Shown here piece by piece: positions 1-64,000 of a DNA stretch of 64,000 nucleotides (position 1 is the first letter of the stretch; every line of letters begins with the position of its first letter). The stretch covers positions 1-64,000 of the forward strand of contig CAUJDW010000040.1 of assembly GCA_963169455.1 (NCBI GenBank), written 5' to 3'. Source of the DNA: Bacteroidota bacterium (GTDB lineage Bacteria; Bacteroidota; Bacteroidia; Chitinophagales; Saprospiraceae). The position numbers and the translations under genes are program-made. The notes under the pieces are model-generated. The model did no database searches. It had not been told where the DNA came from and saw only the letters and a list, made by a program, of their open reading frames with translations.

Positions 1-280
1 TGGGATTTCTCCCGCTTTCTCTCGGAGAGGTCATCCAGATTAAGGTAGGACTGCGACGAGTAGTCCATACTCCATGGGATTTCTCCCGCTTTCTCTCGGA
101 GAGGTCATCCAGATTAAGGTAGGACTGCGACCCCAGGAGCCGCCAACTATACATAATTTCATATTTGACTCGGAGAGGTCATCCAGATTAAGGTAGGACT
201 GCGACTTGACCATCATAGAATCGTACAATTCCTGGCCATATTCCTCGGAGAGGTCATCCAGATTATGGTAGGCCCCGCTC
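1..280 (+). CRISPR. Right-hand end of a probable CRISPR array (3 perfect repeats and 1 degenerate repeat)
   Basis: A 37-bp sequence beginning CTCGGAGAGGTCATCC and ending GGACTGCGAC occurs exactly at 21-57, 95-131 and 169-205. A fourth copy at 244-280 matches well only over its first 29 bases and then diverges. Spacers are 58-94 (37 bp), 132-168 (37 bp) and 206-243 (38 bp). The partial spacer at 1-20 equals the last 20 bases of spacer 58-94, so one repeat-spacer unit may be duplicated. The period (74, 74, 75) is not a multiple of three, which argues against a protein repeat. Degeneration of the 3' end of the last repeat is typical of the leader-distal end, so the leader and any cas genes should lie left of the window. 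No cas gene is present here. Confidence 0.75.
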
Positions 281-313
281 AAGAAGTTGTACGGCTCGTT
301 GCACTTCGCCCAC

Positions 314-518
314 AACTTCTAAAGAGCGGGGTGTCGCTCACCGCGCTTCGGGAATGCGGGAAGCGGTTCGCTCCAACTGCTTCTGCAGGCGGGGCCATCC
401 GGGCTTGCGACGTTTACTAAACCTCCAAGGTTTAGTAAACGTATGTAACTTCTAAAGAGCGGGGTGTCGCTCACCGCGCTTGGGGAATGCGGGAAGCGGT
501 TCGCTCCAACTGCTTCTG
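314..518. repeat. 72-bp direct repeat pair flanking a perfect hairpin
   Basis: A 72-bp sequence starting AACTTCTAAAGAGCGGGG occurs at 314-385 and again at 447-518 with one mismatch. Between the copies lies a perfect 14-bp inverted repeat (410-423 with 429-442, 5-base loop). The segment has no credible coding sequence. It looks like an intergenic repeat family or the remains of a small non-autonomous element next to the CRISPR array. Confidence 0.7.
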
Positions 519-683
519 TGGGCATGTGATCCAGATGACTGCGTTCCCCGAACGCAAAGTCATCCCGGACAATGCCCGGTGGGCATTGATCGGGATTCCC
601 GCCGCCGCTTTTGCCGGGTTGATCTTTGGGAGAAAGCTTTGGCGGGTAAAAAGGTAGGCCCCGCTCAGGAAGGTGTCGAGGTA

Positions 684-718
684 AAGTGAAGCGGCCACTT
701 CGAGTGGCCGCTTCACTT
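684..718. terminator. Perfect 16-bp hairpin
   Basis: Bases 684-699 are exactly complementary to 703-718 with a 3-base loop. There is no T-tract, so it could be a structured repeat rather than a rho-independent terminator. Confidence 0.5.
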
Positions 719-1340
719 ACTCCCTGTTCCGTTCGCGAGGGACTATACCTTCGCCATAGGCTTCGGCGGACAAGTGCGTCTCGATGCGGGATAACGAGCT
801 CTACTGCCGTAGGTTGAAATTTGTGGTTCCCTCTTGCCAGGGCCGGCCTTATTGGTTTTAGGGTTTTCTGCATCTGCGTAGCGTTAAGAAACCAATACAG
901 CCGTGATTCCCCGACCCTATCGGGTGCGGGGCAGGTTTGCTTCTTTTCATCCAGGAAAAGAAGATGTGATTTTTGTCTCAAGGGTAAAGCTTCACCCCCG
1001 GAAGTGTAATGGCGTTAACTTAACGGATGACTAGGGGGCTGGAAGAGGGGGGCAAGTCTTCTCGTCTTTTTCCTTAATTTGACGGCATTACACCGCAAGC
1101 GCCCACTTTACGCCGGATGCCGATGGCTCATTCGCCGGACACCAGGCCGTCCCGGGCAAAGCCCGGTGGGGTTTGGCCGGGATTCCCGCCGCCATGCCAA
1201 GCCGTTCCCCTTTTTTAGAGGGGTCAGGGGGAGGGCAGAAAACCAGCCCGGCAGCCGCCTGCCTGATGTTTTCACTGGAGGCATTGTTGCCTCTTTACAA
1301 GGTTGTCCATATATTTGAAACGTCAATAAAATTCATCAAG
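719..1340. other. Gene-free region with short repeats
   Basis: No supportable gene was found. The stretch 1150-1196 resembles 563-608: both carry a GC-rich palindromic core around GCCCGGTGGG followed by GGGATTCCCGCCGCC, which suggests a REP-like intergenic family. The first copy of the 67-bp direct repeat lies at 1081-1147. Confidence 0.5.
1081..1147 (+). repeat. 67-bp direct repeat, copy 1
   Basis: This matches 2060-2126 with three mismatches. The two copies are 979 bp apart and bracket the toxin-antitoxin pair, as if the pair arrived as a small module or sits between two members of an intergenic repeat family. Confidence 0.75.
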
Positions 1341-1580
1341 ATGAAAACAGCATATTCCAGCACCCTGCCGAGTGATTTGCTGGAGCAATTGGAAGCTTTC
1401 TCCAACCGCCTGCATATTCCAAAGAACAAACTCATTGAGTTGTCCGTTCGCAATTACCTGGACAAGCTCAGGCAAGCGGAGTACATTCGGTCCTTCCAGC
1501 GGGCTGGCGCTGACGAAGAGCAGGTTGAACTGGCCGAAGCGGGCCTGGAAGATTTCCTTGAATTAGTCGAAAAGCTATGA
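1341..1580 (+). CDS. Ribbon-helix-helix antitoxin of a MazEF-like pair
   Basis: A 79-residue protein. The N-terminal half has the CopG/ribbon-helix-helix pattern: a short strand (AYSSTLPSDLLEQLEAF) followed by a helix-turn-helix-like segment with IPKNKLIELSVRNYL. It would bind its own operator as a dimer and neutralise the toxin through its acidic C-terminus (about residues 50-79). The ATG at 1341 was chosen because it opens the conserved strand; upstream in-frame codons are low-complexity and run into the repeat region. The stop overlaps the toxin start (ATGA), showing translational coupling. Autoregulation is typical of the family but no operator was identified. Confidence 0.8.
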   Translation: MKTAYSSTLPSDLLEQLEAFSNRLHIPKNKLIELSVRNYLDKLRQAEYIRSFQRAGADEEQVELAEAGLEDFLELVEKL

Positions 1581-1909
1581 AGCAAGGGGAAATCTGGTAC
1601 GCCGACCTGAACCCCGTCAGAGGAAATGAACAACGTGGGGTGCGGCCGGTGGTGGTCGTCAGCGGCAACGCTATGAATGATCATAGCGGCATCTGCATTG
1701 TTTGCCCGCTGACGAGCAAGGTGAAAAACTTTGCCGGTTGTGTCGTGGTTCAACCCGATGAGGACAACCAACTCAGGCAGGCCTCTGAAATTCTTACCTT
1801 TCAAATCCGGACTATTGCCAAACAACGATTGGCCAACAGGATAGGCGCCATCACCCCGGTCCAGCTGCAGGCGGTGAAGGATGGGTTGCTGGATATTTTG
1901 ACATATTGA
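1577..1909 (+). CDS. MazF/PemK-type mRNA interferase toxin
   Basis: A 110-residue protein of normal MazF length. It starts with the family signature (GEIWYADLNP, then RGVRPVVVVS), followed by the CIVCPLTSKV strand and a C-terminal SEILTFQIRTIAKQRL segment, which covers the PemK/MazF barrel. Known family members cleave mRNA at short sequence motifs. It overlaps the antitoxin gene by 4 bp. A near-identical 67-bp repeat lies on each side of the pair, consistent with movement as a unit. The gene appears intact. Confidence 0.88.
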   Translation: MKQGEIWYADLNPVRGNEQRGVRPVVVVSGNAMNDHSGICIVCPLTSKVKNFAGCVVVQPDEDNQLRQASEILTFQIRTIAKQRLANRIGAITPVQLQAVKDGLLDILTY

Positions 1910-2059
1910 TTGTTGGCTTATTGCGATGTTAGGATCAGGCCCTAACTAATGGAAAAAGACCGGGAGACTGGGTGATTGGGGGAGGGGGAGAAAGCGGCGC
2001 AATCATCACGTTTATGCCCTCTCCCAGCTTGCTCGGCCTCGCAGAGACGGGCCGCTGTT

Positions 2060-2126
2060 GACGGCATTACACTGCAAGCGCCCACTTTACGCCTGATGCC
2101 GATGGCTCATTCGCCGAACACCAGGC
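2060..2126 (+). repeat. 67-bp direct repeat, copy 2
   Basis: Partner of 1081-1147 with three differences over 67 bp. Confidence 0.75.
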
Positions 2127-2270
2127 TGCCACAGGTGAATCCCCGGTTGCTGAAGCCGGGATTCCAGGGTAAATTCCTCCCCGCCATCCCCCAAACCCAG
2201 GCGGCGTATCGCGGGCCACAGGCCCGCGTTCCAATCCAGTTTCAGGCACAATGAGGCTGCCGGTTTCCAC

Positions 2271-2301
2271 TTGGCAACTTCCCCGAATAGCGCTATATTT
2301 G
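2271..2301 (+). promoter_or_regulatory. Bacteroidota-type promoter upstream of the caspase-EAD gene
   Basis: TATATTTG at 2294-2301 matches the TAnnTTTG -7 element. A TTGG at 2271-2274 sits at a plausible -33 distance (20 bases between). It lies 31 bases before the ATG at 2333. Confidence 0.45.
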
Positions 2302-2332
2302 GGCAGCCGGCGCCCACGCCGCTTAACCGAAA

Positions 2333-3754
2333 ATGCCAGATCGAAATATGCCGGAACAAGATGATCCTAAACGGGGCATCCCGCTGGAGGAAACAGAACA
2401 AGCACAACTGCCGAAAGGGAAGAACTATCTCTTTGTGGTAGGCATCGACCAGTACACATCCATGCCGAGTCTGTACAATGCAGTCAAGGATGCGCAGAAA
2501 GTGATGGAGGTGCTGACCGCAAAGTACCAGTTCGATAAGGACAACCTGGCAACGCTCTTCAACGAGCAGGCCACCCAGCGTGCGATCATCGACCAGTTGA
2601 AGGCCTACGCCAAAACCGTTACCGAAGAAGACACCCTGTTGATGTACTTCGCCGGCCACGGAGAGTACGAGGAGATCGTGGACGTCGGCTACTGGATACC
2701 CATCGACGGGCGGCGGGGGGAGATCGGCACCTTTATCTCCTTCGACCTCGTAACCCGCCTGCTGCGGGCCATCAAATCCCGCCATACCTTCCTGATCACG
2801 GATTCCTGTTATTCCGGCAGTTTCTTCACCACCCGCCGGGCGGCTACGGCTGCCGACCGCCTCGAAAGCCTGCCTTCCCGCTGGCTGCTGACCGCCGGGC
2901 GCAAGGAAGTGGTCTCCGATGGCTGGGAAGGGGGGCACAGCCCATTCGCCCAGGCCGTACTCTGGCACCTGAACAACAACAAGGAACCCCGCATGAGGGT
3001 GTCTCAGTTCTGCAATGAGGTGGTGGTGGCAGTCGGCAACAATGCCGAGCAACTGCCGCGCGGGGCCGCCCTGCAAAACGTGGGCGATATGGGCGGCGAG
3101 TTCATGTTCCGCCTCAAGGAATACAAGGATGCTGTGTTCGAAACGCCGGACGCGGCAGCCCCCGCTTCCGGGCCAACGCGAAGCCAGGAACCGCAAACCG
3201 GAAACAAGGAACCAGAAACCATGAACCCGGAACCGGAAACCCGGAAACCGGAACCCCAACCTCTCCACACCATCGAAGACGTCCGCAACCGCCTCAAGGG
3301 CCTGCTCAAAGACAGCGATTTCAAGGGGGTCTTTGATTTGCTCAACCAGATCATCGACGACCGCTCGCGGCGGGAGAACGACGTCATCATGCAGCAGAGC
3401 CAGTTCAGCAGCATCAGCAACCAGGTGCGCAGCGGGCTGGTGGACCCCAGCTTTGCCAATATCACCCTCAACCGCATCCGCTTCGCCCTGACGTCCATCA
3501 TCGACGAACTGGAGGCGGCCGACCTCAGGGCCGGGGTGCTGCAGCCCCGGGCCGGCAGCGCCGCCGCCGGCGCCTATCTGGACGAACTGGAGCGCAAGGG
3601 GCTTCTGGAACAGGCCGAAACCCTGCAGAAAAAGCTCAACCTGTTCAGGCAGGAACTGATCAAAGCCTACGACGCCAACCAGAAATTCGCCCTGCAGGAA
3701 CAGATCGCGGAAACGGAGCGTCAAATCAGGGAAATCAGGGGTAAGCTGGGGTGA
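2333..3754 (+). CDS. Caspase-like (C14) protease with C-terminal EAD11-like domain
   Basis: A 473-residue cytosolic protein. Residues about 28-260 are a caspase-like domain with catalytic His109 (YFAGHGEY) and Cys159 (ITDSCYSGSFF). A repetitive Pro/Glu/Thr-rich linker follows (about 275-310), encoded by low-complexity GGAACC/GGAAAC DNA. Residues about 312-395 resemble effector-associated domain 11, a helical adaptor that in prokaryotic conflict systems brings effectors together. A coiled coil (about 415-473) ends the protein. The caspase domain aligns along its length with that of the DGR target at 46695-48827, so the two are paralogues, but this one lacks the variable domain. Its predicted role is a proteolytic cell-suicide or defence effector; its partner is unknown. 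The EAD assignment is from pattern recognition and should be confirmed by a profile search. Confidence 0.8.
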   Translation: MPDRNMPEQDDPKRGIPLEETEQAQLPKGKNYLFVVGIDQYTSMPSLYNAVKDAQKVMEVLTAKYQFDKDNLATLFNEQATQRAIIDQLKAYAKTVTEEDTLLMYFAGHGEYEEIVDVGYWIPIDGRRGEIGTFISFDLVTRLLRAIKSRHTFLITDSCYSGSFFTTRRAATAADRLESLPSRWLLTAGRKEVVSDGWEGGHSPFAQAVLWHLNNNKEPRMRVSQFCNEVVVAVGNNAEQLPRGAALQNVGDMGGEFMFRLKEYKDAVFETPDAAAPASGPTRSQEPQTGNKEPETMNPEPETRKPEPQPLHTIEDVRNRLKGLLKDSDFKGVFDLLNQIIDDRSRRENDVIMQQSQFSSISNQVRSGLVDPSFANITLNRIRFALTSIIDELEAADLRAGVLQPRAGSAAAGAYLDELERKGLLEQAETLQKKLNLFRQELIKAYDANQKFALQEQIAETERQIREIRGKLG

Positions 3755-3775
3755 ATCGGGGAGAAAGGCGCTTCC

Positions 3776-6442
3776 TTACCATCCAATCTGAATAAAAATA
3801 TTCGGCGTAAAGCCCAGCATGGGGCGGCGCAGCCCTACGGGCTCCATCGTTCCGGGATCGCTCTGGCCGGGCGCCAGGAAGAAATCGATGTCGAACAGGT
3901 TCGTCCGGCCGTAGGCATTGGCTGCCGAGAGGCCCAGTTTGCCGAGCCAGCGCTCCGTCTGGAAGCGGTAGTTGGCGGCCAGGTCGAGGCGGTGGTAGGC
4001 GGGCAGGCGGGCGTTGTTGGGGTGGGTGTACTGCAGGAAAAACACCTCCTGCCCGCTCTCCGGGTCGGTGCGGCTGCCCGTTCCGGACGGCAGGGTGTAG
4101 GGCCGCCCGCTGTTCAGATACCAGGTGGCCGACAGGTCCCAGTTTTTCAGCGCCAGGGTCTGCGTTAGAGTAAGGGTGTGCCGCTGGTCGGTATCGGTAA
4201 AAAAGGGCGCTCCGCCGTTGATGCCGGGAAACTGGTTGGTAGCCCCTGCCAGGGAATAGCCGATCCAGAGGGTGTATTTGTTCCAGCGCTGGCGCAGCAT
4301 GGCGTCGAAGCCAATGGCGCCGAGGCTGCCCATCTGCGTAAAGGGCGTTTCCAGCCCTTCCTCCTGCGCCAGCCGCAGGGATGAAAGGTTCCGGATGCCT
4401 TTTACATAAAAATCCATCTCCCAGAGGAATCGCCCCCGCTGGTAGCCGTAGCCGGCGGAAAAGTGGGCGGCGTCGAGCACGGGGAAAAGGTCGTCGGCCA
4501 TGACCCAGATCTGCTCGCCGGCGCCGAGGTCGCTGTAAAATGCGGGAATCTGGTACACGTACTGCCGGAAGAAGCCGCCGTTGGCCTGCAGGAAAAAGCT
4601 GTCGCCGAATGGATGCCAGCTCGCCGAAAAGCGGGGTAGGAGTGCAGGCTGCCGGAAAAGAACCTGCTCGCCTTGTAAAGTGGTGAAGCCTTCGTACCGC
4701 AAACCCATCGTCAGGAAGAACTTCGGCGGCAGCGCCAGCTGGTATTCGCCGTAGAGGATGCCCGTTCTGCCCAGCAGCGCCTTCTGGTTGCGCTCATACA
4801 CTTCCTGTTGGTTCTCGTTCTGGAAAAGGTAGTCCGTGCCCAGCCAGTTCACCACGGCCCCCGTTTTCAGGCGCTGCCCTTCGAAGATGTCCCATTCCTG
4901 GGCAAAGGTGAAGGAGGCGTCATTCAGGCTGCTCATGGCCTGAAAGCGGTTTTCGAATGGCCTGTCGGGGCGGAAGGAATAGCTGAATGCGTAATCGTTG
5001 CGGAAATTGCTGGCCACGGCTTTGACGACCGTTTTAAAAAGCTTGTTCCATTGCTGCGAATAGCGCGCGCTGAAGCCCGTGTTGGAGATGCGCAGCCGGT
5101 CGGTGGTGGAAAAACCGCCGCCGAGTTTGTACTGATAGTCGAACTGGTCGTTTCCGGCATACAGGCTGATGGCGACTTCGCTTTTGTCCGACGGCCTGAA
5201 TGCCCATTTGGCGTTGAAATCGCCATAGAAGAAGGTGGGCAGTGACGCCGTTTCCGCGCCGCCCTGGGCAACGGCGGTTTCGTTTTCGTACACCCTTCCC
5301 TTTGAAAAAACCTGGTTGAACAGCTTCTGGTACGTCGGGCTCGATATCCCGTCGTTGTAGGAACGCCTGAGGGCGAAAAAGAGGGTGGAGCGCCGGGGTT
5401 TGAGGGGGATTTCGGCATAGCCGTGCAGGTCGAGCAGGTTCATGCCCAGCCCGTACCGGGCTTTGTCGCCGTAGCCCGGTTTGCCTTTGATATCGATCAC
5501 GCCGGACACCCGCCCGCCGTATTCGGCGCCGAAGCTGCCGCGATAGACGTCCATGCTCTGGGCGGCAAAGGGGTTAAGCGAGGAGTACAGCCCGAAGAAA
5601 TGCCCGCTGTGGTAGATGGGGATGTCGTCCCAGAGCAGCAGGTTCTGGTCGGAAGCGCCGCCGCGGATGTTGAGGTTGGAGGCCGACTCGTCGGCCGTGC
5701 TGATGCCGGGCAGCAGTTGCAGGCTGCGCAGCAGGTCGGGCTCGCCCCAGCCGGGCAGGGTGGGGATGTCCTGCGGGGCGAAATGGTAGCGCCCGTCCTC
5801 GGCCCTTTCCATCATCTCCAGGGTGAATTCCCTGACCAGTATGCTGGCCAGTTCCGTGCCGGTGGGTTTCAGGCGGATGGTGAAGCAGGGTTTGTCCTTA
5901 AAATCGAAGGCTTTGAGCTGTTTATCTTCGTAGCCCAGGTAGCTGAATCGGAGGCGCGCGGTTTTGCCCAGGCTGGGTTTCCATTCGAAGTAGCCTTCTT
6001 CGTTGGTGTAACAGCCTTTTTCCGTCCCTTCCAAAGCGATATTGGCGTAGGGCAGGGGCTCGCCCGTGTTGCCGTCCACCACCCACCCGCAAATCCGGGC
6101 GGGTTCGGGCGGCAGCACCCGCAGCACGACATCCCGGGCATCGACTATGGTGAACCCCCATTCCGTTTCGGCCAGCAGCTGCTCAAGGCAGGCCTGCAGG
6201 CCAGGGCCTTCACTGATGATGGGAACCTGCACATTCGCCGCCTGGCCGGCGTCATAGGAAAAGGTGATGCCAAAACGGTTTTCCAGCTTTTGAAGGGCAT
6301 GGGGCAGGGGCTCGGTGCGCCCATCCTGCGCCTGCCCCGGCAGGGCAACGGACAGCACCAGGCTGGTGAGCACGAAAAGCCATGGCCAGCGAATGGCGGC
6401 CATGCTGAAGAGGTTCCTTTGTTTTTTGGATGGGATGGACAT
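3776..6442 (-). CDS. TonB-dependent outer membrane receptor with STN domain (FecA-like transducer)
   Basis: An 888-residue protein from an ATG at 6442 that precedes a clear signal peptide (hydrophobic segment ending LPGQAQ). In order it has a secretin/TonB short N-terminal (STN) domain at about 45-100, a carboxypeptidase-regulatory-like beta-sandwich (ICGWVVDGNTGEPLPYANIAL), a plug domain (NIRGGASDQNLLLWDDIPIY) and a 22-stranded-type barrel to the C-terminal IFIQIGW. An STN domain with a FecI/FecR pair upstream means this receptor probably senses its own ligand and signals through FecR to the sigma factor. The ligand is unknown. Longer in-frame starts exist up to 6484 but lie in front of the signal peptide. 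It is the third gene of the sigma-fecR-receptor unit on the minus strand. Confidence 0.88.
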   Translation of the reverse strand: MSIPSKKQRNLFSMAAIRWPWLFVLTSLVLSVALPGQAQDGRTEPLPHALQKLENRFGITFSYDAGQAANVQVPIISEGPGLQACLEQLLAETEWGFTIVDARDVVLRVLPPEPARICGWVVDGNTGEPLPYANIALEGTEKGCYTNEEGYFEWKPSLGKTARLRFSYLGYEDKQLKAFDFKDKPCFTIRLKPTGTELASILVREFTLEMMERAEDGRYHFAPQDIPTLPGWGEPDLLRSLQLLPGISTADESASNLNIRGGASDQNLLLWDDIPIYHSGHFFGLYSSLNPFAAQSMDVYRGSFGAEYGGRVSGVIDIKGKPGYGDKARYGLGMNLLDLHGYAEIPLKPRRSTLFFALRRSYNDGISSPTYQKLFNQVFSKGRVYENETAVAQGGAETASLPTFFYGDFNAKWAFRPSDKSEVAISLYAGNDQFDYQYKLGGGFSTTDRLRISNTGFSARYSQQWNKLFKTVVKAVASNFRNDYAFSYSFRPDRPFENRFQAMSSLNDASFTFAQEWDIFEGQRLKTGAVVNWLGTDYLFQNENQQEVYERNQKALLGRTGILYGEYQLALPPKFFLTMGLRYEGFTTLQGEQVLFRQPALLPRFSASWHPFGDSFFLQANGGFFRQYVYQIPAFYSDLGAGEQIWVMADDLFPVLDAAHFSAGYGYQRGRFLWEMDFYVKGIRNLSSLRLAQEEGLETPFTQMGSLGAIGFDAMLRQRWNKYTLWIGYSLAGATNQFPGINGGAPFFTDTDQRHTLTLTQTLALKNWDLSATWYLNSGRPYTLPSGTGSRTDPESGQEVFFLQYTHPNNARLPAYHRLDLAANYRFQTERWLGKLGLSAANAYGRTNLFDIDFFLAPGQSDPGTMEPVGLRRPMLGFTPNIFIQIGW

Positions 6443-6490
6443 ATAACGACGAAAGGGTGAAGCCGTATGGCAATGAATCCCCAAGGCCCT

Positions 6491-7402
6491 TTATTCCGTG
6501 ACCTGGACTGTATTTTGATTGACGAATGTAAACTCCAGCCCCATGGCCCCGCAAACGAGCTCAAGGGCTTTTTCGATGTCGTCATGTGGGAAGCGCCCGC
6601 TGTAAAGGCGGTTGTCGAGCCTGGGATGGCGGATGTCCAGGCCGTACTGCCGCTCCATTTCGCGGAAGACCTCAGGCAGGGGCGTGCGTTCGAAAACACT
6701 CTCGCCGCGCGTCCAGGGGGGGCTGGGTTGTACGCTTGTTTCCTGTTGCCGCTCCAGTTTTTGCCCTTCTTTTTTCACCTTCTGGCCGGGTTTGAGGGTG
6801 TCCTGCTGCGCGGCGTAGCGCACCAGCACGCTGCCCTCCATGCAGGCCACTTCGAAGCGCTCGCCGCGGCTCAATACGTTGAAGCGGGTGCCCAGCACGC
6901 GCACCTGTCCCCGGGGGGTGTTGACGGTAAAAGGCGGCCCGGAAAGCACGGAAAAATAGGCTTCTCCTTCCAGCTCCAGCTTCCGGGCGGGCCTGAGCCA
7001 ACTGCTTCGGTAGGATAGGGTAGTGGCGGCGTTGAGGATTGCTTCGGAGCCATCGGGCAGGCTGACCGGCCGTTGTTCCGCCACGGCGGTTGTCCAGCTC
7101 TGTTTGCGGGGGAACAGCCCGAGGGCAAGGAAAAAAAGCGCCACAGCAGCAGCAGCGGCGGCCAGGCGCCATACGCGCATACGCTGCGCCCGCACCCGCA
7201 GGCGTTGCCTGCGCGCCTCAAGCAGGCGGGCGTAGGCGGCGTCTTTGTCGGCTGGCGGCAGTGCGGCCCGCCGCAGGATGCCGGACATGGCTTCCCACTG
7301 TGGGTAAGCCTCGCTGGCCTCCCATTCCCGCTGCTCTTCCGCGCTCAACCCGCCGTTCAGCCAGCGCAGCAGAAATTCGTTATCCGGGTGTGGTTCGTTC
7401 AT
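6491..7402 (-). CDS. FecR-family anti-sigma factor
   Basis: A 303-residue protein. A cytoplasmic N-terminus is followed by an Arg-rich stretch and one membrane segment (about residues 80-98, AAAAAAVALFFLALGLF), then a periplasmic FecR domain (about 105-205, including LPDGSEAILNAATTLSYRS and GEAYFSV) and a C-terminal DUF4974-type domain (about 230-300). In this family the C-terminal part contacts the receptor STN domain and the N-terminus controls the sigma factor. It lies between the sigma gene and the receptor gene in the usual order. Confidence 0.9.
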   Translation of the reverse strand: MNEPHPDNEFLLRWLNGGLSAEEQREWEASEAYPQWEAMSGILRRAALPPADKDAAYARLLEARRQRLRVRAQRMRVWRLAAAAAAVALFFLALGLFPRKQSWTTAVAEQRPVSLPDGSEAILNAATTLSYRSSWLRPARKLELEGEAYFSVLSGPPFTVNTPRGQVRVLGTRFNVLSRGERFEVACMEGSVLVRYAAQQDTLKPGQKVKKEGQKLERQQETSVQPSPPWTRGESVFERTPLPEVFREMERQYGLDIRHPRLDNRLYSGRFPHDDIEKALELVCGAMGLEFTFVNQNTVQVTE

Positions 7403-7558
7403 TGTTCAGGTTCATTCCTGGTATAACGATTTTCAAAGGGATTACCCTACTGCCTCTGTGCAGTGGGCAGTGCTTTAATTAGGTCAAAAGGCTTGCCCGG
7501 CTCGGAGAGACGGGTCGAAAGGCCGGCATTCCGGCAGGCCAGTATTCCTCGCCTCTCT

Positions 7559-8059
7559 TCACCCTTTCACTGCTTTGCGCATGACATCCAGGGCGATGCT
7601 CATTCTTTTTTCCACCGCTTTCAGCCCGATGTCCAGCCGTTCTGCGATTTCGCGGTAGGGGAGCCCGTCGATCCGGTTCATGAGGAAAACTTCGCGGCTT
7701 TTTTCCGGCATGGAATCGATGGCGGCCCATATTCTGGCTTCGAATTCCTTGCCCAGGTAGGCGAATTCGGGGTTCTCCTGTTCGTGGCGGGCCTGCTGGC
7801 GGCTCTGGAAATGCTGCACCACCTTGCGGTGTTTCATCTGGTCGAGGAAGAGGTTGTAGCCCACGCGGTAGAGGAAGGCCTTGGCTTTGGCCGGGGCCAC
7901 TTTTTTACAGTGTTCCCACAGGCGGATGAAGGCTTCCTGGGCCAGGTCTTCGGCCAGGCCGGCATCCCGGCAGTGGAAGAAAAGGTAGTTGCGCAGCCCG
8001 TCCATGAGCTGGTAGAACAGCGGCCGGTAGGCCTCTTCTTTGCAAACGTTCTCTTCCAT
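7559..8059 (-). CDS. ECF RNA polymerase sigma-70 factor (FecI-like)
   Basis: A 166-residue protein. Region 2 (about 15-80, with GLAEDLAQEAFIRLWEH) and region 4 (about 108-160, with SREVFLMNRIDGLPYREIAERL then a recognition helix) are both complete and there is no extra domain, as expected for an ECF sigma. It is first in the unit with FecR and the TonB receptor and probably directs their transcription. A tandem decamer (8113-8150) lies just upstream, in the divergent promoter region shared with the helicase gene. Confidence 0.92.
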   Translation of the reverse strand: MEENVCKEEAYRPLFYQLMDGLRNYLFFHCRDAGLAEDLAQEAFIRLWEHCKKVAPAKAKAFLYRVGYNLFLDQMKHRKVVQHFQSRQQARHEQENPEFAYLGKEFEARIWAAIDSMPEKSREVFLMNRIDGLPYREIAERLDIGLKAVEKRMSIALDVMRKAVKG

Positions 8060-8112
8060 ACTGCAAACTGGCGTACTGTAAAACTGCGGGGCCGGTTCGA
8101 TGGGGAAAGATA

Positions 8113-8150
8113 GGGTAAATTCGGGTAAAGTTGGGTAAAATTGGGTAAGC
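8113..8150. repeat. Tandem 10-bp repeat in a divergent promoter region
   Basis: Four consecutive copies of GGGTAAANTT-like decamers start at 8113, 8123, 8133 and 8143 (the last incomplete). They lie between the divergent sigma factor and helicase genes. They could be protein binding sites or simply a short tandem repeat. Confidence 0.55.
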
Positions 8151-8191
8151 CGGTTTTAAATCCCCCCGATCCTGCGTATTTTCGCCGAAGC

Positions 8192-11100
8192 ATGCTGGAA
8201 AAGATGAACAAAGAGGCGCTGGCGCGGCTGTTTTTCCGGGAAGTGGAAAAACAGGCCCGAAACGGGGAGCTGGAAGAGCAGGCCAAAGCCGGGGCGCTCT
8301 ACCGCTTGCTCAACCTGCTTTTCCTGGAGCTGACCCGCCATGAACGCCTGCAGTTCTCCACCCTCTTCGCCCGGATCGCCTACACCTGCCACCGGCTGCA
8401 GGTGGATAAAAGCCTGCAGTATTATATTCACGCCTTCCGCAAACTGGCCGGGAACCCGCTTCCCCGGCAGGAAAACTGGCCCCTGGCTGCAGCCCTGGGC
8501 CTTAAAGTGCTGGCCGAAACCATCCAGGCGCTGCTGGGACAACCGGTGCCGGAAACGCTGGAGGCGCTGCTGCCCAGGCATTGGCCGGTGGACATGCGCC
8601 CTCCCGCTCTGCGGGAATTCAAAGCCAAAGCCCGGGTAGTAGCCCTGGCCGACGAGCCGGACGAGGCCCGCCTTCTCGTGCGGGATGAGGAACAGCCCGA
8701 AACCGTGATCCGCGTCCGGTACAACCAGGCAGGCCTGAATGAGAACTTTTTGCCCACCATCGAGGCCATCCGCCATGCTTTCGGCTTTCCGCTCACGCTC
8801 AACCTGCTGGATGTGGACGTGGATGAGGATGGCCAGTACCACCCCCGGGCAATCGTCGTGGAACCCGATTACCTGGCCGATGTGACTGCCGTTGCGGAGT
8901 GCTTTCAGGCCGGCGGGGCCAACCCCTGGCCGTATTTGCTGAAAAAATTCCTGCCTTTCGAAGCCCGCCCCGCCCTGATGATAGGCCATATCGCCAACTT
9001 TTTTCTCGACGAACTGATGACGGATGCGGACTTGCCCTTCCGGGAGACTTTCGCCCGGGCTTTTCAGCTCAACCCGCTGGCCTTTTGCCTGTTCGAAGAC
9101 CGCCAGGTCAAGGAGATCATGCAGCGCTCGCAGAAGCACTTCATCAACCTCCGGCAAATGGTAGCCCAGGGCTTCCGGGAGCAGGGCATCGACCCCGCAG
9201 CTTGTTACCTGGAGCCAAGTTTTTTCTCCGAAACCTACGGCCTGCAGGGCCGCCTCGACGTGTTGTACAGGGGCAACCCCAAAGCGGCTATCGTGGAGCT
9301 GAAGAGCGGCAGGCCTTTCATGCCCAATATCTACGGGCAAAGCCCCAACCATTTCGTGCAGACCCTGCTCTACGACCTGCTGGTGCGTTCGGCTTTCGGC
9401 AAAGAGGCCGACCCGGCCAGCTATATCCTGTATTCGGGAGAGGACGAAAAACTGCTGCGCTTCGCGCCCCGCGTCAAAGCCCAGCAGTACGAAGCCCTGC
9501 AGCTGCGCAACCAGCTCGTCGCCATCGAATGGCTGCTGGCGCGCCTGGGGCAACCCGGCGAAGGGGATTTGCTGGAACAGGGGCGCCGCCTCTTCGGCAG
9601 GCTGAACCCGGCGCGCCATCCGAACATCAAGGGGTTCATGGCCGAGGATTTCAGCCTTTTCGACAAGGTGTTCAATGGCATGAGCGATCTGGCCCAACGC
9701 TACTTCACCGCATTCTCCGGTTTTATCGCCCGCGAACACCAGCTGGCGAAAACAGGAGTGCAGGGCGCCGGCAACGCCAACGGGCTGGCTTCCCTGTGGC
9801 TCAATGCCTTCGCAGAAAAACAGGAAAGCTACGATATCATCAGCCACCTGCGCCTGCTGGCCAACCAGGCCGGCATGGAGGAGCCTATCGTCACTTTCGC
9901 CAAAACGGAGCAGACCAACCCCCTGGCCAACTTCCGGGAGGGGGATATCGCAGTGCTTTACCCACACCTGGACGACAGGACGGCGGCGCTGCAGAGCCAG
10001 ATTTTCAAGTGCACCATCATCGGGATTACCAACGAATCCGTGGTGGTGCGCCTGCGCTCCCGGCAGTTCAACAGCGCCATATTCGGCCAGTATGAGTTCT
10101 GGAACCTCGAACACGACCTGCTCGACAGCAGTTTCACCAGCATGTACCGCGGGCTTTTCGCTTTCGCGCAATGCCCTGCGGACAAACAGGAACTCCTGCT
10201 CACCCTGCGCCCGCCCCGGGAAGGGGAGCCCGAAGAATTGCCCGTACCCGCCGAACTGACGCCCGAACAACAGGACATCTTCCGAAAGGCGCTTTCCGCC
10301 GAGGATTATTTCCTGCTCTGGGGCCCGCCCGGCACCGGCAAGACCAGCATGATGCTCAAACACCTGGTGGCCTACCTGCTGGACAATACCAATGAAAATA
10401 TCCTGCTGCTGGCCTATACCAACCGCGCGGTCGACGAAATCTGCGAGGCGCTCGAAAGCATCCGCCAGGACATCCGCCGCCATTACCTGCGCATCGGTTC
10501 CCGATACTCCACGGCGCCTCGTTTCCAGGAGCAACTGCTCAGCGCCAAAACCGCACAGGTGAGCACCCGCCAGGAGCTGAAGGATGTGATCGACAGCCAC
10601 CGCATCATCGTGGGTACGGTGTCGTCTATTGTCAGTAAGCCGGAATTGCTGCAGCTCAAGGCCTTTCAGCGGGTCATCATCGATGAGGCTTCTCAGATAC
10701 TGGAGCCTATGCTGGTGGGCCTGCTGCCCCACTTCGGGCGCTTCATCCTCATCGGCGACCATAAGCAACTGCCGGCGGTGGTGGCCCAGGGAGAGGAAGC
10801 CTCCATGGTGTACGACGCCCCCCTCCAGGAGATAGGGCTGGGCAACCTGCGGAATTCCCTGTTCGAACGGCTGTACAAACGCTGCATTCAGTTTGGCTGG
10901 GACTACGCCTACGCCCAGCTCAGCCACCAGGGGCGCATGCACCAGGACATCATGGATTTTCCCAACCGCTACTTTTACGACGGCGCACTGAAAATCCTGC
11001 CGCTTTCCCTGCCGGCTCACCTGAAACAGCTCCAGCGGCTGCCTTACTCCGGGCCTTCAGATAATGACGCGCTGGAAGAGCAACTCATCGGCAGCCGCAT

Positions 11101-11575
11101 TTTATTCCTCCCCACGCCGCCCGACGAAAACAGCCCCACCCAGAAGACCAACGCCCATGAGGCTATTCTGATCGCCGAACTCGTGGAGGCCTTCCAGCGC
11201 ATCTACGCCCGGCACGGCCAGCAGCTTACGCATCAGAGCATCGGCATCATTACCCCCTACCGGGCACAGATCGCACAGATACGCAGCGTGCTGGAAGCCC
11301 GGCAGGCGCCGCTGGAACTGCTCACCATCGACACCGTAGAACGTTATCAGGGCGGCGCCCGCGACATCATCCTGATATCCCTGTGCACCAACTCCCTCAG
11401 CCAGCTGGCCTCCTTGTCCTCCCTTTCCGATGAGGGCGTGGACCGCAAACTCAACGTCGCCCTTACCCGCGCCCGCGAACACATCGTGGCAGTAGGAAAC
11501 CCCGAATTGCTGAAACAAAGCGAAATCTACCGGGAACTGATCCACTTCTGCGCGGAAAAAACAGTGGAACCCTGA
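8192..11575 (+). CDS. Dna2-like superfamily 1 helicase with PD-(D/E)XK nuclease domain
   Basis: A 1127-residue protein. The N-terminal half (about 230-480) has a RecB-type nuclease core, with Glu369 and Lys371 in IVELKSGRP and an upstream acidic/LDVLYRG strand. The C-terminal half is a UvrD/Dna2-type helicase: Walker A GPPGTGKTS at 711-719, Walker B IIDEASQ at about 830, GDHKQLPAVV motif III, and the C-terminal DTVERYQGGARDIILISL and VALTRAREHIVAVG motifs. This domain order matches bacterial Dna2/AAA_11-AAA_12 proteins acting on DNA ends or flaps; a defence role is also possible for this class. The ATG at 8192 was preferred over upstream starts because the decamer repeat lies before it. Confidence 0.82.
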   Translation: MLEKMNKEALARLFFREVEKQARNGELEEQAKAGALYRLLNLLFLELTRHERLQFSTLFARIAYTCHRLQVDKSLQYYIHAFRKLAGNPLPRQENWPLAAALGLKVLAETIQALLGQPVPETLEALLPRHWPVDMRPPALREFKAKARVVALADEPDEARLLVRDEEQPETVIRVRYNQAGLNENFLPTIEAIRHAFGFPLTLNLLDVDVDEDGQYHPRAIVVEPDYLADVTAVAECFQAGGANPWPYLLKKFLPFEARPALMIGHIANFFLDELMTDADLPFRETFARAFQLNPLAFCLFEDRQVKEIMQRSQKHFINLRQMVAQGFREQGIDPAACYLEPSFFSETYGLQGRLDVLYRGNPKAAIVELKSGRPFMPNIYGQSPNHFVQTLLYDLLVRSAFGKEADPASYILYSGEDEKLLRFAPRVKAQQYEALQLRNQLVAIEWLLARLGQPGEGDLLEQGRRLFGRLNPARHPNIKGFMAEDFSLFDKVFNGMSDLAQRYFTAFSGFIAREHQLAKTGVQGAGNANGLASLWLNAFAEKQESYDIISHLRLLANQAGMEEPIVTFAKTEQTNPLANFREGDIAVLYPHLDDRTAALQSQIFKCTIIGITNESVVVRLRSRQFNSAIFGQYEFWNLEHDLLDSSFTSMYRGLFAFAQCPADKQELLLTLRPPREGEPEELPVPAELTPEQQDIFRKALSAEDYFLLWGPPGTGKTSMMLKHLVAYLLDNTNENILLLAYTNRAVDEICEALESIRQDIRRHYLRIGSRYSTAPRFQEQLLSAKTAQVSTRQELKDVIDSHRIIVGTVSSIVSKPELLQLKAFQRVIIDEASQILEPMLVGLLPHFGRFILIGDHKQLPAVVAQGEEASMVYDAPLQEIGLGNLRNSLFERLYKRCIQFGWDYAYAQLSHQGRMHQDIMDFPNRYFYDGALKILPLSLPAHLKQLQRLPYSGPSDNDALEEQLIGSRILFLPTPPDENSPTQKTNAHEAILIAELVEAFQRIYARHGQQLTHQSIGIITPYRAQIAQIRSVLEARQAPLELLTIDTVERYQGGARDIILISLCTNSLSQLASLSSLSDEGVDRKLNVALTRAREHIVAVGNPELLKQSEIYRELIHFCAEKTVEP

Positions 11576-11821
11576 TCTGCCAGCTCCACCCTGGCGCACA
11601 AGGTTAAAGGAGGGTGAAGTATATGCCGTCTCATCGGTTTCCGGCAAAACCGGGCAATAATTTTTTTTGCCATATTGTCACTTTGGCGTTCGTTTTTGCG
11701 ACAAAATGTCGGAAAATAGCACGCCTTAGGGTTTGGTATGCTCTTTGAGCAAAATCAGAGTGGCCGGAACGCATGAGCCGGCCGGATCGCATTACCAATT
11801 AATTATCCAACAGAAGAGGCA

Positions 11822-14440
11822 ATGAACCTGAATAACTTCACGATAAAATCGCAGGAAGCTGTTCAGCGGGCGCAGCAGATCGCCATGGAGCAGCAGCATC
11901 AGGCCATCGAACCGGCTCACCTGCTGAAAGGCATCCTGGAAGTGGACGACAGCGTGGCGCCTTTTGTATTCAAAAAACTGGGCGTCAACCCCGACATCAT
12001 CAGGCAGACGGTTGACAGCATGGTGCGTTCCTATCCGAAAGTGAGCGGCGGCGCACAGTATTTGTCCCGCACGGCGACGGAAGCCATGCAGAAGGCAGGC
12101 GCTTTCCTGAAGGAATTCGCCGATGAATTCGTCGCCATCGAACACCTCCTGCTCGGCATCCTGGCCACTGCCGACAGCACTTCCCAGATGCTGAAGGACG
12201 CCGGCATCAGCGAAAAGGCGCTCAAATCCGCAATCCGGGAGCTGCGCAAGGGCTCCCGGGTGACGACCCACAGCGCCGAGGACAGCTACAACGCCCTGAA
12301 CAAATACGCCGTCAACCTCAACGAGCGCGCCCGCAACGGCAAACTCGACCCCGTAATCGGGCGCGAGGACGAAATCCGCCGCGTACTGCATATTCTGGCG
12401 CGCCGCACCAAAAACAACCCCATCCTGATCGGCGAAGCGGGCGTGGGCAAAACGGCCATCATAGAGGGCCTGGCCCACCGTATCGTGGAAGGGGATGTGC
12501 CGGAAGACCTGCGCGACAAAGACATTTACTCCCTCGATATGGGCGCCCTCATCGCCGGCGCCAAGTATCAGGGCGAGTTTGAGGAACGCCTCAAGTCGGT
12601 CATCAACGAAGTGTCCGCTGCCGAAGGCCGCATCTTCCTGTTCATCGACGAGATCCACACCCTCGTCGGGGCAGGAAAAACCCAGGGCGCCATGGACGCC
12701 GCCAACATTCTCAAACCGGCCCTCGCCCGCGGCGAACTGCGCGCCATCGGGGCCACCACGCTCAACGAGTACCAGAAGTATTTCGAGAACGACAAGGCTC
12801 TGGAGCGCCGTTTTCAGACCGTCCTGGTCGATGAACCCAGCGTCGAGGACGCCATCTCCATCCTGCGGGGCCTGAAAGAGCGCTACGAGACGCACCATAA
12901 GATCAATATCAAGGACGACGCCATTCTGGCGGCCGTGCAGTTGTCGCACCGCTATATCACCAACCGCTTCCTGCCCGACAAGGCCATCGACCTCGTGGAC
13001 GAAGCCGCCGCCAAGCTCCGCCTGGAAATGAACTCCATGCCGGAAGAGCTGGATGAAGTGGAGCGCAAGATCCGCCAGCTGGAGGTGGAGCGGGAAGCGA
13101 TGAAGCGGGAGAACGACGAGCCCAAAATCCGCCTCATCAACCAGGAACTCGCCAATTTCGAAGAGCGCCGCAACACCCTGCGCGCCCAGTGGGAAAGTGA
13201 GCGCGAGGTGGTGCTCGGCGTGCAGAAAGCCAAGGAAACCCTCGAACAACTGCGCCAGGAAGGCGCCCGGGCCGAGCGCGAAGGCAGCTATTCGGAAGCC
13301 GCAGAGATCCGCTACGGCCGCATTCCCGAAGTGCAGAAACAGCTCGATGTTTTCAACGAGCGCCTGCATGAATTACAGGCCGATTCGAAACGCCTGGTCA
13401 AGGAAGAAGTCGATGCCGAAGACATCGCTGAAGTAGTCAGCCGCTGGACGGGCATACCCGTGACGCGCATGATGCAAACCGAACGCGAAAAGCTGCTCCA
13501 ACTGGAAGACGAACTGCACAAACGCGTAGTCGGCCAGGACGAGGCCGTGGAGGCCGTCGCCGACGCCATTCGCCGAAGCCGCACCGGGCTGAGCAGCGAA
13601 AAGCGCCCCATCGGCTCCTTCCTCTTCCTGGGCACCACCGGCGTGGGTAAAACAGAACTGGCCAAAGCGCTGGCGGAATACCTCTTCGACGACGAAAACC
13701 TGATGACCCGCATCGATATGAGCGAATACCAGGAACGGCACACCGTCAGCCGCCTCATCGGCGCGCCTCCGGGTTATGTGGGCTACGAAGAAGGTGGGCA
13801 GTTGACGGAAGCCGTGCGCCGCAAGCCATACAGCGTGGTCTTGCTCGATGAGATCGAAAAAGCCCATCCGGATGTGTTCAATATCCTGCTCCAGGTGCTG
13901 GAAGACGGCCGGCTTACCGACAACAAGGGCCGCGTGGCTGACTTCAAAAACTCCGTGGTCATCATGACCTCCAATATCGGCTCCGAGATCATCCGCGAGA
14001 ACTTCGAACGGATGAAACCGGGCGAGGAAGAGGAGGTTATCGAACGCAGCCGCGCCCTGGCCATGGAACTGCTGAAGCAAAGCCTGCGCCCCGAATTCCT
14101 CAACCGCATCGACGATGTCATCGTATTCCGCCCCCTGAGCCGGAAGGATATCCGCCGGATCGTGGAGCTGCAGCTCAACCAGCTCAGGGAGACGCTGCGC
14201 AAGCAGGGCATACAGCTCACGGTGGCCCATGAAGCGATGGGATGGCTGGCCGAGGAAGGCTACCATCCGGAATTCGGCGCCCGCCCGCTCAAGCGCGTCA
14301 TCCAGAAATACGTGCTCAACGAGCTGTCCAGGCAAATGTTGCAGCAGAAGGTATTACCACAGAGCCAGGTGGTGCTGGATGTGTTCGACGGGCAGGTGGT
14401 GTTCCGCGCGCCTTTAAAGGAGGAGCAGGTTGCGCCCTGA
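11822..14440 (+). CDS. clpB: ATP-dependent disaggregase chaperone ClpB
   Basis: An 872-residue protein, normal ClpB length. It has a Clp N-domain (1-145), a first AAA+ module with Walker A GEAGVGKT at 204-211, a coiled-coil M-domain at about 395-525, and a second AAA+ module with Walker A GTTGVGKT at 604-611 and the GYVGYEEGG pore loop, then a C-terminal D2-small domain. With DnaK it pulls proteins out of aggregates after stress. The M-domain distinguishes it from ClpA and ClpC. It stands alone, with a 246-bp leader lacking a CIRCE-like element and a stem-loop (14454-14513) after the stop. Confidence 0.97.
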
Positions 14441-14453
14441 TGGCCTGCGATAG

Positions 14454-14513
14454 GCCAGGGGGTGGCTGAACGGAAGCGAAACCGGAGCGAGCCACCCCCT
14501 GGCTGAGCCCCAC
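14454..14513. terminator. Stem-loop between clpB and the convergent ceramidase gene
   Basis: A 14-bp perfect stem, 14454-14467 with 14500-14513, and a 32-base loop. It lies between two converging genes and lacks a T-tract, so it may act on both strands or simply be a structured spacer. Confidence 0.5.
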
Positions 14514-14518
14514 AGCAC

Positions 14519-15796
14519 CTATTCTTCGGGGATGACCTTCCGGAGCCCCTCCATCATGTCCGGCCCGGTTTCCCTGCCCACCGACATGGAGGTGAGGTAG
14601 GGGGCGTGCGGCAGCCCCGGCTCATCGAAGTAGGCCGGTTTGAGGATGTAGCCGAGGGCGTCCATGCTCAGCCCAAGTACGAATTTCGGCCCGCCGGTGG
14701 GCATCATTTTTTTTGTCTCCAGCCCGAACCAGGGCGCTGTTTCGCCGGGATGGGTGGCGAAATGGGCTTCGCCGACGGCGAACCAGGCCAGCTCGCTGGC
14801 CACGGAATCCCCCAGTTCCCGTTGTATTGTGCCGATAGCCGCCAGTTGCCGCCAGCCCTCGTTGTCCAGTTTGAATTTGACAGGCAGGGTTTTTATCTGC
14901 AAGCCTTTGCTTTTCAGGTTGTTCGCCTTGTCGAGGGCTGCCAGGGCTGCCTGGGCCAGTTCATCGCCGCGCCGGTATGCTTTTTCGGGCGAGCCTTCGC
15001 CGTCCACGGGCTGCACCCAGCCGCCGATGGCGCCCTGCAGGAACAGGTTTTCTCCGCCCAGGCGCCGGTTCATCCGCCGGTAGAAGCCGGCAACGTAATC
15101 GGCGGAAACTTCCGTGAATTTTGCGTCGAGGTAGGTAGGGTGGCAGGCGAAGTTGGTCAAGGATGCCACATTCTGCCCTTGCGCATTGACAAACTGCAGC
15201 ACCGTCACTGAGCGGTCAATCTCTTCGTTGCAGATATTCTGCACCCACGCATCGCCGAACTGCGTTTCCGCCCAGCGCGCCTCTACGCTTTGCAGGCGCT
15301 CCGCCGCTGTTTTTACCTGTTGGGCTGCGGTATTGATCAGGAATTCCATGTAGGCGCTGTCCACCCCGCTGTGCAGGTAGTCGGCGCCCCAAAGCCCCAC
15401 CACATCCGGCCCGGAATGGGTATGGGTGGAACTCAGCACGATGTGGCCGGGCGGCAGGGGAATGTTATTTACCAGCCGGCTGGCGCGCTGCCTGATCTTA
15501 TCCACCTCGGGGTACAGCAGCCCGATGCAGTCAAGGGTGATAAGCGCCAGTGCCGTTTGGCCGTCGTACAGTACGACGGCTTTGGCAAACAGGCTGTCCC
15601 GGACGCCCGTGAAGCGCCGCCCCTGCTTATCGCCGGCGATGAAAACGCCCGGCGGCGGATTGACGGGGGCGGAGGCTGCTCCGGCCTGCAGGAGGGGCGC
15701 CGGCGCGGAAACGGCCGGGTTTGGGTTGTGTTGGATTGAAGCTCCTGTCAGCAGGAGCGCCAATCCCAGTGGGTAAAAGAGGTGTATGTATTTCAT
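14519..15796 (-). CDS. Neutral ceramidase N-terminal-domain protein, exported
   Basis: A 425-residue protein starting at an ATG (15796) in front of a signal peptide (KYIHLFYPLGLALLLTGAS). The body matches the catalytic domain of neutral/alkaline ceramidases, which hydrolyse the amide bond of ceramide: IAGDKQGRRFTGVRDSLFA, ALITLDCIG and the zinc-binding STHTHSGPD motif. It is shorter than full ceramidases (about 650-750 residues) and lacks their C-terminal immunoglobulin-like domain, so the substrate may differ. A small lipoprotein gene lies 17 bp upstream on the same strand, suggesting an operon. Confidence 0.8.
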   Translation of the reverse strand: MKYIHLFYPLGLALLLTGASIQHNPNPAVSAPAPLLQAGAASAPVNPPPGVFIAGDKQGRRFTGVRDSLFAKAVVLYDGQTALALITLDCIGLLYPEVDKIRQRASRLVNNIPLPPGHIVLSSTHTHSGPDVVGLWGADYLHSGVDSAYMEFLINTAAQQVKTAAERLQSVEARWAETQFGDAWVQNICNEEIDRSVTVLQFVNAQGQNVASLTNFACHPTYLDAKFTEVSADYVAGFYRRMNRRLGGENLFLQGAIGGWVQPVDGEGSPEKAYRRGDELAQAALAALDKANNLKSKGLQIKTLPVKFKLDNEGWRQLAAIGTIQRELGDSVASELAWFAVGEAHFATHPGETAPWFGLETKKMMPTGGPKFVLGLSMDALGYILKPAYFDEPGLPHAPYLTSMSVGRETGPDMMEGLRKVIPEE

Positions 15797-15813
15797 GGCC
15801 CGAAACTTTAGAA

Positions 15814-16062
15814 TCAAGGTAAAGAAAACTGCTTTAACCATGCCCAGTGCCGTTCCGCTCCCTTCATCCAGTGGTTGTCGCCATTGGGGTAATTGTGCGC
15901 CAGATCCTTGACGAGGATCATGTAGAAACCCCTGTTTTCGCCGGGCGGCAGAGGTTCAAAACCGGCGATCACAACGGTAGGCTCGGGCTTTGAATCGTTC
16001 CTGCCGCAGCCCCATAAAGCCAGAAGAAAAAGAAAGGTGGGCAGTAACACCGTGCTTTTCAT
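15814..16062 (-). CDS. Small lipoprotein of unknown function
   Basis: An 82-residue protein with a lipoprotein signal peptide (MKSTVLLPTFLFLLALWGCG, lipobox Cys about residue 18). The mature part has no recognised domain; it is rich in aromatic residues and ends WLKQFSLP. It is read just before the ceramidase-like gene (17-bp gap), so the two may be cotranscribed. Confidence 0.55.
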   Translation of the reverse strand: MKSTVLLPTFLFLLALWGCGRNDSKPEPTVVIAGFEPLPPGENRGFYMILVKDLAHNYPNGDNHWMKGAERHWAWLKQFSLP

Positions 16063-16421
16063 ATCTTGCGGGTTTTTAAGGTAAAAAAGGCTAAATATAG
16101 GAGATAAAAGGCAGGATGGCAAGCCGGAAAAAGGGTAGCCGGGGCAGGGGAACCCTGGTTAAGCCGCCGGATGGCTCAAAGTCGTCCGACGGCTGCCATT
16201 GCGCAGCAATATCCTGGGTATGGCAGCACAGGATGCGTCCGGGGTTGATAATCCTGCTGCCGGCTTGATTTAAATGCAATTGCCCTGAAGGGTAGCCCTG
16301 CTTTGGCGAAACACCGGAACAATCCGCCCGCCTGAGCGGTTCTAATGTAGTTTTTAAAAGGAAAGCGTTTTAGCCTGCAGACACGGGCAAAAAATCATGG
16401 GAAATAAAAAGCCAAGCAATC
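16063..16421. other. Divergent intergenic region
   Basis: No gene, repeat or clear promoter was recognised between the lipoprotein gene (minus) and the reductase gene (plus). Confidence 0.4.
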
Positions 16422-17426
16422 ATGATACAGACAGATATCGCCATTATCGGCGCCGGCCCGGTGGGCCTGTTTGCCGTCTTTGAGGCCGGGCTGTTGAAGC
16501 TGCGTTGCCACCTGGTCGATGCGCTGGGGGTTCCGGGAGGGCAGTGCGCCGAGATATACCCGAAGAAGCCGATATATGACATCCCGGGCCACCCCTCCAT
16601 CCTGGCGGGTGAACTGGTGGATAAGCTGATGGAACAGATCGCCCCATTCAAGCCCGGCTTCACCCTGGGCGAGCGGGCCGAAAGCCTGGAAAAACTGGAT
16701 GACGGCAGTTTCCTGCTCACCACCACCGGAGGGGTTCAGATCAAGGCCCCCGTGATCGCTATCGCCGCCGGGCTGGGCAGCTTTGAGCCCCGCAAGCCGC
16801 CCCTGGACAATATCGAGCAGTTCGAAAAAAAAGGCGTGGAGTACATCGTCCGGGATCCGGAGCAGTTCCGCGGAAAGCAGGTGGTAATCGCCGGGGGGGG
16901 AGATTCCGCCCTGGACTGGGCGATCCACCTGTCGGAAGTCGCTGCCGGGCTCACCCTGGTGCACCGGCGCTCCAGCTTCAGCGGAGCGCCCGATTCGGCG
17001 GAAAAGGTGGCTGCCCTGGCCCGGGCCGGGCAGATCGCGCTGGTGACGGATGCCGAAGTGACTGCCCTTCAGGGCAACGGAAGGCTCAATGCTGTGCGCA
17101 TCAACCAGAAAGACAGGGGTGAATTCCTCCAACCGGCGGATTATTTCATTCCGCTTTTCGGGCTGTCTCCAAAACTGGGGCCTATCGCCGGCTGGGGGTT
17201 GAATATCGATAAAAACGCCATTGAGGTGGACACCTACGATTACGCCACCAACGTGGACGGCATCTACGCCGTCGGCGATATCAACACCTATCCGGGCAAG
17301 CTGAAGCTCATCCTCTGTGGTTTCCATGAAGCTACGCTCATGGTGCAGTCGGCCTTCAAGAGGATATATCCGGATAAAAAGCTGAGCTTCAAGTACACCA
17401 CCATAAACGGCGTACAGGGCTTTTGA
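16422..17426 (+). CDS. Thioredoxin-reductase-type ferredoxin-NADP+ reductase
   Basis: A 334-residue flavoprotein. The FAD-binding dinucleotide motif is at the N-terminus (AIIGAGPVGLFAVFEAG), followed by GGQCAEIYPKKPIYDIPG, an NADPH-binding motif at about 159 (VIAGGGDSALDWA) and the C-terminal FAD contact (NVDGIYAVGDINTYPGKLKLI). The CxxC redox pair of true thioredoxin reductases is absent, which fits the TrxR-like ferredoxin reductase family (electron exchange between NADPH and ferredoxin or flavodoxin). The gene is monocistronic as far as can be seen. Confidence 0.9.
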   Translation: MIQTDIAIIGAGPVGLFAVFEAGLLKLRCHLVDALGVPGGQCAEIYPKKPIYDIPGHPSILAGELVDKLMEQIAPFKPGFTLGERAESLEKLDDGSFLLTTTGGVQIKAPVIAIAAGLGSFEPRKPPLDNIEQFEKKGVEYIVRDPEQFRGKQVVIAGGGDSALDWAIHLSEVAAGLTLVHRRSSFSGAPDSAEKVAALARAGQIALVTDAEVTALQGNGRLNAVRINQKDRGEFLQPADYFIPLFGLSPKLGPIAGWGLNIDKNAIEVDTYDYATNVDGIYAVGDINTYPGKLKLILCGFHEATLMVQSAFKRIYPDKKLSFKYTTINGVQGF

Positions 17427-17600
17427 TGCAGCCACATATAGAGGAAGGCGGGCCTGTGGCCAGCGATATAACCGGTAAAACCGCTTTAAGAAGAACGCGG
17501 GCCTGCAGCCTGTGAAATGATGATCAGGGCGGCTTTGCAGAGGCTCTGCCTGCGCCGCAGGCCGGCGTTTCGGGAAATGAGTTACGAAAAAAAGCAAGAC

Positions 17601-18155
17601 ATGGCATTTCGAATTTATACTAAAACCGGCGACGCAGGGGAGACGTCCCTGTTCGGCGGCAAGCGGCTTCCGAAGAGCGACCTTCGGATCGAAACCTACG
17701 GCACGGTCGACGAGTTGAATTCCCATATCGGGCTGGTTCGCGACTACGCCGAAGGCGAGCATGTCCGCGCGCAGCTGAAGGCCATTCAGGACCGCTTGTT
17801 TACCCTGGGAGCCAACCTGGCTTCCGAGCCCGGAAAAGATATGGCCGTGCCGGACATCCGGGAGGAAGACATCCTGCTCCTGGAGCGGGAGATGGACCGG
17901 ATGGACGAGGCCTTGCCCGAGCTGAAGAACTTTATTCTGCCGGGCGGGCACCCGGCGGTTTCCACCTGCCATATCGCGCGCTGCGTCTGCCGCCGGGCGG
18001 AGCGCCTGGTGGCCGCCCTGTCGCAGCGCGAGGAAGTGGCCCCGGTGCTGCTGAAGTACCTCAACCGCCTTTCCGATTACCTCTTTGTCCTCTCCAGGGA
18101 ACTGGCCCGGGAGCGGGGTGTGGAGGAAGTGGTGTGGGCGCCGAGAAAAGGCTGA
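17601..18155 (+). CDS. PduO-type cob(I)alamin adenosyltransferase
   Basis: A 184-residue protein. The start at 17601 opens the conserved ATP-binding YTKTGDAGETSLFGGKRLPKS region. A central GTVDELNSHIGLVRD, FILPGGHPAVSTCHIARCVCRRAER and C-terminal LNRLSDYLFVLSRE complete the family pattern. It adenosylates cob(I)alamin to form coenzyme B12. An upstream in-frame start at 17517 would add 28 residues without similarity, so it was not used. The next gene lies 73 bp downstream. Confidence 0.92.
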   Translation: MAFRIYTKTGDAGETSLFGGKRLPKSDLRIETYGTVDELNSHIGLVRDYAEGEHVRAQLKAIQDRLFTLGANLASEPGKDMAVPDIREEDILLLEREMDRMDEALPELKNFILPGGHPAVSTCHIARCVCRRAERLVAALSQREEVAPVLLKYLNRLSDYLFVLSRELARERGVEEVVWAPRKG

Positions 18156-18228
18156 GCGCGCGCCATGGTTCCCGCTTAATTTGGTATATTTGAACCAATT
18201 GGCGCCAAAACGCCCTGCAAATCTGAAT

Positions 18229-20328
18229 ATGAGCACCTGGAGAACGACGGTCGAACACATGCCTAACCTGGTAAAATACCTGCTGGTGTTGGGGGTCGTC
18301 GTTTTCATTACTTTCCTCTTTCCCGACAGGCTGCAGTTCAAGTATGATTTTGAAAAAGGCCAGGCCTGGCGTTACGAGGACCTGCGCGCGCCTTTTGACT
18401 TTGCCATCCGCAAACCTGCCGAAATTGTAGAGGCGGAAAGGAAAAAACTGGAAGCCGGTTTTTCACCCTATTACGAACTCGACCCCGAAGTGGCCCGGGA
18501 AGAGAAAAAAAAGCTGACGGAGGCCTTCAACCAACAAATGGAAGCCGTCCGGCAGGAAGGCCAGTTCAGGGATGTTCAGGACAAACCCCATGAGTACCTC
18601 GATTTCGGGCGGCGCTTTCTCGACAACCTCTATCAGCAGGGCATCCTGCAGCTCGCCCCGGAGCACCAGGGCAAGGGCGAAGGCTTTGTGATCAATGTGA
18701 TCCGGGGCAATATGGCTCAGCCCCAGACGGTGGGCAACCTGCTCGACCTGGAAAAAGCCAGGGATTTGCTGAGCGATTCGCTGCCCTACAGCCGCCTGCG
18801 CGAGCCGGAATTTCTGTACCCCATCCTGGAAGGGCTCATCGTTCCCAACCTGCTGTACAACGATACCCTGAGCCGCCGGATACTGGAGGAGGAACAGTCC
18901 CATATTGCGGCCTTCCAGGGCAAAGTCGCAAAAGGGGAGCTGATCGCCATGAAAGGCAACACGATCACGGAGGACACTTACCAGAAGCTACTATCCTTCC
19001 GGGAACAATATCAGCAGGAGGTTTCGGCCGGGCCTTCCCGCTGGGGGGTCGTTGCCGGGTATTTCATCCTTTCCAGCCTCATCATAGGGGTCTTTCTGCT
19101 GTACGTCAAGCTTTTTGCCCAGCCTGTGTTTTCCCGGTTTAACAAGCTCATTTTCATATTGTTGTGGATAGCTATTTACAGTTATCTCGTATATGCTGTG
19201 GAGCAGGTCAGCCTGCTGAGCACCTACATGATCCCCTTCTGTATCATCACCATTCTGATCAAAACATTTTATAACGACCGCCTGGCCTTGTTTACCCATA
19301 TCGTCGTGGTATTGCTGTCCACATTCATGGCTTCGATGGGGCACGAATTCGTTTTCCTGCAGTTGCTGGCCGGCATCGTGGTGGTGTTGAGCAATATAGA
19401 CACCCGCGACTGGTCGCGCTTTTTCTACTCCATTTTCTATATTTTCCTGGCTTACGGGCTGGGCTACCTGGGCCTTTCGCTCATCCAGGAAGGGAGCTTG
19501 CAGGATGTTGACCTGCAGGTATTCGCCTGGCTGTTCCTGAGCACCTTCCTCACCCTGCTGGCCTATCCGCTCATTCCTCTGATGGAGCGCTTTTTCGGCT
19601 TCACCTCTGCCATAACACTGGTTGAACTGTCGGACCTGAACCGCCCGCTGCTGCGGGAATTGTCGCGCAAGGCCCCCGGCACCATGCAGCACAGCCTGCA
19701 GGTAGCCAACCTGTCGGAGGAAGCAGCCCGGAAGATCGGGGCGGATTCCCTGCTCGTCAAAACCGGCGCCCTGTACCACGACATCGGAAAAACGCTCAAT
19801 CCCGGGTTTTTTATCGAAAACCAGAATGCGGGCAACCCCCATGAGAACCTTTCCGACCTGGAAAGCGCCCGGGTGATCATCAGCCACGTAATGGAAGGGG
19901 TAAGGATGGCCAAAAAGGCAGGGCTTCCGAACCTGTTGATCGACTTTATCCGCTCCCACCACGGTACGACCAGGGCGGAGTTCTTTTACCGCAGGTACGC
20001 CAACCAGCATCCCGACGAGGAAGTCGATGATTCCGAATTCCGATACCCTGGCCCCCGGCCCCGCACCAAGGAAGAAACCATCCTCATGATGGCGGACTCC
20101 ATCGAGGCGGCCTCCAAGAGCCTGAAAAACCCGACGGAACAGGATATTTCCGGCCTGGTGGACAAGATCGTGGAGGGCAAGATATCCCAGGGGCAATTCG
20201 AAAACTCCCGCATGACTTTCCGCGAACTGGAAGATTGCAAGATCGTCTTCAAGCAGTTGCTCAAGTCTGTTTATCACGTTCGGATCGAATATCCGGAGGA
20301 GAAGAAGAAGCTTCCGGAGGAGCAGTAG
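18229..20328 (+). CDS. 7TM-HD family cyclic-di-AMP phosphodiesterase (PgpH-like)
   Basis: A 699-residue membrane protein. It has one N-terminal membrane segment, an extracytoplasmic 7TM-HD domain (about 40-260), a bundle of about seven membrane segments (about 275-480) and a cytoplasmic HD domain (about 490-660) with TGALYHDIGKTLNP carrying the His-Asp metal pair, then RSHHGTTRAEFF. PgpH-type proteins hydrolyse cyclic di-AMP. The start at 18229 precedes the first membrane helix; a TATATTTG -7-like element lies at 18185-18192. The 3' end overlaps the convergent DUF5522 gene by 68 bp. Confidence 0.88.
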   Translation: MSTWRTTVEHMPNLVKYLLVLGVVVFITFLFPDRLQFKYDFEKGQAWRYEDLRAPFDFAIRKPAEIVEAERKKLEAGFSPYYELDPEVAREEKKKLTEAFNQQMEAVRQEGQFRDVQDKPHEYLDFGRRFLDNLYQQGILQLAPEHQGKGEGFVINVIRGNMAQPQTVGNLLDLEKARDLLSDSLPYSRLREPEFLYPILEGLIVPNLLYNDTLSRRILEEEQSHIAAFQGKVAKGELIAMKGNTITEDTYQKLLSFREQYQQEVSAGPSRWGVVAGYFILSSLIIGVFLLYVKLFAQPVFSRFNKLIFILLWIAIYSYLVYAVEQVSLLSTYMIPFCIITILIKTFYNDRLALFTHIVVVLLSTFMASMGHEFVFLQLLAGIVVVLSNIDTRDWSRFFYSIFYIFLAYGLGYLGLSLIQEGSLQDVDLQVFAWLFLSTFLTLLAYPLIPLMERFFGFTSAITLVELSDLNRPLLRELSRKAPGTMQHSLQVANLSEEAARKIGADSLLVKTGALYHDIGKTLNPGFFIENQNAGNPHENLSDLESARVIISHVMEGVRMAKKAGLPNLLIDFIRSHHGTTRAEFFYRRYANQHPDEEVDDSEFRYPGPRPRTKEETILMMADSIEAASKSLKNPTEQDISGLVDKIVEGKISQGQFENSRMTFRELEDCKIVFKQLLKSVYHVRIEYPEEKKKLPEEQ

Positions 20329-20491
20329 CCGCCCGGCTTTTTTCGAAGCCGTAAGGGCAATGCCTGCAACCGCTCTGGCAGCAATACCCCCGCCTGAGCA
20401 GATATCGTTCCGTCAGGACGAACAGGCCGTTTTCCAGGTAATAATCTACTCCCTCAACCAATTTTTCCGTTCCCGGCATACGTCGTGTCAT
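20261..20491 (-). CDS. DUF5522-family small cysteine-rich protein
   Basis: A 76-residue protein with the family core DYYLENGLFVLTERYLLRRG followed by CCQSGCRHCPYGF, a Cys/His cluster likely to bind a metal. The function is unknown; the family is widespread in Bacteroidota. It starts at an ATG at 20491 (upstream codons do not match the family) and overlaps the end of the convergent 7TM-HD gene, so its C-terminal tail is antisense to that gene. Confidence 0.8.
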   Translation of the reverse strand: MTRRMPGTEKLVEGVDYYLENGLFVLTERYLLRRGYCCQSGCRHCPYGFEKSRAATAPPEASSSPPDIRSERDKQT

Positions 20492-20605
20492 GGATTGAGC
20501 TGGCAGAACCGCACTTTTACCTAACAAATCCCAAATTTGGCCGTCCCTTGTTATTGTGGGGCTTATTCCGGGCTCCTTTAACCTTCGCCCTGGGCTGCTA
20601 ATGGG

Positions 20606-21181
20606 CTAGCTTGCCTGCAGGGCGGGGAACCGCCGCCTGGCCCACTCGTAAGTTCCGAAGAGCAGGGCCGTATAAAAGAGGTCGCCCAGCAGGGTGTTCC
20701 AGAAAAAGGGGATGCCCGCGAAGTAGGCAGCCGACAAGCCTGCAGCCGTTTTGGGGTACATGGGGTCGGCTATCCAGGAGGCGAAGTTGGTGGCCAGGAA
20801 AAAGATGGCCGAGGCCAGCAGGCTGGCGGCGAGCAACCTGCCCGGTTTTACCTCGCGCAGCAGATAGACGCCCAGGGCGATGATGAGCCCAAACCCGAGG
20901 TAAACACCCGCTGCGAGCCGGCTGAACCAGACGAAGCCCTCGCCATAGAACTGAGGATAGAGGCGGGCGTAAAACAGGTTGTTGAGCAACAGGTCGCTCA
21001 GCCATAGGGCGGCGAAGGGGATGAGGAAGGAATAGTACTTCCTGGAAAAATAGGCTGCGCCGAACAGCCCGATAGCGCCGATCGGAGTGAAGTTGTAAGG
21101 GTGAGGCAGCAGGCGGCTGAGGGCCGCTGCGGCAATCATCAGGCTAACAATACCGAACCGGATCTGTATTTTGTTGTTCAT
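20606..21181 (-). CDS. DUF6580-like integral membrane protein
   Basis: A 191-residue protein with about five or six membrane segments. The conserved start SRLLPHPYNFTPIGAIGLFG and the WNTLLGDLFYTALLFG segment near the C-terminus match a family common in Bacteroidota that resembles small S-component transporters. The start at 21181 puts the first membrane helix directly after MNNKIQIR. No neighbour gives a substrate. Confidence 0.7.
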   Translation of the reverse strand: MNNKIQIRFGIVSLMIAAAALSRLLPHPYNFTPIGAIGLFGAAYFSRKYYSFLIPFAALWLSDLLLNNLFYARLYPQFYGEGFVWFSRLAAGVYLGFGLIIALGVYLLREVKPGRLLAASLLASAIFFLATNFASWIADPMYPKTAAGLSAAYFAGIPFFWNTLLGDLFYTALLFGTYEWARRRFPALQAS

Positions 21182-21480
21182 GACCAATGCTTTTTTCTGG
21201 TTTCTTTGGCTGGTTGCACCGCACAAAAATAAATCAATTCTGAAAAGGGCCGGCAAAAATCGGGCAATATCCTGTTGAACCCGCGAAATTCACTGGCCAG
21301 CCCATCCTTTAACAAGCAGGGCTGCCGCATTTAAAACGAGCCGTCAGCCGGATTATTCCCGGCCGGCCGCCTGAAGGCTTTCCCGGCTTAGATGCGAATG
21401 CCCTGTGATAACAAGCCGGCGGCGCGGATAGCTTGCCGAAATATTTTAGATTTGCAGTTTTAACCAAAGGAAAGCCGGCC

Positions 21481-22542
21481 ATGAAAAAAATTCTTTTGTT
21501 GTCTGCCGCGGTTTTGGCCATCGTGTTGCTGGCCCTGTCCTGCCGCAACCGGGAAGGGCGCGGCGCGGAATCCGCCCAGGCTTCGGCTTCTGCGGAGAAC
21601 GTGCTTTACCTCTATACTTTCCGCCACCTTCCTGCCGATGACACCCTATATGCGCGCTTTCGGCGCCTCACGGGCATTCAGGTCGAGCTGGTGAAAAAAG
21701 AGGCTTCCGAGCTTTTGCCCCTGTTGCGGCAGGGCGGGCTGCAGCCGCCGCCCGGGCTGGTGGTGTTGCCCGGTGTGTCCACGGCGGTTCAGGCCAAAGA
21801 AGAAGGCCTGCTGCAGTTGTATCACCTGCCCAATATAGAGTCGGCCGTGAAGGCCAAAATGCAGGATGATTTCGGCTACTGGACTGGCCTGACCATTCAG
21901 CTGCCGGTGATCGCATATACATCGGGCCGGGTAGAGCCGGAAGGGCTGGATTCCTTCTTCGATCTGGCCGATGCCCGCTGGAAGGGCCAGGTGCTCGTTC
22001 CCTCCGCTGAAGACCCTTACCTGCAATTGCTGGTAGCTTCCTTTATTCTGAACAACGGCGAGCCTGCCGCCCGGAAATGGGCCCGCGGCCTGGCCGCCAA
22101 CTTCGCCCGCCCGCCGCAGGGCGATGGGTTGGATCAACTCAAAGCGCTGGGCGCCGGGCAGGGGGGCGCCGCCATCTGTAATGCCTCCCAACTGGGCTAT
22201 CTGCGTTACCCCGACACCCACGCCGAACTGCAGCTCGCAGAGGATATCCGGCTCATTCTGCCCGTCAACGGGGAATACAACCACATCAACGCTACCTGCG
22301 CCGTCGTGCCGAAAGGCGCCGACCCGCTTAAGGCGGCTCTGCTGGTGGAGTTCCTCACCTCCGCCGACGCCCAGCAAAGCTACCCCGCGGCCGCCCATGA
22401 AAACCCCGTTAACGTGATGGGCATCCCCTCCGATTTTTTGATCGAAGAGGTCGGCGGCATCGCGGAAGACCCCGCTTCCATGAATGAGCTTGCCGGATAT
22501 AGCCGGCTCGCCCGGCAGATACTGAAGGATGCCGGATGGTGA
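21481..22542 (+). CDS. Iron(III)-type ABC transporter substrate-binding lipoprotein
   Basis: A 353-residue protein with a lipoprotein signal (KKILLLSAAVLAIVLLALSC, lipobox LSC). The mature part follows the bacterial ferric-binding fold: an N-terminal strand YLYTFRHLPADDTLYARFRRLTGIQVELV, then VLVPSAEDPYLQLL, and C-terminal ENPVNVMGIPSDFL. It is expected to bind iron or a small anion on the outer face of the inner membrane. No permease or ATPase genes are adjacent. A TAGATTTG -7-like element lies at 21447-21454. Confidence 0.8.
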   Translation: MKKILLLSAAVLAIVLLALSCRNREGRGAESAQASASAENVLYLYTFRHLPADDTLYARFRRLTGIQVELVKKEASELLPLLRQGGLQPPPGLVVLPGVSTAVQAKEEGLLQLYHLPNIESAVKAKMQDDFGYWTGLTIQLPVIAYTSGRVEPEGLDSFFDLADARWKGQVLVPSAEDPYLQLLVASFILNNGEPAARKWARGLAANFARPPQGDGLDQLKALGAGQGGAAICNASQLGYLRYPDTHAELQLAEDIRLILPVNGEYNHINATCAVVPKGADPLKAALLVEFLTSADAQQSYPAAAHENPVNVMGIPSDFLIEEVGGIAEDPASMNELAGYSRLARQILKDAGW

Positions 22543-22554
22543 GAGGAAGTGGGA

Positions 22555-22616
22555 AGTGGGAAGTGGGAAGTGGGAAGTCGGAAGTGGGAAGTCGGAAGTG
22601 GGAAGGTTTACCCGAA
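22555..22616 (+). repeat. 7-bp tandem repeat
   Basis: About eight copies of GGAAGTG/GGAAGTC in a row between the substrate-binding protein gene and the CPBP protease gene, beginning 12 bp after the stop. Similar low-complexity DNA encodes the linker of the caspase-EAD protein (about 3180-3260). Confidence 0.85.
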
Positions 22617-22681
22617 CACGAGTGCAACGAGTGGGCGGGCGGAAGTCGGGAAGGCTTCATCAAAATAATCAACCATACACC

Positions 22682-23653
22682 ATGTTTTACCAGGCTGCCC
22701 GGCGGGGCGAAAACGCATTTTTCAGGTATCTGATCACCATTGTGGGCGTTTTTATCGCGGCTGTCATTGGCCAGGTTCCGCTTGCGTTGGCCATCGGCGC
22801 GGCTGCGGCCCGGGGTGGGCTGGGGCCCGGGGCTATCGGGGAATTTCAGGAAACCATGGACTTTTCCGCCCTGGGCATAGGGCAGAACCTGGCGCTGCTG
22901 CTCGTTCTGCTGGCTTTTGTGGCGGCTTTGGGCATGCTTTACCTCTGCGTCCGCTTTCTGCACAAAAAGCGCTTCACCGATGTGCTGACGGGCCGCCCGC
23001 GGCTCGACTGGAAGCGCATCTGGTTTTCCTTCGGCTTCTGGCTGGCGCTTACCGCAGCCCTGGAGGCCGTGGGGTACTGGCTTAAGCCCGATAACTACAG
23101 CCTTCAGTTCGACCTCTGGCTTTTTCTGCCGCTGCTCGCACTGGCCCTTTTCGTATTGCCGCTGCAGACCACCTTCGAAGAGGCCATGTTCCGGGGATAC
23201 CTGATGCAGGGGCTGGGGCTGTTGTTCCGCAACCGATGGCTGCCCCTGTTGCTCACATCGCTCACTTTCGGGCTGCTGCACATCGCCAACCCGGAGGTAA
23301 AGAAGTTCGGCCTGGGGCTGATGATGCCCTATTATATCGGCTTCGGGTTGGTGATGGGGATTTGCACCCTCATGGATGAAGGCACGGAACTTGCTCTTGG
23401 TTTGCATGCCGCCACCAATATCTACGGCGCGGCAGTCGTTAGTTTTGCCGGTTCGGCACTGCAGACGCCGGCTGTTTTCCGCCTCCGGGAAGTGGATGCC
23501 GAAATGATGCTGCTGGCGGCAGTTGTTTCCGCCGGGCTTTTCCTTTTCGTGGCCGCTCAACGTTATCAGTGGCGGGACTGGGGGAAGCTGTTGCGGCCCC
23601 TGTCATTCAGCCCGGAACCCGATGAGGAGGAAAAGGACTATGAAACCGTATAG
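22682..23653 (+). CDS. CPBP-family intramembrane metalloprotease (CAAX/Abi type)
   Basis: A 323-residue protein with about seven or eight membrane segments. The three CPBP catalytic motifs are present: FEEAMFRGYL (EExxxR), LTFGLLHIAN (FxxxH) and LGLHAATN (HxxxN/B). Family members are membrane glutamyl proteases linked to prenyl-protein processing or bacteriocin immunity; the substrate here is unknown. The ATG at 22682 begins the protein after the tandem repeat. The M1 peptidase gene follows 14 bp downstream and is probably cotranscribed. Confidence 0.85.
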   Translation: MFYQAARRGENAFFRYLITIVGVFIAAVIGQVPLALAIGAAAARGGLGPGAIGEFQETMDFSALGIGQNLALLLVLLAFVAALGMLYLCVRFLHKKRFTDVLTGRPRLDWKRIWFSFGFWLALTAALEAVGYWLKPDNYSLQFDLWLFLPLLALALFVLPLQTTFEEAMFRGYLMQGLGLLFRNRWLPLLLTSLTFGLLHIANPEVKKFGLGLMMPYYIGFGLVMGICTLMDEGTELALGLHAATNIYGAAVVSFAGSALQTPAVFRLREVDAEMMLLAAVVSAGLFLFVAAQRYQWRDWGKLLRPLSFSPEPDEEEKDYETV

Positions 23654-23667
23654 AAATTGAAAATAAG

Positions 23668-25524
23668 ATGCGCATGAAAATTTTAAAAGCTCTCTTTTTT
23701 GTTATCCTTACAGCCGCGGCGGCCCAGGCTCAACCCGAACGCTGGCAACAGCGGGTAGAATACAGGATGGATATCGACTTCGATGTGAAGCGGAGCCAAT
23801 TCAGCGGAAAACAAAGCCTCACGTATTACAACAACTCGCCGGATACCCTCGGGAAGGTTTTTTACCATCTGTACTTCAATGCCTTCCAGCCCAACAGCAT
23901 GATGGACGTCCGTTCCCGGACTATTCTCGACCCCGACTCCCGGGTGGGGGGGCGCATCCAGGGCCTGAAGGAGGATGAGGCCGGCTACCACAAAATCCTT
24001 TCCCTCAAACAGGATGGCGCACCCCTGGTTTTTGAGGTTTCCGAAACCATCCTCGAAGTGGAACTGGCGAAACCCATTCTCCCCAATACGAGCGTGGTGT
24101 TCGACATGGAGTTCGAAGCCCAGGTTCCCGTGCAGATTCGCCGCTCGGGGCGCGACAATGCCGAGGGCATTGCCTATTCCATGGCGCAGTGGTACCCCAA
24201 AATGTGCGCTTACGACTATCAGGGCTGGCACGCCAACCCTTATATCGGCCGCGAATTCTACGGCGTATGGGGCGATTTTGAGGTAACCATACATATTGAC
24301 CGGGAATATATCGTGGCGGCTACGGGTTACCTGCAGAACCCCGAAGAGACAGGATACGGCTATGAAACAGAAGGTATGGAAGTGAAGCGGCCCGGGGGCA
24401 GGAAGCTAAGCTGGCGCTTTTTCGCTCCCGATGTCCACGACTTCGTCTGGGCAGCCGACCCCGATTATACCCACGATGTGCTCCGGCGGGACGATGGGCT
24501 GGTGCTCCATTTTTTCTACCAGAAGGACGAGAATACGGCTGAAAACTGGGCGCGGCTTCCCGCTATTATGGATAAAGCTTTCGACTACATCAACGAGCAA
24601 TTCGGCCCGTACCCTTACAAGCAGTATTCCTTCATCCAGGGCGGCGACGGAGGCATGGAGTACCCCATGGCCACCCTGATCACCGGCAGGCGCAACCTGG
24701 GCAGCCTGGTTGGGGTGTCCATCCACGAACTGATGCACAGCTGGTATCAGATGGTGCTGGGCTCCAACGAAAGCCTCTATGCCTGGATGGATGAAGGCTT
24801 TACCAGCTGGGCGTCCACCGATGTGAAGAACTACCTGAAGGGCAGGGGGTATATGCCCGGAAAACCAGCGGAGAATCCCTATGCTTCGGATTTTGTGGGT
24901 TACGCCAACTTTGCGCAGAGCGGCTTCGAGGAACCGCTGTCCACCCACGCCGACCACTTCGTGACGAACTCTGCCTATGGCGTGGCCGCCTATACCAAGG
25001 GCGCTATTTTCCTGGAGCAACTCCGCTACATCATCGGGGAAGCCAACTTCCGGAAAGGGATGCTGCGGTACTACCACACCTGGAAATTCAAACACCCCAA
25101 CCCCAATGATTTTATCCGGGTTATGGAAAAAGTGTCGGGCCTGGAACTGGACTGGTACCGGGAATACTGGGTCAATACCACACACACCATCGACTACGCG
25201 GTAAAGAGCCTGGATACGGCCGGCAGCCGGGCCCGGGTGGTGCTCGGGAAAGTGGGCGTAATGCCTATGCCGATCGACCTGGCCGTTGTTTTCCAGGACG
25301 GCTCCAGGGCCTATTTCAATATCCCGCTCCGGATCATGCGGGGGCATAAACCGGCGCAGGAAGGCGGGATTTCCTATACCATCCTCGAAGACTGGCCCTG
25401 GACGAACCCCACCTACGAGTTCCTGCTGGATGTTCCCCCGGCCAATATCCGGGAGGTCATCATCGACCCCGCCGGCCGCCTGGCCGATGTTAACAGGGAA
25501 AACAACTTACTGGCGAGGCCCTGA
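23668..25524 (+). CDS. Exported M1-family metallopeptidase
   Basis: A 618-residue protein with a signal peptide (KILKALFFVILTAAAAQAQ). An N-terminal beta-domain of the M1 type is followed by the GGMEYPMATLI exopeptidase-like motif and zinc site HELMHSW with downstream WMDEGFTSW (third ligand Glu). M1 enzymes remove N-terminal residues or cleave peptides. ATGs at 23668 and 23674 are equally plausible starts. It follows the CPBP gene closely. Confidence 0.9.
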   Translation: MRMKILKALFFVILTAAAAQAQPERWQQRVEYRMDIDFDVKRSQFSGKQSLTYYNNSPDTLGKVFYHLYFNAFQPNSMMDVRSRTILDPDSRVGGRIQGLKEDEAGYHKILSLKQDGAPLVFEVSETILEVELAKPILPNTSVVFDMEFEAQVPVQIRRSGRDNAEGIAYSMAQWYPKMCAYDYQGWHANPYIGREFYGVWGDFEVTIHIDREYIVAATGYLQNPEETGYGYETEGMEVKRPGGRKLSWRFFAPDVHDFVWAADPDYTHDVLRRDDGLVLHFFYQKDENTAENWARLPAIMDKAFDYINEQFGPYPYKQYSFIQGGDGGMEYPMATLITGRRNLGSLVGVSIHELMHSWYQMVLGSNESLYAWMDEGFTSWASTDVKNYLKGRGYMPGKPAENPYASDFVGYANFAQSGFEEPLSTHADHFVTNSAYGVAAYTKGAIFLEQLRYIIGEANFRKGMLRYYHTWKFKHPNPNDFIRVMEKVSGLELDWYREYWVNTTHTIDYAVKSLDTAGSRARVVLGKVGVMPMPIDLAVVFQDGSRAYFNIPLRIMRGHKPAQEGGISYTILEDWPWTNPTYEFLLDVPPANIREVIIDPAGRLADVNRENNLLARP

Positions 25525-25617
25525 TTGAGCCCGGGCTGCCCCATAAGCCCGCAGCACAGCAAAGCTCCAGTACTTGCTTTTAATTTAATTTTACTCAGCC
25601 GGAATTTTCTCAGCAAT

Positions 25618-26000
25618 ATGATCAAAAAAATTATCAAACCACCCCCGCCTTCACCGCCGGCGACGAAACCCTGATCCGGGAAGTGTTGCACCCGAAAAAT
25701 GAGGGTTTTGAACTGGGGTACAGCCTGGCCCACGCCACGCTGGAGCCCGGGCGGGCTTCCCTGCCGCATGTGCTGCTGCAGAGTTCGGAAGTTTACGTCA
25801 TCCAGGAGGGCAGGGGGCGGGCCGTCGTAGGGGGGCGGGCAGTGGATGTGGAAGCAGGCGATGTGGTGTTCATTCCGGCAGGAACCGAACAATTCATAAT
25901 CAATACGGGGGACGGGCCGCTGCTTTTCTGGTGCATCGTGTCCCCTCCCTGGAGCAGTGCGGACGAGCAGGTCGAAGCACCGGAGAAGGGGCGGAGATAA
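25618..26000 (+). CDS. Cupin-domain protein, 5' end frameshifted in an A7 tract
   Basis: A single-domain cupin of about 125 residues. The main frame is open from before 25623 and encodes TTPAFTAGDETLIREVLHP, then the cupin motifs (LPHVLLQSSEVYVIQEGRG and GDVVFIPAGTEQFIINTG). The only sensible ATG (25618) is in another frame and stops after about 18 codons. One extra A in the A7 run at 25624-25630 would join ATG-Ile-Lys-Lys to the main frame. Translation could otherwise begin at GTG 25683, losing the conserved N-terminus. The cause could be a real mutation, a phase-variable tract or a sequencing error. The ligand is unknown. Confidence 0.65.
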
Positions 26001-26037
26001 AATTCAACATACTGTCGAAAAAGGCTATTTTTGCGCC

Positions 26038-27249
26038 ATGAGAATACTTCAACTCTGCAAGAAATTTCCCTATCCGCTGAAGGATGGCGAGTCCATTGCA
26101 GTGACGACGCTCAGCAGGTCTTTGCATCATCTGGGTTGCAGGCTGAGCCTGCTTGCCATGAACACTTCCAAACATTATTTCGACATCACCAGCATTCCGG
26201 ATGCCCTCAGCCATTATGAGCAGATACTGGCTGTTGGCGTCGACAACAGGGTGAAACCCGTCGATGCCTTTCTGAACCTGTTTTCCAGCGAATCCTATCA
26301 CATTGCCCGTTTTGTTTCTCCTGCTTTTCAGCAGGAGCTGGCCCGCTTATTGCAGAGAGAAGCTTTCGACGTGATCCAGTTGGAAACCCCGTACCTGGCG
26401 CCGTACATTCCGGTTATCCGCCGGCACTCCGGCGCCGTGGTCGCCATGCGGGCCCACAACATCGAGCACGAGATATGGCAGCGGATTGCGGGCAACACCG
26501 GTTTCCTTCCCAAAAGGTGGTATCTGCAGCACCTGTCCGCCAAGCTCAGGCGCTACGAGCTGGAGCAGCTCCACGCCTATGATTTCCTTGCTCCCATCAC
26601 CCAGCGCGACCTGAATATCTTTCGCGCGCTGGGATACGATAAAAAAGCGGTGGTAACCCCTATCGGCATCGACAGCAAGCGTTACGAACCGGATTACGGT
26701 AGTTTCAGCCGCCCGCTGTCCCTTTCCTTTATCGGATCTCTGGACTGGATGCCCAACCTGGAGGGCCTGAAGTGGTTTCTGGAAGAAACCTGGGGCCTTC
26801 TGAACCGCCGTTTTCCGGCGCTGGAGCTCCACATCGCCGGCCGGAACACGCCGGCCTGGATTGGCCGCCTGCGCCTGCCCAATGTCCATGTGCATGGCGA
26901 AGTTCCGGATGCGGGCGAATTCATCAACCGGCACAGCATCATGCTGGCCCCCTTGTTGTCGGGCAGCGGCATGCGCGCCAAGATACTGGAGGGCATGGCG
27001 CTGGGCAAAGTAGTGCTGGCTACCGGCATCGGGCTGGAAGGGATTGCGGCCAGAGACCGCAGCGAAGTGCTGGTGGCCGATACGGCGGAGCAATTTGAAA
27101 ACGCCATTGCCTTCTGTTACGGCCAGGGCGCCGGGCTGGAGCAGATGGGGCGCGCCGCCCGCTTGTTCGTGGCGCAGCATTACGACAGCCTCGAAATTGC
27201 CCGCCGCCTGCTGAACGCCTATTCCACGGAAGCGGTTGAGGCCTGCTAG
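26038..27249 (+). CDS. GT4-type glycosyltransferase
   Basis: A 403-residue protein with a GT-B fold pattern. The N-terminal LCKKFPYPLKDGESIAVTTL segment, the middle VVTPIGIDSKRYEP and SFIGSLDWMPNLEGLKWFL, and a C-terminal nucleotide-sugar site SGMRAKILEGMALGKVVLAT are typical of group 1 transferases acting on surface polysaccharides. It is followed 12 bp later by a GT2 gene, so the two probably act together. A TATTTTTG element at 26026-26033 lies very close to the ATG, which would give a very short or absent leader. Confidence 0.88.
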   Translation: MRILQLCKKFPYPLKDGESIAVTTLSRSLHHLGCRLSLLAMNTSKHYFDITSIPDALSHYEQILAVGVDNRVKPVDAFLNLFSSESYHIARFVSPAFQQELARLLQREAFDVIQLETPYLAPYIPVIRRHSGAVVAMRAHNIEHEIWQRIAGNTGFLPKRWYLQHLSAKLRRYELEQLHAYDFLAPITQRDLNIFRALGYDKKAVVTPIGIDSKRYEPDYGSFSRPLSLSFIGSLDWMPNLEGLKWFLEETWGLLNRRFPALELHIAGRNTPAWIGRLRLPNVHVHGEVPDAGEFINRHSIMLAPLLSGSGMRAKILEGMALGKVVLATGIGLEGIAARDRSEVLVADTAEQFENAIAFCYGQGAGLEQMGRAARLFVAQHYDSLEIARRLLNAYSTEAVEAC

Positions 27250-27261
27250 AAAAAGTCAAGT

Positions 27262-28461
27262 ATGGAATTCGCATCCAAGATCATATTCTGGCTTTGTTTG
27301 GGCAGCGTGGTCTATACCTACCTGCTCTACCCCCTCCTGCTTCGCTGGCTGGGGCGGGGCAGGAGCATCGCCCCCCCTGTTCCGGGAGAAGCGGCAGGCT
27401 GGCCCAGGATAAGCGTCCTGATGTCCGTTTACAACGAGGAACGCGTCATCCGCCGGAAACTGGAAAGCCTGGTGGAGGTGGACTATCCGAAAGACAAACT
27501 GGCTGCTTTTATCGGCTCCGATTGTTCCAATGACGGCACCGACGCCATCGTCGGCGATTTTGCCTCCCGCTATCCTTTCATCCACTTTTACCCTTTTGAA
27601 AAGCGGCAGGGGAAACCCGGCGTGGTCAACCAGCTGGCCAGGCTGGCCACAGCCCGCTGGCCGGCGGAGCCCGGGCACCTGTTTCTCATGACGGATGCCA
27701 GTGTGATGCTGGACAGCCAGGTGCTGCAGAAACTGGCGCGGCATTTCGGGGACCCCCGGGTCGGGCTGGCCGATACCCGCCTGGTGCATACCGGCATGCA
27801 GGAGGCAGGCATTTCGAGGGCTGAAAATCAATACATCTCTTCCGAAGTCCGCCTCAAATACCTGGAGGGGCTGGTGTGGGGCCGGACGATCGGGCCCTTC
27901 GGGGCTTGTTATGCCGTGCGTTCCAACCGCTTTTCGGAAGTGCCCCCCGCCTATCTGGTCGATGATTTTTACATCGCCATGAAAGTGCTGGAACAGGGCG
28001 ACAAAGCCCTGCTCGACCTGGAAGCGCTGTGTTTTGAACCGGTTTCGCACGAAATAGGGGAAGAATACCGGCGCAAGGCCCGGATTTCGGCGGGTAATTT
28101 TCAAAACCTGCTCACTTTCAGCCATTTGTGGTGGCCGCCCTTCAGCGCCTTGAATTTTGCTTTTTTTTCCCATAAAGTACTGCGCTGGATGGCGCCCTTC
28201 GCCATTATCCTGATGCTTTTGTGCGCGGGCCTGCTCGCCCTGCAAGGCAACTTAATCTTCCTCCTGGTGTTTTGGGTATTGGTGGGAGGGCTCGTACTGG
28301 CGCCATTGCTGGACAAGCTTCTGAAAAAATGGGACATCAACATCCTGCCGCTCCGGGGCGCCCATTATTTCATCATGATGAACCTGGCGCTGCTGGAGGG
28401 ATTTTTCAAATTCATAAAAGGGATTCGATCCAATGTCTGGGAACCAACTAAAAGAAACTAA
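27262..28461 (+). CDS. GT2-type membrane glycosyltransferase
   Basis: A 399-residue protein. One N-terminal membrane segment precedes a GT-A domain (VLMSVYNEERVIRRKLESL, IGSDCSNDGTDA, LMTDASVML, GPFGACYAVRS, DDFYIAMKVL), followed by about three C-terminal membrane helices. This resembles processive or lipid-linked sugar transferases, although a clear QxxRW motif is not seen. It follows the GT4 gene and overlaps the start of ribBA by 29 bp. Confidence 0.87.
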   Translation: MEFASKIIFWLCLGSVVYTYLLYPLLLRWLGRGRSIAPPVPGEAAGWPRISVLMSVYNEERVIRRKLESLVEVDYPKDKLAAFIGSDCSNDGTDAIVGDFASRYPFIHFYPFEKRQGKPGVVNQLARLATARWPAEPGHLFLMTDASVMLDSQVLQKLARHFGDPRVGLADTRLVHTGMQEAGISRAENQYISSEVRLKYLEGLVWGRTIGPFGACYAVRSNRFSEVPPAYLVDDFYIAMKVLEQGDKALLDLEALCFEPVSHEIGEEYRRKARISAGNFQNLLTFSHLWWPPFSALNFAFFSHKVLRWMAPFAIILMLLCAGLLALQGNLIFLLVFWVLVGGLVLAPLLDKLLKKWDINILPLRGAHYFIMMNLALLEGFFKFIKGIRSNVWEPTKRN

Positions 28462-29590
28462 AGAAGAGATCAGCCTCAACACCATTGAGGAAGCGATTGC
28501 GGAAATACAGGCGGGCAAGGTGGTCATCGTGGTGGATGACGAGGAGCGGGAGAACGAGGGGGATTTCATCTGCGCTGCGGAATGCGTGACGCCGGAGATC
28601 ATCAATTTCATGGCCACCCACGGCCGGGGGCTCATCTGCGCGCCTATCGATGAAAAGCGGGCTGACGAGTTGGAACTCGACATGATGGTTTCGTCCAATA
28701 CGGCCTTGCACGAAACCGCTTTTACCGTTTCCATCGACCTCATCGGGCGCGGTTGCACCACCGGCATCTCTGCTTATGACCGTGCGACCGGCATTCGCGC
28801 GCTGGTAGACCCCTCCATCAAGCCTTCGGATTTTGCCCGCCCCGGCCATATTTTTCCGCTTCGTGCTAAAACGGGGGGCGTGCTGCGCCGCACGGGGCAT
28901 ACCGAGGCGGCCATCGACCTGGCCCGGCTGGCCGGCTTCTTCCCCGCCGGCGTGCTGGTCGAAATACTCAATGAGGACGGCACCATGGCCCGCCTGCCTC
29001 AGTTGATGCACATCGCCCGCAAATTCGGCCTGAAGATCATTACCATCAAAGACCTGGTGGCCTACCGGATGCGCACCGAACGCATCGTCAGGCGCGAAGT
29101 TTCGGTAAACCTGGACACCAGGTACGGCATCTTCGAAGTTACCGCATACCGGCAGATCACGACCAACGACATTCACCTGGCCATCAGGTGCGGGCAATGG
29201 GCGCCGGAGGAACCGGTGCTGGTCCGGGTGCACTCTTCAACTGAAACGGGCGAGATACTGGGTTCCCTGTTCGACGATTATGGTGTAAAACTGAAGAAAG
29301 CGATGGAAATGATCAGCGGAGAGGGGAAGGGCGTGCTGCTGTACATGCGCCACGGCGAAAAAGCGGATGCCATCCTGCACCGCCTGCAGGCCTGCCTTCA
29401 GAAGCAGGAAGAAGGCGGGCCGGCGGTTTACGAGCAGCGCGCCGATGCTGAGCAGCGCGACTATGGGGTAGGGGCCCAGATCCTGCGCGACCTGGGCGTG
29501 GCGCGCATCCGGCTGCTGACCAATACCCCACGGCGCCGGGTCGGGCTGATGGGTTACGGCCTGGAAATTGTCGAAAACGTCCCCTTTTAA
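28433..29590 (+). CDS. RibBA-type protein: DHBP synthase with degenerate GTP cyclohydrolase II domain
   Basis: A 385-residue protein. Residues about 15-215 are an intact 3,4-dihydroxy-2-butanone-4-phosphate synthase (VVDDEERENEGDF, ATHGRGLICAP, DRATGIRAL, RPGHIFPLRAK, GHTEAAIDLARLAG), which supplies the four-carbon unit for riboflavin. Residues about 235-385 are GTP-cyclohydrolase-II-like, but the three zinc cysteines expected near 270, 281 and 283 are Thr, Asp and Tyr, and the usual RQEGRGIGL loop is replaced. The second activity is therefore probably lost, implying a separate RibA elsewhere. It overlaps the GT2 gene by 29 bp. Confidence 0.88.
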   Translation: MSGNQLKETKEEISLNTIEEAIAEIQAGKVVIVVDDEERENEGDFICAAECVTPEIINFMATHGRGLICAPIDEKRADELELDMMVSSNTALHETAFTVSIDLIGRGCTTGISAYDRATGIRALVDPSIKPSDFARPGHIFPLRAKTGGVLRRTGHTEAAIDLARLAGFFPAGVLVEILNEDGTMARLPQLMHIARKFGLKIITIKDLVAYRMRTERIVRREVSVNLDTRYGIFEVTAYRQITTNDIHLAIRCGQWAPEEPVLVRVHSSTETGEILGSLFDDYGVKLKKAMEMISGEGKGVLLYMRHGEKADAILHRLQACLQKQEEGGPAVYEQRADAEQRDYGVGAQILRDLGVARIRLLTNTPRRRVGLMGYGLEIVENVPF

Positions 29591-29598
29591 CGCACCCT

Positions 29599-30249
29599 AT
29601 GCGATACGAACGGAAATTCAAAACGGATGCGGCTTCCCATTCGGCAATGCAGCTGATCACCCGCCTTCACCCGGCCTGCTTCCGGGAGGCTTTCCCGTCC
29701 CGCTGGGTCAACAACCTGTATTTCGACAGCCCGGATTTCACGGCATTCAACGACAATGCTTCGGGCGCGCCGCAGCGGGTAAAATACCGCCTGCGCTGGT
29801 ATGGCCGCCCGTTTGAACAATTGCACAGCCCGGTACTGGAAGTGAAGTGGAAGGAAGGCGAGGCAGGCTCCAAACGAAGTTTTCCCCTCGGCGAGGGGCC
29901 GTTCCCGATCAGCCGGCTCGCCAGCCTGGCCGATGCCGCCCGCCGGCTGCTGGGCAGGGGAAGGGAACTTCAACCGGTGCTTTTCAACTCCTACCACCGC
30001 GCTTACCTGATCTCCGCCGACGGAAAATTCCGGCTCACCATCGACAGCGGCCTGCGCTTTGGCCCTTACCGCACCACCGGCGCCAGTTTTCTGCCCTACG
30101 CCCTCCCCGGCCTCGTCCTGGAAGTGAAATATGCCATAGAAGACGAGCCCGATAGCGATGTTGTCTTCCAGAACCTGCCCTTCAGGCGCACCAAAAGCTC
30201 GAAATATGCTACGGGCCTGGAATTGGTGTATGGGGGGGGAGGTAAGTAG
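29599..30249 (+). CDS. VTC-domain protein (CYTH-type tunnel fold)
   Basis: A 216-residue protein with the VTC/polyphosphate-polymerase pattern: RYERKFK at the N-terminus, NNLYFDSPDFTAFNDN, VKYRLRWYG, PVLEVKWKEG and the C-terminal LEVKYAIEDE. In this family basic residues inside a beta-barrel bind polyphosphate or nucleotide triphosphate. Whether it makes polyphosphate here is not known. It begins 8 bp after ribBA and is probably cotranscribed. Confidence 0.8.
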   Translation: MRYERKFKTDAASHSAMQLITRLHPACFREAFPSRWVNNLYFDSPDFTAFNDNASGAPQRVKYRLRWYGRPFEQLHSPVLEVKWKEGEAGSKRSFPLGEGPFPISRLASLADAARRLLGRGRELQPVLFNSYHRAYLISADGKFRLTIDSGLRFGPYRTTGASFLPYALPGLVLEVKYAIEDEPDSDVVFQNLPFRRTKSSKYATGLELVYGGGGK

Positions 30250-30324
30250 TTTGATACATTTATTGTAACTCATACTGCTTCGGAAGGAAATGCGGCGTCA
30301 ATAGGATTGTTCCTGGGGCTGGGG

Positions 30325-30396
30325 TTATATTGCTATATTGTTATATTGTTATATTGTTATATTGTTATATTGTTATATTGTTATATTGTTATATTG
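30325..30396. repeat. Octanucleotide tandem repeat (nine TTATATTG units)
   Basis: Nine consecutive 8-bp units; the second has CTATATTG. It lies in the 325-bp gap between the VTC gene and the convergent PorP/SprF gene. The unit length is not a multiple of three and no gene covers it. The repeat is of a type that can change copy number by slippage. Nothing else was recognised in the gap 30250-30574. Confidence 0.9.
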
Positions 30397-30574
30397 TTTT
30401 TCCAGCTCTCCCAGGGAGGGTGGAAGGCCGGAGGGTAGGAAGGCCGGTGCTCCATAAGCTCAACCATTCAACCATCTGGCCATCCATTACGCGGGCATCG
30501 CCAGGTGTTTGCCCGTAGATATTCCAGTCACCCAGTCACCCAGTCTCACCAGCGGGTTGCAGGTATAAAGCGAA

Positions 30575-31612
30575 TCAGAACTTTGGGCAGAGGATTGTTT
30601 CGTTTTCGTATTCTCCCAGATAGGCCACGGAAATTTCGAAAGCTCCGTTTCTGTTGCGGGCGGCGCCGATGGCGTTGGTTTTGGCGTCGTAGCTGAGGCC
30701 CAGCAGGAAATTGTTGTATTCGATGCCCACCATGGCGACGACGGCGTCGAGGGAGAAGGAATCATCGGCGTTGCCGACGGGGCGGGCCCAGCCGCCGACG
30801 TGCAGGGCGGTTCCGCTGATGTCGTCCACCAGGAATCGGAAGTTGGCGCCGGCATTGACGGCCAGGTGGGGCCCCTGTTTGTAGAACAGGGCCCGGGGCT
30901 GAATGCGGACGCTTTCCCCGGCGGGGATGCTCAGGCTTCCGTAAGCGGTATATTTGCGGAGCAGGAAGTTCTGGTCACTTTTTTCCGGTTCGTCAGGGTC
31001 GTAGAAGAAGCTGACCTGAGGTTCCAGGAGGTGGTACAGGGCGCCGCCGGCATAAATGCCGATGCCGCGCTCGGGCGCATAGGAATAGTTAAGCCCCACG
31101 GCAAAATCGGCGGTCGCGTAGTTGTTTTCGGGCAGGATTTCGGAAGTGGGGTTGGCGTAACCGGTAGAGCCGGAAAACTGGTCTTCGAAAATGAGGTTTT
31201 CATAACTGAAGTTCCGTTGCGCGATGCCGGCCTGGAAACCAAGGCTGAGGAACTGGTCGTTGCGCGCGCTCAGCGATTTGTGGAAGCTGCCCACTACGTT
31301 GATCTGGTTGTTGGAGTAGCCAACTTCGGGCGCCTTGTCGTTGTAGAATACCACACCGACTCCGAAGGCGTCCTTATACCTCTTGCCGATATTGCGGAAG
31401 CCGAAGCGCAGGTCGATGGCGCCGGAAAAAGTCTTGTAGGGGTCCTGGTCGCGGTAGATGAACGCCACGCGGTACTTTCCGTCAAATGTCCCCGTCAATG
31501 CGGGGTTGAGTGTCAGGGGGGAAGCGAAAAACTGGCTGAAGTGCTGGTCTTGCGCCCGGGCGATAGCGATGGCGGTACAAGCGAGAACGATAGTCAGTAA
31601 GTATTTCCTCAT
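30575..31612 (-). CDS. PorP/SprF-family type IX secretion outer membrane protein
   Basis: A 345-residue protein with a signal peptide (KYLLTIVLACTAIAIARAQ) and the family start DQHFSQFFASPLTLNPALTG, followed by a beta-barrel with repeated amphipathic strands. PorP/SprF proteins sit in the outer membrane and anchor or assist type IX secretion and gliding components. It is not next to other secretion genes, which is usual for orphan family members. The secreted PNGase-F-like protein at 35806 has a matching sorting domain. A TACCTTTG -7-like element lies on the minus strand at 31659-31666. Confidence 0.9.
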   Translation of the reverse strand: MRKYLLTIVLACTAIAIARAQDQHFSQFFASPLTLNPALTGTFDGKYRVAFIYRDQDPYKTFSGAIDLRFGFRNIGKRYKDAFGVGVVFYNDKAPEVGYSNNQINVVGSFHKSLSARNDQFLSLGFQAGIAQRNFSYENLIFEDQFSGSTGYANPTSEILPENNYATADFAVGLNYSYAPERGIGIYAGGALYHLLEPQVSFFYDPDEPEKSDQNFLLRKYTAYGSLSIPAGESVRIQPRALFYKQGPHLAVNAGANFRFLVDDISGTALHVGGWARPVGNADDSFSLDAVVAMVGIEYNNFLLGLSYDAKTNAIGAARNRNGAFEISVAYLGEYENETILCPKF

Positions 31613-31836
31613 TGTTTTTTTCTATTATTTTTTGCAGCTGAAGGAAGGGCAGGCGGCCCAAAGGTATAGCCTTTGCCCATAATTTTGTACTGAAGTCAAC
31701 GGACTTTTCAGAAGAAATATTATTTTTGGAATATATCATGATGCCACCCTGCCGGATTTAGCCTGGAGGGCGAGGCCGGAAATGGCGCATGGCTGGGAAA
31801 ACCACGCTCCCGGGAGCAGAAAAAACCGATACCCGC

Positions 31837-32688
31837 ATGTCTTATGCAATCTGTCCGATAAGCATGGCGCCGGTGCGCAGCGGCTCGTCCCACAGCAGTG
31901 AGATGGTATCGCAGTTGCTGTTCGGCGAGTTGGTGGAAGTGCTGGAGGCCAAAGGCCGGCAGTGGCTGAAAGTGCGCTGCGCCCACGACAATTTTGTCGG
32001 GTGGGTGGCCGGCAACCAGTTAAAAGCCATTACGCCGAGCGAATTTGAGTACTTCCGGCAGCACTATGCCTACAGCCTTGAGCTTTACCACCCGCTGATG
32101 GCCGAAGACTTTTGCATGCCGGTCGTTATGGGCGCCCGTTTTCCCGGCTTTGACGGCATGCGATTCCGGCTGGAGGAAACCCATTTCACATTCAGCGGGC
32201 AGGCCGTTTTTCCCGAAAATATCGAAGCAGCGCCTGAATTCCTCCTCAAAATTGCGCGCCGCTACCTGAATGCCCCTTTCCTCTGGGGCGGGCGTTCTCC
32301 CATGGGGATCGATGCTCCGGGCCTGGTGCAGATGGCCTTCCAACTGGCGGGTGTCGCCCTTCCCCGCGATGCGGCGCAGCAGATCTACCTCGGCGAACCG
32401 GTCGGGTTTATCGAGCAGGCACAGCCGGGCGATGTGGCCTTTTTTGAAAACAGGGCCGGGCGGATATCCCACTGCGGCATCCTGCTATCCGACAATGAAA
32501 TCCTGCACGCTTTTGGCAGCGTCCGGGTGGACAGCCTCGACCACTATGGCATTTTCAATAAAAGCCTGGGCCGCTATACCCACAGCCTGCGGCTGGTCAA
32601 ACGCCTGCTCCGCGAAAAGGCGCCGGCCAGGCCCGAAACTGCGCCGCTGCGGGAAATGGCGAAAAACCAGGTAGGCTTGTTCGACTGA
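31837..32688 (+). CDS. NlpC/P60 (C40) peptidase-like protein with altered catalytic Cys
   Basis: A 283-residue protein. It has two N-terminal SH3-like segments (about 1-120), then an NlpC/P60 domain (about 140-265) with FLWGGRSPMGID, the His in ISHCGILLSD and a third polar site in LHAFGSVRVD. The catalytic Cys of the usual GIDCSG motif is Ala160 (codons GAT GCT CCG GGC). Removing one T and adding one G explains the change from the usual GAT TGC TCC GGC. The enzyme would not be expected to cut peptidoglycan peptides unless another residue substitutes, so it may be a binding-only protein or recently inactivated. The start at 31837 fits the family N-terminus. Confidence 0.82.
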   Translation: MSYAICPISMAPVRSGSSHSSEMVSQLLFGELVEVLEAKGRQWLKVRCAHDNFVGWVAGNQLKAITPSEFEYFRQHYAYSLELYHPLMAEDFCMPVVMGARFPGFDGMRFRLEETHFTFSGQAVFPENIEAAPEFLLKIARRYLNAPFLWGGRSPMGIDAPGLVQMAFQLAGVALPRDAAQQIYLGEPVGFIEQAQPGDVAFFENRAGRISHCGILLSDNEILHAFGSVRVDSLDHYGIFNKSLGRYTHSLRLVKRLLREKAPARPETAPLREMAKNQVGLFD

Positions 32689-32697
32689 GCGCGCCGC

Positions 32698-34056
32698 TCA
32701 CACCGCCTGAATGATGTCGTATTTCGTGATGATGTGCAGGGCGCCTGCCTTGTCCCGGGCGATTACCGCAGGTATGGTGCGGTCCACGTATTTGCTCAGC
32801 TGGCTGAAGGGCAGGTCGGTGCTGACGACCGGGAATGGGCTGCCCATGATGGCGGCGACCTTCTCCTCCGAATGCCCCAGGGGGGTTTCCAGCAGGTAGG
32901 ACAGTACTGCCGTTTCGGTAATGGAGCCCACCATGTCTTCTCCCCGCATGACCGGCATCTGGGAAATGTCGTGCTCTTTCATCAGTTTGAAAGCCGTGCG
33001 CACGGTGTCTTCGGCGGTTACCGTGAAAAACTGCCTGCTTTTTTTCAATGCGAGGATGTCCTTAACGCTCAGTTCGCGTTCCAGGAAGCCGCGCTCCCGC
33101 ATCCAGTCGTCATTATAGACCTTGCCGACGTAACGGCTGCCGTGGTCGTGGATGACGACCACCACGACATCGTCTTTGGTGAGCCTGTCGCGGAGTTGCA
33201 GCAGCCCCGCCACGGCCGATCCGGCGGAATAACCCAGCAGCAGGCCTTCCTCCCGGGCCAGGCGCCGGGCCATCAGGGCGCCGTCCTTGTCGGCAACCTT
33301 CTCAAAATAGTCGATGACGCTGAAATCCACGTTTTTCGGCAGGATGTCTTCGCCGATGCCTTCGGTGATGTAGGGGTAGATCTCCTTGGGGTCGAATTCG
33401 CCGGTTTCGTGGTACTTTTTGAATACCGAGCCGTAGGTGTCGATGCCCCATACCTTGATGGCCGGGTTTTGTTCCTTGAGGTATTTCCCGGTGCCCGAGA
33501 TGGTGCCTCCCGTCCCCACGCCGGTGACGAGGTGGGTGACCCTGCCGTCCGTTTGCCGCCAAATCTCCGGGCCGGTGGTTTCATAGTGGGCCTGCCGGTT
33601 GGAGAGGTTGTCGTACTGGTTGCACCAGTAGGAGTTGGGGATTTCAGTGCTCAGGCGCCGGGCTACGGAATAATAGGAGCGGGGGTCTTCCGGTTCGACA
33701 TTGGTCGGGCAGACGATCACTTCCGCCCCTGCTGCCCGGAGCATATCCATTTTTTCCCTGGACTGCTTGTCGGTTGTGGTGAAAATGCATTTGTAGCCTT
33801 TGACGGCTGCCGCCAGGGCCAGGCCCATGCCCGTATTCCCGGAAGTGCACTCGATGATGGTGCCGCCGGGCTTCAGGTCGCCCCGCTGTTCTGCATCTTC
33901 AACCATCTTCAGCGCCATGCGGTCCTTGATGGAGTGGCCGGGGTTGAAGGTCTCGACCTTCATCAGGACGAGGGCGGGAATGCCTTCCACGACTTTGTTC
34001 AGTTTCACCAGCGGCGTGTTGCCGACTGTTTCGAGGATATTGTTGCGGTAATCCAT
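32698..34056 (-). CDS. Cystathionine beta-synthase-like PLP enzyme with tandem CBS domains
   Basis: A 452-residue protein. The fold-type II PLP domain (about 1-320) has Lys44 in NPGHSIKDR, the ECTSGNTGMGLA substrate loop and the phosphate-binding GVGTGGTISGTGKYL loop. Two CBS domains follow (about 335-452). It condenses serine or a derivative with homocysteine, or acts as a cysteine synthase; the C-terminal CBS pair usually binds adenosyl ligands. The ATG at 34056 matches the family start MDYRNNILETVGNTPLV. It is transcribed towards the NlpC-like gene, leaving only 9 bp between them. Confidence 0.92.
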   Translation of the reverse strand: MDYRNNILETVGNTPLVKLNKVVEGIPALVLMKVETFNPGHSIKDRMALKMVEDAEQRGDLKPGGTIIECTSGNTGMGLALAAAVKGYKCIFTTTDKQSREKMDMLRAAGAEVIVCPTNVEPEDPRSYYSVARRLSTEIPNSYWCNQYDNLSNRQAHYETTGPEIWRQTDGRVTHLVTGVGTGGTISGTGKYLKEQNPAIKVWGIDTYGSVFKKYHETGEFDPKEIYPYITEGIGEDILPKNVDFSVIDYFEKVADKDGALMARRLAREEGLLLGYSAGSAVAGLLQLRDRLTKDDVVVVVIHDHGSRYVGKVYNDDWMRERGFLERELSVKDILALKKSRQFFTVTAEDTVRTAFKLMKEHDISQMPVMRGEDMVGSITETAVLSYLLETPLGHSEEKVAAIMGSPFPVVSTDLPFSQLSKYVDRTIPAVIARDKAGALHIITKYDIIQAV

Positions 34057-34119
34057 TTTAAGCTGTTGGCCTGTTGATTTGCCGGGCTGAATCCGGAGCG
34101 GCAAAGGTAAGGAAAATCG

Positions 34120-34971
34120 TCAACGGTGGTATTTAACCCGGACGAAAAAGCGGGGGTCGATTGCGCCGAGGGCTTTGGCGGCCAGGGGAGAAAGCACCAC
34201 AACCACCTCATCCTTGTAGGCCGTGTCCGGTATTCTGCCGATCACCTTGGCGTAAACGGTGCGTTTGCTCATGGGGTTGGTGACGGCGATGATGGAATTG
34301 GCCGGGGCGAAGCGGTGCATGGCGTAGAGCCCGGAATCTTCCCTGCTGTCGGTTTTCCAGATGGCAGCGCCCTGGTGCTCGTATTCCTTTTTTCCGCTCA
34401 TTTCATGCTGGTATATTTTGCGCAGGGCATTGTTGCTTCTGGACAGGGGGTCGCCGGAATAGGCGCGCAGGCTGTCCGGCACGCCGTGGATGCTGAGCCA
34501 GCCGACATGCAGGTACTGGCCTTCCCTGAGTGTGTGGTCAGGCAGGCGGTTGCGCTCCATGAGGTCTTCGACGGGCATTTTGAAATACACCTTGGAGATG
34601 CGGTACATGGTGTCTCCCTTTTTTACAACATAAAATGCCGGGGCGAATTCTTTGGGCGAGAAATTGCCCGTTGGGTACCGCCTGATGGCCCGGTTGGGGA
34701 TCGGCACCCGCACGGCCATCCCCGGGGCGACGGGCTGGTCTTTCAGGCCGGGGTTGTAGAAGTAGAGTTCTTCTACCGACAAGCCGTAAAAGCGGGCCAG
34801 GGAATAGAGCGTTTGTTTGGGCTGGATAATATGTTCCAGGTATTTTTCATTGAAACCGTCGACCCCCAGAAAAATGGTATCTTTGGCGGTGAGGTAGTGA
34901 AGGCTGTCCCCCGTGCCGGCATGGCTCATCAGGGGCAACAGGAGCAGCGCGAAAAATGACGTTTTCCTCAT
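34120..34971 (-). CDS. Exported LysM protein with C-terminal double-psi-barrel-like domain
   Basis: A 283-residue protein from an ATG at 34971 with a signal peptide (RKTSFFALLLLPLMSHA). It contains two LysM motifs, about 48-95 (QTLYSLARFYGLSVEELYFYNP) and about 122-165 (YVVKKGDTMYRISKVYF), which bind peptidoglycan. The C-terminal part (about 200-283) resembles an RlpA-like barrel. It probably acts on or anchors to the cell wall. An in-frame extension to 35631 runs antisense to kdsB and is not coding. Confidence 0.8.
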   Translation of the reverse strand: MRKTSFFALLLLPLMSHAGTGDSLHYLTAKDTIFLGVDGFNEKYLEHIIQPKQTLYSLARFYGLSVEELYFYNPGLKDQPVAPGMAVRVPIPNRAIRRYPTGNFSPKEFAPAFYVVKKGDTMYRISKVYFKMPVEDLMERNRLPDHTLREGQYLHVGWLSIHGVPDSLRAYSGDPLSRSNNALRKIYQHEMSGKKEYEHQGAAIWKTDSREDSGLYAMHRFAPANSIIAVTNPMSKRTVYAKVIGRIPDTAYKDEVVVVLSPLAAKALGAIDPRFFVRVKYHR

Positions 34972-35001
34972 AGTGTTTCCAGTTTGCTGATTCACAAATA
35001 T

Positions 35002-35745
35002 ATGAAAACAGTTGGTATCATTCCCGCCCGTTTTGCTTCCACCCGCTTTCCGGGCAAGCCATTGGCGGAGATTGGCGGGAAAACCGTGATCCGGAGGGTG
35101 TACGAACAGGCCAGTAAGGCCAGGCGGCTCGACGAGGTTCTGGTTGCCACCGATGATGAGCGCATCTTCCGCCATGTGGAGTCTTTCGGCGGGCAGGTGG
35201 TGATGAGCCGGCAGGAACACCAGTCGGGCACCGACCGCTGTGCCGAAGCGGCCCGGCGCCTCGACGAGGTGGATATCATTATCAACATCCAGGGAGACGA
35301 GCCTTTCATCGCTCCCGAACAGATCGACCTGGTTGCGGAGCCGCTGGCGCGCAGGCAGTCGGTGCAGATCAGCACCCTGGCCAGGCGCATCAGCCGGGAG
35401 GAGGAACTGCACAACCCCAACATTGTCAAAGTGGTTTTCAACCGCCAGCAGATGGCCATGTATTTCAGCCGAAGCACCATTCCCTACCTGCGCGGCCTGC
35501 CGCCAGAGCAATGGCTGCCTTCCGGTGTGTTCTATAAACACATCGGGCTGTACGGCTTTCGCCGGGAAGTATTGCTCGATGTGGCCCACCTGGAGCCTTC
35601 CACCTACGAGCGCCTCGAATCCCTGGAACAACTGCGGTGGCTGGAGGCAGGCTACGGCATCTTCGTCAACATCACCGAATCAGAGACTATCGGCATCGAT
35701 ACTCCGGAAGACCTGGAGCGGGCCCGGGCCTGGGTTGGGCAGTAA
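35002..35745 (+). CDS. kdsB: 3-deoxy-manno-octulosonate cytidylyltransferase
   Basis: A 247-residue protein of normal length. It has the signature IIPARFASTRFPGKPLAEIGG at the N-terminus, QEHQSGTDRCAEA, IINIQGDEPFI and C-terminal GIDTPEDLERA. It activates Kdo as CMP-Kdo for lipopolysaccharide inner core synthesis in the cytosol. It is divergent from the LysM gene with only 30 bp between starts. Confidence 0.95.
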   Translation: MKTVGIIPARFASTRFPGKPLAEIGGKTVIRRVYEQASKARRLDEVLVATDDERIFRHVESFGGQVVMSRQEHQSGTDRCAEAARRLDEVDIIINIQGDEPFIAPEQIDLVAEPLARRQSVQISTLARRISREEELHNPNIVKVVFNRQQMAMYFSRSTIPYLRGLPPEQWLPSGVFYKHIGLYGFRREVLLDVAHLEPSTYERLESLEQLRWLEAGYGIFVNITESETIGIDTPEDLERARAWVGQ

Positions 35746-35805
35746 AGCAGTACGCCAATATGCCGTGAATCTGAGCATATTGGCGTACTGGCGCTGGTAG
35801 GCTGC

Positions 35806-38316
35806 TTATTTCACCACTACTTTTTCCATTCCTCTTCCTTTCTCGGTGCGCACTTCCACCCAATACAGGCCTTTGGGCAGGCTGCTCAGGTCGAGGGCGC
35901 GGGTGGCGGGCCATGCATTGGCTTCCCGGCGGAACATCACCACCTGCCCGAAACCGTTCGTTACCCGCAGTTCCAGTTGCCTGGCTTCTTCCTGGATTTC
36001 CAGGTAAACCATGCCGTTGGAGGGGTTGGGGTACAATTTGAGGGGCAGCGCCTTTGGTTGTGCTTCGAAGCTGCCCACCAGCCCGTCAACAGGGCCGTCG
36101 GCGAAGACGACGAGGTTGCATGCAACGATGAGGTGGGGGTTGAAGCCGTCGTCGCAATCGGGGCAGGTCGAGCCGCTGACGCAGCCAGGGTTGTTGGGGT
36201 GGCAGTTATCCACATAATCCTCGTCAAAGACGTAGCGGAGGTTGACGTTGCTGTTGCTGATGAAGGGCGCCATGTCGAAGTCAAACCAGTGGGCGATGGC
36301 GCCGGGGCACCACCCTGCCCGGTCGTAGAACCAGGTGCCGTTCTGGGGCTGGCAGCCGTCGGGGTTGGGGTTGCAGTCCTGCCAGTTGTGCTGCTCGAAG
36401 GTTTGCACACCATTGACCCAAATGTGGTGGGTGTCTTCGTGGAATTCGGCAGCATTGCCGGTATTGTTGTCTCCCCAGCCGTGGCCGCTGGAAACCAGCT
36501 TGAGGGTGGCGGCGGCGGTGTTGGCGGGGAAATGAATGCTGCGCTCTTCCACGGGCTGAAGGTTGGCTGGGTCCCCGAAAGGATAGGTTTCCTGCCAGAT
36601 CACGTCGATGGAGCTGTATTTATGGGCCGGCGCGCCGGCTTTGTAATCGAACCGCAGTTCGTATTCAAAGCCGTTGTCCAGCGTCTCACAGTTGAGGCGG
36701 AAAGCAATTTTGCCCTGAAGGGTGGACATATAGTCGGTCAGGTCGATGGAGTGGGAGCAGGGCACGCCGTAGGGGGTGATGTAGCGGAAAATCTCCACCC
36801 ATTGCCCGTTGTGGCCTTTGGCTTCAACCCAGGCCACGCGGTCCCAGGGGCCGCAGCCGCCGGAAGGGCAGCTCACCTGCAGGGTAGCCGTGATCTGGCT
36901 GAAAGCCCCCAGATAGGAGGGCAGTTCGGCTTCCACGACCTCTGATGTTTGGGTGGAATTCAGCCAAACGCCGGTGGCGGCGACTACGTCGTTGATGTCG
37001 GAAACCTGCTCCACGATATTGATGTTCACGCTTTGGGTCGCGGCGGCCCCGAAGTTGTTTGTGGAGATGATGTTTACCGTGTAGCTGCCGTATGCAGGCG
37101 GGTCCCACCATGCGGTATAATGGCCGTTGCCCCAGTCTCTTGGCTGTATATCCTCACCATTGACCTGGAAGTACACATCGGACACCGAGAACAGCTCCGG
37201 ATAATCGATGGTGGCGATGGCAGCCAACTGGATCGGGGAGAGCTCGGGTACATAGACATCACCCGCCAGCGGGTTGCGGGCGTCTATGACGGGCACGAAG
37301 GTGTCGGGGTCGAGCACCTGGAAGGTGTTGATGATGTCTTCGGCAGGCTCATAGGTGTCATCACCGGCCTGGCTGGCCCTGATGACGACCTCGCCGGCCA
37401 GGCCGTCCAGCGTGACGATGTTGCCGTCGACGGTGGCCGGGCCGGAAACGACTTCATAGGAAACGGGCAGCCCGGAGGTGGCGCTGGCGTTAAGTTCAAA
37501 GGGTTCTGCCGTAGTCAGTTTGTTCGGGATCTGTGGGAAGGTGATGGCCTGGAAACCGATGTCCAGCACGCCCCCGAAATTGGAGGTGGGCCCGTTCAGG
37601 GCAAAATTGAGCAGGTCGGCGTCGCGTTCCCCGTCACCGATCTCACACTTGAGTTTGGTGATGGATGTATTGTCCTCGCCGGGTACGCCCTGGTTAAATT
37701 TGTAGTACAACTGCAGTTCGGGTTCGTCGCCCGTCAGTTCGTTCTCCATCATATCCTGTATCTCCGCAGGCGTCAGGGCCTTGGTCCAGACGGACAACTC
37801 ATCCACGCGGCCGCCGAAGTTGAAATTGAAACCGGCCAGGATACTCTTGCCGATGGCGAAATCCACGTTGTTCAGTTCAAAGGTGCCGGAAGCAGCCGTG
37901 CTGCCTTTGAGCACGCCATCGATATACAAGGCGACCTTCGCGCCGTCATACACCCAGGCGATATGCTGCCAGGTTTCCGGCACGATGCTGAAGGCCGGCG
38001 CGACGTATTCGAAGAAGCCTGTGGAATTGTGATACCGGCACTCGATCGTCCCGTTGTTGAGCTGGATCAGGTAAAAGCCGTTGTTGCCCCGGAAGCCCAT
38101 CATGCCCTGGCCGTAGGCCAGCTGGTCGGTGTAGTACCAGCCGGCCATCGAGAAGGCGTTGGCATTGGCGATGTACTGGGAGCCGTCGTCGAGCAGCACG
38201 TAGTCATCCACCCGGTCGAAGTGCAGGTACTGGTCCGACTGGGCCTGCACGCTCTGGAGATGGAAGCCCCAGAGGAAGAGAATGATCAGGCTGGAATGCA
38301 GGGCAATTTTTTTCAT
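35806..38316 (-). CDS. Secreted LamG / PNGase-F-like protein with type IX sorting domain
   Basis: An 836-residue protein with a signal peptide (KKIALHSSLIILFLWGFHLQSVQAQ). A LamG/concanavalin-like domain (about 28-215) is followed by immunoglobulin-like segments (about 255-460). Residues about 480-745 resemble the peptide-N-glycosidase F fold (GCGPWDRVAWVEAKG, RYITPYGVPCSHSIDLTDYM, SSGHGWGDNNTGNAAEF, WFYDRAGWCPG), and a C-terminal sorting domain (KLYPNPSNGMVYLEI through SLPKGLYWVEV) directs export by the type IX system. PNGase F releases N-linked glycans from glycoproteins. It lies downstream of susC and susD on the same strand, suggesting glycan use. Activity was not established from catalytic residues. 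Confidence 0.82.
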   Translation of the reverse strand: MKKIALHSSLIILFLWGFHLQSVQAQSDQYLHFDRVDDYVLLDDGSQYIANANAFSMAGWYYTDQLAYGQGMMGFRGNNGFYLIQLNNGTIECRYHNSTGFFEYVAPAFSIVPETWQHIAWVYDGAKVALYIDGVLKGSTAASGTFELNNVDFAIGKSILAGFNFNFGGRVDELSVWTKALTPAEIQDMMENELTGDEPELQLYYKFNQGVPGEDNTSITKLKCEIGDGERDADLLNFALNGPTSNFGGVLDIGFQAITFPQIPNKLTTAEPFELNASATSGLPVSYEVVSGPATVDGNIVTLDGLAGEVVIRASQAGDDTYEPAEDIINTFQVLDPDTFVPVIDARNPLAGDVYVPELSPIQLAAIATIDYPELFSVSDVYFQVNGEDIQPRDWGNGHYTAWWDPPAYGSYTVNIISTNNFGAAATQSVNINIVEQVSDINDVVAATGVWLNSTQTSEVVEAELPSYLGAFSQITATLQVSCPSGGCGPWDRVAWVEAKGHNGQWVEIFRYITPYGVPCSHSIDLTDYMSTLQGKIAFRLNCETLDNGFEYELRFDYKAGAPAHKYSSIDVIWQETYPFGDPANLQPVEERSIHFPANTAAATLKLVSSGHGWGDNNTGNAAEFHEDTHHIWVNGVQTFEQHNWQDCNPNPDGCQPQNGTWFYDRAGWCPGAIAHWFDFDMAPFISNSNVNLRYVFDEDYVDNCHPNNPGCVSGSTCPDCDDGFNPHLIVACNLVVFADGPVDGLVGSFEAQPKALPLKLYPNPSNGMVYLEIQEEARQLELRVTNGFGQVVMFRREANAWPATRALDLSSLPKGLYWVEVRTEKGRGMEKVVVK

Positions 38317-38489
38317 GGTATATTTTTTTGGTTTTGTATGAATCAAAGTGAATTTCTGAGCCTTCTTCGCGCCAACCTTAAACCGGGCCCGTCCTCTTCC
38401 GGCTACTGTCGGGGCCAGCCGGGTAAAAACTTTAAACCTGAAACTCGCCGAACCTCCGAAGGCTCTGCCGGCTTCCAGCGGAACCCTGG

Positions 38490-40079
38490 CTAAGGAGTCC
38501 ACCACACCTTCACCCGTTCCGAATCCTCCACCATCTTACTCACCTGAGCAGCCCAGTTGACGGAGTTGTTTTCCGCTTCGGAAGGCGGGTAGGGGAACCG
38601 GAAGTGCGCAAGCGGGGGCCCTTCTCTCGGCGTCATGCCGGTGCGGCGGGCCAGGGCGTAGGCTTCCCAGGGCTGGCGGAAGGCATCCAGCCAGCGCTGG
38701 GCGTAGATGAATTCCAGTTTTTTATCGGTAGTGAAAATACTGACGCGGGGGTGGTTCGTCACGGCGAATATCTCGCCCTGCGTCAGGATCGGTGATTTGT
38801 TTGCCCATATTCCGCAGTTCAGCATGACGTTCTGCCAGAACTGGATGGAGGCGGCCACCCCCAGGGTGTATTCGCCCTCCGCTTCGCCGGCGTCCATGCC
38901 CACACCCAGCCCGCGCAGGTAGGCCTCCGCTTTCAGGAAGTGCACTTCGGCAGCCGTCAGGATGACTTCCGGAATGTCCCTTTCGTCCCGGATCAGGTAA
39001 TAGTTGAAAGGGGAATAGATGTTGGAAGCCCCTTTGGCCGAGTAGTTGACATCGCGGTGCGGCTGGTAGGGGATGCCGCCCGATGGCGGCGTGCCCGGTT
39101 CGGGTATTTGCGGGAAAGCAGCCCACTCGTTCGCGTTGTTGGTTTCGAAAAAGATGTAGGCGCGGGGGTCGTAGATGCCGCTCCCGCCGGTATCGTTGCT
39201 GCTCGACAGCAGGTTCCACACCGTCGTACCCATCCGCAGTTTATTGTGTTCGCGAAACGACCAGTTGACGCTTTCGTTGCGCCAGTCCTGGGCGGCGGGC
39301 GACATCAGCACGTCCTCGCCCTCGCGGATCAGCGGCTGGTTGTTTTCCAGGATATCTTGGATGATGGGCGTGGCGTAGGCGGGGTCTTTTTCCACCATCC
39401 GCATGGCGTGCCGCAGCCGGAGGGCGTTGGCGAACCTTTTCCAAAGAAGCATGTCGCCATTGAAGAGGTTGTCAAAATCGCCGAAGCTGACATAAGGCGT
39501 TCCGGAAGGGGTTGTGGCCCCGGGTGCGGTATTGATATGCCCGGCGGCCCATTCCAGCTCTTCCATCAGGTGCTTGTAAATCTCTTCCTGGGCGTCGAAT
39601 TTCGGGCGGGCGTAGTCCAGCGATTCGAACCCTCTTCCGGCATCGAAGAAGGGGATGTCGCCGAACAGGTCGGTGAGGCGGAAGGTTTTGTAGGCCAGCA
39701 GGATTTTTACCATGGCCCGTGCGTTGTCCAGCGCTTCGGGCTCCGTGTCCATCTCATCGAGCCGCCGCTCGATCTCCCGGATATGGGCCAGGGCGCGGTA
39801 ATAGCTGCTCCAGGCTTCCTCGGCGCCGATGTTGATGTTCTGAAAGGTAGCCGCCGTCAGCGCTGCCTGCTGGGTGAGGCCGTAGAGGGTTTCGTTGTGC
39901 ATGTAGAACTGTTCGTTCCAGCCCAGGCGCAGGGAATTGACCACGGTATTGAAGAGCGGCCCGATGTCAGTTTGGGTGGGGTAGAAGGGGTTGCGGTTGA
40001 TCTCTTCGAAGTCTTTTTCGCAGGCTGGGGTGGTGAGCAGTGAGATAATCAATGCAGTATAAACAGATGTTTTTTTCAT
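38490..40079 (-). CDS. SusD/RagB-family outer membrane lipoprotein
   Basis: A 529-residue protein with a lipoprotein signal (KKTSVYTALIISLLTTPAC). The helical TPR-like SusD fold is indicated by NEQFYMHNETLYGLTQQAAL, AHIREIERRLDEM, KILLAYKTFRLTDLFGDIPF and TAAEVHFLKAEAYLRGLG. SusD proteins bind ligand as the lid of the SusC transporter. It is read after susC with a 111-bp gap that contains a palindromic repeat. Confidence 0.92.
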   Translation of the reverse strand: MKKTSVYTALIISLLTTPACEKDFEEINRNPFYPTQTDIGPLFNTVVNSLRLGWNEQFYMHNETLYGLTQQAALTAATFQNINIGAEEAWSSYYRALAHIREIERRLDEMDTEPEALDNARAMVKILLAYKTFRLTDLFGDIPFFDAGRGFESLDYARPKFDAQEEIYKHLMEELEWAAGHINTAPGATTPSGTPYVSFGDFDNLFNGDMLLWKRFANALRLRHAMRMVEKDPAYATPIIQDILENNQPLIREGEDVLMSPAAQDWRNESVNWSFREHNKLRMGTTVWNLLSSSNDTGGSGIYDPRAYIFFETNNANEWAAFPQIPEPGTPPSGGIPYQPHRDVNYSAKGASNIYSPFNYYLIRDERDIPEVILTAAEVHFLKAEAYLRGLGVGMDAGEAEGEYTLGVAASIQFWQNVMLNCGIWANKSPILTQGEIFAVTNHPRVSIFTTDKKLEFIYAQRWLDAFRQPWEAYALARRTGMTPREGPPLAHFRFPYPPSEAENNSVNWAAQVSKMVEDSERVKVWWTP

Positions 40080-40096
40080 GTTTTGAATATTTCAAT

Positions 40097-40188
40097 TTTT
40101 TACCGCAAGGCAAAGGCACAGTGAAGAGCGCGGGGCAGAAACTTTTCTTGCGAAAAACTTCTGTGCTTTCTGCGCCTTTGCGGTTCAT
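40097..40188. repeat. CGCAAAG-type imperfect palindrome between susC and susD
   Basis: Arms around ACCGCAAGGCAAAGGCACAG and the matching CTGTGCTTTCTGCGCCTTTGCGGT form a long imperfect hairpin. A similar element lies at 62908-63000, so this is an intergenic repeat family. Confidence 0.6.
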
Positions 40189-40190
40189 TT

Positions 40191-43100
40191 TCAAAAAGCC
40201 GCATTCAAGCCCAGCGTCAGGGAGCGCACGCCGGGGTAGGACGCCCATTCCAGGCCCTGCGCATTGCCCGCTCCGTTTGCGCCCTCGGGGTTTACCCTGT
40301 CGGGCAGCGTCGTGTACAGGTAAAACAGGTCTCTGCCAACCAGGGAAAGGCTCAGTTCCTGAAAAATACCGGATTTATCCAGCAGTTTCTGGGGCAGGCG
40401 GTAGGAGAGGGCTACCTCCCGCAGTTTTACCCAGGAATTTTCGAGGATGCCCGGAGTGGTGAGGAAGTGCCCCCAGCCGCCGGTATTGCCGATGTATTTG
40501 AAGTAGTAATGCACGACCTTGTCGTTGGGGCGCCCGTTGGCGTCCACTCCCGGCAGGATGACCCCGATATTGCGCACCTGCCCGTCCGGCCCGGTGTAGG
40601 GCAGCCCCCCGCCCAGGCGTTCCTTCAGGGTTTCGGGGCTCTGCCCCGTCTGCAGCCCGATGACATAAGAACCGGCGTAGATGTCGCCGCCCCATTTGGT
40701 GTCCACCAGGGTGCTGATGGAGAAGCCCTTGTAGCGGAAGTTCATAGTCCATCCGCCGGTGAAATCGGGTGAGGCGTTGCCCACAGGCACGCGGCTGTCG
40801 GTGAACAGGTAATGGGTGCCTTCTTCGTTGACGATGGGTTGCCCTGTGCCCGGGTGGTAGATGTAGTCATAGCCGACGATGGCGCCGTACTCTTCGCCTT
40901 CCCGCACGGCGATGGCGGGCCCGTTCAGGCCCCAGATGTTGGCCAGTTCCAGTATCTCCGCCCCGTCGCCCAGGCTGGCCACAAAATTCCGGTTGCGGTT
41001 GACGTTCAGCCCCGTCCGCCAGGAGAAATCCCGTTTGTGGATCAGGGTGACGTTCAGAATGGCCTCGAAGCCCTTGTTTTCCAGGACGCCGGTGTTGATC
41101 CGGATGCGGCTGGCGCCGGAGGAGGCGGGCAGGGGGGAATCCAGTATCTGGTCGAAGGAGCGGATGTAGTACCAGGTGAAGTCGAAGTTGATCCGGTCTT
41201 CGAGCAGCCCCATGGTAGCGCCGAGCTCATAGGAGTTGGCCTGCTGTGGCCTCAGGGCGATGGGCGGAATGGTGCCCGGCAGGGACGCCGTCTGGCTCCC
41301 GCCGAAGGCGCCCGTGGTATAGGTGAAATCGACCTGGTAGGGGTCGGTGTCGGAAGCCGTCTGGGCGTAAGCGCCCCGCAGTTTGAGGAAACTCAGCCAT
41401 TTCTGGCGCCAGTCGAAGGCTTCGGTAGCGATGAAGCTCAGGGAGGCGGAAGGGTAGAAGTAGGAGTTGTTCTCCGCCGGCAGGGATGATGACCAGTCGT
41501 TGCGGCCGGTGAGTTCGAGGAAAACAAAATCCTCGTAGCTCAGGTTGAGAAAGCCGTAGAGCGAGTTGATCTTTTTGTCGAAGCGCACCTCCGAAGGGAT
41601 GGGCACGGTCAGCTGGTCGTCGTAGTTGCTGAAGCTGAACAGCCAGGGGTTGATCCAGCGGCCGCTGCTGCCCCGCAGGCCGTAGCGGCTGCGCTCCCAC
41701 TGCGTGCCGCCGAACGAAAGGCTTGCGCTGATGGGCGAATGGAAGAGGGCTTCCTTTCTGGCGGTGATGAGGAATTCGTTGTTGCGCACCAGGTCGCGGT
41801 TCAGCTCATTGGAGTACCCGCCGCCCTGCACCCCGAGGCGGTCTATGGGGTTGTTGCGCGTTTCGAACTGGTTGAGCGTAAAGTCCATGCCCAGCCGCCC
41901 GGTCACGTTGAGCCAGGGGGTGATGTCGTAGATCAGCGACAGGGCGCCGATCAGCTTGTTTCGATCCAGTTCGGTATTGTTGTTGTAGGTGTTCCACCAC
42001 AGGTGCGGCGGGGAAAAAGTAAAGGGGTAGCCGCCCTCGATATCTTCGTAGTTGTTGCGCGTGCCGTCGGGCAGGATGTTGATCTCCTTCTCCAGCCCCT
42101 TGTAGCTGCGTGGCCAGCTATAGAGGATGCCCTTGCCGAAAGAACTGTTGTTGTCATCGCCCAGGGTGGGGCTGTTGAGGCGGTAGTAGTTGATGTAGGA
42201 AACGGAGAGGTCGGCGTGGACCTTGGAGGAGATGTCCAGCCGGGAACCCAGGTTGACGGAGGTTTGATTGTATTTGCTGTTGGGGATGATGGCGCCGTGA
42301 TCTGTCCTGGTGAGGGAAACCCGCAGGGCGCCCATTTCGCCGCCGCCCGAAAAAGCCAGGTTGTGGGTAGTGGTATGGCCGTTGTTGAAGAACAACTTCA
42401 GGTTATCCGGCTGGGGGTCGAAGGGGCGTATTTCGCCGTCCCACCAGCGCACCATCTGCCCTTCCATTTTCGGGCCCCAGGATGCGCCGGTGGAGTAGAA
42501 GCCGAACAGTTCCGTGGTCGGTTTGCCGAAAGGCCCGTCGTTGGCGTGGATTTCGCGGGGGTAGATGTAGTTGCCCTCGTCGTCCGTTGGCAGGGTGGGT
42601 TCCGACAGGCTGATGGGGCCGCCGGCGCCGAAGGTGTTCTGCACGTCGCGGTAGCGGAAGGGCTGTACGATCTTGTGCTGTACGGAATAGTTGACTCCGA
42701 TGCCTTTCTGCCTGGCGCCCCGTTTGGTCGTGATGAGCATCACCCCGTTGGCGCCGCGTGAGCCGTAGAGCGCCGATGCCGTCGGGCCTTTCAGGATGTT
42801 GACGCTCTCGATATCCATGGGGTTGATGTTGTTGATGGCGGAGCCCCAGTCGACGCCCCGGCCCACGTCCTGCATGCCCGGCTCGTTCTCCAGCGGCACC
42901 CCGTCCACCACGATGAGCGGCTGGTTGTTGGCGTTGATGTTGTTGTTGCCGCGGATGACGATGCGGGTAGTGCCGCCGTCCACGCCGTTGGGGGTAGTGA
43001 CCTGCACCCCTGCCGACCTTCCGCTCAGGGCGCTGACCAGGTTGGGCGCATTGGACAGCATCAACTCCTGGCCCTCGAATTTTTCGGTGGAATAGCCGAT

Positions 43101-43454
43101 CTCGCGCTTCTGCCGTTTCACGCCCAGGGCTGTGACGACCACTTCGTCCAGTTGTTCGGCATCGAGTTGCAGCACGACATCCACCTGCTGCCGCCCTTCG
43201 ATGGGTATTTCCAGGGTTTGGAAGCCGATATAACTGAAAACCAGGGTGCTTTGCCCGTCGGGCGCCTGCAGTTCATAGGCGCCATCGAGATCGGTGGAGG
43301 CGCCGAGTGTTGTTCCTTTTACGCTGACATTCACCCCGATGAGGGGCTCGCCGTCCTCTGCGGAGGTGACGGCGCCCTTTACGAGGTGCTGGGCAGGCAG
43401 GAAGTGAGCTCCGGACAGGAAAAGGAGCAGCAAGAGGAGCGTAGTTCTTTGCAT
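40191..43454 (-). CDS. SusC/RagA-family TonB-linked outer membrane transporter
   Basis: A 1087-residue protein. A signal peptide (QRTTLLLLLLFLSGAHFLPA) leads to a carboxypeptidase-regulatory-like domain (about 25-100, GAVTSAEDGEPLIGVNVSVKG), the SusC signature DEVVVTALGVKRQKREIGYS, a plug (GVQVTTPNGVDGGTTRIVIRG) and a 22-strand barrel ending LTLGLNAAF. It imports oligosaccharides or peptides with SusD. It is first gene of the unit with SusD and the PNGase-F-like protein. The substrate is not determined. Confidence 0.94.
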   Translation of the reverse strand: MQRTTLLLLLLFLSGAHFLPAQHLVKGAVTSAEDGEPLIGVNVSVKGTTLGASTDLDGAYELQAPDGQSTLVFSYIGFQTLEIPIEGRQQVDVVLQLDAEQLDEVVVTALGVKRQKREIGYSTEKFEGQELMLSNAPNLVSALSGRSAGVQVTTPNGVDGGTTRIVIRGNNNINANNQPLIVVDGVPLENEPGMQDVGRGVDWGSAINNINPMDIESVNILKGPTASALYGSRGANGVMLITTKRGARQKGIGVNYSVQHKIVQPFRYRDVQNTFGAGGPISLSEPTLPTDDEGNYIYPREIHANDGPFGKPTTELFGFYSTGASWGPKMEGQMVRWWDGEIRPFDPQPDNLKLFFNNGHTTTHNLAFSGGGEMGALRVSLTRTDHGAIIPNSKYNQTSVNLGSRLDISSKVHADLSVSYINYYRLNSPTLGDDNNSSFGKGILYSWPRSYKGLEKEINILPDGTRNNYEDIEGGYPFTFSPPHLWWNTYNNNTELDRNKLIGALSLIYDITPWLNVTGRLGMDFTLNQFETRNNPIDRLGVQGGGYSNELNRDLVRNNEFLITARKEALFHSPISASLSFGGTQWERSRYGLRGSSGRWINPWLFSFSNYDDQLTVPIPSEVRFDKKINSLYGFLNLSYEDFVFLELTGRNDWSSSLPAENNSYFYPSASLSFIATEAFDWRQKWLSFLKLRGAYAQTASDTDPYQVDFTYTTGAFGGSQTASLPGTIPPIALRPQQANSYELGATMGLLEDRINFDFTWYYIRSFDQILDSPLPASSGASRIRINTGVLENKGFEAILNVTLIHKRDFSWRTGLNVNRNRNFVASLGDGAEILELANIWGLNGPAIAVREGEEYGAIVGYDYIYHPGTGQPIVNEEGTHYLFTDSRVPVGNASPDFTGGWTMNFRYKGFSISTLVDTKWGGDIYAGSYVIGLQTGQSPETLKERLGGGLPYTGPDGQVRNIGVILPGVDANGRPNDKVVHYYFKYIGNTGGWGHFLTTPGILENSWVKLREVALSYRLPQKLLDKSGIFQELSLSLVGRDLFYLYTTLPDRVNPEGANGAGNAQGLEWASYPGVRSLTLGLNAAF

Positions 43455-43679
43455 GCGGGCTAATGTTTTTGTTTGCCGGCCCTCTGCCAGTGGCAGGGGC
43501 CGGTTTCAAAAATAGGAGAAATAGTTGGATTTAGGGAACGTTTTGCAAATACCTGGGCGGGGCAGGCGCCCGAATTTGCAGTTGCGGGATTTCAGGATTG
43601 CCGGGGTTCATTCCCGATGCTGAATTGCCGGGCCGGGAGTGTTTCTTTTTATATATTTACCGGAAAGAAGAACTGAACA

Positions 43680-44306
43680 ATGAAAAAACCGACGAATTAC
43701 CTGGTAATTATGCTGGCAACCCTGCTGGTTGGTTGCGGCGTCCATCAAAGAAAGAGCGACGCAGGCTTTACCCCCCTTTTCAACGGCAAAAACCTGGATG
43801 GCTGGGTGATGCATGGGGAAGAACGCTGGTATGTCGAAAACGGCGAACTGATCTGTGAAAGCGGCCCCCGGGCGGAATACGGCTATTTGTCCACTGCCGA
43901 TTATTACGACAATTTCGAGCTGAGCCTCGAATTCAAACAGGAAGCAAATGGCAACAGCGGCGTTTTCTTCCGTTCCACCTTTGAAGGGACAAAGGTCAGC
44001 GGGTGGCAGGTGGAGGTGGCGCCTCCGGGAAGCAACTCCGGCGGGATATATGAATCCTACGGCCGCGGCTGGTTGATAAAACCCGATCCGGAAAAGGACA
44101 AAGCCCTGAAAATGGGCGAGTGGAACACGATGAAAATAAGGGCCGAAGGCCCGCTTGTCACGACCTGGCTCAACGGGGTGGAGATGGTGCGGATCGAAGA
44201 CGCGAAGATCGGCGATGGGAAAGGGGCGATTGCGCTGCAGATCCATGACGGCGGGGGGATCAAGGTGCGGTGGCGGAATATCATGGTGAAGCCGCTGGGG
44301 AAATAA
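43680..44306 (+). CDS. DUF1080-domain lipoprotein (3-keto-disaccharide hydrolase-like)
   Basis: A 208-residue protein with a lipoprotein signal (NYLVIMLATLLVGCG). The DUF1080 concanavalin-like fold is seen in FTPLFNGKNLDGWVMHGEERWYVENGELIC, SGVFFRSTF and GEWNTMKIRAEGPLVTTWLNG. Members act on 3-keto-glucosides or are sugar-binding. It is paired with the Gfo/Idh/MocA oxidoreductase gene downstream, a common pairing for sugar oxidation-hydrolysis. A strong terminator-like hairpin (44322-44360) separates them. Confidence 0.85.
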   Translation: MKKPTNYLVIMLATLLVGCGVHQRKSDAGFTPLFNGKNLDGWVMHGEERWYVENGELICESGPRAEYGYLSTADYYDNFELSLEFKQEANGNSGVFFRSTFEGTKVSGWQVEVAPPGSNSGGIYESYGRGWLIKPDPEKDKALKMGEWNTMKIRAEGPLVTTWLNGVEMVRIEDAKIGDGKGAIALQIHDGGGIKVRWRNIMVKPLGK

Positions 44307-44321
44307 GGGTTGGTTTTTACA

Positions 44322-44367
44322 TTCAAACCTTCGAGGTTTTCAAAACCTCGAAGGTTTGAATCTTTTT
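44322..44367 (+). terminator. Rho-independent-like terminator
   Basis: Bases 44322-44340 are perfectly complementary to 44342-44360 (17 or more pairs with a small loop), followed by TCTTTTTC. It lies after the DUF1080 gene. Confidence 0.75.
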
Positions 44368-44393
44368 CATTACCTAAAAGAATATATAATCAC

Positions 44394-45737
44394 ATGAAAA
44401 GAAGAGATTTTATAAAAAACGCAGCAGCATTATCATCGATCGCTATTTTGCCCTCCACCGCCTGGGCGTTGGGCAAAAGCGGCAGCCTCAGGACGGCGCA
44501 TATCGGCGTTGGGGGAATGGGCATGGAAGACCTCCGGGCGATTGCATCGCACGAGTCCGTTGTCGTCACCGCTTTGTGCGATGTGGACGCCAACAACCTG
44601 GCCGTTGCGCACAAGATGTTTCCCGATGCGAAGATATACCGGGATTACAGGAAGCTCTTTGAGGAGATGGGCGCTGATATCGATGCCGTGGTCGTATCGA
44701 CTCCCGACCACACCCACGCGCCTGCGTCCATGATGGCCATGGAAATGGGCAAACCCGTGTATTGCCAGAAGCCCCTGACGCACCATGTGGCCGAGGCCCG
44801 GGCCATGCGCAAGCTGGCGGAGGAGAAAAAGCTGGTCACCCAGATGGGCATTCAGGTGCATTCTTTTTATGATTACAAGCTGGCCACTTTGCTGATCCGC
44901 TCGGGAATAATTGGCAAAGTCAAAACGGTCAGGGCATGGTCTCCCAAAAACTGGGGCTTCGACGGCCCGGCGCCGCAGGGAGAAGACCCCGTTCCCGCCC
45001 ATCTGGACTGGAACCTCTGGCTGGGCACTTCGCCCCAAAGGCCCTACAAGGAGAACTATTACCACCCCGGCAACTGGCGCAAAGTGCTGGATTACGGCTG
45101 CGGCACCCTGGGCGACATGGGCGTGCACATTTTTGACACTCCCTACAACGCCCTGGAACTGGATGTGCCCAAAACGATCAAGAACCAGTGCAGAAAGCCC
45201 ACCGGCTTCGGCTTCCCCGAACACAATATCGTCACCTACACCTTCCCGGGCACCAGATACACGGCAAAAACCCTGAAGTGGGTGTGGTACGACGGCCCGG
45301 GCGCGCCGGAAATTCACAAGGAACTGAGGCTGCCCGACAACGAAAAGCTCCCGGAGCAGGGCGCCATGTTCATCGGCGAAAAAGGCCGGCTGCTCCTGCC
45401 GCACTTCATGGAACTGCCCCGCCTGATCGTGGATGGCAAATACCGGAACATGGATGCGGAAATCGCCGGCATCGGGAAAGCTGAAAACCTCGGCGCACCC
45501 ATCCGCAACTACGACTCTGAAGGCAAAAAGCACTACCATCAGTTCGTGGACGCCTGCCTGGGCAAGGATAGCTGCAGCGCGCCTTTCTCCTATGCAGCGC
45601 GGCTCACGGAAACCATCCTGCTGGGCGTCATCGCCGGCCGTTTCCCGAACAAGACGCTGCACTGGAACAGCGCGAATGCCAGCTTTGCCGAGGAAGCGGC
45701 CAATGCGTTTCTGGATGCGGAGTACAGGAAGTTTTGA
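44394..45737 (+). CDS. Gfo/Idh/MocA-family oxidoreductase with Tat-type signal
   Basis: A 447-residue protein beginning MKRRDFIKNAAALSS, a twin-arginine-like signal, followed by a Rossmann fold (TAHIGVGGMGMEDL), the NAD-site motif STPDHTHA and EMGKPVYCQKPLTHHVAEA, and a C-terminal substrate domain. It probably oxidises a sugar or sugar derivative in the periplasm; together with DUF1080 this suggests keto-sugar chemistry. The start at 44394 places the signal peptide at the N-terminus; longer starts run through the terminator hairpin. Confidence 0.9.
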   Translation: MKRRDFIKNAAALSSIAILPSTAWALGKSGSLRTAHIGVGGMGMEDLRAIASHESVVVTALCDVDANNLAVAHKMFPDAKIYRDYRKLFEEMGADIDAVVVSTPDHTHAPASMMAMEMGKPVYCQKPLTHHVAEARAMRKLAEEKKLVTQMGIQVHSFYDYKLATLLIRSGIIGKVKTVRAWSPKNWGFDGPAPQGEDPVPAHLDWNLWLGTSPQRPYKENYYHPGNWRKVLDYGCGTLGDMGVHIFDTPYNALELDVPKTIKNQCRKPTGFGFPEHNIVTYTFPGTRYTAKTLKWVWYDGPGAPEIHKELRLPDNEKLPEQGAMFIGEKGRLLLPHFMELPRLIVDGKYRNMDAEIAGIGKAENLGAPIRNYDSEGKKHYHQFVDACLGKDSCSAPFSYAARLTETILLGVIAGRFPNKTLHWNSANASFAEEAANAFLDAEYRKF

Positions 45738-46124
45738 TGGAAAGCGGGTAGCTGTACTTCGCGGCCCGCAGGGCAGCCGCATTGGCCGGTGCCGACAGCA
45801 CCTGCCGCCTGACGGCTCTAAGCCGTCAGGCGGCTTTACCTGGCCGGGCGGAATTCTTTTTTCTCAACGAGGAGCGCATGCTTTGCAACCTGCTGCTGCA
45901 CGGCTACAGCGTGCAGAACCTTATGCAGGTGGTGGCCGGCGTTTCGCGCGCTTGCCGGGGAGGAGTGATGGCACTTTTTCTCTTTGGAGACATTCAAAGC
46001 TATGAACAGGAGGAGGGCCAGCCATAATAGCAAGAAGGCTTCCTTGCCTTGGATTGTCGTGGTAATTGGCAGGAAAAGAACTAAAAGTGCTATTTTAGCA
46101 TTGCATAAGGAAACACTTAAAGGC
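45738..46124. other. Intergenic region with terminator hairpin
   Basis: Contains a perfect 13-bp hairpin (45804-45816 with 45822-45834, loop of five), a probable terminator of the preceding gene. A 50-codon open frame from about 45878 to 46027 encodes MLCNLLLHGYSVQNLM but has no recognised family and was not called as a gene. Otherwise nothing was seen. Confidence 0.5.
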
Positions 46125-46367
46125 ATGATAAACTGGAAAGACCATATCCATTCGAATGAAGAGGTTTTGCTCGGCAAGCCGGTGATCAAGGGGACCAGGA
46201 TATCGGTGGAGTTCATCCTGGAGCGCCTGGCCAATGGCTGGACCGAACAGGAACTGCTGGAGAATTATCCAAGGCTGACCCGGGATGCCTTGAAAGCGGT
46301 GTTTTCCTATACCTACGAATGTATGAAGGACGGCATGCTTTATATCCCCAAAGTGAGTAGAGCATAG
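46125..46367 (+). CDS. DUF433-family antitoxin
   Basis: An 80-residue protein. The family core GKPVIKGTRISVEFILERLANGWTEQELLENYP is complete; DUF433 proteins carry a helix-turn-helix-like fold and act as antitoxins to DUF5615 (PIN-like) toxins. The ATG at 46125 opens the conserved region; upstream in-frame codons do not match. Four bases separate it from the toxin-like gene. Confidence 0.85.
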   Translation: MINWKDHIHSNEEVLLGKPVIKGTRISVEFILERLANGWTEQELLENYPRLTRDALKAVFSYTYECMKDGMLYIPKVSRA

Positions 46368-46370
46368 CCT

Positions 46371-46631
46371 ATGAAATTATTGGCCAATGAGAACTTCCCT
46401 TTGAAAAGCTTTGGGGCCCTCAAAGAAAAAGGTTACGATATCAAACATATTGGGTTTGGCCGCAGGTGTGAGCGGCCTGAGCGTAAGTATGAGCATCTTA
46501 GGCCTGCCAACTGCTTACTGTTTACTGGAAACCCTGTCCGTTCCTATGAACTGGGATGGCAGGGCCGGGCCGGGGCTGTGAGCTGGGTTTTCCAGAATTT
46601 CGGGAGGAAATTAACCGTTGTAGTCAGCTAA
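46371..46631 (+). pseudogene. DUF5615-type PIN-like toxin, decayed
   Basis: The first 29 residues (MKLLANENFPLKSFGALKEK, then GYDIKHIGF) match the start of DUF5615 toxins, with the acidic active-site Asp position changed to Asn (ANEN for the common ADEN). After about residue 29 the family pattern is lost and a random-looking Arg/Pro-rich frame continues for 57 codons. This indicates a frameshift or replacement, so the toxin is probably inactive while its antitoxin survives. Confidence 0.7.
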
Positions 46632-46694
46632 TTTTCCCAATTTCCCATAAATTATCTATTTTTCCTATCTGATTTTCAGCACGCGAAAACTGCT

Positions 46695-48827
46695 ATGGCA
46701 AAGGAACCCCAAAAAGGCATCGATTTCAGAGCCGCAGGGCGCAAGACGCCAAAGGGGCTGAATTACCTTCTGGCCGTTGCCATCAATGAATACGAACACC
46801 ACAACAAACTTTCCAATTGCGTCCGCGATGCTGAGCAACTCGTAAAGGTGCTGCATGGCAGGTATGGCTTCCGCCCGGATGAAACCACCACCTTATTTGA
46901 CAAAGACGCCACAGCCGCTAACCTGTACAAAAACCTGGTGGAGCTGAGCAAAAAGGTAACACCACAGGATAATGTCATCATTTACTTCTCGGGCCACGGT
47001 TTTTTCGACCGCTCCGACCATACCGGCCACCTTGTTACGGTTGAGGCTTCAGAAGGTGCTGTCTGGCAATATTTCTCCAACGCCAACCTGGTCAACCGCA
47101 TCCGGGCCATTAACAGCTTCCACACTTTCCTTATCGTAGATAGCTGCTTTTCCGGCTCTTTATTTGCAAGCAAGGAAGTAAGCGCTACCCCCTTTGCCGA
47201 AAAGGTGGAGGGCCTGCCTTCTCGCTGGGCGCTGGCCGCCGGGCAGATCGAGACGGTGGAGGATGGGTTGCATGGGGACCATAGCCCTTTTGCTAAGGCG
47301 CTGCTGGCTTTCCTGGAAAAGAACAGCAGCCCCCTGGTGCCGGCTTCTGAGCTCATCCAGCATGTTAAGCGTGTAACTCCGCACAATGCCAGGCAAACGC
47401 CAGTTGGCGGGGTGCTGTTCAAGACCGGGGATGTGGGCGGGGAGTTTGTGTTTCACCTGAAGCAGGATGAGGTGGCTGCCTGGGCGGAGGCGAAGGCTGC
47501 GAATACTCTGGCTGGCTACCGGCAATTTTTGGAGGCTTTCCCCGAGAGTAACTATGTGCAGGAAGCGAGGAAACAAATTGCCGGGCTGGAAGAGGAAGCA
47601 GCCTGGAACCGTGCCAAAACCATAAACACCCTGGCTGCCTACGACGACTACCTCGACGCCTACCCTCAGGGGCGTTATGCCGAAGAAGCTGAAGAGCGCA
47701 TGGAGGCGCTGGATGAGGAAAAAGCCTGGAGGCAGGCGGTTGCCCGGGCTTCATTGGTTGGTTTTCGGAAATACCTGCGCGCTTATCCGGCAGGTAAATA
47801 TTCTGGGGAGGCCAGGGAGAGGATACAGGAGTTAAAAGTAGCGCCTGATCCGGAACCTGAGCCAACTATAACAAAAAAGGCGGAGGAGCCCCCGCCAAAA
47901 CCAACGCCTCCGCCCAGGGAAAAGCCGGCAGAAAAGAAGCAGCACATTTCCCTGAAGGATATGGTTTTCATAGAGGGTGGTTCTTTTGAGATGGGGGATT
48001 TATTCGGTGATGGAGAGGAGGATGAAAAGCCGGTTCATACCGTGAAATTAAGTGACTTCTATCTGTGCCGGTTTCAGGTTACGGTTGAAGAATTCAGCCG
48101 CTTTGTGGAGGCTACGGGCTACAAGACGGATGCCGAAAAAGGGGATGGTAGCTATTTCTGGGAAGGTCAGAAATGGATAAAGAAAGCCGGCATCAACTGG
48201 CGGCATGATGCTGCGGGTAAGCTGCGCTCGGCTGGCGAATACAACCACCCGGTGGTCCACGTCAGTTGGAATGACGCCATTGCCTATTGTAACTGGTTGA
48301 GCGAACAGCATGGCTATGAGAAAGTGTATTCTGTCAATGGCGGTACTGTTACTGCCAATTGGAACGCCAACGGCTACCGGCTGCCGACTGAGGCGGAATG
48401 GGAATATGCAGCGCGTAGCAGGGGAAAGAAATACAAATACGCCTGGGGCAACAGTAGTACTCCCCATGCTAATATTGCCGATGAAAGCGCTAAAAAGCAG
48501 TTTCCCGATTGGACCATTTGGGAAGGCTATGATGATGGATATGTTTATACCTCACCAGTTGGAAAGTTTGAACAGGGAGATTTGGGGTTATCGGATATGA
48601 TAGGCAACGTCTGGGAATGGTGTTGGGATTGGTACGATAAAAACTACTACGAGCAAAGCAAGAACAGCCGGGACCCCAAAGGCCCGGACAGCGGCTCCCC
48701 CCGGGTTCTTCGTGGCGGTTCGTGGTACTTCGTACCCGCCAACGCCCGTTGCGCCCTTCGCGACTTCAGCGTCCCGGGCGTCCGGAGCAGCGACCGCGGT
48801 TTTCGTCTTGCCAGGGCGGGTCGTTAG
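46695..48827 (+). CDS. DGR target 1: caspase-like protease fused to FGE/C-type-lectin variable domain
   Basis: A 710-residue protein. Residues about 18-255 are a caspase-like domain with His101 (YFSGHGFF) and Cys151 (IVDSCFSGSLF). Residues 260-380 hold three helical repeats of about 38 residues (each like TLAAYDDYLDAYPQGRYAEE), followed by a Pro/Glu/Lys linker (about 383-417) and a formylglycine-generating-enzyme-like domain (about 420-710; IEGGSFEMGD, GYRLPTEAEWEYAAR, GNVWEWCWDWY). The end (about residues 666-706) is variable repeat VR1, ending RLARAGR. In such proteins the variable domain is a ligand-binding C-type-lectin fold, so a protease effector with a changeable sensor is inferred. 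It is read in the same direction as the DGR cassette, and the stop is followed by a structured tail. Confidence 0.92.
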   Translation: MAKEPQKGIDFRAAGRKTPKGLNYLLAVAINEYEHHNKLSNCVRDAEQLVKVLHGRYGFRPDETTTLFDKDATAANLYKNLVELSKKVTPQDNVIIYFSGHGFFDRSDHTGHLVTVEASEGAVWQYFSNANLVNRIRAINSFHTFLIVDSCFSGSLFASKEVSATPFAEKVEGLPSRWALAAGQIETVEDGLHGDHSPFAKALLAFLEKNSSPLVPASELIQHVKRVTPHNARQTPVGGVLFKTGDVGGEFVFHLKQDEVAAWAEAKAANTLAGYRQFLEAFPESNYVQEARKQIAGLEEEAAWNRAKTINTLAAYDDYLDAYPQGRYAEEAEERMEALDEEKAWRQAVARASLVGFRKYLRAYPAGKYSGEARERIQELKVAPDPEPEPTITKKAEEPPPKPTPPPREKPAEKKQHISLKDMVFIEGGSFEMGDLFGDGEEDEKPVHTVKLSDFYLCRFQVTVEEFSRFVEATGYKTDAEKGDGSYFWEGQKWIKKAGINWRHDAAGKLRSAGEYNHPVVHVSWNDAIAYCNWLSEQHGYEKVYSVNGGTVTANWNANGYRLPTEAEWEYAARSRGKKYKYAWGNSSTPHANIADESAKKQFPDWTIWEGYDDGYVYTSPVGKFEQGDLGLSDMIGNVWEWCWDWYDKNYYEQSKNSRDPKGPDSGSPRVLRGGSWYFVPANARCALRDFSVPGVRSSDRGFRLARAGR
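48690..48813 (+). repeat. DGR variable repeat VR1
   Basis: 124 bp aligning without gaps to TR 51065-51188. It differs at 23 of the 32 TR adenines within 51074-51171 and at one other base (T to C in a Cys codon). Fifteen of the 16 adenine-containing codons are altered. The flanking RVLRGGSW and GFRLA codons, which carry no adenine, are unchanged. Confidence 0.95.
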
Positions 48828-48870
48828 TTTCTGACTTTTTTACCTTTTTACTAAGGAATCTGAGCACGGC

Positions 48871-48907
48871 ATGCCTCGCTTTTCCCAGAGAAGTGCGAGG
48901 CATTTTT
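48871..48907 (+). terminator. Hairpin with T-tract after VR1
   Basis: A 9-bp perfect stem (48871-48879 with 48895-48903) followed by TTTTT. It probably terminates target 1. DGR retrohoming in known systems uses a hairpin downstream of VR, so a second role is possible. Confidence 0.7.
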
Positions 48908-48922
48908 CTGTGGGCAGCGGAG

Positions 48923-48983
48923 CTTCCGGCTGGCCCCGCCCGGAAGCGCGTGCGCAGCCGCGCCGGGCGGGGCCAGTTGGAAG
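48923..48983. repeat. Long inverted repeat after VR1
   Basis: Arms of 21 bases (48923-48943, 48963-48983) with 19 pairs and a 19-base loop. The corresponding stem after VR2 (54440-54498) has different arm sequences that still pair. Confidence 0.75.
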
Positions 48984-49187
48984 CGAAGCGGTGGGCGGCC
49001 AGGGGAAAACGGATGCTCCTGAAAGCGCCCCCTGGGCCTGCGAAAAAATCCAGAGACAAGGCCCGTTTTTTACCATATATAGCCGAATCTTTTGCCATGA
49101 AATCCCGTAAAAGAGGGCATATATGGCCGGAGAAATAATTTCTGTGTAAAAGCCTGGCGCATATATACGGATTCTATGTGCTGAACC

Positions 49188-49685
49188 ATGCAACTCAGGA
49201 TATTCACCCTGCCTTTTGACGAGGAAACCGAGGGTTTCCCGGACGAGATCATTACGGAATTCTGCCTCAATAAAAAGGTGCTGGGCATGGAGGCACATTT
49301 CTTCCTGCGGGAGGGCAAGCCCTACTGGTCGGTGGCGGTGCATTACGAACTGGTGCTGCCAGAAACAGACAAGCTGCGGGAACTGGACGATAGCCAGAAA
49401 CTGCTGTTCCAGCGGCTGAAGGAATGGCGCAAGGAAACGGCTGCCAAAGAAGGGCTGCCGGCTTACCTGCTTGCCACCAATGCGCAGTTGATCCAGATGA
49501 TCCGCCTGCAATGCCGCACGCTGGAAAGCTTTAAGAACGTGAAAGGTTTTGGCAAGCAACGGGTGCAGAAATACGGCAAGCGCATCAATGAGCTGGTTAA
49601 AGGCTTTTATGAAGCGGAGGCGGCTAAACAGGCGGAGCGGCCGGAGGAACCGGCGGAGGACAAAAAAGAGGATATGCCCTATTAA
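49188..49685 (+). CDS. HRDC-domain DGR accessory protein
   Basis: A 165-residue protein. Residues about 72-140 form an HRDC helical domain (LLFQRLKEWRKETAAKEGLPAYLLATNAQ and GFGKQRVQKYGKRINELV), a nucleic-acid-binding fold known from RecQ helicases and RNase D and seen as an accessory in some DGRs. Residues 1-65 form an unrecognised beta-rich domain and the C-terminus is acidic. It begins the HRDC-Avd-RT unit, 11 bp before avd. Its likely role is handling of TR RNA or cDNA; this is inferred. Confidence 0.88.
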   Translation: MQLRIFTLPFDEETEGFPDEIITEFCLNKKVLGMEAHFFLREGKPYWSVAVHYELVLPETDKLRELDDSQKLLFQRLKEWRKETAAKEGLPAYLLATNAQLIQMIRLQCRTLESFKNVKGFGKQRVQKYGKRINELVKGFYEAEAAKQAERPEEPAEDKKEDMPY

Positions 49686-49696
49686 ATACTCAGGCG

Positions 49697-50044
49697 ATGG
49701 CAAAGGTTACGGATTATCCCCTGTACGAGCACTGGTACCGCACGCTGAACTGGATCCTGGACCGCTGCGACCGGATGCCTAAACACACCCGCTTTACGGT
49801 GAGCGGGCGCATCGCGCAATTGAGCATCGAGGTGGCGGAGTGGATCACGGAAGCCATCTACACCCGCGACCGGCGGGAGTTGCTTCGGGCGGTGAACAGG
49901 AACCTGGAAAAGCTGAGGCTCTATTTCCGGCTCTGCAAAGACCGGCAGTACCTGAGCCCGGGCCAGTACGAATACATCAGCCGGGAGGTCAACCAGGCGG
50001 GGGTGATGTGCGGCGGATGGTTAAAGGCTTCCGGCGATGCATAG
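49697..50044 (+). CDS. avd: Avd-type DGR accessory variability determinant (four-helix bundle)
   Basis: A 115-residue helical protein with the Avd/23S-rRNA-intervening-protein pattern: YPLYEHWYRTLNWILDRCDRMPKH, FTVSGRIAQLSIEVAEWITEAIY, and NRNLEKLRLYFRLCKDRQYLS. In studied DGRs, Avd forms a pentamer that binds the reverse transcriptase and TR RNA and is essential for cDNA synthesis. It overlaps the reverse transcriptase start by 8 bp, showing translational coupling. Confidence 0.93.
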   Translation: MAKVTDYPLYEHWYRTLNWILDRCDRMPKHTRFTVSGRIAQLSIEVAEWITEAIYTRDRRELLRAVNRNLEKLRLYFRLCKDRQYLSPGQYEYISREVNQAGVMCGGWLKASGDA

Positions 50045-51044
50045 GTACGGCGGGCTATTTGACGAGTTCACTTCTTTCCGGAACCTGCTGTCGGCTTACC
50101 GCAAGGCGCAGCGGGGGACGCGCCGCAACCAGGAAACAGCGGCCTTCTTTTTTTACCTGGAACAGGAGTTGTTCCGCCTGCAGGACGATTTGCGGGCGCT
50201 GCGCTACGAGCCGCAACCATATCACTACTTCAAGATATACGACCCCAAAGAGCGCACCATTTCGGTGGCGCCTTTTCGCGACCGGGTGGCGCACCACGCC
50301 CTGGTCAACATCCTTGAGCCAGTTTACGAGCGGTGTTTTATCTATGATTCCTACGCCACCCGCAAAGGCAAAGGCACGCATAAGGCTATTGAGCAGGCGC
50401 AGCGCTATCTGCGGGCGGAGGGCTGGTTCTTCAAAAGCGATATCGATAAGTATTTCGACAGTATCCGTCACAGCAAGTTGCTCGAGCTCATCCAGCGGAA
50501 AATCAAAGACACCCTCCTGCTGGACATCACCGAGCGGATCATCCGAAACGGCGGCGTGGACGGCGTAGGGCTGCCCATCGGCAACCTCACCAGCCAGTTT
50601 TTTGCCAACGTTTACCTCAATGGCTTCGACCATTTTGTAAAGGAGGAACTCCGGGTGCGGCGCTATATCCGGTACATGGATGATGTCGTGGAATTTTCAG
50701 CGGGCAAAGAACCACTGAAGGTCCACCGCAGGGCTATCGAAGCCTACCTGCATGAGGAGCTGGGCCTGCGGTTGAAACTCAAAGCCACCTTCATCAACTC
50801 CGCAGCCAATGGGCTGACGTTTCTTGGGCGGCGTATCTTCCCTCAATTGGTTCGCCATGCGGCGCCTAACCTGCGGCGCATGTCCCGCCGCATGGCGCAG
50901 CGGAAGGCGGCGTTGCACGCCGGCGAGATATCCGAAGAAACTTTCCTGCAAAGCATGAACAGCTACTGGGCGGTTTTGCAGTACGGGGGGAATATGGGGC
51001 TGAGAAAACACTTACTGGAACGCGGGCCTCCGGCCCGCGATTAA
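50037..51044 (+). CDS. DGR reverse transcriptase
   Basis: A 335-residue protein, typical DGR RT length. Fingers and palm motifs are present: KIYDPKERTISVAPFRDRVAHHAL, motif 3 SDIDKYFDSI (first catalytic Asp), motif 4 LPIGNLTSQ at 179-187 (the SQ form characteristic of DGR RTs, not the group II intron form), and the active site YMDD at 213-216. A short thumb follows. Such enzymes copy TR RNA with adenine-specific errors. The gene ends in a palindrome (51021-51039) and lies 20 bp before TR. It follows avd and HRDC in one operon. Confidence 0.97.
   Translation: MHRYGGLFDEFTSFRNLLSAYRKAQRGTRRNQETAAFFFYLEQELFRLQDDLRALRYEPQPYHYFKIYDPKERTISVAPFRDRVAHHALVNILEPVYERCFIYDSYATRKGKGTHKAIEQAQRYLRAEGWFFKSDIDKYFDSIRHSKLLELIQRKIKDTLLLDITERIIRNGGVDGVGLPIGNLTSQFFANVYLNGFDHFVKEELRVRRYIRYMDDVVEFSAGKEPLKVHRRAIEAYLHEELGLRLKLKATFINSAANGLTFLGRRIFPQLVRHAAPNLRRMSRRMAQRKAALHAGEISEETFLQSMNSYWAVLQYGGNMGLRKHLLERGPPARD
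51021..51039. repeat. GC palindrome at the end of the RT gene
   Basis: CGCGGGCC, three bases, GGCCCGCG: a perfect 8-bp stem encoding the last residues before the RT stop. The same palindrome occurs at 2210-2228. Confidence 0.7.
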
Positions 51045-51064
51045 GATAAAGGGCAAGCGGTCTG

Positions 51065-51188
51065 AGCGGCTCCAACCGGGTTCTTCGTGGCGGTTCGTGG
51101 AACAACAAACCCGCCAACGCCCGTTGTGCCAATCGCAACAACAACAACCCGGACAACCGGAACAACAACAACGGTTTTCGTCTTGCCA
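51065..51188 (+). ncRNA. DGR template repeat (TR)
   Basis: A 124-bp template, non-coding in itself, that would read [11 protein letters not shown] then [13 protein letters not shown] and [13 protein letters not shown]. It has 32 adenines between 51074 and 51171, mostly as AAC codons; AAC can mutate to 15 amino acids without producing a stop. One AAA codon (51107-51109) could give TAA or TGA. It lies between the RT gene and target 2, so TR RNA could be made from the RT transcript or a nearby promoter. Confidence 0.96.
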
Positions 51189-51445
51189 ATACAGTCTCTT
51201 CTCCGGAATGCCGGCCTCTACGGATACCGGCAGCGTGAACGAACTGTCCAGCCGCTTGTCCTGCATGCTGCTTTGCGGCATCGAATACCAGCCTGGCCCT
51301 TTCCACTTGGTAGCTTTGGCGAAGAGCGGAGAGGGCTTTTTTTGATTTATGCTGATAAATTCCGGGGAAAAAGCGGCTAATTTCCCCTCCAAAACCATTT
51401 TTTTCCGATATTCCCCAGGTATTTCAAGCCCAACTTCCAAACCAA
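51189..51445 (+). other. DGR spacer with predicted TR-RNA terminator
   Basis: Contains a terminator-like hairpin (51296-51304 with 51328-51336, one GU pair) followed by seven Ts (51337-51343), and a short TGCCGG...CCGGCA hairpin around 51210-51226. The upstream region of target 2 follows. No gene was seen. Confidence 0.6.
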
Positions 51446-54343
51446 ATGGCGAAGATATTTATCAGCTCCACTTACCAGGACCTCGTCAGCCACAGGGAAG
51501 CCGTCGATAACATTCTGCGCCGGATGAAACAGGAATCCGTCATCATGGAATTCTTCGGCAGCCGCACTGATGAGGCTACTACGGTATGTGAAAAGGAGAT
51601 TCTGGATTCGGATATTGTCGTAGGTATCTATGCCCACCGTTATGGATGGATTCCTGAAGGAAGCGGCACATCCATTACCGAAATGGAGTTCGACTGGGCG
51701 AAGAAGCATAGAAAACAGATTCTATGTTACACCGTCCAGGAAAAAGGCTACCCCTGGCTTCCAGAATGGATTGATGAAGGCGAAACCAAACAAAAGCTCC
51801 AGGCCTTCAAAGCCAACAAAGCTGGAAAATTCGTCAAAAGCAACTTCACCACCCCCGAGAACCTGGCAGCCCAGGTTGCTGCCGACCTGAGCCGGACGAT
51901 CCGCGAAATGGAGCAGGCAACTCCCGTTCCTTCACCAGCCCCCGGCCCCCTGGGCCATCTGCCGCTTCCAATCGATATCCTCCCGCCGGACGATGCCCCG
52001 TTCGTCGGCCTCGACTACTTCACCCGCCGCGAGGCGCGGGTCTTTTTCGGCCGCAATAACGAGATCAGGGAATTGTACGATTTGATTACCCATACTTTTA
52101 CTCGCCTGGCGCTTCTTTACGGGCAGTCGGGCGTAGGCAAGTCCTCCCTGCTTTTTGCCGGGCTGCTGCCCCGCATGGAGCAGGATTGGGATATCCTTTC
52201 CCGGCGCCGTACCTACTCCAAAGGGCTGGCAAAGGATCTGGATGAGCTACTTGGAATGCCTCAAAAAAAGGAAAAGCGGCTGATCCTGCTCGACCAGGCG
52301 GAGGAGATGTTTACCAACCCCAATCCGGATATTCCGGATGAAAAGGAGGCCCTGGCCCAGAAGCTGGGAGAGTTGATCCCCGGCGATGGCGCCACCCGCA
52401 TCATCCTGAGTTTCCGCATGGAGTACCTGGCGCTGATAGAGGACCTGCTAAAAGGCCACAACCTGCCTTGCCTGGACCGCATGCTGCTCAAGCCTCTAAG
52501 CCGTGCAGGGATTAAGGAAGCTGTACAGGGGCCGGCTACGGACCCCGGACTGGCCAAGTACCACATAAAGTTGATGGATGTAGATGAGGGGGACCCGGAA
52601 GAAATACTAGCCAACCTAATCGCTACGGAACTGGGGCGGGATAAGGATGATTACGTGGCGCCTCTTCTCCAGGCTATCCTGCGCAAGATGTGGGACAAAG
52701 CGCCCCAATGCAAGGATAAAAAAGGGAATGCTTTTACCCTTTTCAATGAAGAGCTTTATCGCAGCGTCAAGAGTGACTCCATGGGCGAACTGCTGAAGGC
52801 CCAGTTGAAGGAACTGGCTGAAAAAGGCGAGGATTGGAAGAAGGTAGTCGACAGCGGATTGGCGCTGAGCCTGCTCAACAGCTTTATCACGGACGAGGTG
52901 ACGGCGGGAGAACGTACGGAGGCACAATTGCTTGAAGATTATCCCCACACCAAGCCGGATGTTATTTCCATTTGTGATGAGCTGAAATCCCTTTTCCTGC
53001 TTAGCAAGCCTTCAGAACGGGAGGCCCCCACCTTCCGCCTGGCTCACGACGCCCTGGCGCCGGTGATCCGCAAGCGGTTTAATGATTCCGATGCCCCTGG
53101 GCAACGCGCCTGGCGTATTCTGGAGAATAAGCTCGTTGATCTAAAGAAGGGGCAAACTCCTACTTTGTTGAATCTTGAAGACCTTCGGATCGTTGAAAGC
53201 GGCCTGAGTGGGATGCAGGTAGTCCCTGAATTGGACGATATTCTTCAGAGAAGTAGGCGGAAGCATGAGGAAGCGCAGTGGATGAAAGCTCGGTTAAATC
53301 AAAGGCTTTGTGATAACGCAGACCGGCAAATCAGGGCATATTTTTTGCAGCTGGATTATAAAGAGGCTTTAGAAACTTTGTATGAGGTGTTCGAATTAGA
53401 GGAACAACCTAAAATATTTTTTCATCACCTCCAGGAGGTGGTTTTCTGGCTTCAAGCTACCGGAAATTATAAAGAGGCCCTGGCTCCTTTAAAGATGCTC
53501 TTCAACCTCAAACTTGAAGGCATGGGCTGGCTTGAAGAAGATTACTCCCGCCTCCAGGATGGCGTCGGCGACTGGATGACAACGCTGAAGCGTTTGGATG
53601 AAGCGCACCTGGTTGAACTTCAGCATCGCTATTATCCGGAAATGGCGCCTATTCCAGGCGGCTCTTTTATGATGGGCGAGGATGATGGTAAACATCAGGT
53701 TACTGTAAGTAGCTTTTCCATGGCACGAACGCCCACCACTGTTTGGCAGTATGCTTTGTATTGCGCTGTTACCGGGAAGAATATTAAGGAACATGAACCA
53801 GGTTGGGGGCTGGTAGGCGATAATCCGATGATGAGGGTAAACTGGTTTGATGCGTTGGAATATGCGAACTGGCTTAGCCTGCAGCAAGGGTTAAACGAAT
53901 TCTATAGCAACAAAATGCCAAACTGGAAGGCCAATGGCTACAGGTTACCCACCGAAGCGGAATGGGAATATGCTGCTCGTGGCGGACAGGAAGGAAAGAA
54001 AAACAACTTCACTTACGCCGGCAGCAATGAGGTGGATGAGGTGGCCTGGACCGGGAACAATGCCCGAAGCCGTACCCAACCTGTGATGCAGAAGAAGCCT
54101 AATGAGTTGGGGCTGTACGATATGAGCGGTAATGTTTGGGAATGGTGTTGGGATTGGTTCGGTGATTATCCTTCTTCTGCCCAAGCAAATCCCCACGGCC
54201 CGGAATCCGGCTCCTACCGGGTTCTTCGTGGCGGTTCGTGGTACAGCGTACCCGCCGACGCCCGTTGTGCCTTTCGCAGCTACAGCTACCCGGACCGCCG
54301 GAACATCTTCAACGGTTTTCGTCTTGCCAGGGCGGGTCGTTAG
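51446..54343 (+). CDS. DGR target 2: DUF4062-STAND NTPase fused to FGE/C-type-lectin variable domain
   Basis: A 965-residue protein. Residues 1-105 match DUF4062, a TIR-like N-terminal domain (KIFISSTYQDLVSHREAVDN, GIYAHRYGW). Residues about 195-500 form a STAND/NACHT-type NTPase with Walker A GQSGVGKS (226-233) and Walker B LILLDQAEE (279-287), followed by a winged-helix/helical region and helical repeats to about 725. A formylglycine-generating-enzyme-like domain (about 730-965; IPGGSFMMGE, GYRLPTEAEWEYAARGG, GNVWEWCWDWFG) ends with variable repeat VR2. STAND proteins oligomerise on ligand recognition, so the variable domain is the likely sensor. It is in the same direction as RT, 401 bp after it. 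Confidence 0.92.
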   Translation: MAKIFISSTYQDLVSHREAVDNILRRMKQESVIMEFFGSRTDEATTVCEKEILDSDIVVGIYAHRYGWIPEGSGTSITEMEFDWAKKHRKQILCYTVQEKGYPWLPEWIDEGETKQKLQAFKANKAGKFVKSNFTTPENLAAQVAADLSRTIREMEQATPVPSPAPGPLGHLPLPIDILPPDDAPFVGLDYFTRREARVFFGRNNEIRELYDLITHTFTRLALLYGQSGVGKSSLLFAGLLPRMEQDWDILSRRRTYSKGLAKDLDELLGMPQKKEKRLILLDQAEEMFTNPNPDIPDEKEALAQKLGELIPGDGATRIILSFRMEYLALIEDLLKGHNLPCLDRMLLKPLSRAGIKEAVQGPATDPGLAKYHIKLMDVDEGDPEEILANLIATELGRDKDDYVAPLLQAILRKMWDKAPQCKDKKGNAFTLFNEELYRSVKSDSMGELLKAQLKELAEKGEDWKKVVDSGLALSLLNSFITDEVTAGERTEAQLLEDYPHTKPDVISICDELKSLFLLSKPSEREAPTFRLAHDALAPVIRKRFNDSDAPGQRAWRILENKLVDLKKGQTPTLLNLEDLRIVESGLSGMQVVPELDDILQRSRRKHEEAQWMKARLNQRLCDNADRQIRAYFLQLDYKEALETLYEVFELEEQPKIFFHHLQEVVFWLQATGNYKEALAPLKMLFNLKLEGMGWLEEDYSRLQDGVGDWMTTLKRLDEAHLVELQHRYYPEMAPIPGGSFMMGEDDGKHQVTVSSFSMARTPTTVWQYALYCAVTGKNIKEHEPGWGLVGDNPMMRVNWFDALEYANWLSLQQGLNEFYSNKMPNWKANGYRLPTEAEWEYAARGGQEGKKNNFTYAGSNEVDEVAWTGNNARSRTQPVMQKKPNELGLYDMSGNVWEWCWDWFGDYPSSAQANPHGPESGSYRVLRGGSWYSVPADARCAFRSYSYPDRRNIFNGFRLARAGR
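54208..54329 (+). repeat. DGR variable repeat VR2
   Basis: 122 bp aligning without gaps to TR 51067-51188. All 17 differences are at adenines of TR (32 available). Thirteen of 16 adenine-containing codons changed. The three Asn/Asp codons left as in TR lie in the second half. Confidence 0.95.
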
Positions 54344-54387
54344 CTTTTAGGCTTTCTTACCTTTTTACAAAGGAATGTGAGCACGGC

Positions 54388-54424
54388 ATGCCTCGCTTTT
54401 CCCAGGCAAGAGCGAGGCATTTTT
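54388..54424 (+). terminator. Hairpin with T-tract after VR2
   Basis: A 10-bp perfect stem (54388-54397 with 54411-54420) followed by TTTTT, equivalent to 48871-48907 after VR1. Confidence 0.7.
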
Positions 54425-54439
54425 CTTTGGGCAGCGGAG

Positions 54440-54498
54440 CTTCCGGTTGCCCGGCCCGGAAGCGCGTGCGTAGCCGCGCCGGGCAGGGCAATAGGAAG
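54440..54498. repeat. Long inverted repeat after VR2
   Basis: Arms of 20 bases (54440-54459, 54479-54498) with three non-Watson-Crick positions. Relative to 48923-48983 both arms changed together. Confidence 0.75.
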
Positions 54499-54807
54499 CG
54501 GAGCGGGGGGCGCATTTTTCTGGATTTGCTGGATGGGGTTTCCCGGCATATATAGGCAGGAATTACGCACGCAGAGTCCATATATATGGCCACAAAAAAC
54601 CTTTGCAAGTAAAATGGGCAGCTATATATGCGGATCCTATGCAGCTATATATGCTTGGTGTGCATACTGCCTGCAAAACATGCCCCCTCACTCCAACCTA
54701 TTCCTAAACCGCCTCATCCCCTCATTCCTTGCCCTCTTCTTCTTATACCGCATCGTCATCGATATATCCGCATGGTTCGCCTGGTCCTGCACGCTCGAGG
54801 AGTCCAA

Positions 54808-56283
54808 TCAATCCAACTCCCCATCCCGGTCGGGGCCAACGTTGTAGCTGAAGGAAATGCTGCGCAGCAGTGCATCCTGACGGAAGGCGCCGGCAGGGAA
54901 AACCAGCTTCACAAAACGGACGCGGGCCTCACCCTGTCCAAAGACAACGGGCACCGGAAGGCGGAATTCCGGTTTGGCGTCCAGCTTGTCAATCGAGATT
55001 TGCGGCACCGGGGCTTCCCGGTATCGGCCATCATCACCCGCCCATAATACCTGGTAACCCTGGGGAAGGTAGGCATCACCCCATTCCAGTAGAATACCCC
55101 GGATGGGCAGCGGGTGTTCGCCCAGCAGGTCGATAGTAACTTCAAGGGGCTGGCTTTCATCCTTCAAACGTGAGGCCTCAAAGGCCCAGGTAATAGCCTT
55201 GTCATCGGGTACGCCTTTCCAATCAAAGCCGGGCAGGGATGCTGACACCTGCACCCCGTTGCGAACCTGCCTGGCGTAAGCGCGATAGGCCGGTAAATTG
55301 GGGGCATGCACTTCTTCCCACCAGGGGTCGCGGGTGGCCAATGCCTGCCAGGGCACTATCCGCATCAGGAGGATGGTGTCAATGCGCGAAGGGTCGTAAA
55401 TGGGATTGCCATCGGCATCGCGGTCAATGCCAAATCCATAGATCTTTCCAACATTGCCATTTTTTGTTCCAAAGATTTCGTCCCCTCCCGGCAGATAGGC
55501 GTAGATGGACTCCAGCTTCCGATCGTTCCGCACCCGGTTCCCGGAGTTGCCCTCCAGGAAAGTGGCGCCGACATCCAGTATCCTGCCGGTAGCGCCGTCC
55601 ATGTATATGGTAAGGGAATCCACCATCAGGCTATGCCTTGGATAGTCATCGTCTGATACCCAGGTATTGGTTCCCGGGTCCAGGCCTACAATGCGCATGT
55701 AAGCACCGGGGAGCGGTGCATTGATCCCCAGTTGGATATCACTGGGGTTCATGATGTCATCCTGTATCCACCGGCCCCGTTCATCGGTGTCATAGAACAA
55801 CCTGATGCTATTGGAACCGACAAGTTGCCAGCCCAGGAGCCAGCCGCTGTTGCGGTAACCCGACGGATAGGGAATGCCCGCCTGATAGTGCCAGAAGGAT
55901 ACTGTTTCCGAACACCAGGCATTCCTTTCCCAGCGATTGAGCGCATCCGGGTTGCCATCGTCGGCATCGTCGTCAAAGGCATCCGGGAAAGCCTCCATGA
56001 GGCAAGCCGCAAAACTGGCTTCCTCCCCGGAATCCATGCCCAGGCACATCTGGTAGTAGGGCTTACCGCCATTGTCCAGTATGGATTCCCTGGTGCCGAC
56101 CGTGGGCAGCGCTACATCCTGTATGAATGTGCCAGAGCCCCTCCAGGCGCCGTCATTAACGAAGCCCGGACAGTTGGGGCTGTCATCATTGCAGCATTCC
56201 GTTACCGGAGTGCATCCCTCTTCACAGGTGGATAGCGCCATGGAGAACCCCAGTATCACTATCCAGAAAACTTGGCGTTTCAT
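54808..56283 (-). CDS. Secreted or lipid-anchored protein with a discoidin-like C-terminal part
   Basis: A 491-residue protein with a signal peptide (KRQVFWIVILGFSMALSTC), possibly a lipoprotein with Cys near residue 20, followed by a Cys-rich stretch (CEEGCTPVTECCNDDSPNC). The middle is unrecognised. Residues about 355-470 resemble F5/8-type C (discoidin) domains: WAFEASRLKDESQPLEVTIDL, GDAYLPQGYQVLWAGDDGRY, and VRFVKLVFPAGA. That fold usually binds carbohydrate or lipid. It faces the DGR target 2 gene and is convergent with it. The function is unknown. Confidence 0.6.
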   Translation of the reverse strand: MKRQVFWIVILGFSMALSTCEEGCTPVTECCNDDSPNCPGFVNDGAWRGSGTFIQDVALPTVGTRESILDNGGKPYYQMCLGMDSGEEASFAACLMEAFPDAFDDDADDGNPDALNRWERNAWCSETVSFWHYQAGIPYPSGYRNSGWLLGWQLVGSNSIRLFYDTDERGRWIQDDIMNPSDIQLGINAPLPGAYMRIVGLDPGTNTWVSDDDYPRHSLMVDSLTIYMDGATGRILDVGATFLEGNSGNRVRNDRKLESIYAYLPGGDEIFGTKNGNVGKIYGFGIDRDADGNPIYDPSRIDTILLMRIVPWQALATRDPWWEEVHAPNLPAYRAYARQVRNGVQVSASLPGFDWKGVPDDKAITWAFEASRLKDESQPLEVTIDLLGEHPLPIRGILLEWGDAYLPQGYQVLWAGDDGRYREAPVPQISIDKLDAKPEFRLPVPVVFGQGEARVRFVKLVFPAGAFRQDALLRSISFSYNVGPDRDGELD

Positions 56284-56767
56284 CTTGTTATATTTGGGTT
56301 CAGAATTATTGCTGTGAGGGGCGTTCCGGGTATGTCAAATTTTGAGGAAGGTAGTGTTAATGAGCTGGAGGTAAATGTCTTGAATGTATATTGATTTTTA
56401 TAAATTTATGCTTCTTCTTTTCCTGGGGCAATGATTTTTATCAATTGAGGTGTCCTGCTGGCTTAAAGGCTTATTGATTGCCCTATATCTTCCGGCCAGG
56501 ATAAGCGGGAGCGGCGCTTGAAAAAAACGAAGCCGAAAAAAAAGGGTGTTTTCGCATGCTGCGAAAACACCCTTTGAAAAAACTTGTACCCGGGACGGGA
56601 CCTCACAAACCAACTACCCATACTCCCCTGTACGCTCCAGTGGGCATATAACCTGCTGTTCAGCAGTATCCTACCAATTACCAGAAGTTGCTCACGATCA
56701 CACTCGGCCAACAATTCCGGCTCCAAAAACGGCTCCTTTTGTATCTTCCCAGAAAAAAAGGAAAAGC
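56284..56767. other. Divergent region at the left end of the mobile element
   Basis: AT-rich DNA containing a perfect 16-bp hairpin (56541-56556 with 56560-56575, 3-base loop). The integrase-proximal attachment site would be expected near here, but no repeat matching another part of the window was found. No gene is supported. Confidence 0.5.
56541..56575. terminator. Perfect 16-bp hairpin
   Basis: Arms AAAGGGTGTTTTCGCA and TGCGAAAACACCCTTT around a TGC loop, upstream of the integrase gene. It may be a terminator or a recombination-related site. Confidence 0.55.
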
Positions 56768-58075
56768 ATGAAAAAATTACCCACCACGCGCTATTTCCGA
56801 AAGCCTGATGGTAGGATAATACTGCGCTATCGTTGGAGGACAAACCGGGTCCAGCAATCTACTCAGCTTTGTATCGATGCTAAATATTGGGATGAAAAAG
56901 CCCAGCGGCCGGTTCGAGGCGCCAGGCAACCGGAACTATTGCGCGCCAGGCACGTCCTGGACGAACTGGCCAAGATCTGCGATGATATTTTTATCGAGTT
57001 TGGATACGGCAATATAGAGCCGGCCGAATTTAAGGAGGAACTGCAGCAGCGGGCATTGTCCGCCGGGCTGCTACACTCTACAGGTTGGGTTTCCTCTAAA
57101 CAGGAGGCTGAGGCGGTCTCATTTATGCGGTGGGTGGATATGTATATCGAGCTCCAGCGCCCGAAGGTGAAGGGGCAGACCATGAAAAAGTACGGGACGT
57201 TCAAGGGCTTCCTGAAGGACTTTACCGCCCATAGAGGCCGCGAGATAAGTTTTGAAGACCTTGGTAAGCCGCTGCGAAATGAGATTGTCCGGTTCTTCAG
57301 AAATTACAAAGGCGGTACCCAGGTTTCGCACTGCAATAAGCTGCTGCAGCAATTAAGGCAATTTGCGGCTGAAGCCTATCCCATGCATCATGACAATAAT
57401 ACTTTCCTTTCTCAGAAATGGGCAATTGCTAACCGGATGCCAAAACAACGGCCCGTTTATCTTTCTCCTTTTGAGGTCCATGCTATTTCTGGCCTGGATT
57501 TGAAAGGGAAGGAAGCCGAAGCCCGCGACCTGTTCCTGGTCGGGCTGTATACCGGACAAAGGATTTCGGATTATTGGCGCTATCGCCCCGAACATTTCCG
57601 GAATGGCTGCCTGGATATCCACCAGGTGAAAGGCAAGGGTGAAAGGGTGGTTGTCCCATTGGATATTTTCCCCCAGGTTACCCCGATTCTGGAGCGGTAC
57701 AACTGGGCCTCTCCTTGGTTGGCTAATGACCTGAGTTCAACCGCCGCGATCCTCAACCGGGCTATTAAGGAAATCTGTAAGAAGGCGGGGATTGATGAAG
57801 CTGTTACCAGGTATATACAGATTTCTGACCTCCCTCCGGCGCCGGAAACCGCTGAGAAATGGAACTACATAGGTAGCCATACTGCCCGGCGGTCCTTTGC
57901 TACCATTCTTTACAATAGGGGGTACACTTTGGCGGAAATCATGCCTATGACGGGGCATGAGAAGGAGTCGACGCTTATGAAGTACATTGGAACAACTAAG
58001 GAGGAAAACGCCAGGCGGGTGCAAGCTAAGGCGCTTAGAGAACAAGGGGATAGCCCGATGAGGAAAGCGGAGTGA
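56768..58075 (+). CDS. Tyrosine-type site-specific recombinase (integrase)
   Basis: A 435-residue protein. An N-terminal arm-type DNA-binding domain (about 1-100, RIILRYRWRTNRVQQSTQL) is followed by a SAM-like core-binding domain (about 120-230) and the catalytic domain with Arg (GLYTGQRISDYW), the HxxR pair (HTARRSFATIL), GHEKESTLMKYIG and the final Tyr in KYIG. This is the Bacteroidota integrative-element type. It is the first gene of the right-hand mobile element. The start at 56768 was chosen because upstream codons are unlike the family. Confidence 0.92.
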   Translation: MKKLPTTRYFRKPDGRIILRYRWRTNRVQQSTQLCIDAKYWDEKAQRPVRGARQPELLRARHVLDELAKICDDIFIEFGYGNIEPAEFKEELQQRALSAGLLHSTGWVSSKQEAEAVSFMRWVDMYIELQRPKVKGQTMKKYGTFKGFLKDFTAHRGREISFEDLGKPLRNEIVRFFRNYKGGTQVSHCNKLLQQLRQFAAEAYPMHHDNNTFLSQKWAIANRMPKQRPVYLSPFEVHAISGLDLKGKEAEARDLFLVGLYTGQRISDYWRYRPEHFRNGCLDIHQVKGKGERVVVPLDIFPQVTPILERYNWASPWLANDLSSTAAILNRAIKEICKKAGIDEAVTRYIQISDLPPAPETAEKWNYIGSHTARRSFATILYNRGYTLAEIMPMTGHEKESTLMKYIGTTKEENARRVQAKALREQGDSPMRKAE

Positions 58076-58165
58076 TTGTAAGGTAAGGAGTAACCCCAAC
58101 CGGCGCTTAATCCGTGGGGGATGACGCCGGAAGGGGTATTGTTAAACATAACAACGATTAAAATT

Positions 58166-59620
58166 ATGAAATTTCTAAAGAGTCTGCCGGAAAACAGCGC
58201 GTTTTTCCAAGCCTACGCCAAACTAGCCGCCCCTATCCGGTCCGCCGGCTTCTTCGCCCAGGTAGTCAGTGCAGCCACCGAATTTTCCATCCTCTACGCC
58301 CTTTCCTACCAGTCTATCGCGCCTGTGCTGCCGGAGCTGGCGTGGTATTTCGCCGGCGCAGTGGCAGTGCTTGGCGTGGTGGTGATCGAGGGAGGCCTGC
58401 GGGTTGCGATGCCGCAGGCAGTTGACGCCATTCTGTATGGCCGCTTTGGCGGCCTCCACCTGGTGATGACCATGGCGGTTTTCGTGGTGGTTATTCTGCT
58501 GGGGGGCGCTTCCGGCTGGTTGTCCTTTACCAACTCTACCGCTATTGTCGACTCGATGACGGCCGGGAAATTCGAGGCGCAACGGCAGGAAGCTGACAGC
58601 ACTTTCCGGGCAGCTACTGCTGAACTCCGAACCCATTGGGTGGCCGACAGCACTGCCATCGCTTCGAAACATGCTACTCTTATTGCATCGGCCACCGCTG
58701 CCGGCAATGCCCGGGAGAAGGCAGCCCAAACGGAGATCACCAACCTCCGCCGGCGGGAAGCCCGGACGGGACAGAGCTTTGCCACGCGGAAGGATGCGGC
58801 TAAGGCTCATTTGGTTATTGTCCAGGCGGAGAACACCGTGGCGCTGGCGACAATGCATGCAGCGAGGGAAAAGGAACTCGGCGGCGCCCGGCAGAGCTTT
58901 AAATCGAAAATGGATGGGGCGGAAAGCACCCGGGCTGGAGCTATCGCTGCCATTGAAACTGATCAGGCGAATACGATTGCGCAATATGGCGGCGGGCTGG
59001 GCTGGTTCACGGTGATTTGCCTGGTGGTGTTCTTCGCTTCCGTGATCCTGGGACGGGTCCACCTGAAAGGGAGTGCGATTGCGGAAACGGTGGAGTTGTC
59101 TCAATACGATATCAACCCGCATTGGTTTACTAACCTCCGGGCGGCGCTCTGGGAGCGATGGAACTATACCGTCCAGAGCCGGGTCACTGCCTTTGCCGAC
59201 CGCACGCCGGCGCCGCCGCTTCCGGCCCGACCGGCTGAACTTTATAACCCTGCAGCATTGTCCAACCTGGTGATCACCCTCCGGATCGGCCAAGGCGCCG
59301 GCGAGGGGGAAAGGGTGGTTGAGGTCATGCCAAAACGGCGGCAAATTGGCTTCAAACCTGATGCGGCCTTTATAACGCACGAAAAACCGGAGGAGGGGCA
59401 CGAGGCACCCGCACCAAAAACGGCCGGCAAAACGCCGGACCTCCGCCACTTAAAACAGCGCCTAAAGGAGTACAAAAAACGCATGGGGTCTCACCAGCAG
59501 AAAGCCTTGAAATTGGAGCGCAAAGGGCTGGCTGTGCCCAAACGCACCCAAATGGCTATTGAGAACAACCGGCGGTGGGTGCAACACTACGAACAACTGA
59601 TCAGGGAAGCGGTTGGCTAG
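58166..59620 (+). CDS. Membrane protein with long coiled-coil loop, mobile-element-associated
   Basis: A 484-residue protein. Three membrane segments lie in the first 140 residues (about 45-62, 65-85 and 105-130) and a fourth at about 285-305 (FTVICLVVFFASVILG). Between them an Ala/Glu/Arg-rich helical segment (about 140-275) is probably coiled coil. The C-terminal part is basic and Lys/Arg-rich. No family was recognised. Its position behind the integrase suggests a role in transfer or maintenance of the element, but this is only inferred. Confidence 0.55.
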   Translation: MKFLKSLPENSAFFQAYAKLAAPIRSAGFFAQVVSAATEFSILYALSYQSIAPVLPELAWYFAGAVAVLGVVVIEGGLRVAMPQAVDAILYGRFGGLHLVMTMAVFVVVILLGGASGWLSFTNSTAIVDSMTAGKFEAQRQEADSTFRAATAELRTHWVADSTAIASKHATLIASATAAGNAREKAAQTEITNLRRREARTGQSFATRKDAAKAHLVIVQAENTVALATMHAAREKELGGARQSFKSKMDGAESTRAGAIAAIETDQANTIAQYGGGLGWFTVICLVVFFASVILGRVHLKGSAIAETVELSQYDINPHWFTNLRAALWERWNYTVQSRVTAFADRTPAPPLPARPAELYNPAALSNLVITLRIGQGAGEGERVVEVMPKRRQIGFKPDAAFITHEKPEEGHEAPAPKTAGKTPDLRHLKQRLKEYKKRMGSHQQKALKLERKGLAVPKRTQMAIENNRRWVQHYEQLIREAVG

Positions 59621-59897
59621 CGCGGCCCTTCCTGGGGTGCGTTTCTCAACATTATGTGTTAAAAAGTGCTAACGCCCACTTTTTTGGTTGAACTTGTCAG
59701 ACAATCCGCCTATATTGGGAGGAATTGGGAAAATTACTACTCTCTTCAACTTCCCAACAAGGCGGCATCTGTCCGCATCCATCTTAGCACTTCCAAACAC
59801 TCCAAAGCACTTAGCACTCCACATCACAACCATGGGGTAGCCCTCCCCGGTTAAAGGGCATCCATTTGATTTTTTTCTAAGTCAAACCTGCATTGCT
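59621..59897. other. Intergenic region
   Basis: 277 bp without a gene. It holds short AGCACT repeats (59784-59822), for example TTAGCACTT and TTAGCACTC, whose significance is unclear. Confidence 0.35.
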
Positions 59898-60095
59898 ATG
59901 CCTAAGCCCAAGGACAAGCTCAGCGAGCGCATCACTTTCCGGCTCACTAAGCCTATTGCCACATCCCTTCGCCTGGTAACCCTCAAACTGGGTTACCCCT
60001 CCGTCTCTGCCTTTTTTCAGGAGAAGGCCCAAAACGCTATAGCGGAAGCCCTGGAAGCCGGGGTAATTACTAACCCTGAAACCACCCAACAATGA
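59898..60095 (+). CDS. Small ribbon-helix-helix-like protein
   Basis: A 65-residue protein with a strand-helix-helix pattern (SERITFRLTKPIATSLRLVTLKLGYPSVSAFFQEKAQ). It could be a small transcription regulator of the element. The stop overlaps the next gene start (ATGA). Confidence 0.55.
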   Translation: MPKPKDKLSERITFRLTKPIATSLRLVTLKLGYPSVSAFFQEKAQNAIAEALEAGVITNPETTQQ

Positions 60096-60382
60096 TGCCA
60101 ACGGGAGCGATCACGGCAGCGGTGTATTACGTCGACGCCCGGCCATTGGAAGAACTGGTCGACGAGGTCCGACAGTTGCGGCAGGAGGTGGCGGAATTGA
60201 AAAAGGGTATCCCTGCGGAGCTGTCCGGCCTGGTTTCTCTCCACCAGGTGGCGGATTACCTGGGCGTAAAGTCGCATCAGACTGCCCGGGCCTGGTGCCA
60301 TAAAAACAAGGTCAAACTGCGGAAGATTGGCGCCGCTACGCGGGTGCTGGGGGAGGATGTTTACCGGGTTCTGAAGAAATAG
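60092..60382 (+). CDS. Helix-turn-helix (excisionase/MerR-like) protein
   Basis: A 96-residue protein. A coiled coil (about 18-45, LEELVDEVRQLRQEVAELKKG) precedes a helix-turn-helix segment (HQVADYLGVKSHQTARAWCHKNKVKLRKIG), the pattern of excisionase-type proteins that control integrase direction. It is translationally coupled to the upstream small gene. Confidence 0.7.
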   Translation: MMPTGAITAAVYYVDARPLEELVDEVRQLRQEVAELKKGIPAELSGLVSLHQVADYLGVKSHQTARAWCHKNKVKLRKIGAATRVLGEDVYRVLKK

Positions 60383-60461
60383 GGCCTTCGCTGTGCCTTC
60401 GATATGCCCATCCTTTTGCTTCCATTTTTTTACCCCTGCCTGCCTGGCAGGTTAAACCATT

Positions 60462-60839
60462 GTGATGATACAAGAACTCATTTTCCCCGCCTTAAACCAT
60501 TTCCAGGATTTCGAGAATCGGCTCATTGCCCGCCTCGATAGGGAGGAGGAGAGCCTGGAACGCTACAAGGCGTCCAAAAGCCCCAGCCCGCTGTATGTCA
60601 AACGGATGGAGTCCTTTATAACCCTCGTGGATAGCTATATGATCGCGGTGCGCAACCTGCTGAAGGCGGTTGGTACGGCGGAATCGATCCTCCGGGAATC
60701 GGATTCGGCGCTGCAGGCGGCGCACGGGCGGGTGGCGCTGCTGGAGGAGGAGAACCGCAAGCTGAAACTATTCCTGAAGTCCCTGGGCAAGGACCCGGAA
60801 CTGGTGGGCTATATGCGGGTGCGCGACTTCTATCTCTAA
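60462..60839 (+). CDS. Hypothetical helical protein
   Basis: A 125-residue protein, largely alpha-helical, ending in a coiled-coil-like segment (ALQAAHGRVALLEEENRKLKLFLKSLG). No family was recognised. It precedes the primase-helicase gene by 18 bp and is probably in the same operon. Confidence 0.55.
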   Translation: MMIQELIFPALNHFQDFENRLIARLDREEESLERYKASKSPSPLYVKRMESFITLVDSYMIAVRNLLKAVGTAESILRESDSALQAAHGRVALLEEENRKLKLFLKSLGKDPELVGYMRVRDFYL

Positions 60840-60857
60840 ACCCTAAATCCTCTGGCT

Positions 60858-62174
60858 ATGTACGATATTTTTGATGACCATAATGAAGATATGGAGGAAC
60901 CCGCCGCTCAGGCGGAGGCTTCTCAGGATGCTGAGATAGAGGAGGGGAAGGGTAAGTCGCAGCAGGAGAAACAAAAGGCGGAAACGAATAAGCTGAAGAT
61001 GCTGGAGGAGGCGCTGGGCTTTTCCTACGAGTTCCGTTTCAATGTGATCCTGGGGCTGCCGGAGTTTCGGCGGGTGGAGGAGGATGAGGAGGCCTGGCGC
61101 CGCATGGACGACTATACGCTGAACTCCATCGTCCGCGAGCTGAAACACGATGGCATTACCTGGGCGAGCCGGGCCAGGGTGGGGGAAACGATTGAGTCGG
61201 ACTTCGCTACCCTGCAGAACCCGATCCAGGAGTACTTCAAGCGGCTGAGCCTGGCGGATAACCACGACTATATCGGCGAGCTGGTACGCACGGTGACGCC
61301 GGTGGCGGGGGCGAAGATGTTCCGCACTTTCTTCGAGAAGTGGCTGGTGGCGGCCGTTGCGAATGTGTTTATCACGGACCGCTGCGCGAACCACACCATC
61401 TTTATCCTGACCGGCTCGCAGGGCGCCTTTAAGTCGACCTGGGTGCGGAACCTCTGCCCGAAGGCGCTTACGAAATACTACTACGAGGGCGACCTGGACC
61501 CGGAGAATAAGGATGACCTGTTTGCGACTACGGCTAACCTGATCTATAACCTGGACGACTACCTGGCCAACGTCACGAAGAAGAAGATCAACGCGCTCAA
61601 ATCCTTTATCACCAAGAATGTGGTCAAGGCGCGCCGCCCGTATTCGCGCTACCCGGAGGACCTGCCGAAGATCTGCTCCTTCATCGGCTCCAGCAACGAG
61701 CAAACTTTCCTTTATGACTCGACCGGCTCCCGCCGGTTTTTGCCGTTTGAGGCCACTGCCATCGATATAAAGGCGGCTCAGAAGGTGGATATGGATAAGG
61801 TCTGGGCGCAGGCTTACCGGCAGTTCCGCAAGGGCTTCGTGTACTGGCTTACCAAGGAAGAGGAGCAACAGCTTCGGGAATACAACCAGCAGTTTGAGGT
61901 GGTGAGCTTCGAGTACGAGCTCGTCGCCAAATACTTCCGCATGCCTAAGGAACGCGACAAGGCCGAGGCGCACCTGACCAACTCGGATATCATCACCTGG
62001 CTGGAAGATAAGACCCGCAAGCCCCTTGTCGCCAAACGGTTGGGGGATGCGCTCAAGGAACAGGGCTTCGAACGCTGGCAGCTGCGGGTAGGGGGATACG
62101 CCCGAAAGTGGGTGTACTCCGTGGATTTTGCAACGGATGCCGAGATCCAATCGGCTACGCAATATGGCTCTTAG
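60858..62174 (+). CDS. VirE/VapE-type primase-helicase
   Basis: A 438-residue protein. An acidic N-terminal segment (about 1-60) is followed by a helical region and a P-loop NTPase with Walker A GSQGAFKST (186-194), YNLDDYL as Walker B and arginine-finger-like GSRRFLPFE. This is the virulence-associated-E-like superfamily 3 helicase fold common in Bacteroidota integrative elements, probably for replication or transfer. No primase domain is fused here; it may be supplied in trans. The intergenic region after it contains iteron-like repeats. Confidence 0.82.
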   Translation: MYDIFDDHNEDMEEPAAQAEASQDAEIEEGKGKSQQEKQKAETNKLKMLEEALGFSYEFRFNVILGLPEFRRVEEDEEAWRRMDDYTLNSIVRELKHDGITWASRARVGETIESDFATLQNPIQEYFKRLSLADNHDYIGELVRTVTPVAGAKMFRTFFEKWLVAAVANVFITDRCANHTIFILTGSQGAFKSTWVRNLCPKALTKYYYEGDLDPENKDDLFATTANLIYNLDDYLANVTKKKINALKSFITKNVVKARRPYSRYPEDLPKICSFIGSSNEQTFLYDSTGSRRFLPFEATAIDIKAAQKVDMDKVWAQAYRQFRKGFVYWLTKEEEQQLREYNQQFEVVSFEYELVAKYFRMPKERDKAEAHLTNSDIITWLEDKTRKPLVAKRLGDALKEQGFERWQLRVGGYARKWVYSVDFATDAEIQSATQYGS

Positions 62175-62613
62175 GGAAACCCCTCGGGTTTTCCATGTCA
62201 CGTTTTGCCGGATAGTGCTTAAAGATTCCACTCTTTAGAGTGATTTCAGGAAAGTATCTGGTGACAGTGGTGACAAAGGGCAAAAGTTCATTGACATTCA
62301 AGGCTTTAGGTGTCACCAGATCGGTTAAGGGTATCTGGTGACAATCTGGTGACAGTGGTGACAGACATTAAGGCTTTAACTTATTTGTCACCAGATGTTT
62401 GGGTTTGTCACCAGATATTCGGGTTTTTCAAAAAGCTGTGCAAGTAGCTGTTATTCAGTGTTATACAAAATTTTGTCACCAGATGTCACCAGATGTTTTT
62501 TTGCGTAAGTTGTTGATTGTCAGCCTTGTCACCAGATCTACCCGAAAAACTCCAAAACTTTTCAAAACTTTTTTTCACCGGCGTCAGATTCTGATGTCAC
62601 AAATCCATCAACC
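62175..62613. other. Iteron-like repeat cluster, possible replication origin
   Basis: Nine perfect copies of the decamer ATCTGGTGAC lie in 282 bp. Forward: 62256, 62333 and 62344. Reverse (GTCACCAGAT): 62312, 62387, 62407, 62475, 62485 and 62528. Related half-sites GTGGTGAC occur twice and a TTATACAAA (DnaA-box-like, one mismatch from TTATNCACA) at 62461. The cluster lies directly downstream of the primase-helicase gene. It looks like an iteron-type origin or a regulator-binding array. Confidence 0.7.
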
Positions 62614-62856
62614 ATGATCCACACGCATAAGGAAGTCACGGCCGAGCTGCGCCGGGAGGTGCAGCTGCGCAAAAAAGTCTACGCCCAGCAACGGGCCAAC
62701 AAGCCGCAGGAAGCCGGCCGGTTCAACCGGCAGGAGGAACGCATGCAACTAGCCCTCGAGGTCTTCGAGGTGATGACGGAGAAGGAGTTCTATGCTTTTG
62801 TGCTGCGGATTCAGCGGAAGGAGCAGGAGAAGGCGGCTCAGGAGGAGCTATTCTGA
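62614..62856 (+). CDS. Hypothetical small charged protein
   Basis: An 80-residue protein rich in Glu, Gln, Arg and Lys, probably coiled coil (AELRREVQLRKKVYAQQRANKP and EVMTEKEFYAFVLRIQRKEQ). No family was recognised. It follows the iteron-like region in the mobile element. Confidence 0.5.
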   Translation: MIHTHKEVTAELRREVQLRKKVYAQQRANKPQEAGRFNRQEERMQLALEVFEVMTEKEFYAFVLRIQRKEQEKAAQEELF

Positions 62857-62907
62857 TGGCTATATGAATGGTTGGCCAGGAGATTGCAATCATGCCCCGG
62901 ATTTTTT

Positions 62908-63000
62908 TAACGCAAAGAACACGAAGAAGGCGCGAAGGACGCAAAGAAAAATCAAGCCTTTGCGTCACTTTGCGCCTTCTTGGCGCCCTTTGCGTTTCAA
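62908..63000. repeat. CGCAAAG-type imperfect palindrome
   Basis: Arms ACGCAAAGAACACGAAGAAG and CTTCTTGGCGCCCTTTGCGT form a long imperfect hairpin; compare 40097-40188. No gene is supported in the gap 62857-63128 that contains it. Confidence 0.6.
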
Positions 63001-63128
63001 AAAAGCAGGGGAAAAAGCACAAAAAATTGCCCCCCGATCCTCCAGGTAGCCACCTCCCAAGCCAGCCATTTAACCATTCAACCACAATTCCTTAACCGGC
63101 TAACTGGCCGCAAAACTTACTGATACTT

Positions 63129-63500
63129 ATGGCATACATCCGAAAGCACCCGGTTTACCGGTACCACGTCAACGACAACGCTATCTATTTCGTCAAGGCC
63201 TTCCCAGATGGGATGACGCTGGAGATAGCCACCAACAACTGCCTTGATTCCCTTTTCCAGATGAAAGGCAAACAACTGGCCGTGCCCTGCCCGGTTTCAC
63301 GGGTGGAACTGGGCGCCCACCTGCAGCCACTGATGGACCCCGACAACATCGCCAGAAACTGGCGGGTGCTGAAGAAGGATAGCTTCGACTGCATCCACCG
63401 GGCTGCCCGGGCGCTGTTCCAGGAACTCACCGTCAGCGGCAGGCCGCAGGAGCCTTTTTTAACCATTTCCAATGAACTCAGAAAAATCTTTCAACCATGA
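63129..63500 (+). CDS. Hypothetical protein
   Basis: A 123-residue protein of unknown family (YRYHVNDNAIYFVKAFPDGMTLEIA, then KDSFDCIHRAARALFQELTV). Its stop overlaps the start of the next gene by 4 bp, so it is part of an element-borne operon. Confidence 0.55.
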   Translation: MAYIRKHPVYRYHVNDNAIYFVKAFPDGMTLEIATNNCLDSLFQMKGKQLAVPCPVSRVELGAHLQPLMDPDNIARNWRVLKKDSFDCIHRAARALFQELTVSGRPQEPFLTISNELRKIFQP

Positions 63501-63994
63501 TGAAAACACGATCCTTCACCGAGATCAGCTTCTCGGTCCGCATGTGCCTCCGAATGATCTTTTCTACCCACTGGCAGCTCAGCGGCAGAAAGGAGCCGCG
63601 GGAACAGGTGCAGAATACCATCGACCGCATTATGGCGGAGTTTGCCTGCGCCCTGGTGGAGCTGGGCTGCGAAAGCTACGTGGTACAGACCAACCTGCAG
63701 GTGCTGCGGGTGGCGCGGGAGATCACCCAGATCTTCAACCAGTATTACCCGGAGGTGGAGCTCACCAACAACCGCATGGCGAACAGCAAGCTGCCTTTTA
63801 ACGAGCAGCAGGCCTGTATGGAAGTGACGCTGGCTTCGGTGGCGGATAAGGTGGCTTACAAGGTGTTCCGCCTGCTTAAGGATTTCTACGAGCTGGGCAT
63901 CATCCCCGGCCGGAAGGAGCGGGCGCAGTGGAGCAACCAGATACCGCCCGACGGCGAGGATGCCGGCCCGAGGCCATTATTCAACCCCAACTGA
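63497..63994 (+). CDS. Hypothetical protein
   Basis: A 165-residue protein, largely helical (SVRMCLRMIFSTHWQLSG, IDRIMAEFACALVELG, QVLRVAREITQIFNQYYPE). No family was recognised. It is translationally coupled to the previous gene. The element continues beyond the window. Confidence 0.55.
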   Translation: MMKTRSFTEISFSVRMCLRMIFSTHWQLSGRKEPREQVQNTIDRIMAEFACALVELGCESYVVQTNLQVLRVAREITQIFNQYYPEVELTNNRMANSKLPFNEQQACMEVTLASVADKVAYKVFRLLKDFYELGIIPGRKERAQWSNQIPPDGEDAGPRPLFNPN

Positions 63995-64000
63995 TGCGCT

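Follow-up and report, generated by a model that had tools for sequence, protein, structure and literature searches.

What is the short run of direct repeats with which this stretch of DNA begins, and which CRISPR system of the genome built it? The window, meaning the whole stretch of 64,000 bases that was analyzed (C40:1-64000), lies on contig C40 (80,885 bases) of an assembly that comprises 162 contigs and 6.77 Mb. The initial annotation had read its first 280 bases as a probable CRISPR array truncated at the edge, with a rearrangement suggested at the array end.

Structure of the array at the contig edge

A 37-bp repeat, CTCGGAGAGGTCATCCAGATTAAGGTAGGACTGCGAC, occurs on the + strand in three identical copies at 21-57, 95-131, and 169-205, followed by complete spacers of 37 bases (58-94), 37 bases (132-168), and 38 bases (206-243), respectively. 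The array opens at 1-20 with a spacer of which the contig edge has left only the right end, and it closes at 244-280 with a degenerate terminal (trailer) repeat, which agrees with CTCGGAGAGGTCATCCAGATTAAGGTAGGACTGCGAC at 30 of 37 bases: 28/29 in the first part (244-272) and 2/8 in the last eight bases (273-280). The three exact 37-bp repeats, the 37-38 bp spacers, and the degenerate last copy that had been annotated were thus confirmed, and identical direct repeats, unique spacers of similar length, and a degenerate repeat at the trailer end together make up a CRISPR array. A 31-base core of the repeat was found three times in the window, compared with zero in dinucleotide-preserving shuffles of the window, and CTCGGAGAGGTCATCCAGATTAAGGTAGGACTGCGAC was detected in the genome on C40 only, even at three mismatches. 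Base 1 of the window is base 1 of C40, so it is the contig edge, not biology, that cuts the array. An ORF reading of the first 12 kb of C40, with a family search of seven ORFs, detected no leader, cas gene, or further repeats.

Bases 1-57 are exactly identical to 75-131 (1-20 to 75-94), so the end of the first visible spacer duplicates the end of the next one, as had been noted; the cause may be duplication of a unit or, at a contig edge, a loop made by the assembler. An identity at the very start of a contig, as an assembler loop could give, would suit a non-CRISPR tandem repeat or an assembly chimera, but the spacers are unique, the period is constant, and the assembly holds a sister repeat in an array with Cas1-Cas2, which makes such an origin extremely improbable.

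CRISPR spacers usually, but not necessarily, match mobile elements. The search of phage and plasmid databases that had been recommended was performed, and it returned no target beyond chance. Phage BLAST of each spacer gave no match or matches at chance level; the rows listed for 206-243 had an E value of 0.5 and covered at most 71% of the spacer, and no target was found for 58-94 or 132-168. When IMG/VR was scanned seven times for exact matches to pieces of 19-22 bases from the three spacers, none was obtained; 22 bases of the repeat core were absent from IMG/VR, plasmid BLAST of 1-280 gave no match, and BLAST of window bases 1-700 against the own genome gave no spacer match elsewhere. As no protospacer was found, no spacer of the window is shown to target anything. 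In itself, the array in the window is an ordinary, routine CRISPR end.

Related CRISPR loci in the same genome

Contig C24 (9,677 bases) carries, in this order, a reverse transcriptase (RT), Cas1, a DUF1016/YhcG nuclease, Cas2, an AT-rich leader, and an array that extends to the contig end. The run from the retron-type RT to Cas2 lies at L009:3706-7891, before the leader and array, and family matches were obtained for Cas1 (TIGR00287, 217 bits), DUF1016/YhcG (PF06250, 185 bits), and Cas2 (TIGR01573). The closest named relative of this Cas1 is from a Phaeodactylibacter MAG (84%), followed by a Saprospiraceae MAG (53%). The C24 array contains 20 copies, 19 of them complete, of the 36-bp repeat ATCAGAGAGCCATCCAGATTAAGGTAGGACTGCGAC, and the contig ends inside a repeat. 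A 26-base core, exactly the last 26 bases of the window repeat, occurs 22 times in the genome; 19 of these copies are on C24 and three on C40.

Contig C33 (10,825 bases) carries Cas6b, Csm1-Csm5, a 244-aa unknown protein, and a leader and array with a third, clearly different repeat. Csm1 (Cas10) and Csm2-Csm5 were located at C33:2525-8855, which gives the genome a type III-A effector set. The C24 and C33 leaders are 69% identical over 376 bases; the repeats end in ACTGCGAC on C40 and C24 and in ACTGCGAA on C33. Two proteins flanking the effectors (L022:833-1855 and 8986-9720 of C33) had no Pfam match, and the former, which on visual inspection resembles a membrane protein, could have an ancillary effector role.

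We conclude with good confidence that bases 1-280 belong to a type III-A array of a Saprospiraceae-like bacterium and form its trailer end, the oldest part, farthest from the leader. This explanation is the most likely because C24 shares the repeat core behind a leader and adaptation genes, and C33 carries type III-A genes with a related leader. The annotated reading as a truncated CRISPR array is borne out by this 20-copy array of a related repeat directly behind Cas1-Cas2, together with type III-A effectors in the same assembly. As in type III-A (Csm) systems, the genome has Cas6, Csm1-Csm5, and Cas1-Cas2, the repeats are 36-37 bp, and the last eight repeat bases are shared; in contrast, the adaptation and effector genes are here on separate contigs, with different repeats and related leaders. 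Since the type III-A effector genes adjoin a clearly different repeat and are not on C40, the effector assignment for the window array rests on genome context. Against it stands C34 of the same genome, which has an additional Cas1 and a different array.

In the proposed working of this type III-A array, transcription would start from a leader to the left, outside C40, and Cas6 would cut 8 bases before each repeat end, so that ACUGCGAC remains as the tag. In type III systems, the guides keep the last eight bases of the repeat as a tag. The guides would then load onto a Csm/Cas10 complex, and Cas1-Cas2, assisted by a retron-type RT, would have written the spacers. A retron-type RT-Cas1 adaptation module is present on C24, and the window array is connected to it only via the shared repeat core.

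Because its repeat differs and its spacers are longer than those of C24, the window array is probably not the C24 tail but a separate array that uses a sister repeat. The C40 repeat has 37 bases compared with 36 on C24, with four differences including one inserted base, and the C40 spacers (37, 37, and 38 bases; only three) are longer than the 18 of C24 (32-37 bases; exact two-sided Mann-Whitney p = 0.003). Conceivably, C40 could instead carry the far end of the C24 array, the repeat having changed over time with the old 37-bp form kept at the trailer end. C24 ends in a repeat and C40 starts in a spacer, the orientation fits, and a block change of this kind was observed in the relative G348, where 36 copies are followed by five leader-distal ones differing at one base and then a degenerate last copy. 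We nevertheless regard a C24 tail as the less likely option: the G348 blocks differ at one base only, whereas here the four differences include an inserted base and no intermediate was seen, and the longer C40 spacers also argue against it.

The broken array end and its flanking elements

The terminal repeat is intact through base 29 but for one base, and its match to CTCGGAGAGGTCATCCAGATTAAGGTAGGACTGCGAC ends at 272, just ahead of the expected 8-base tag, ACTGCGAC. A hairpin with the arms CCGCTCAAGAAGTTGT and ACAACTTCTAAAGAGCGG abuts the broken repeat at about 273-329 (+), and the fold of 244-330 has an energy of -33.1 kcal/mol (z -3.6). A stable hairpin within the single repeat was also considered and rejected, its fold being no better than that of shuffles (z 0.85). 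Further right on the + strand lie two copies of a 77-bp direct repeat at 314-390 and 447-523 (96%), which flank a near-perfect palindrome of 33 bp (410-442). The palindrome is dispersed in the genome; it and the direct-repeat pair also occur on C33, and the stretch 314-572 as a whole is found at C33:263-520 (90%).

The annotated recurrence of the junction sequence at 653-667 was found as an exact match: GGTAGGCCCCGCTCA occurs at 267-281 and 653-667, and the match extends to 22 of 24 bases at the second copy (653-676, +). These are its sole exact copies in the 6.77-Mb assembly, and about 0.2 matches per window would be expected by chance at up to two mismatches. A dispersed repeat was rejected as the nature of GGTAGGCCCCGCTCA, since 23 places genome-wide matched at up to two mismatches compared with 29 for the reversed control. 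The suggested rearrangement at the array end was upheld in part. The last repeat breaks at the start of the tag and runs into a stable hairpin element, which makes the rearrangement plausible; however, no intact reference showing the event was found. In the terminal repeat, just the 8 bases encoding the tag would have been lost, beside an inserted or adjoining hairpin element, and as no spacer follows this repeat, there would be no selection for a tag there. Terminal repeats altered at the 3′ end are common according to a passage of PMC8047081.

The few visible units, the hairpin and repeat elements at the end, and the lack of spacer targets found would also fit a decaying orphan array from which guides are no longer produced. 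Remnants with two copies of similar repeats are present in the relatives G199 and G137, and one copy at a contig edge in G019. However, decay would not have kept the three internal repeats of the window identical, and the adaptation and effector genes have full-length frames elsewhere in the genome, so we consider a remnant unlikely and retain the reading as a type III-A trailer end.

Comparable array ends were observed in two relatives. In G235 (L112:8113-9350), the regular array is followed by units of about 300 bases that contain repeat cores, and in G137 (L046, G137:C320, reverse strand 1-450), degenerate CRISPR repeats are broken up by short palindromes such as TCCGCCTTAGGCGGA. From these two cases, it may be usual in the host's family for repetitive elements to overrun the ends of arrays.

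Two further loci lie near the array end in the window. A ribbon-helix-helix protein and a PemK/MazF-like toxin (1341-1909) are a probable toxin-antitoxin pair, and a gene at 2333-3754 encodes a caspase domain and an EAD11 effector-associated domain. A link of the latter to the array, comparable to the caspase-like partner of type III-E, was rejected, as 15 caspase-domain matches in the genome indicate that a caspase gene beside the array is not special.

A retron-type reverse transcriptase beside Cas1 in the host's family

The C24 RT (P0001) matched its best retron model with 183 bits compared with 48 bits for group II maturase, and PADLOC ranked its RT models for the retron types XII and XI first. 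Its best solved relative is the retron Ec86 RT (109 bits, compared with 30 bits for Cas6-RT-Cas1), and it contains the motifs NAxxH, YADD, and VTG, as such motifs are described in part of the text of PMC6868368. Judged by sequence, P0001 is a retron-type RT. Few retron RNAs are included in Rfam, and with this sparse set no match for an msr-msd RNA was obtained on C24 or C33.

Relatives of P0001 were searched in 398 genomes of the host's family, drawn evenly from a larger group, so that rarer relatives may be missed; at E ≤ 1e-40, 51 matches were obtained in 48 of the genomes. The 30 best were checked with flanks of up to 1.5 kb, a step in which a Cas1 profile was built from four sequences, leaving out the Cas1 of C34; the other 21, along with three of the first 30 that were re-examined, were checked in larger stretches. 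Cas1 is a close neighbor of the RT in 48 of the 51 loci, downstream in 32, upstream as Cas1-Cas2-RT in 15, and divergent in one (L148, G082:C78, the sole divergent pair). No Cas1 neighbor was seen for the remaining three RTs: in G365, the contig ends 463 bases past the RT and Cas6 precedes the RT; in G107, about 2.3 kb were seen after the RT; and in G143, the RT lies within a 921-aa frame. Cas6 or Cas2 stands directly before the RT in several relatives. Simple patterns for the RT motifs were found in the 30 best RTs as [YF]xDD (30/30), NAxxH (27/30), and VTG (24/30). The RT and Cas1 distances correlated with r = 0.92 over 27 pairs, and none of 2,000 permutations was as high; together with the Cas1 neighbors of 48 of the 51 RTs, this points to a long-kept partnership of RT and Cas1, although shared vertical descent alone could also give such a correlation.

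A DUF1016 protein follows Cas1 in 10 of the 23 RT-bearing loci that were laid out (G000, G199, G050, G270, G103, G235, G326, G124, G017, and G246), and the 13 loci lacking it include short ones such as G218, with little sequence after Cas1. Cas2 follows DUF1016 in nine of the ten, with none seen in G199; the C24 gene order thus recurs in nine more loci of the host's family, one of them lacking a visible Cas2. All ten proteins have the core [IV]DLVFYH ... [DE]xK. The C24 protein was matched by the CRISPR-associated PD-DExK model PDLC01464 of PADLOC (E 3e-28), and because this model already exists, the link of DUF1016 to CRISPR is not wholly unseen. A literature search for DUF1016 with CRISPR gave no paper on this link among the titles returned.

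A retron-like CRISPR RT has been described in one case, that of Haliscomenobacter hydrossis, in passages of PMC5541045 and PMC6013744, and the case is repeated in a passage of PMC8934634. In the text consulted of PMC5541045 (2017), a recent retrotransposition or mobile-element insertion in one species is considered as a possible origin of this RT. An excerpt of PMC11014452, citing a 2019 paper, mentions small, more recent CRISPR RT clades related to retron and Abi-P2 RTs, and a term search of the available text of PMC5513706 gave no mention of retrons. Literature searches returned no printed account of the spread of the retron-type RT lineage in the host's family. The known retron-like lineage (H. 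hydrossis and the clade cited in PMC11014452), as far as those excerpts describe it, likewise has a free-standing RT adjoining Cas1, but here 48 of 51 RT relatives lie beside Cas1 and ten loci have DUF1016 after Cas1, rather than a single case. In the group II-intron-like RT-Cas1 fusions (Marinomonas mediterranea, in the part consulted of PMC11014452), the RT was shown to work with Cas1-Cas2, as it would here; in contrast, the genes here are separate and the RT is of the retron type (183 vs 48 bits). Retron-derived CRISPR RTs are therefore known as a minor lineage, and what is new is their breadth in the host's family and the nuclease.

As a tentative proposal, which is possible rather than probable, the window array may be one product of a family-wide module in which a retron-derived RT without an msDNA RNA works with Cas1-Cas2, and the DUF1016/YhcG PD-(D/E)XK nuclease trims cDNA or prespacer ends in place of Cas4 or DnaQ nucleases, the lineage thereby recording RNA. 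The wider context is of greater importance than the array: a family-wide retron-type RT-Cas1 module, with the nuclease in a subset, merits a bench test. Spacer acquisition from RNA could be tested with many pairs of free-standing RT and Cas1, of which ten have the extra nuclease. If the proposal is true, this type III-A lineage would record RNA by a retron-type enzyme.

Follow-up and report, generated by a model that had tools for sequence, protein, structure and literature searches.

The closest described systems include the STAND/FGE diversity-generating retroelements (DGRs) DGR 6 and DGR 3 of Thiohalocapsa PB-PSB1 (PMC10907252), which have two targets per DGR and a STAND NTPase centre. Targets of the Thiohalocapsa DGRs carry the variable repeat (VR) in a C-terminal FGE/CLec domain, and some have effector-like N termini (PMC10907252). 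Sensing of invaders by STAND/FGE DGR targets is a hypothesis in these published systems too (PMC10907252). The Treponema denticola TvpA DGR (2y3c; PMC4891356) combines an FGE-type CLec variable protein with an HRDC accessory gene and remote targets. The Bordetella phage BPP-1 DGR has a reverse transcriptase (RT) and Avd, adenine mutagenesis, a hairpin after the VR, and a structured RNA 3' of the template repeat (TR). The locus described here is alike in each of these features. It lies in a window of 64,000 nucleotides, which is the whole stretch of DNA that was analyzed. The repeat VR2 in this window is very probably a variable repeat of a chromosomal DGR that was rewritten from the TR by the mechanism described below, in targets that would serve as diversified sensors.

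Gene content and relatives of the DGR

The gene set was observed directly, and all parts lie on the + strand in the order caspase-FGE target with VR1, HRDC, Avd, RT, TR, and DUF4062-nSTAND1-FGE target with VR2. Target gene 1 (46695–48827; 710 aa) encodes a caspase-like peptidase (PF00656) joined to an FGE-sulfatase domain (PF03781) that holds VR1. Two accessory proteins follow. The HRDC-domain protein (49188–49685) is identified by PF00570, and Avd (49697–50044; PF22296 bAvd) scores 98.8 bits against NCBIfam NF033474 DivGenRetAVD, above the cutoff of 80. The RT (50037–51044; 335 aa; PF00078) has the IGNLTSQ and YMDD motifs and matches PHROG 1423 with an E value of 1e-110. Its assignment as a DGR-type RT next to a TR uses this match, the motifs, and RT relatives that have TR/VR pairs, not a tree. 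The RT, Avd, and HRDC genes are all intact. The TR (51067–51188; 33 adenines) lies between the RT and target gene 2 (51446–54343; 965 aa), which encodes DUF4062 (PF13271), an nSTAND1 NTPase (PF20703), and an FGE-sulfatase/CLec domain (PF03781) with VR2. The sequence of the cassette indicates a complete DGR of the standard known kind in a bacterium related to Saprospiraceae. A tyrosine recombinase gene of the phage-integrase family is located downstream of the DGR at 56546–58075, and no tRNA genes were found in the 64-kb window.

The nearest RTs found are from Saprospiraceae, followed by Cyanobacteria and Bacteroidota. The closest relatives by RT identity are the Saprospiraceae loci L040 (75%), L041 (70%), L042 (66%), and L043 (Phaeodactylibacter xiamenensis, 61%), and the viral contigs searched gave distant RTs only (31–36% identity). 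L040–L043 have one to three VRs each with changes almost solely at adenines, and their TR is likewise placed after the RT. A similar layout and adenine-directed VRs are also found in some 20 further loci. L042 and L043 share HRDC proteins and caspase-FGE targets with the window DGR.

Template and variable repeats

VR2 (54208–54329, + strand) lies at the 3' terminus of the DUF4062-nSTAND1-FGE target and was compared with the TR over 122 bp in a gap-free alignment. The pattern was observed directly: there are 17 mismatches, and all 17 fall at template adenines (10 A>T, 6 A>G, and 1 A>C). The chance of 17/17 mismatches on 33 adenines among 122 positions is 4.5e-12 (hypergeometric). The preliminary description had claimed that VR2 differs from the TR at adenines only, and these data bear it out. 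Its 17 changes are correct, and its total of 32 adenines is raised to 33 because the last TR base (51188) had been left out. VR2 and TR are identical at 89/89 non-adenine sites. Nine of the changes are at codon position 1, eight are at position 2, and none is at position 3; no stop codons are created. The threshold used for a DGR TR/VR pair was at least 75% of mismatches on TR adenines, and the values are 17/17 for VR2, 23/24 for VR1, and 17/19 for VR3, the repeat of a third target on another contig.

The TR and VRs are related copies, as ordinary duplication followed by point mutation would produce. That origin is extremely improbable for VR2, with every mismatch at an adenine (P as above), none at a third codon position, and 100% identity elsewhere. 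Adenine deamination or an error-prone DNA polymerase acting in place of reverse transcription would also account for changes that fall at adenines. Deamination of adenine would yield A>G only. In VR2 A>T exceeds A>G, the spectra of further VRs are mixed as well, and a DGR RT and Avd adjoin the TR. The change of A to G, T, and C thus argues against deamination, and we give this second origin almost no credence. The base that follows an adenine affects its change. In the TR and relatives L040–L043 combined, 72% of adenines before A, 54% before C, and 6% before G are changed, and A>C makes up 19% of the changes before A and 3% of those before C. Adenine-directed mutagenic retrohoming from a common TR is well supported. 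The template-driven retrohoming put forward earlier is upheld by the full RT/Avd/TR/VR cassette, the changes of A alone to G, T, or C, the CLec/FGE target, and the similar relatives.

By analogy with BPP-1, the TR RNA and its folded 3' tail would be copied by an RT-Avd complex, and the RT would misincorporate opposite template adenines. The cDNA would then replace the matching 3' end of the target genes up to an IMH-like boundary. A single TR would serve the two local genes (VR1 and VR2), and it may have served, or may still serve, VR3 in trans.

VR1 (48692–48813, + strand) lies at the 3' end of target gene 1 and has 23 of its 24 mismatches at TR adenines; the single non-adenine difference is T>C at 51127 (TR coordinate). 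The third target was observed directly on contig C121, distant from the cassette, and is a TIR-nSTAND1-FGE gene whose VR3 has 17 adenine changes and 2 others. The C121 locus is without HRDC, Avd, RT, and TR. It matches the window at 48990–49101 before HRDC (83%), at 51184–51323 after the TR (91%), and across 53930–54806, a stretch that includes VR2 (81–96%). These matches indicate that the C121 locus is a duplicate of the window DGR minus its core, so VR3 was presumably written either before the core was lost or in trans. Between the flanks, the bodies of target 2 and the C121 target are about 30–60% alike when compared in 50-bp steps upstream of the final 300 bp. Downstream of targets 2 and 3, the non-coding flank (54330–54680 versus 3862–4212 of L006, the C121 locus) is 91% identical over 351 bp, whereas similarity is much lower over most of the gene bodies. 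The divergent bodies between conserved flanks suggest that the sensor genes were apparently exchanged or diverged. A segment of about 60 bp (L006 717–777) stands at the site of the absent HRDC-Avd-RT-TR. L006 1–610 is a citrate-synthase-like fragment joined via C and G runs to the DGR duplicate and is probably an assembly chimera.

Contig C47 contains a decayed second TR plus its 3' RNA, which form an in-frame fusion with an unrelated ORF at 5909–6484 of L007, the C47 locus. The C47 match (50275–50349) was considered as a fourth VR and rejected, with template adenines retained and TR-like sequence following it. Duplicated incomplete DGR loci of a similar sort are known in Thiohalocapsa, where in PB-PSB1, as here, loci minus the RT or TR have targets that still match another TR (PMC10907252).

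The decayed TR and the RT-less duplicate are evidence that some parts of the system have decayed in this genome, and the non-adenine differences, one in VR1 and two in VR3, mean that not all parts of the repeats are freshly copied. Both observations would fit VR2 as a frozen relic, rewritten by the DGR in the past in a system that is now silent. We consider this unlikely, because RT, Avd, and HRDC are intact and VR2 matches the TR at all 89 non-adenine sites. That identity indicates that little time, on the scale of point mutation, has passed since VR2 was copied, and we infer that the system may be active at present.

Of the 17 codons altered in VR1 or VR2, 14 differ between the two repeats, as do 9 of the 12 codons that are altered in both, in agreement with the earlier statement that the two differ at most diversified codons. 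Independent rewriting was simulated with the frequencies of the bases that eight VRs from other systems have at codon positions 1 and 2. In the 3' part (22 adenines of 51131–51188), VR1 equals VR2 at 7 adenines compared to 6.9 expected. In the 5' third (11 adenines of 51074–51117), VR2 equals VR3 at 9 (expected 3.8, P 0.0012), all three VRs are alike at 6 (expected 1.6, P 0.0007), and VR1 equals VR2 at 6 (expected 3.8, P 0.13); the split between the two parts lies in a natural gap but was picked after seeing the data, and the P values are uncorrected. The claim that VR1 and VR2 were rewritten independently therefore stands for the 3' two-thirds of the repeat and is not clear for the 5' third, which has the VR2/VR3 agreement at 9/11. 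Independent rewriting does not by itself account for the excess of 5' sharing, which requires an added contribution from common descent of that end or from selection.

We read these data as rewriting that often stops short of the 5' end and leaves inherited states there. In a more explicit version, VR2 took over its 5' part from another target (VR3 or an ancestor), by joint inheritance or by recombination, and recent rewriting from the TR was confined to the 3' part. We regard this version as a serious possibility and place it slightly below even. It is consistent with the VR2/VR3 agreement in the 5' third, the 81–96% identity of the target 2 and 3 flanks, and the position of every non-adenine difference of VR1 and VR3 at or before 51127. 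In BPP-1, 5' cDNA integration requires just short identity and may happen inside the VR (PMC3240598). Against this version, the numbers are small, the split was chosen afterwards, and the 5'–3' polarity of sharing was not found as a general rule in the other two-VR systems tested. The alternative to inheritance is selection that favors identical residues, which would mimic the pattern; Y and V are common to all three VRs.

Sequences 3' of the template and variable repeats

A structured RNA of about 150 nt (51189–51341, + strand) lies directly 3' of the TR and is supported by a covariance-model match and by folds in relatives. Its predicted layout is a closing stem that pairs the TR end with GUCC, an inner hairpin, a second hairpin, and a long hairpin with a UGGUAG loop. 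The post-TR sequence is kept in C121, C47, and the relatives, with comparable stems despite changing sequence. The covariance model was built from five cyanobacterial DGRs only and has 43 pairs, 19 with double changes. In a search of 326 kb its hit in the window, 51189–51341, scored 42.7 bits (E 1.1e-9) and began precisely where the TR ends; L041 and the C47 remnant gave further matches. C121, L040, L042, and L043 gave no covariance-model match, though their folds look alike by eye. A run over the whole genome reported the C47 copy alone and missed the window copy, possibly through loss in the search tool's first look. No Rfam family matched the post-TR RNA.

The Sp region of the BPP-1 template RNA recruits RT-Avd and primes cDNA (PMC12875486). 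By analogy, the post-TR RNA is probably the counterpart of Sp. There is about an even chance that its conservation from Cyanobacteria to Bacteroidota marks a 3' module for recognition and priming that is general to the template RNAs of cellular DGRs and has no counterpart in Rfam. A conserved post-TR RNA provides a handle to find and study cellular DGRs.

The VR ends in CGGTTTTCGTCTTGCCA and is followed by GGGCGGGTCG. In target gene 2, GGGCGGGTCG and the stop codon occupy 54330–54343 (+ strand), and this stretch is the same after all three VRs and different after the TR, as expected of an IMH-like boundary. The motif TTACCTTTTTAC then leads into a terminator-like hairpin predicted at 54388–54420 (together 54357–54420, + strand). 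Exact TTACCTTTTTAC matches in the window occur only after VR1 (48840) and VR2 (54357). A second, GC-rich hairpin is predicted at 54439–54499 (+ strand). The copy of this downstream module after VR1 (48814–48997, + strand) is 89% identical to 54330–54512. The module of about 180 bp is 84–94% identical after VR1, VR2, and VR3, which exceeds most coding sequence before the VR, and it was not found in the genome beyond these three sites. Relatives have a strong hairpin at a like place after the VR with a different sequence.

The BPP-1 hairpin lies 4–34 bp after the VR and has a 7–10 bp stem and a GRNA loop. In contrast, the first strong hairpin here begins about 58 bp after VR2, has a longer stem and another loop, and may be a terminator. 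The post-VR hairpins were dropped as BPP-1-type target elements on this misfit of distance, stem, and loop. Terminator function is sufficient for the first hairpin, so no target-element role is claimed for it. The GC-only 14-bp element at the VR 3' end of BPP-1 is absent here and is not a general DGR criterion.

Target domains and comparison with known DGRs

The nearest solved relative of the VR2-bearing domain by sequence is T. denticola TvpA (E 1.8e-31), followed by formylglycine-generating enzymes. A structure model of the FGE domain from nine locus sequences is of moderate quality (mean pLDDT 67), with the VR stretch poorly modeled (pLDDT <50). The fold match was observed directly: the model matches TvpA with Z 17.5 (rmsd 3.6, 208 aligned), and its matches also include FGE and the DGR proteins Mtd and TaqVP, the last two with Z 9.2. 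The VR thus lies in a domain of the CLec fold, with its changes distributed 9/8/0 over the codon positions and no stops. An nSTAND1 part with a VR-bearing FGE C terminus is found in both target 2 and the C121 target, the arrangement of a STAND/FGE sensor. PADLOC matched only the caspase part of the targets.

The altered residues belong to an FGE/CLec domain that is joined to caspase, DUF4062-STAND, or TIR-STAND parts. On this basis, the most likely role of the target products is that of diversified sensors in defense proteins of the NLR-like or caspase type. One template in a single genome has very probably diversified the sensor domains on three defense-type outputs: caspase, DUF4062-STAND, and TIR-STAND. 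As a compact natural example, the locus could help to address whether DGRs provide bacteria with an anticipatory immune repertoire and whether targets that lack an RT of their own continue to be rewritten in trans.

The system appears to resemble closely the 'antigen sensor' DGRs with STAND/FGE targets (Doré et al. 2024), a group defined in part by RTs of clade 5 (5D) of the DGR RT tree; it is likened to them by its targets and layout. It differs from the Thiohalocapsa DGRs in its Saprospiraceae-related host, in the single TR for a caspase-FGE and a DUF4062-nSTAND1-FGE target, and in having HRDC plus Avd. In T. denticola HRDC lies between TR and RT (PMC4891356), whereas here Avd is present in addition and the TR follows the RT. 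The fusion of its targets to caspase or STAND parts also sets the present DGR apart from the TvpA DGR. Unlike BPP-1, the DGR described here is chromosomal, has its TR after the RT, and has several targets.
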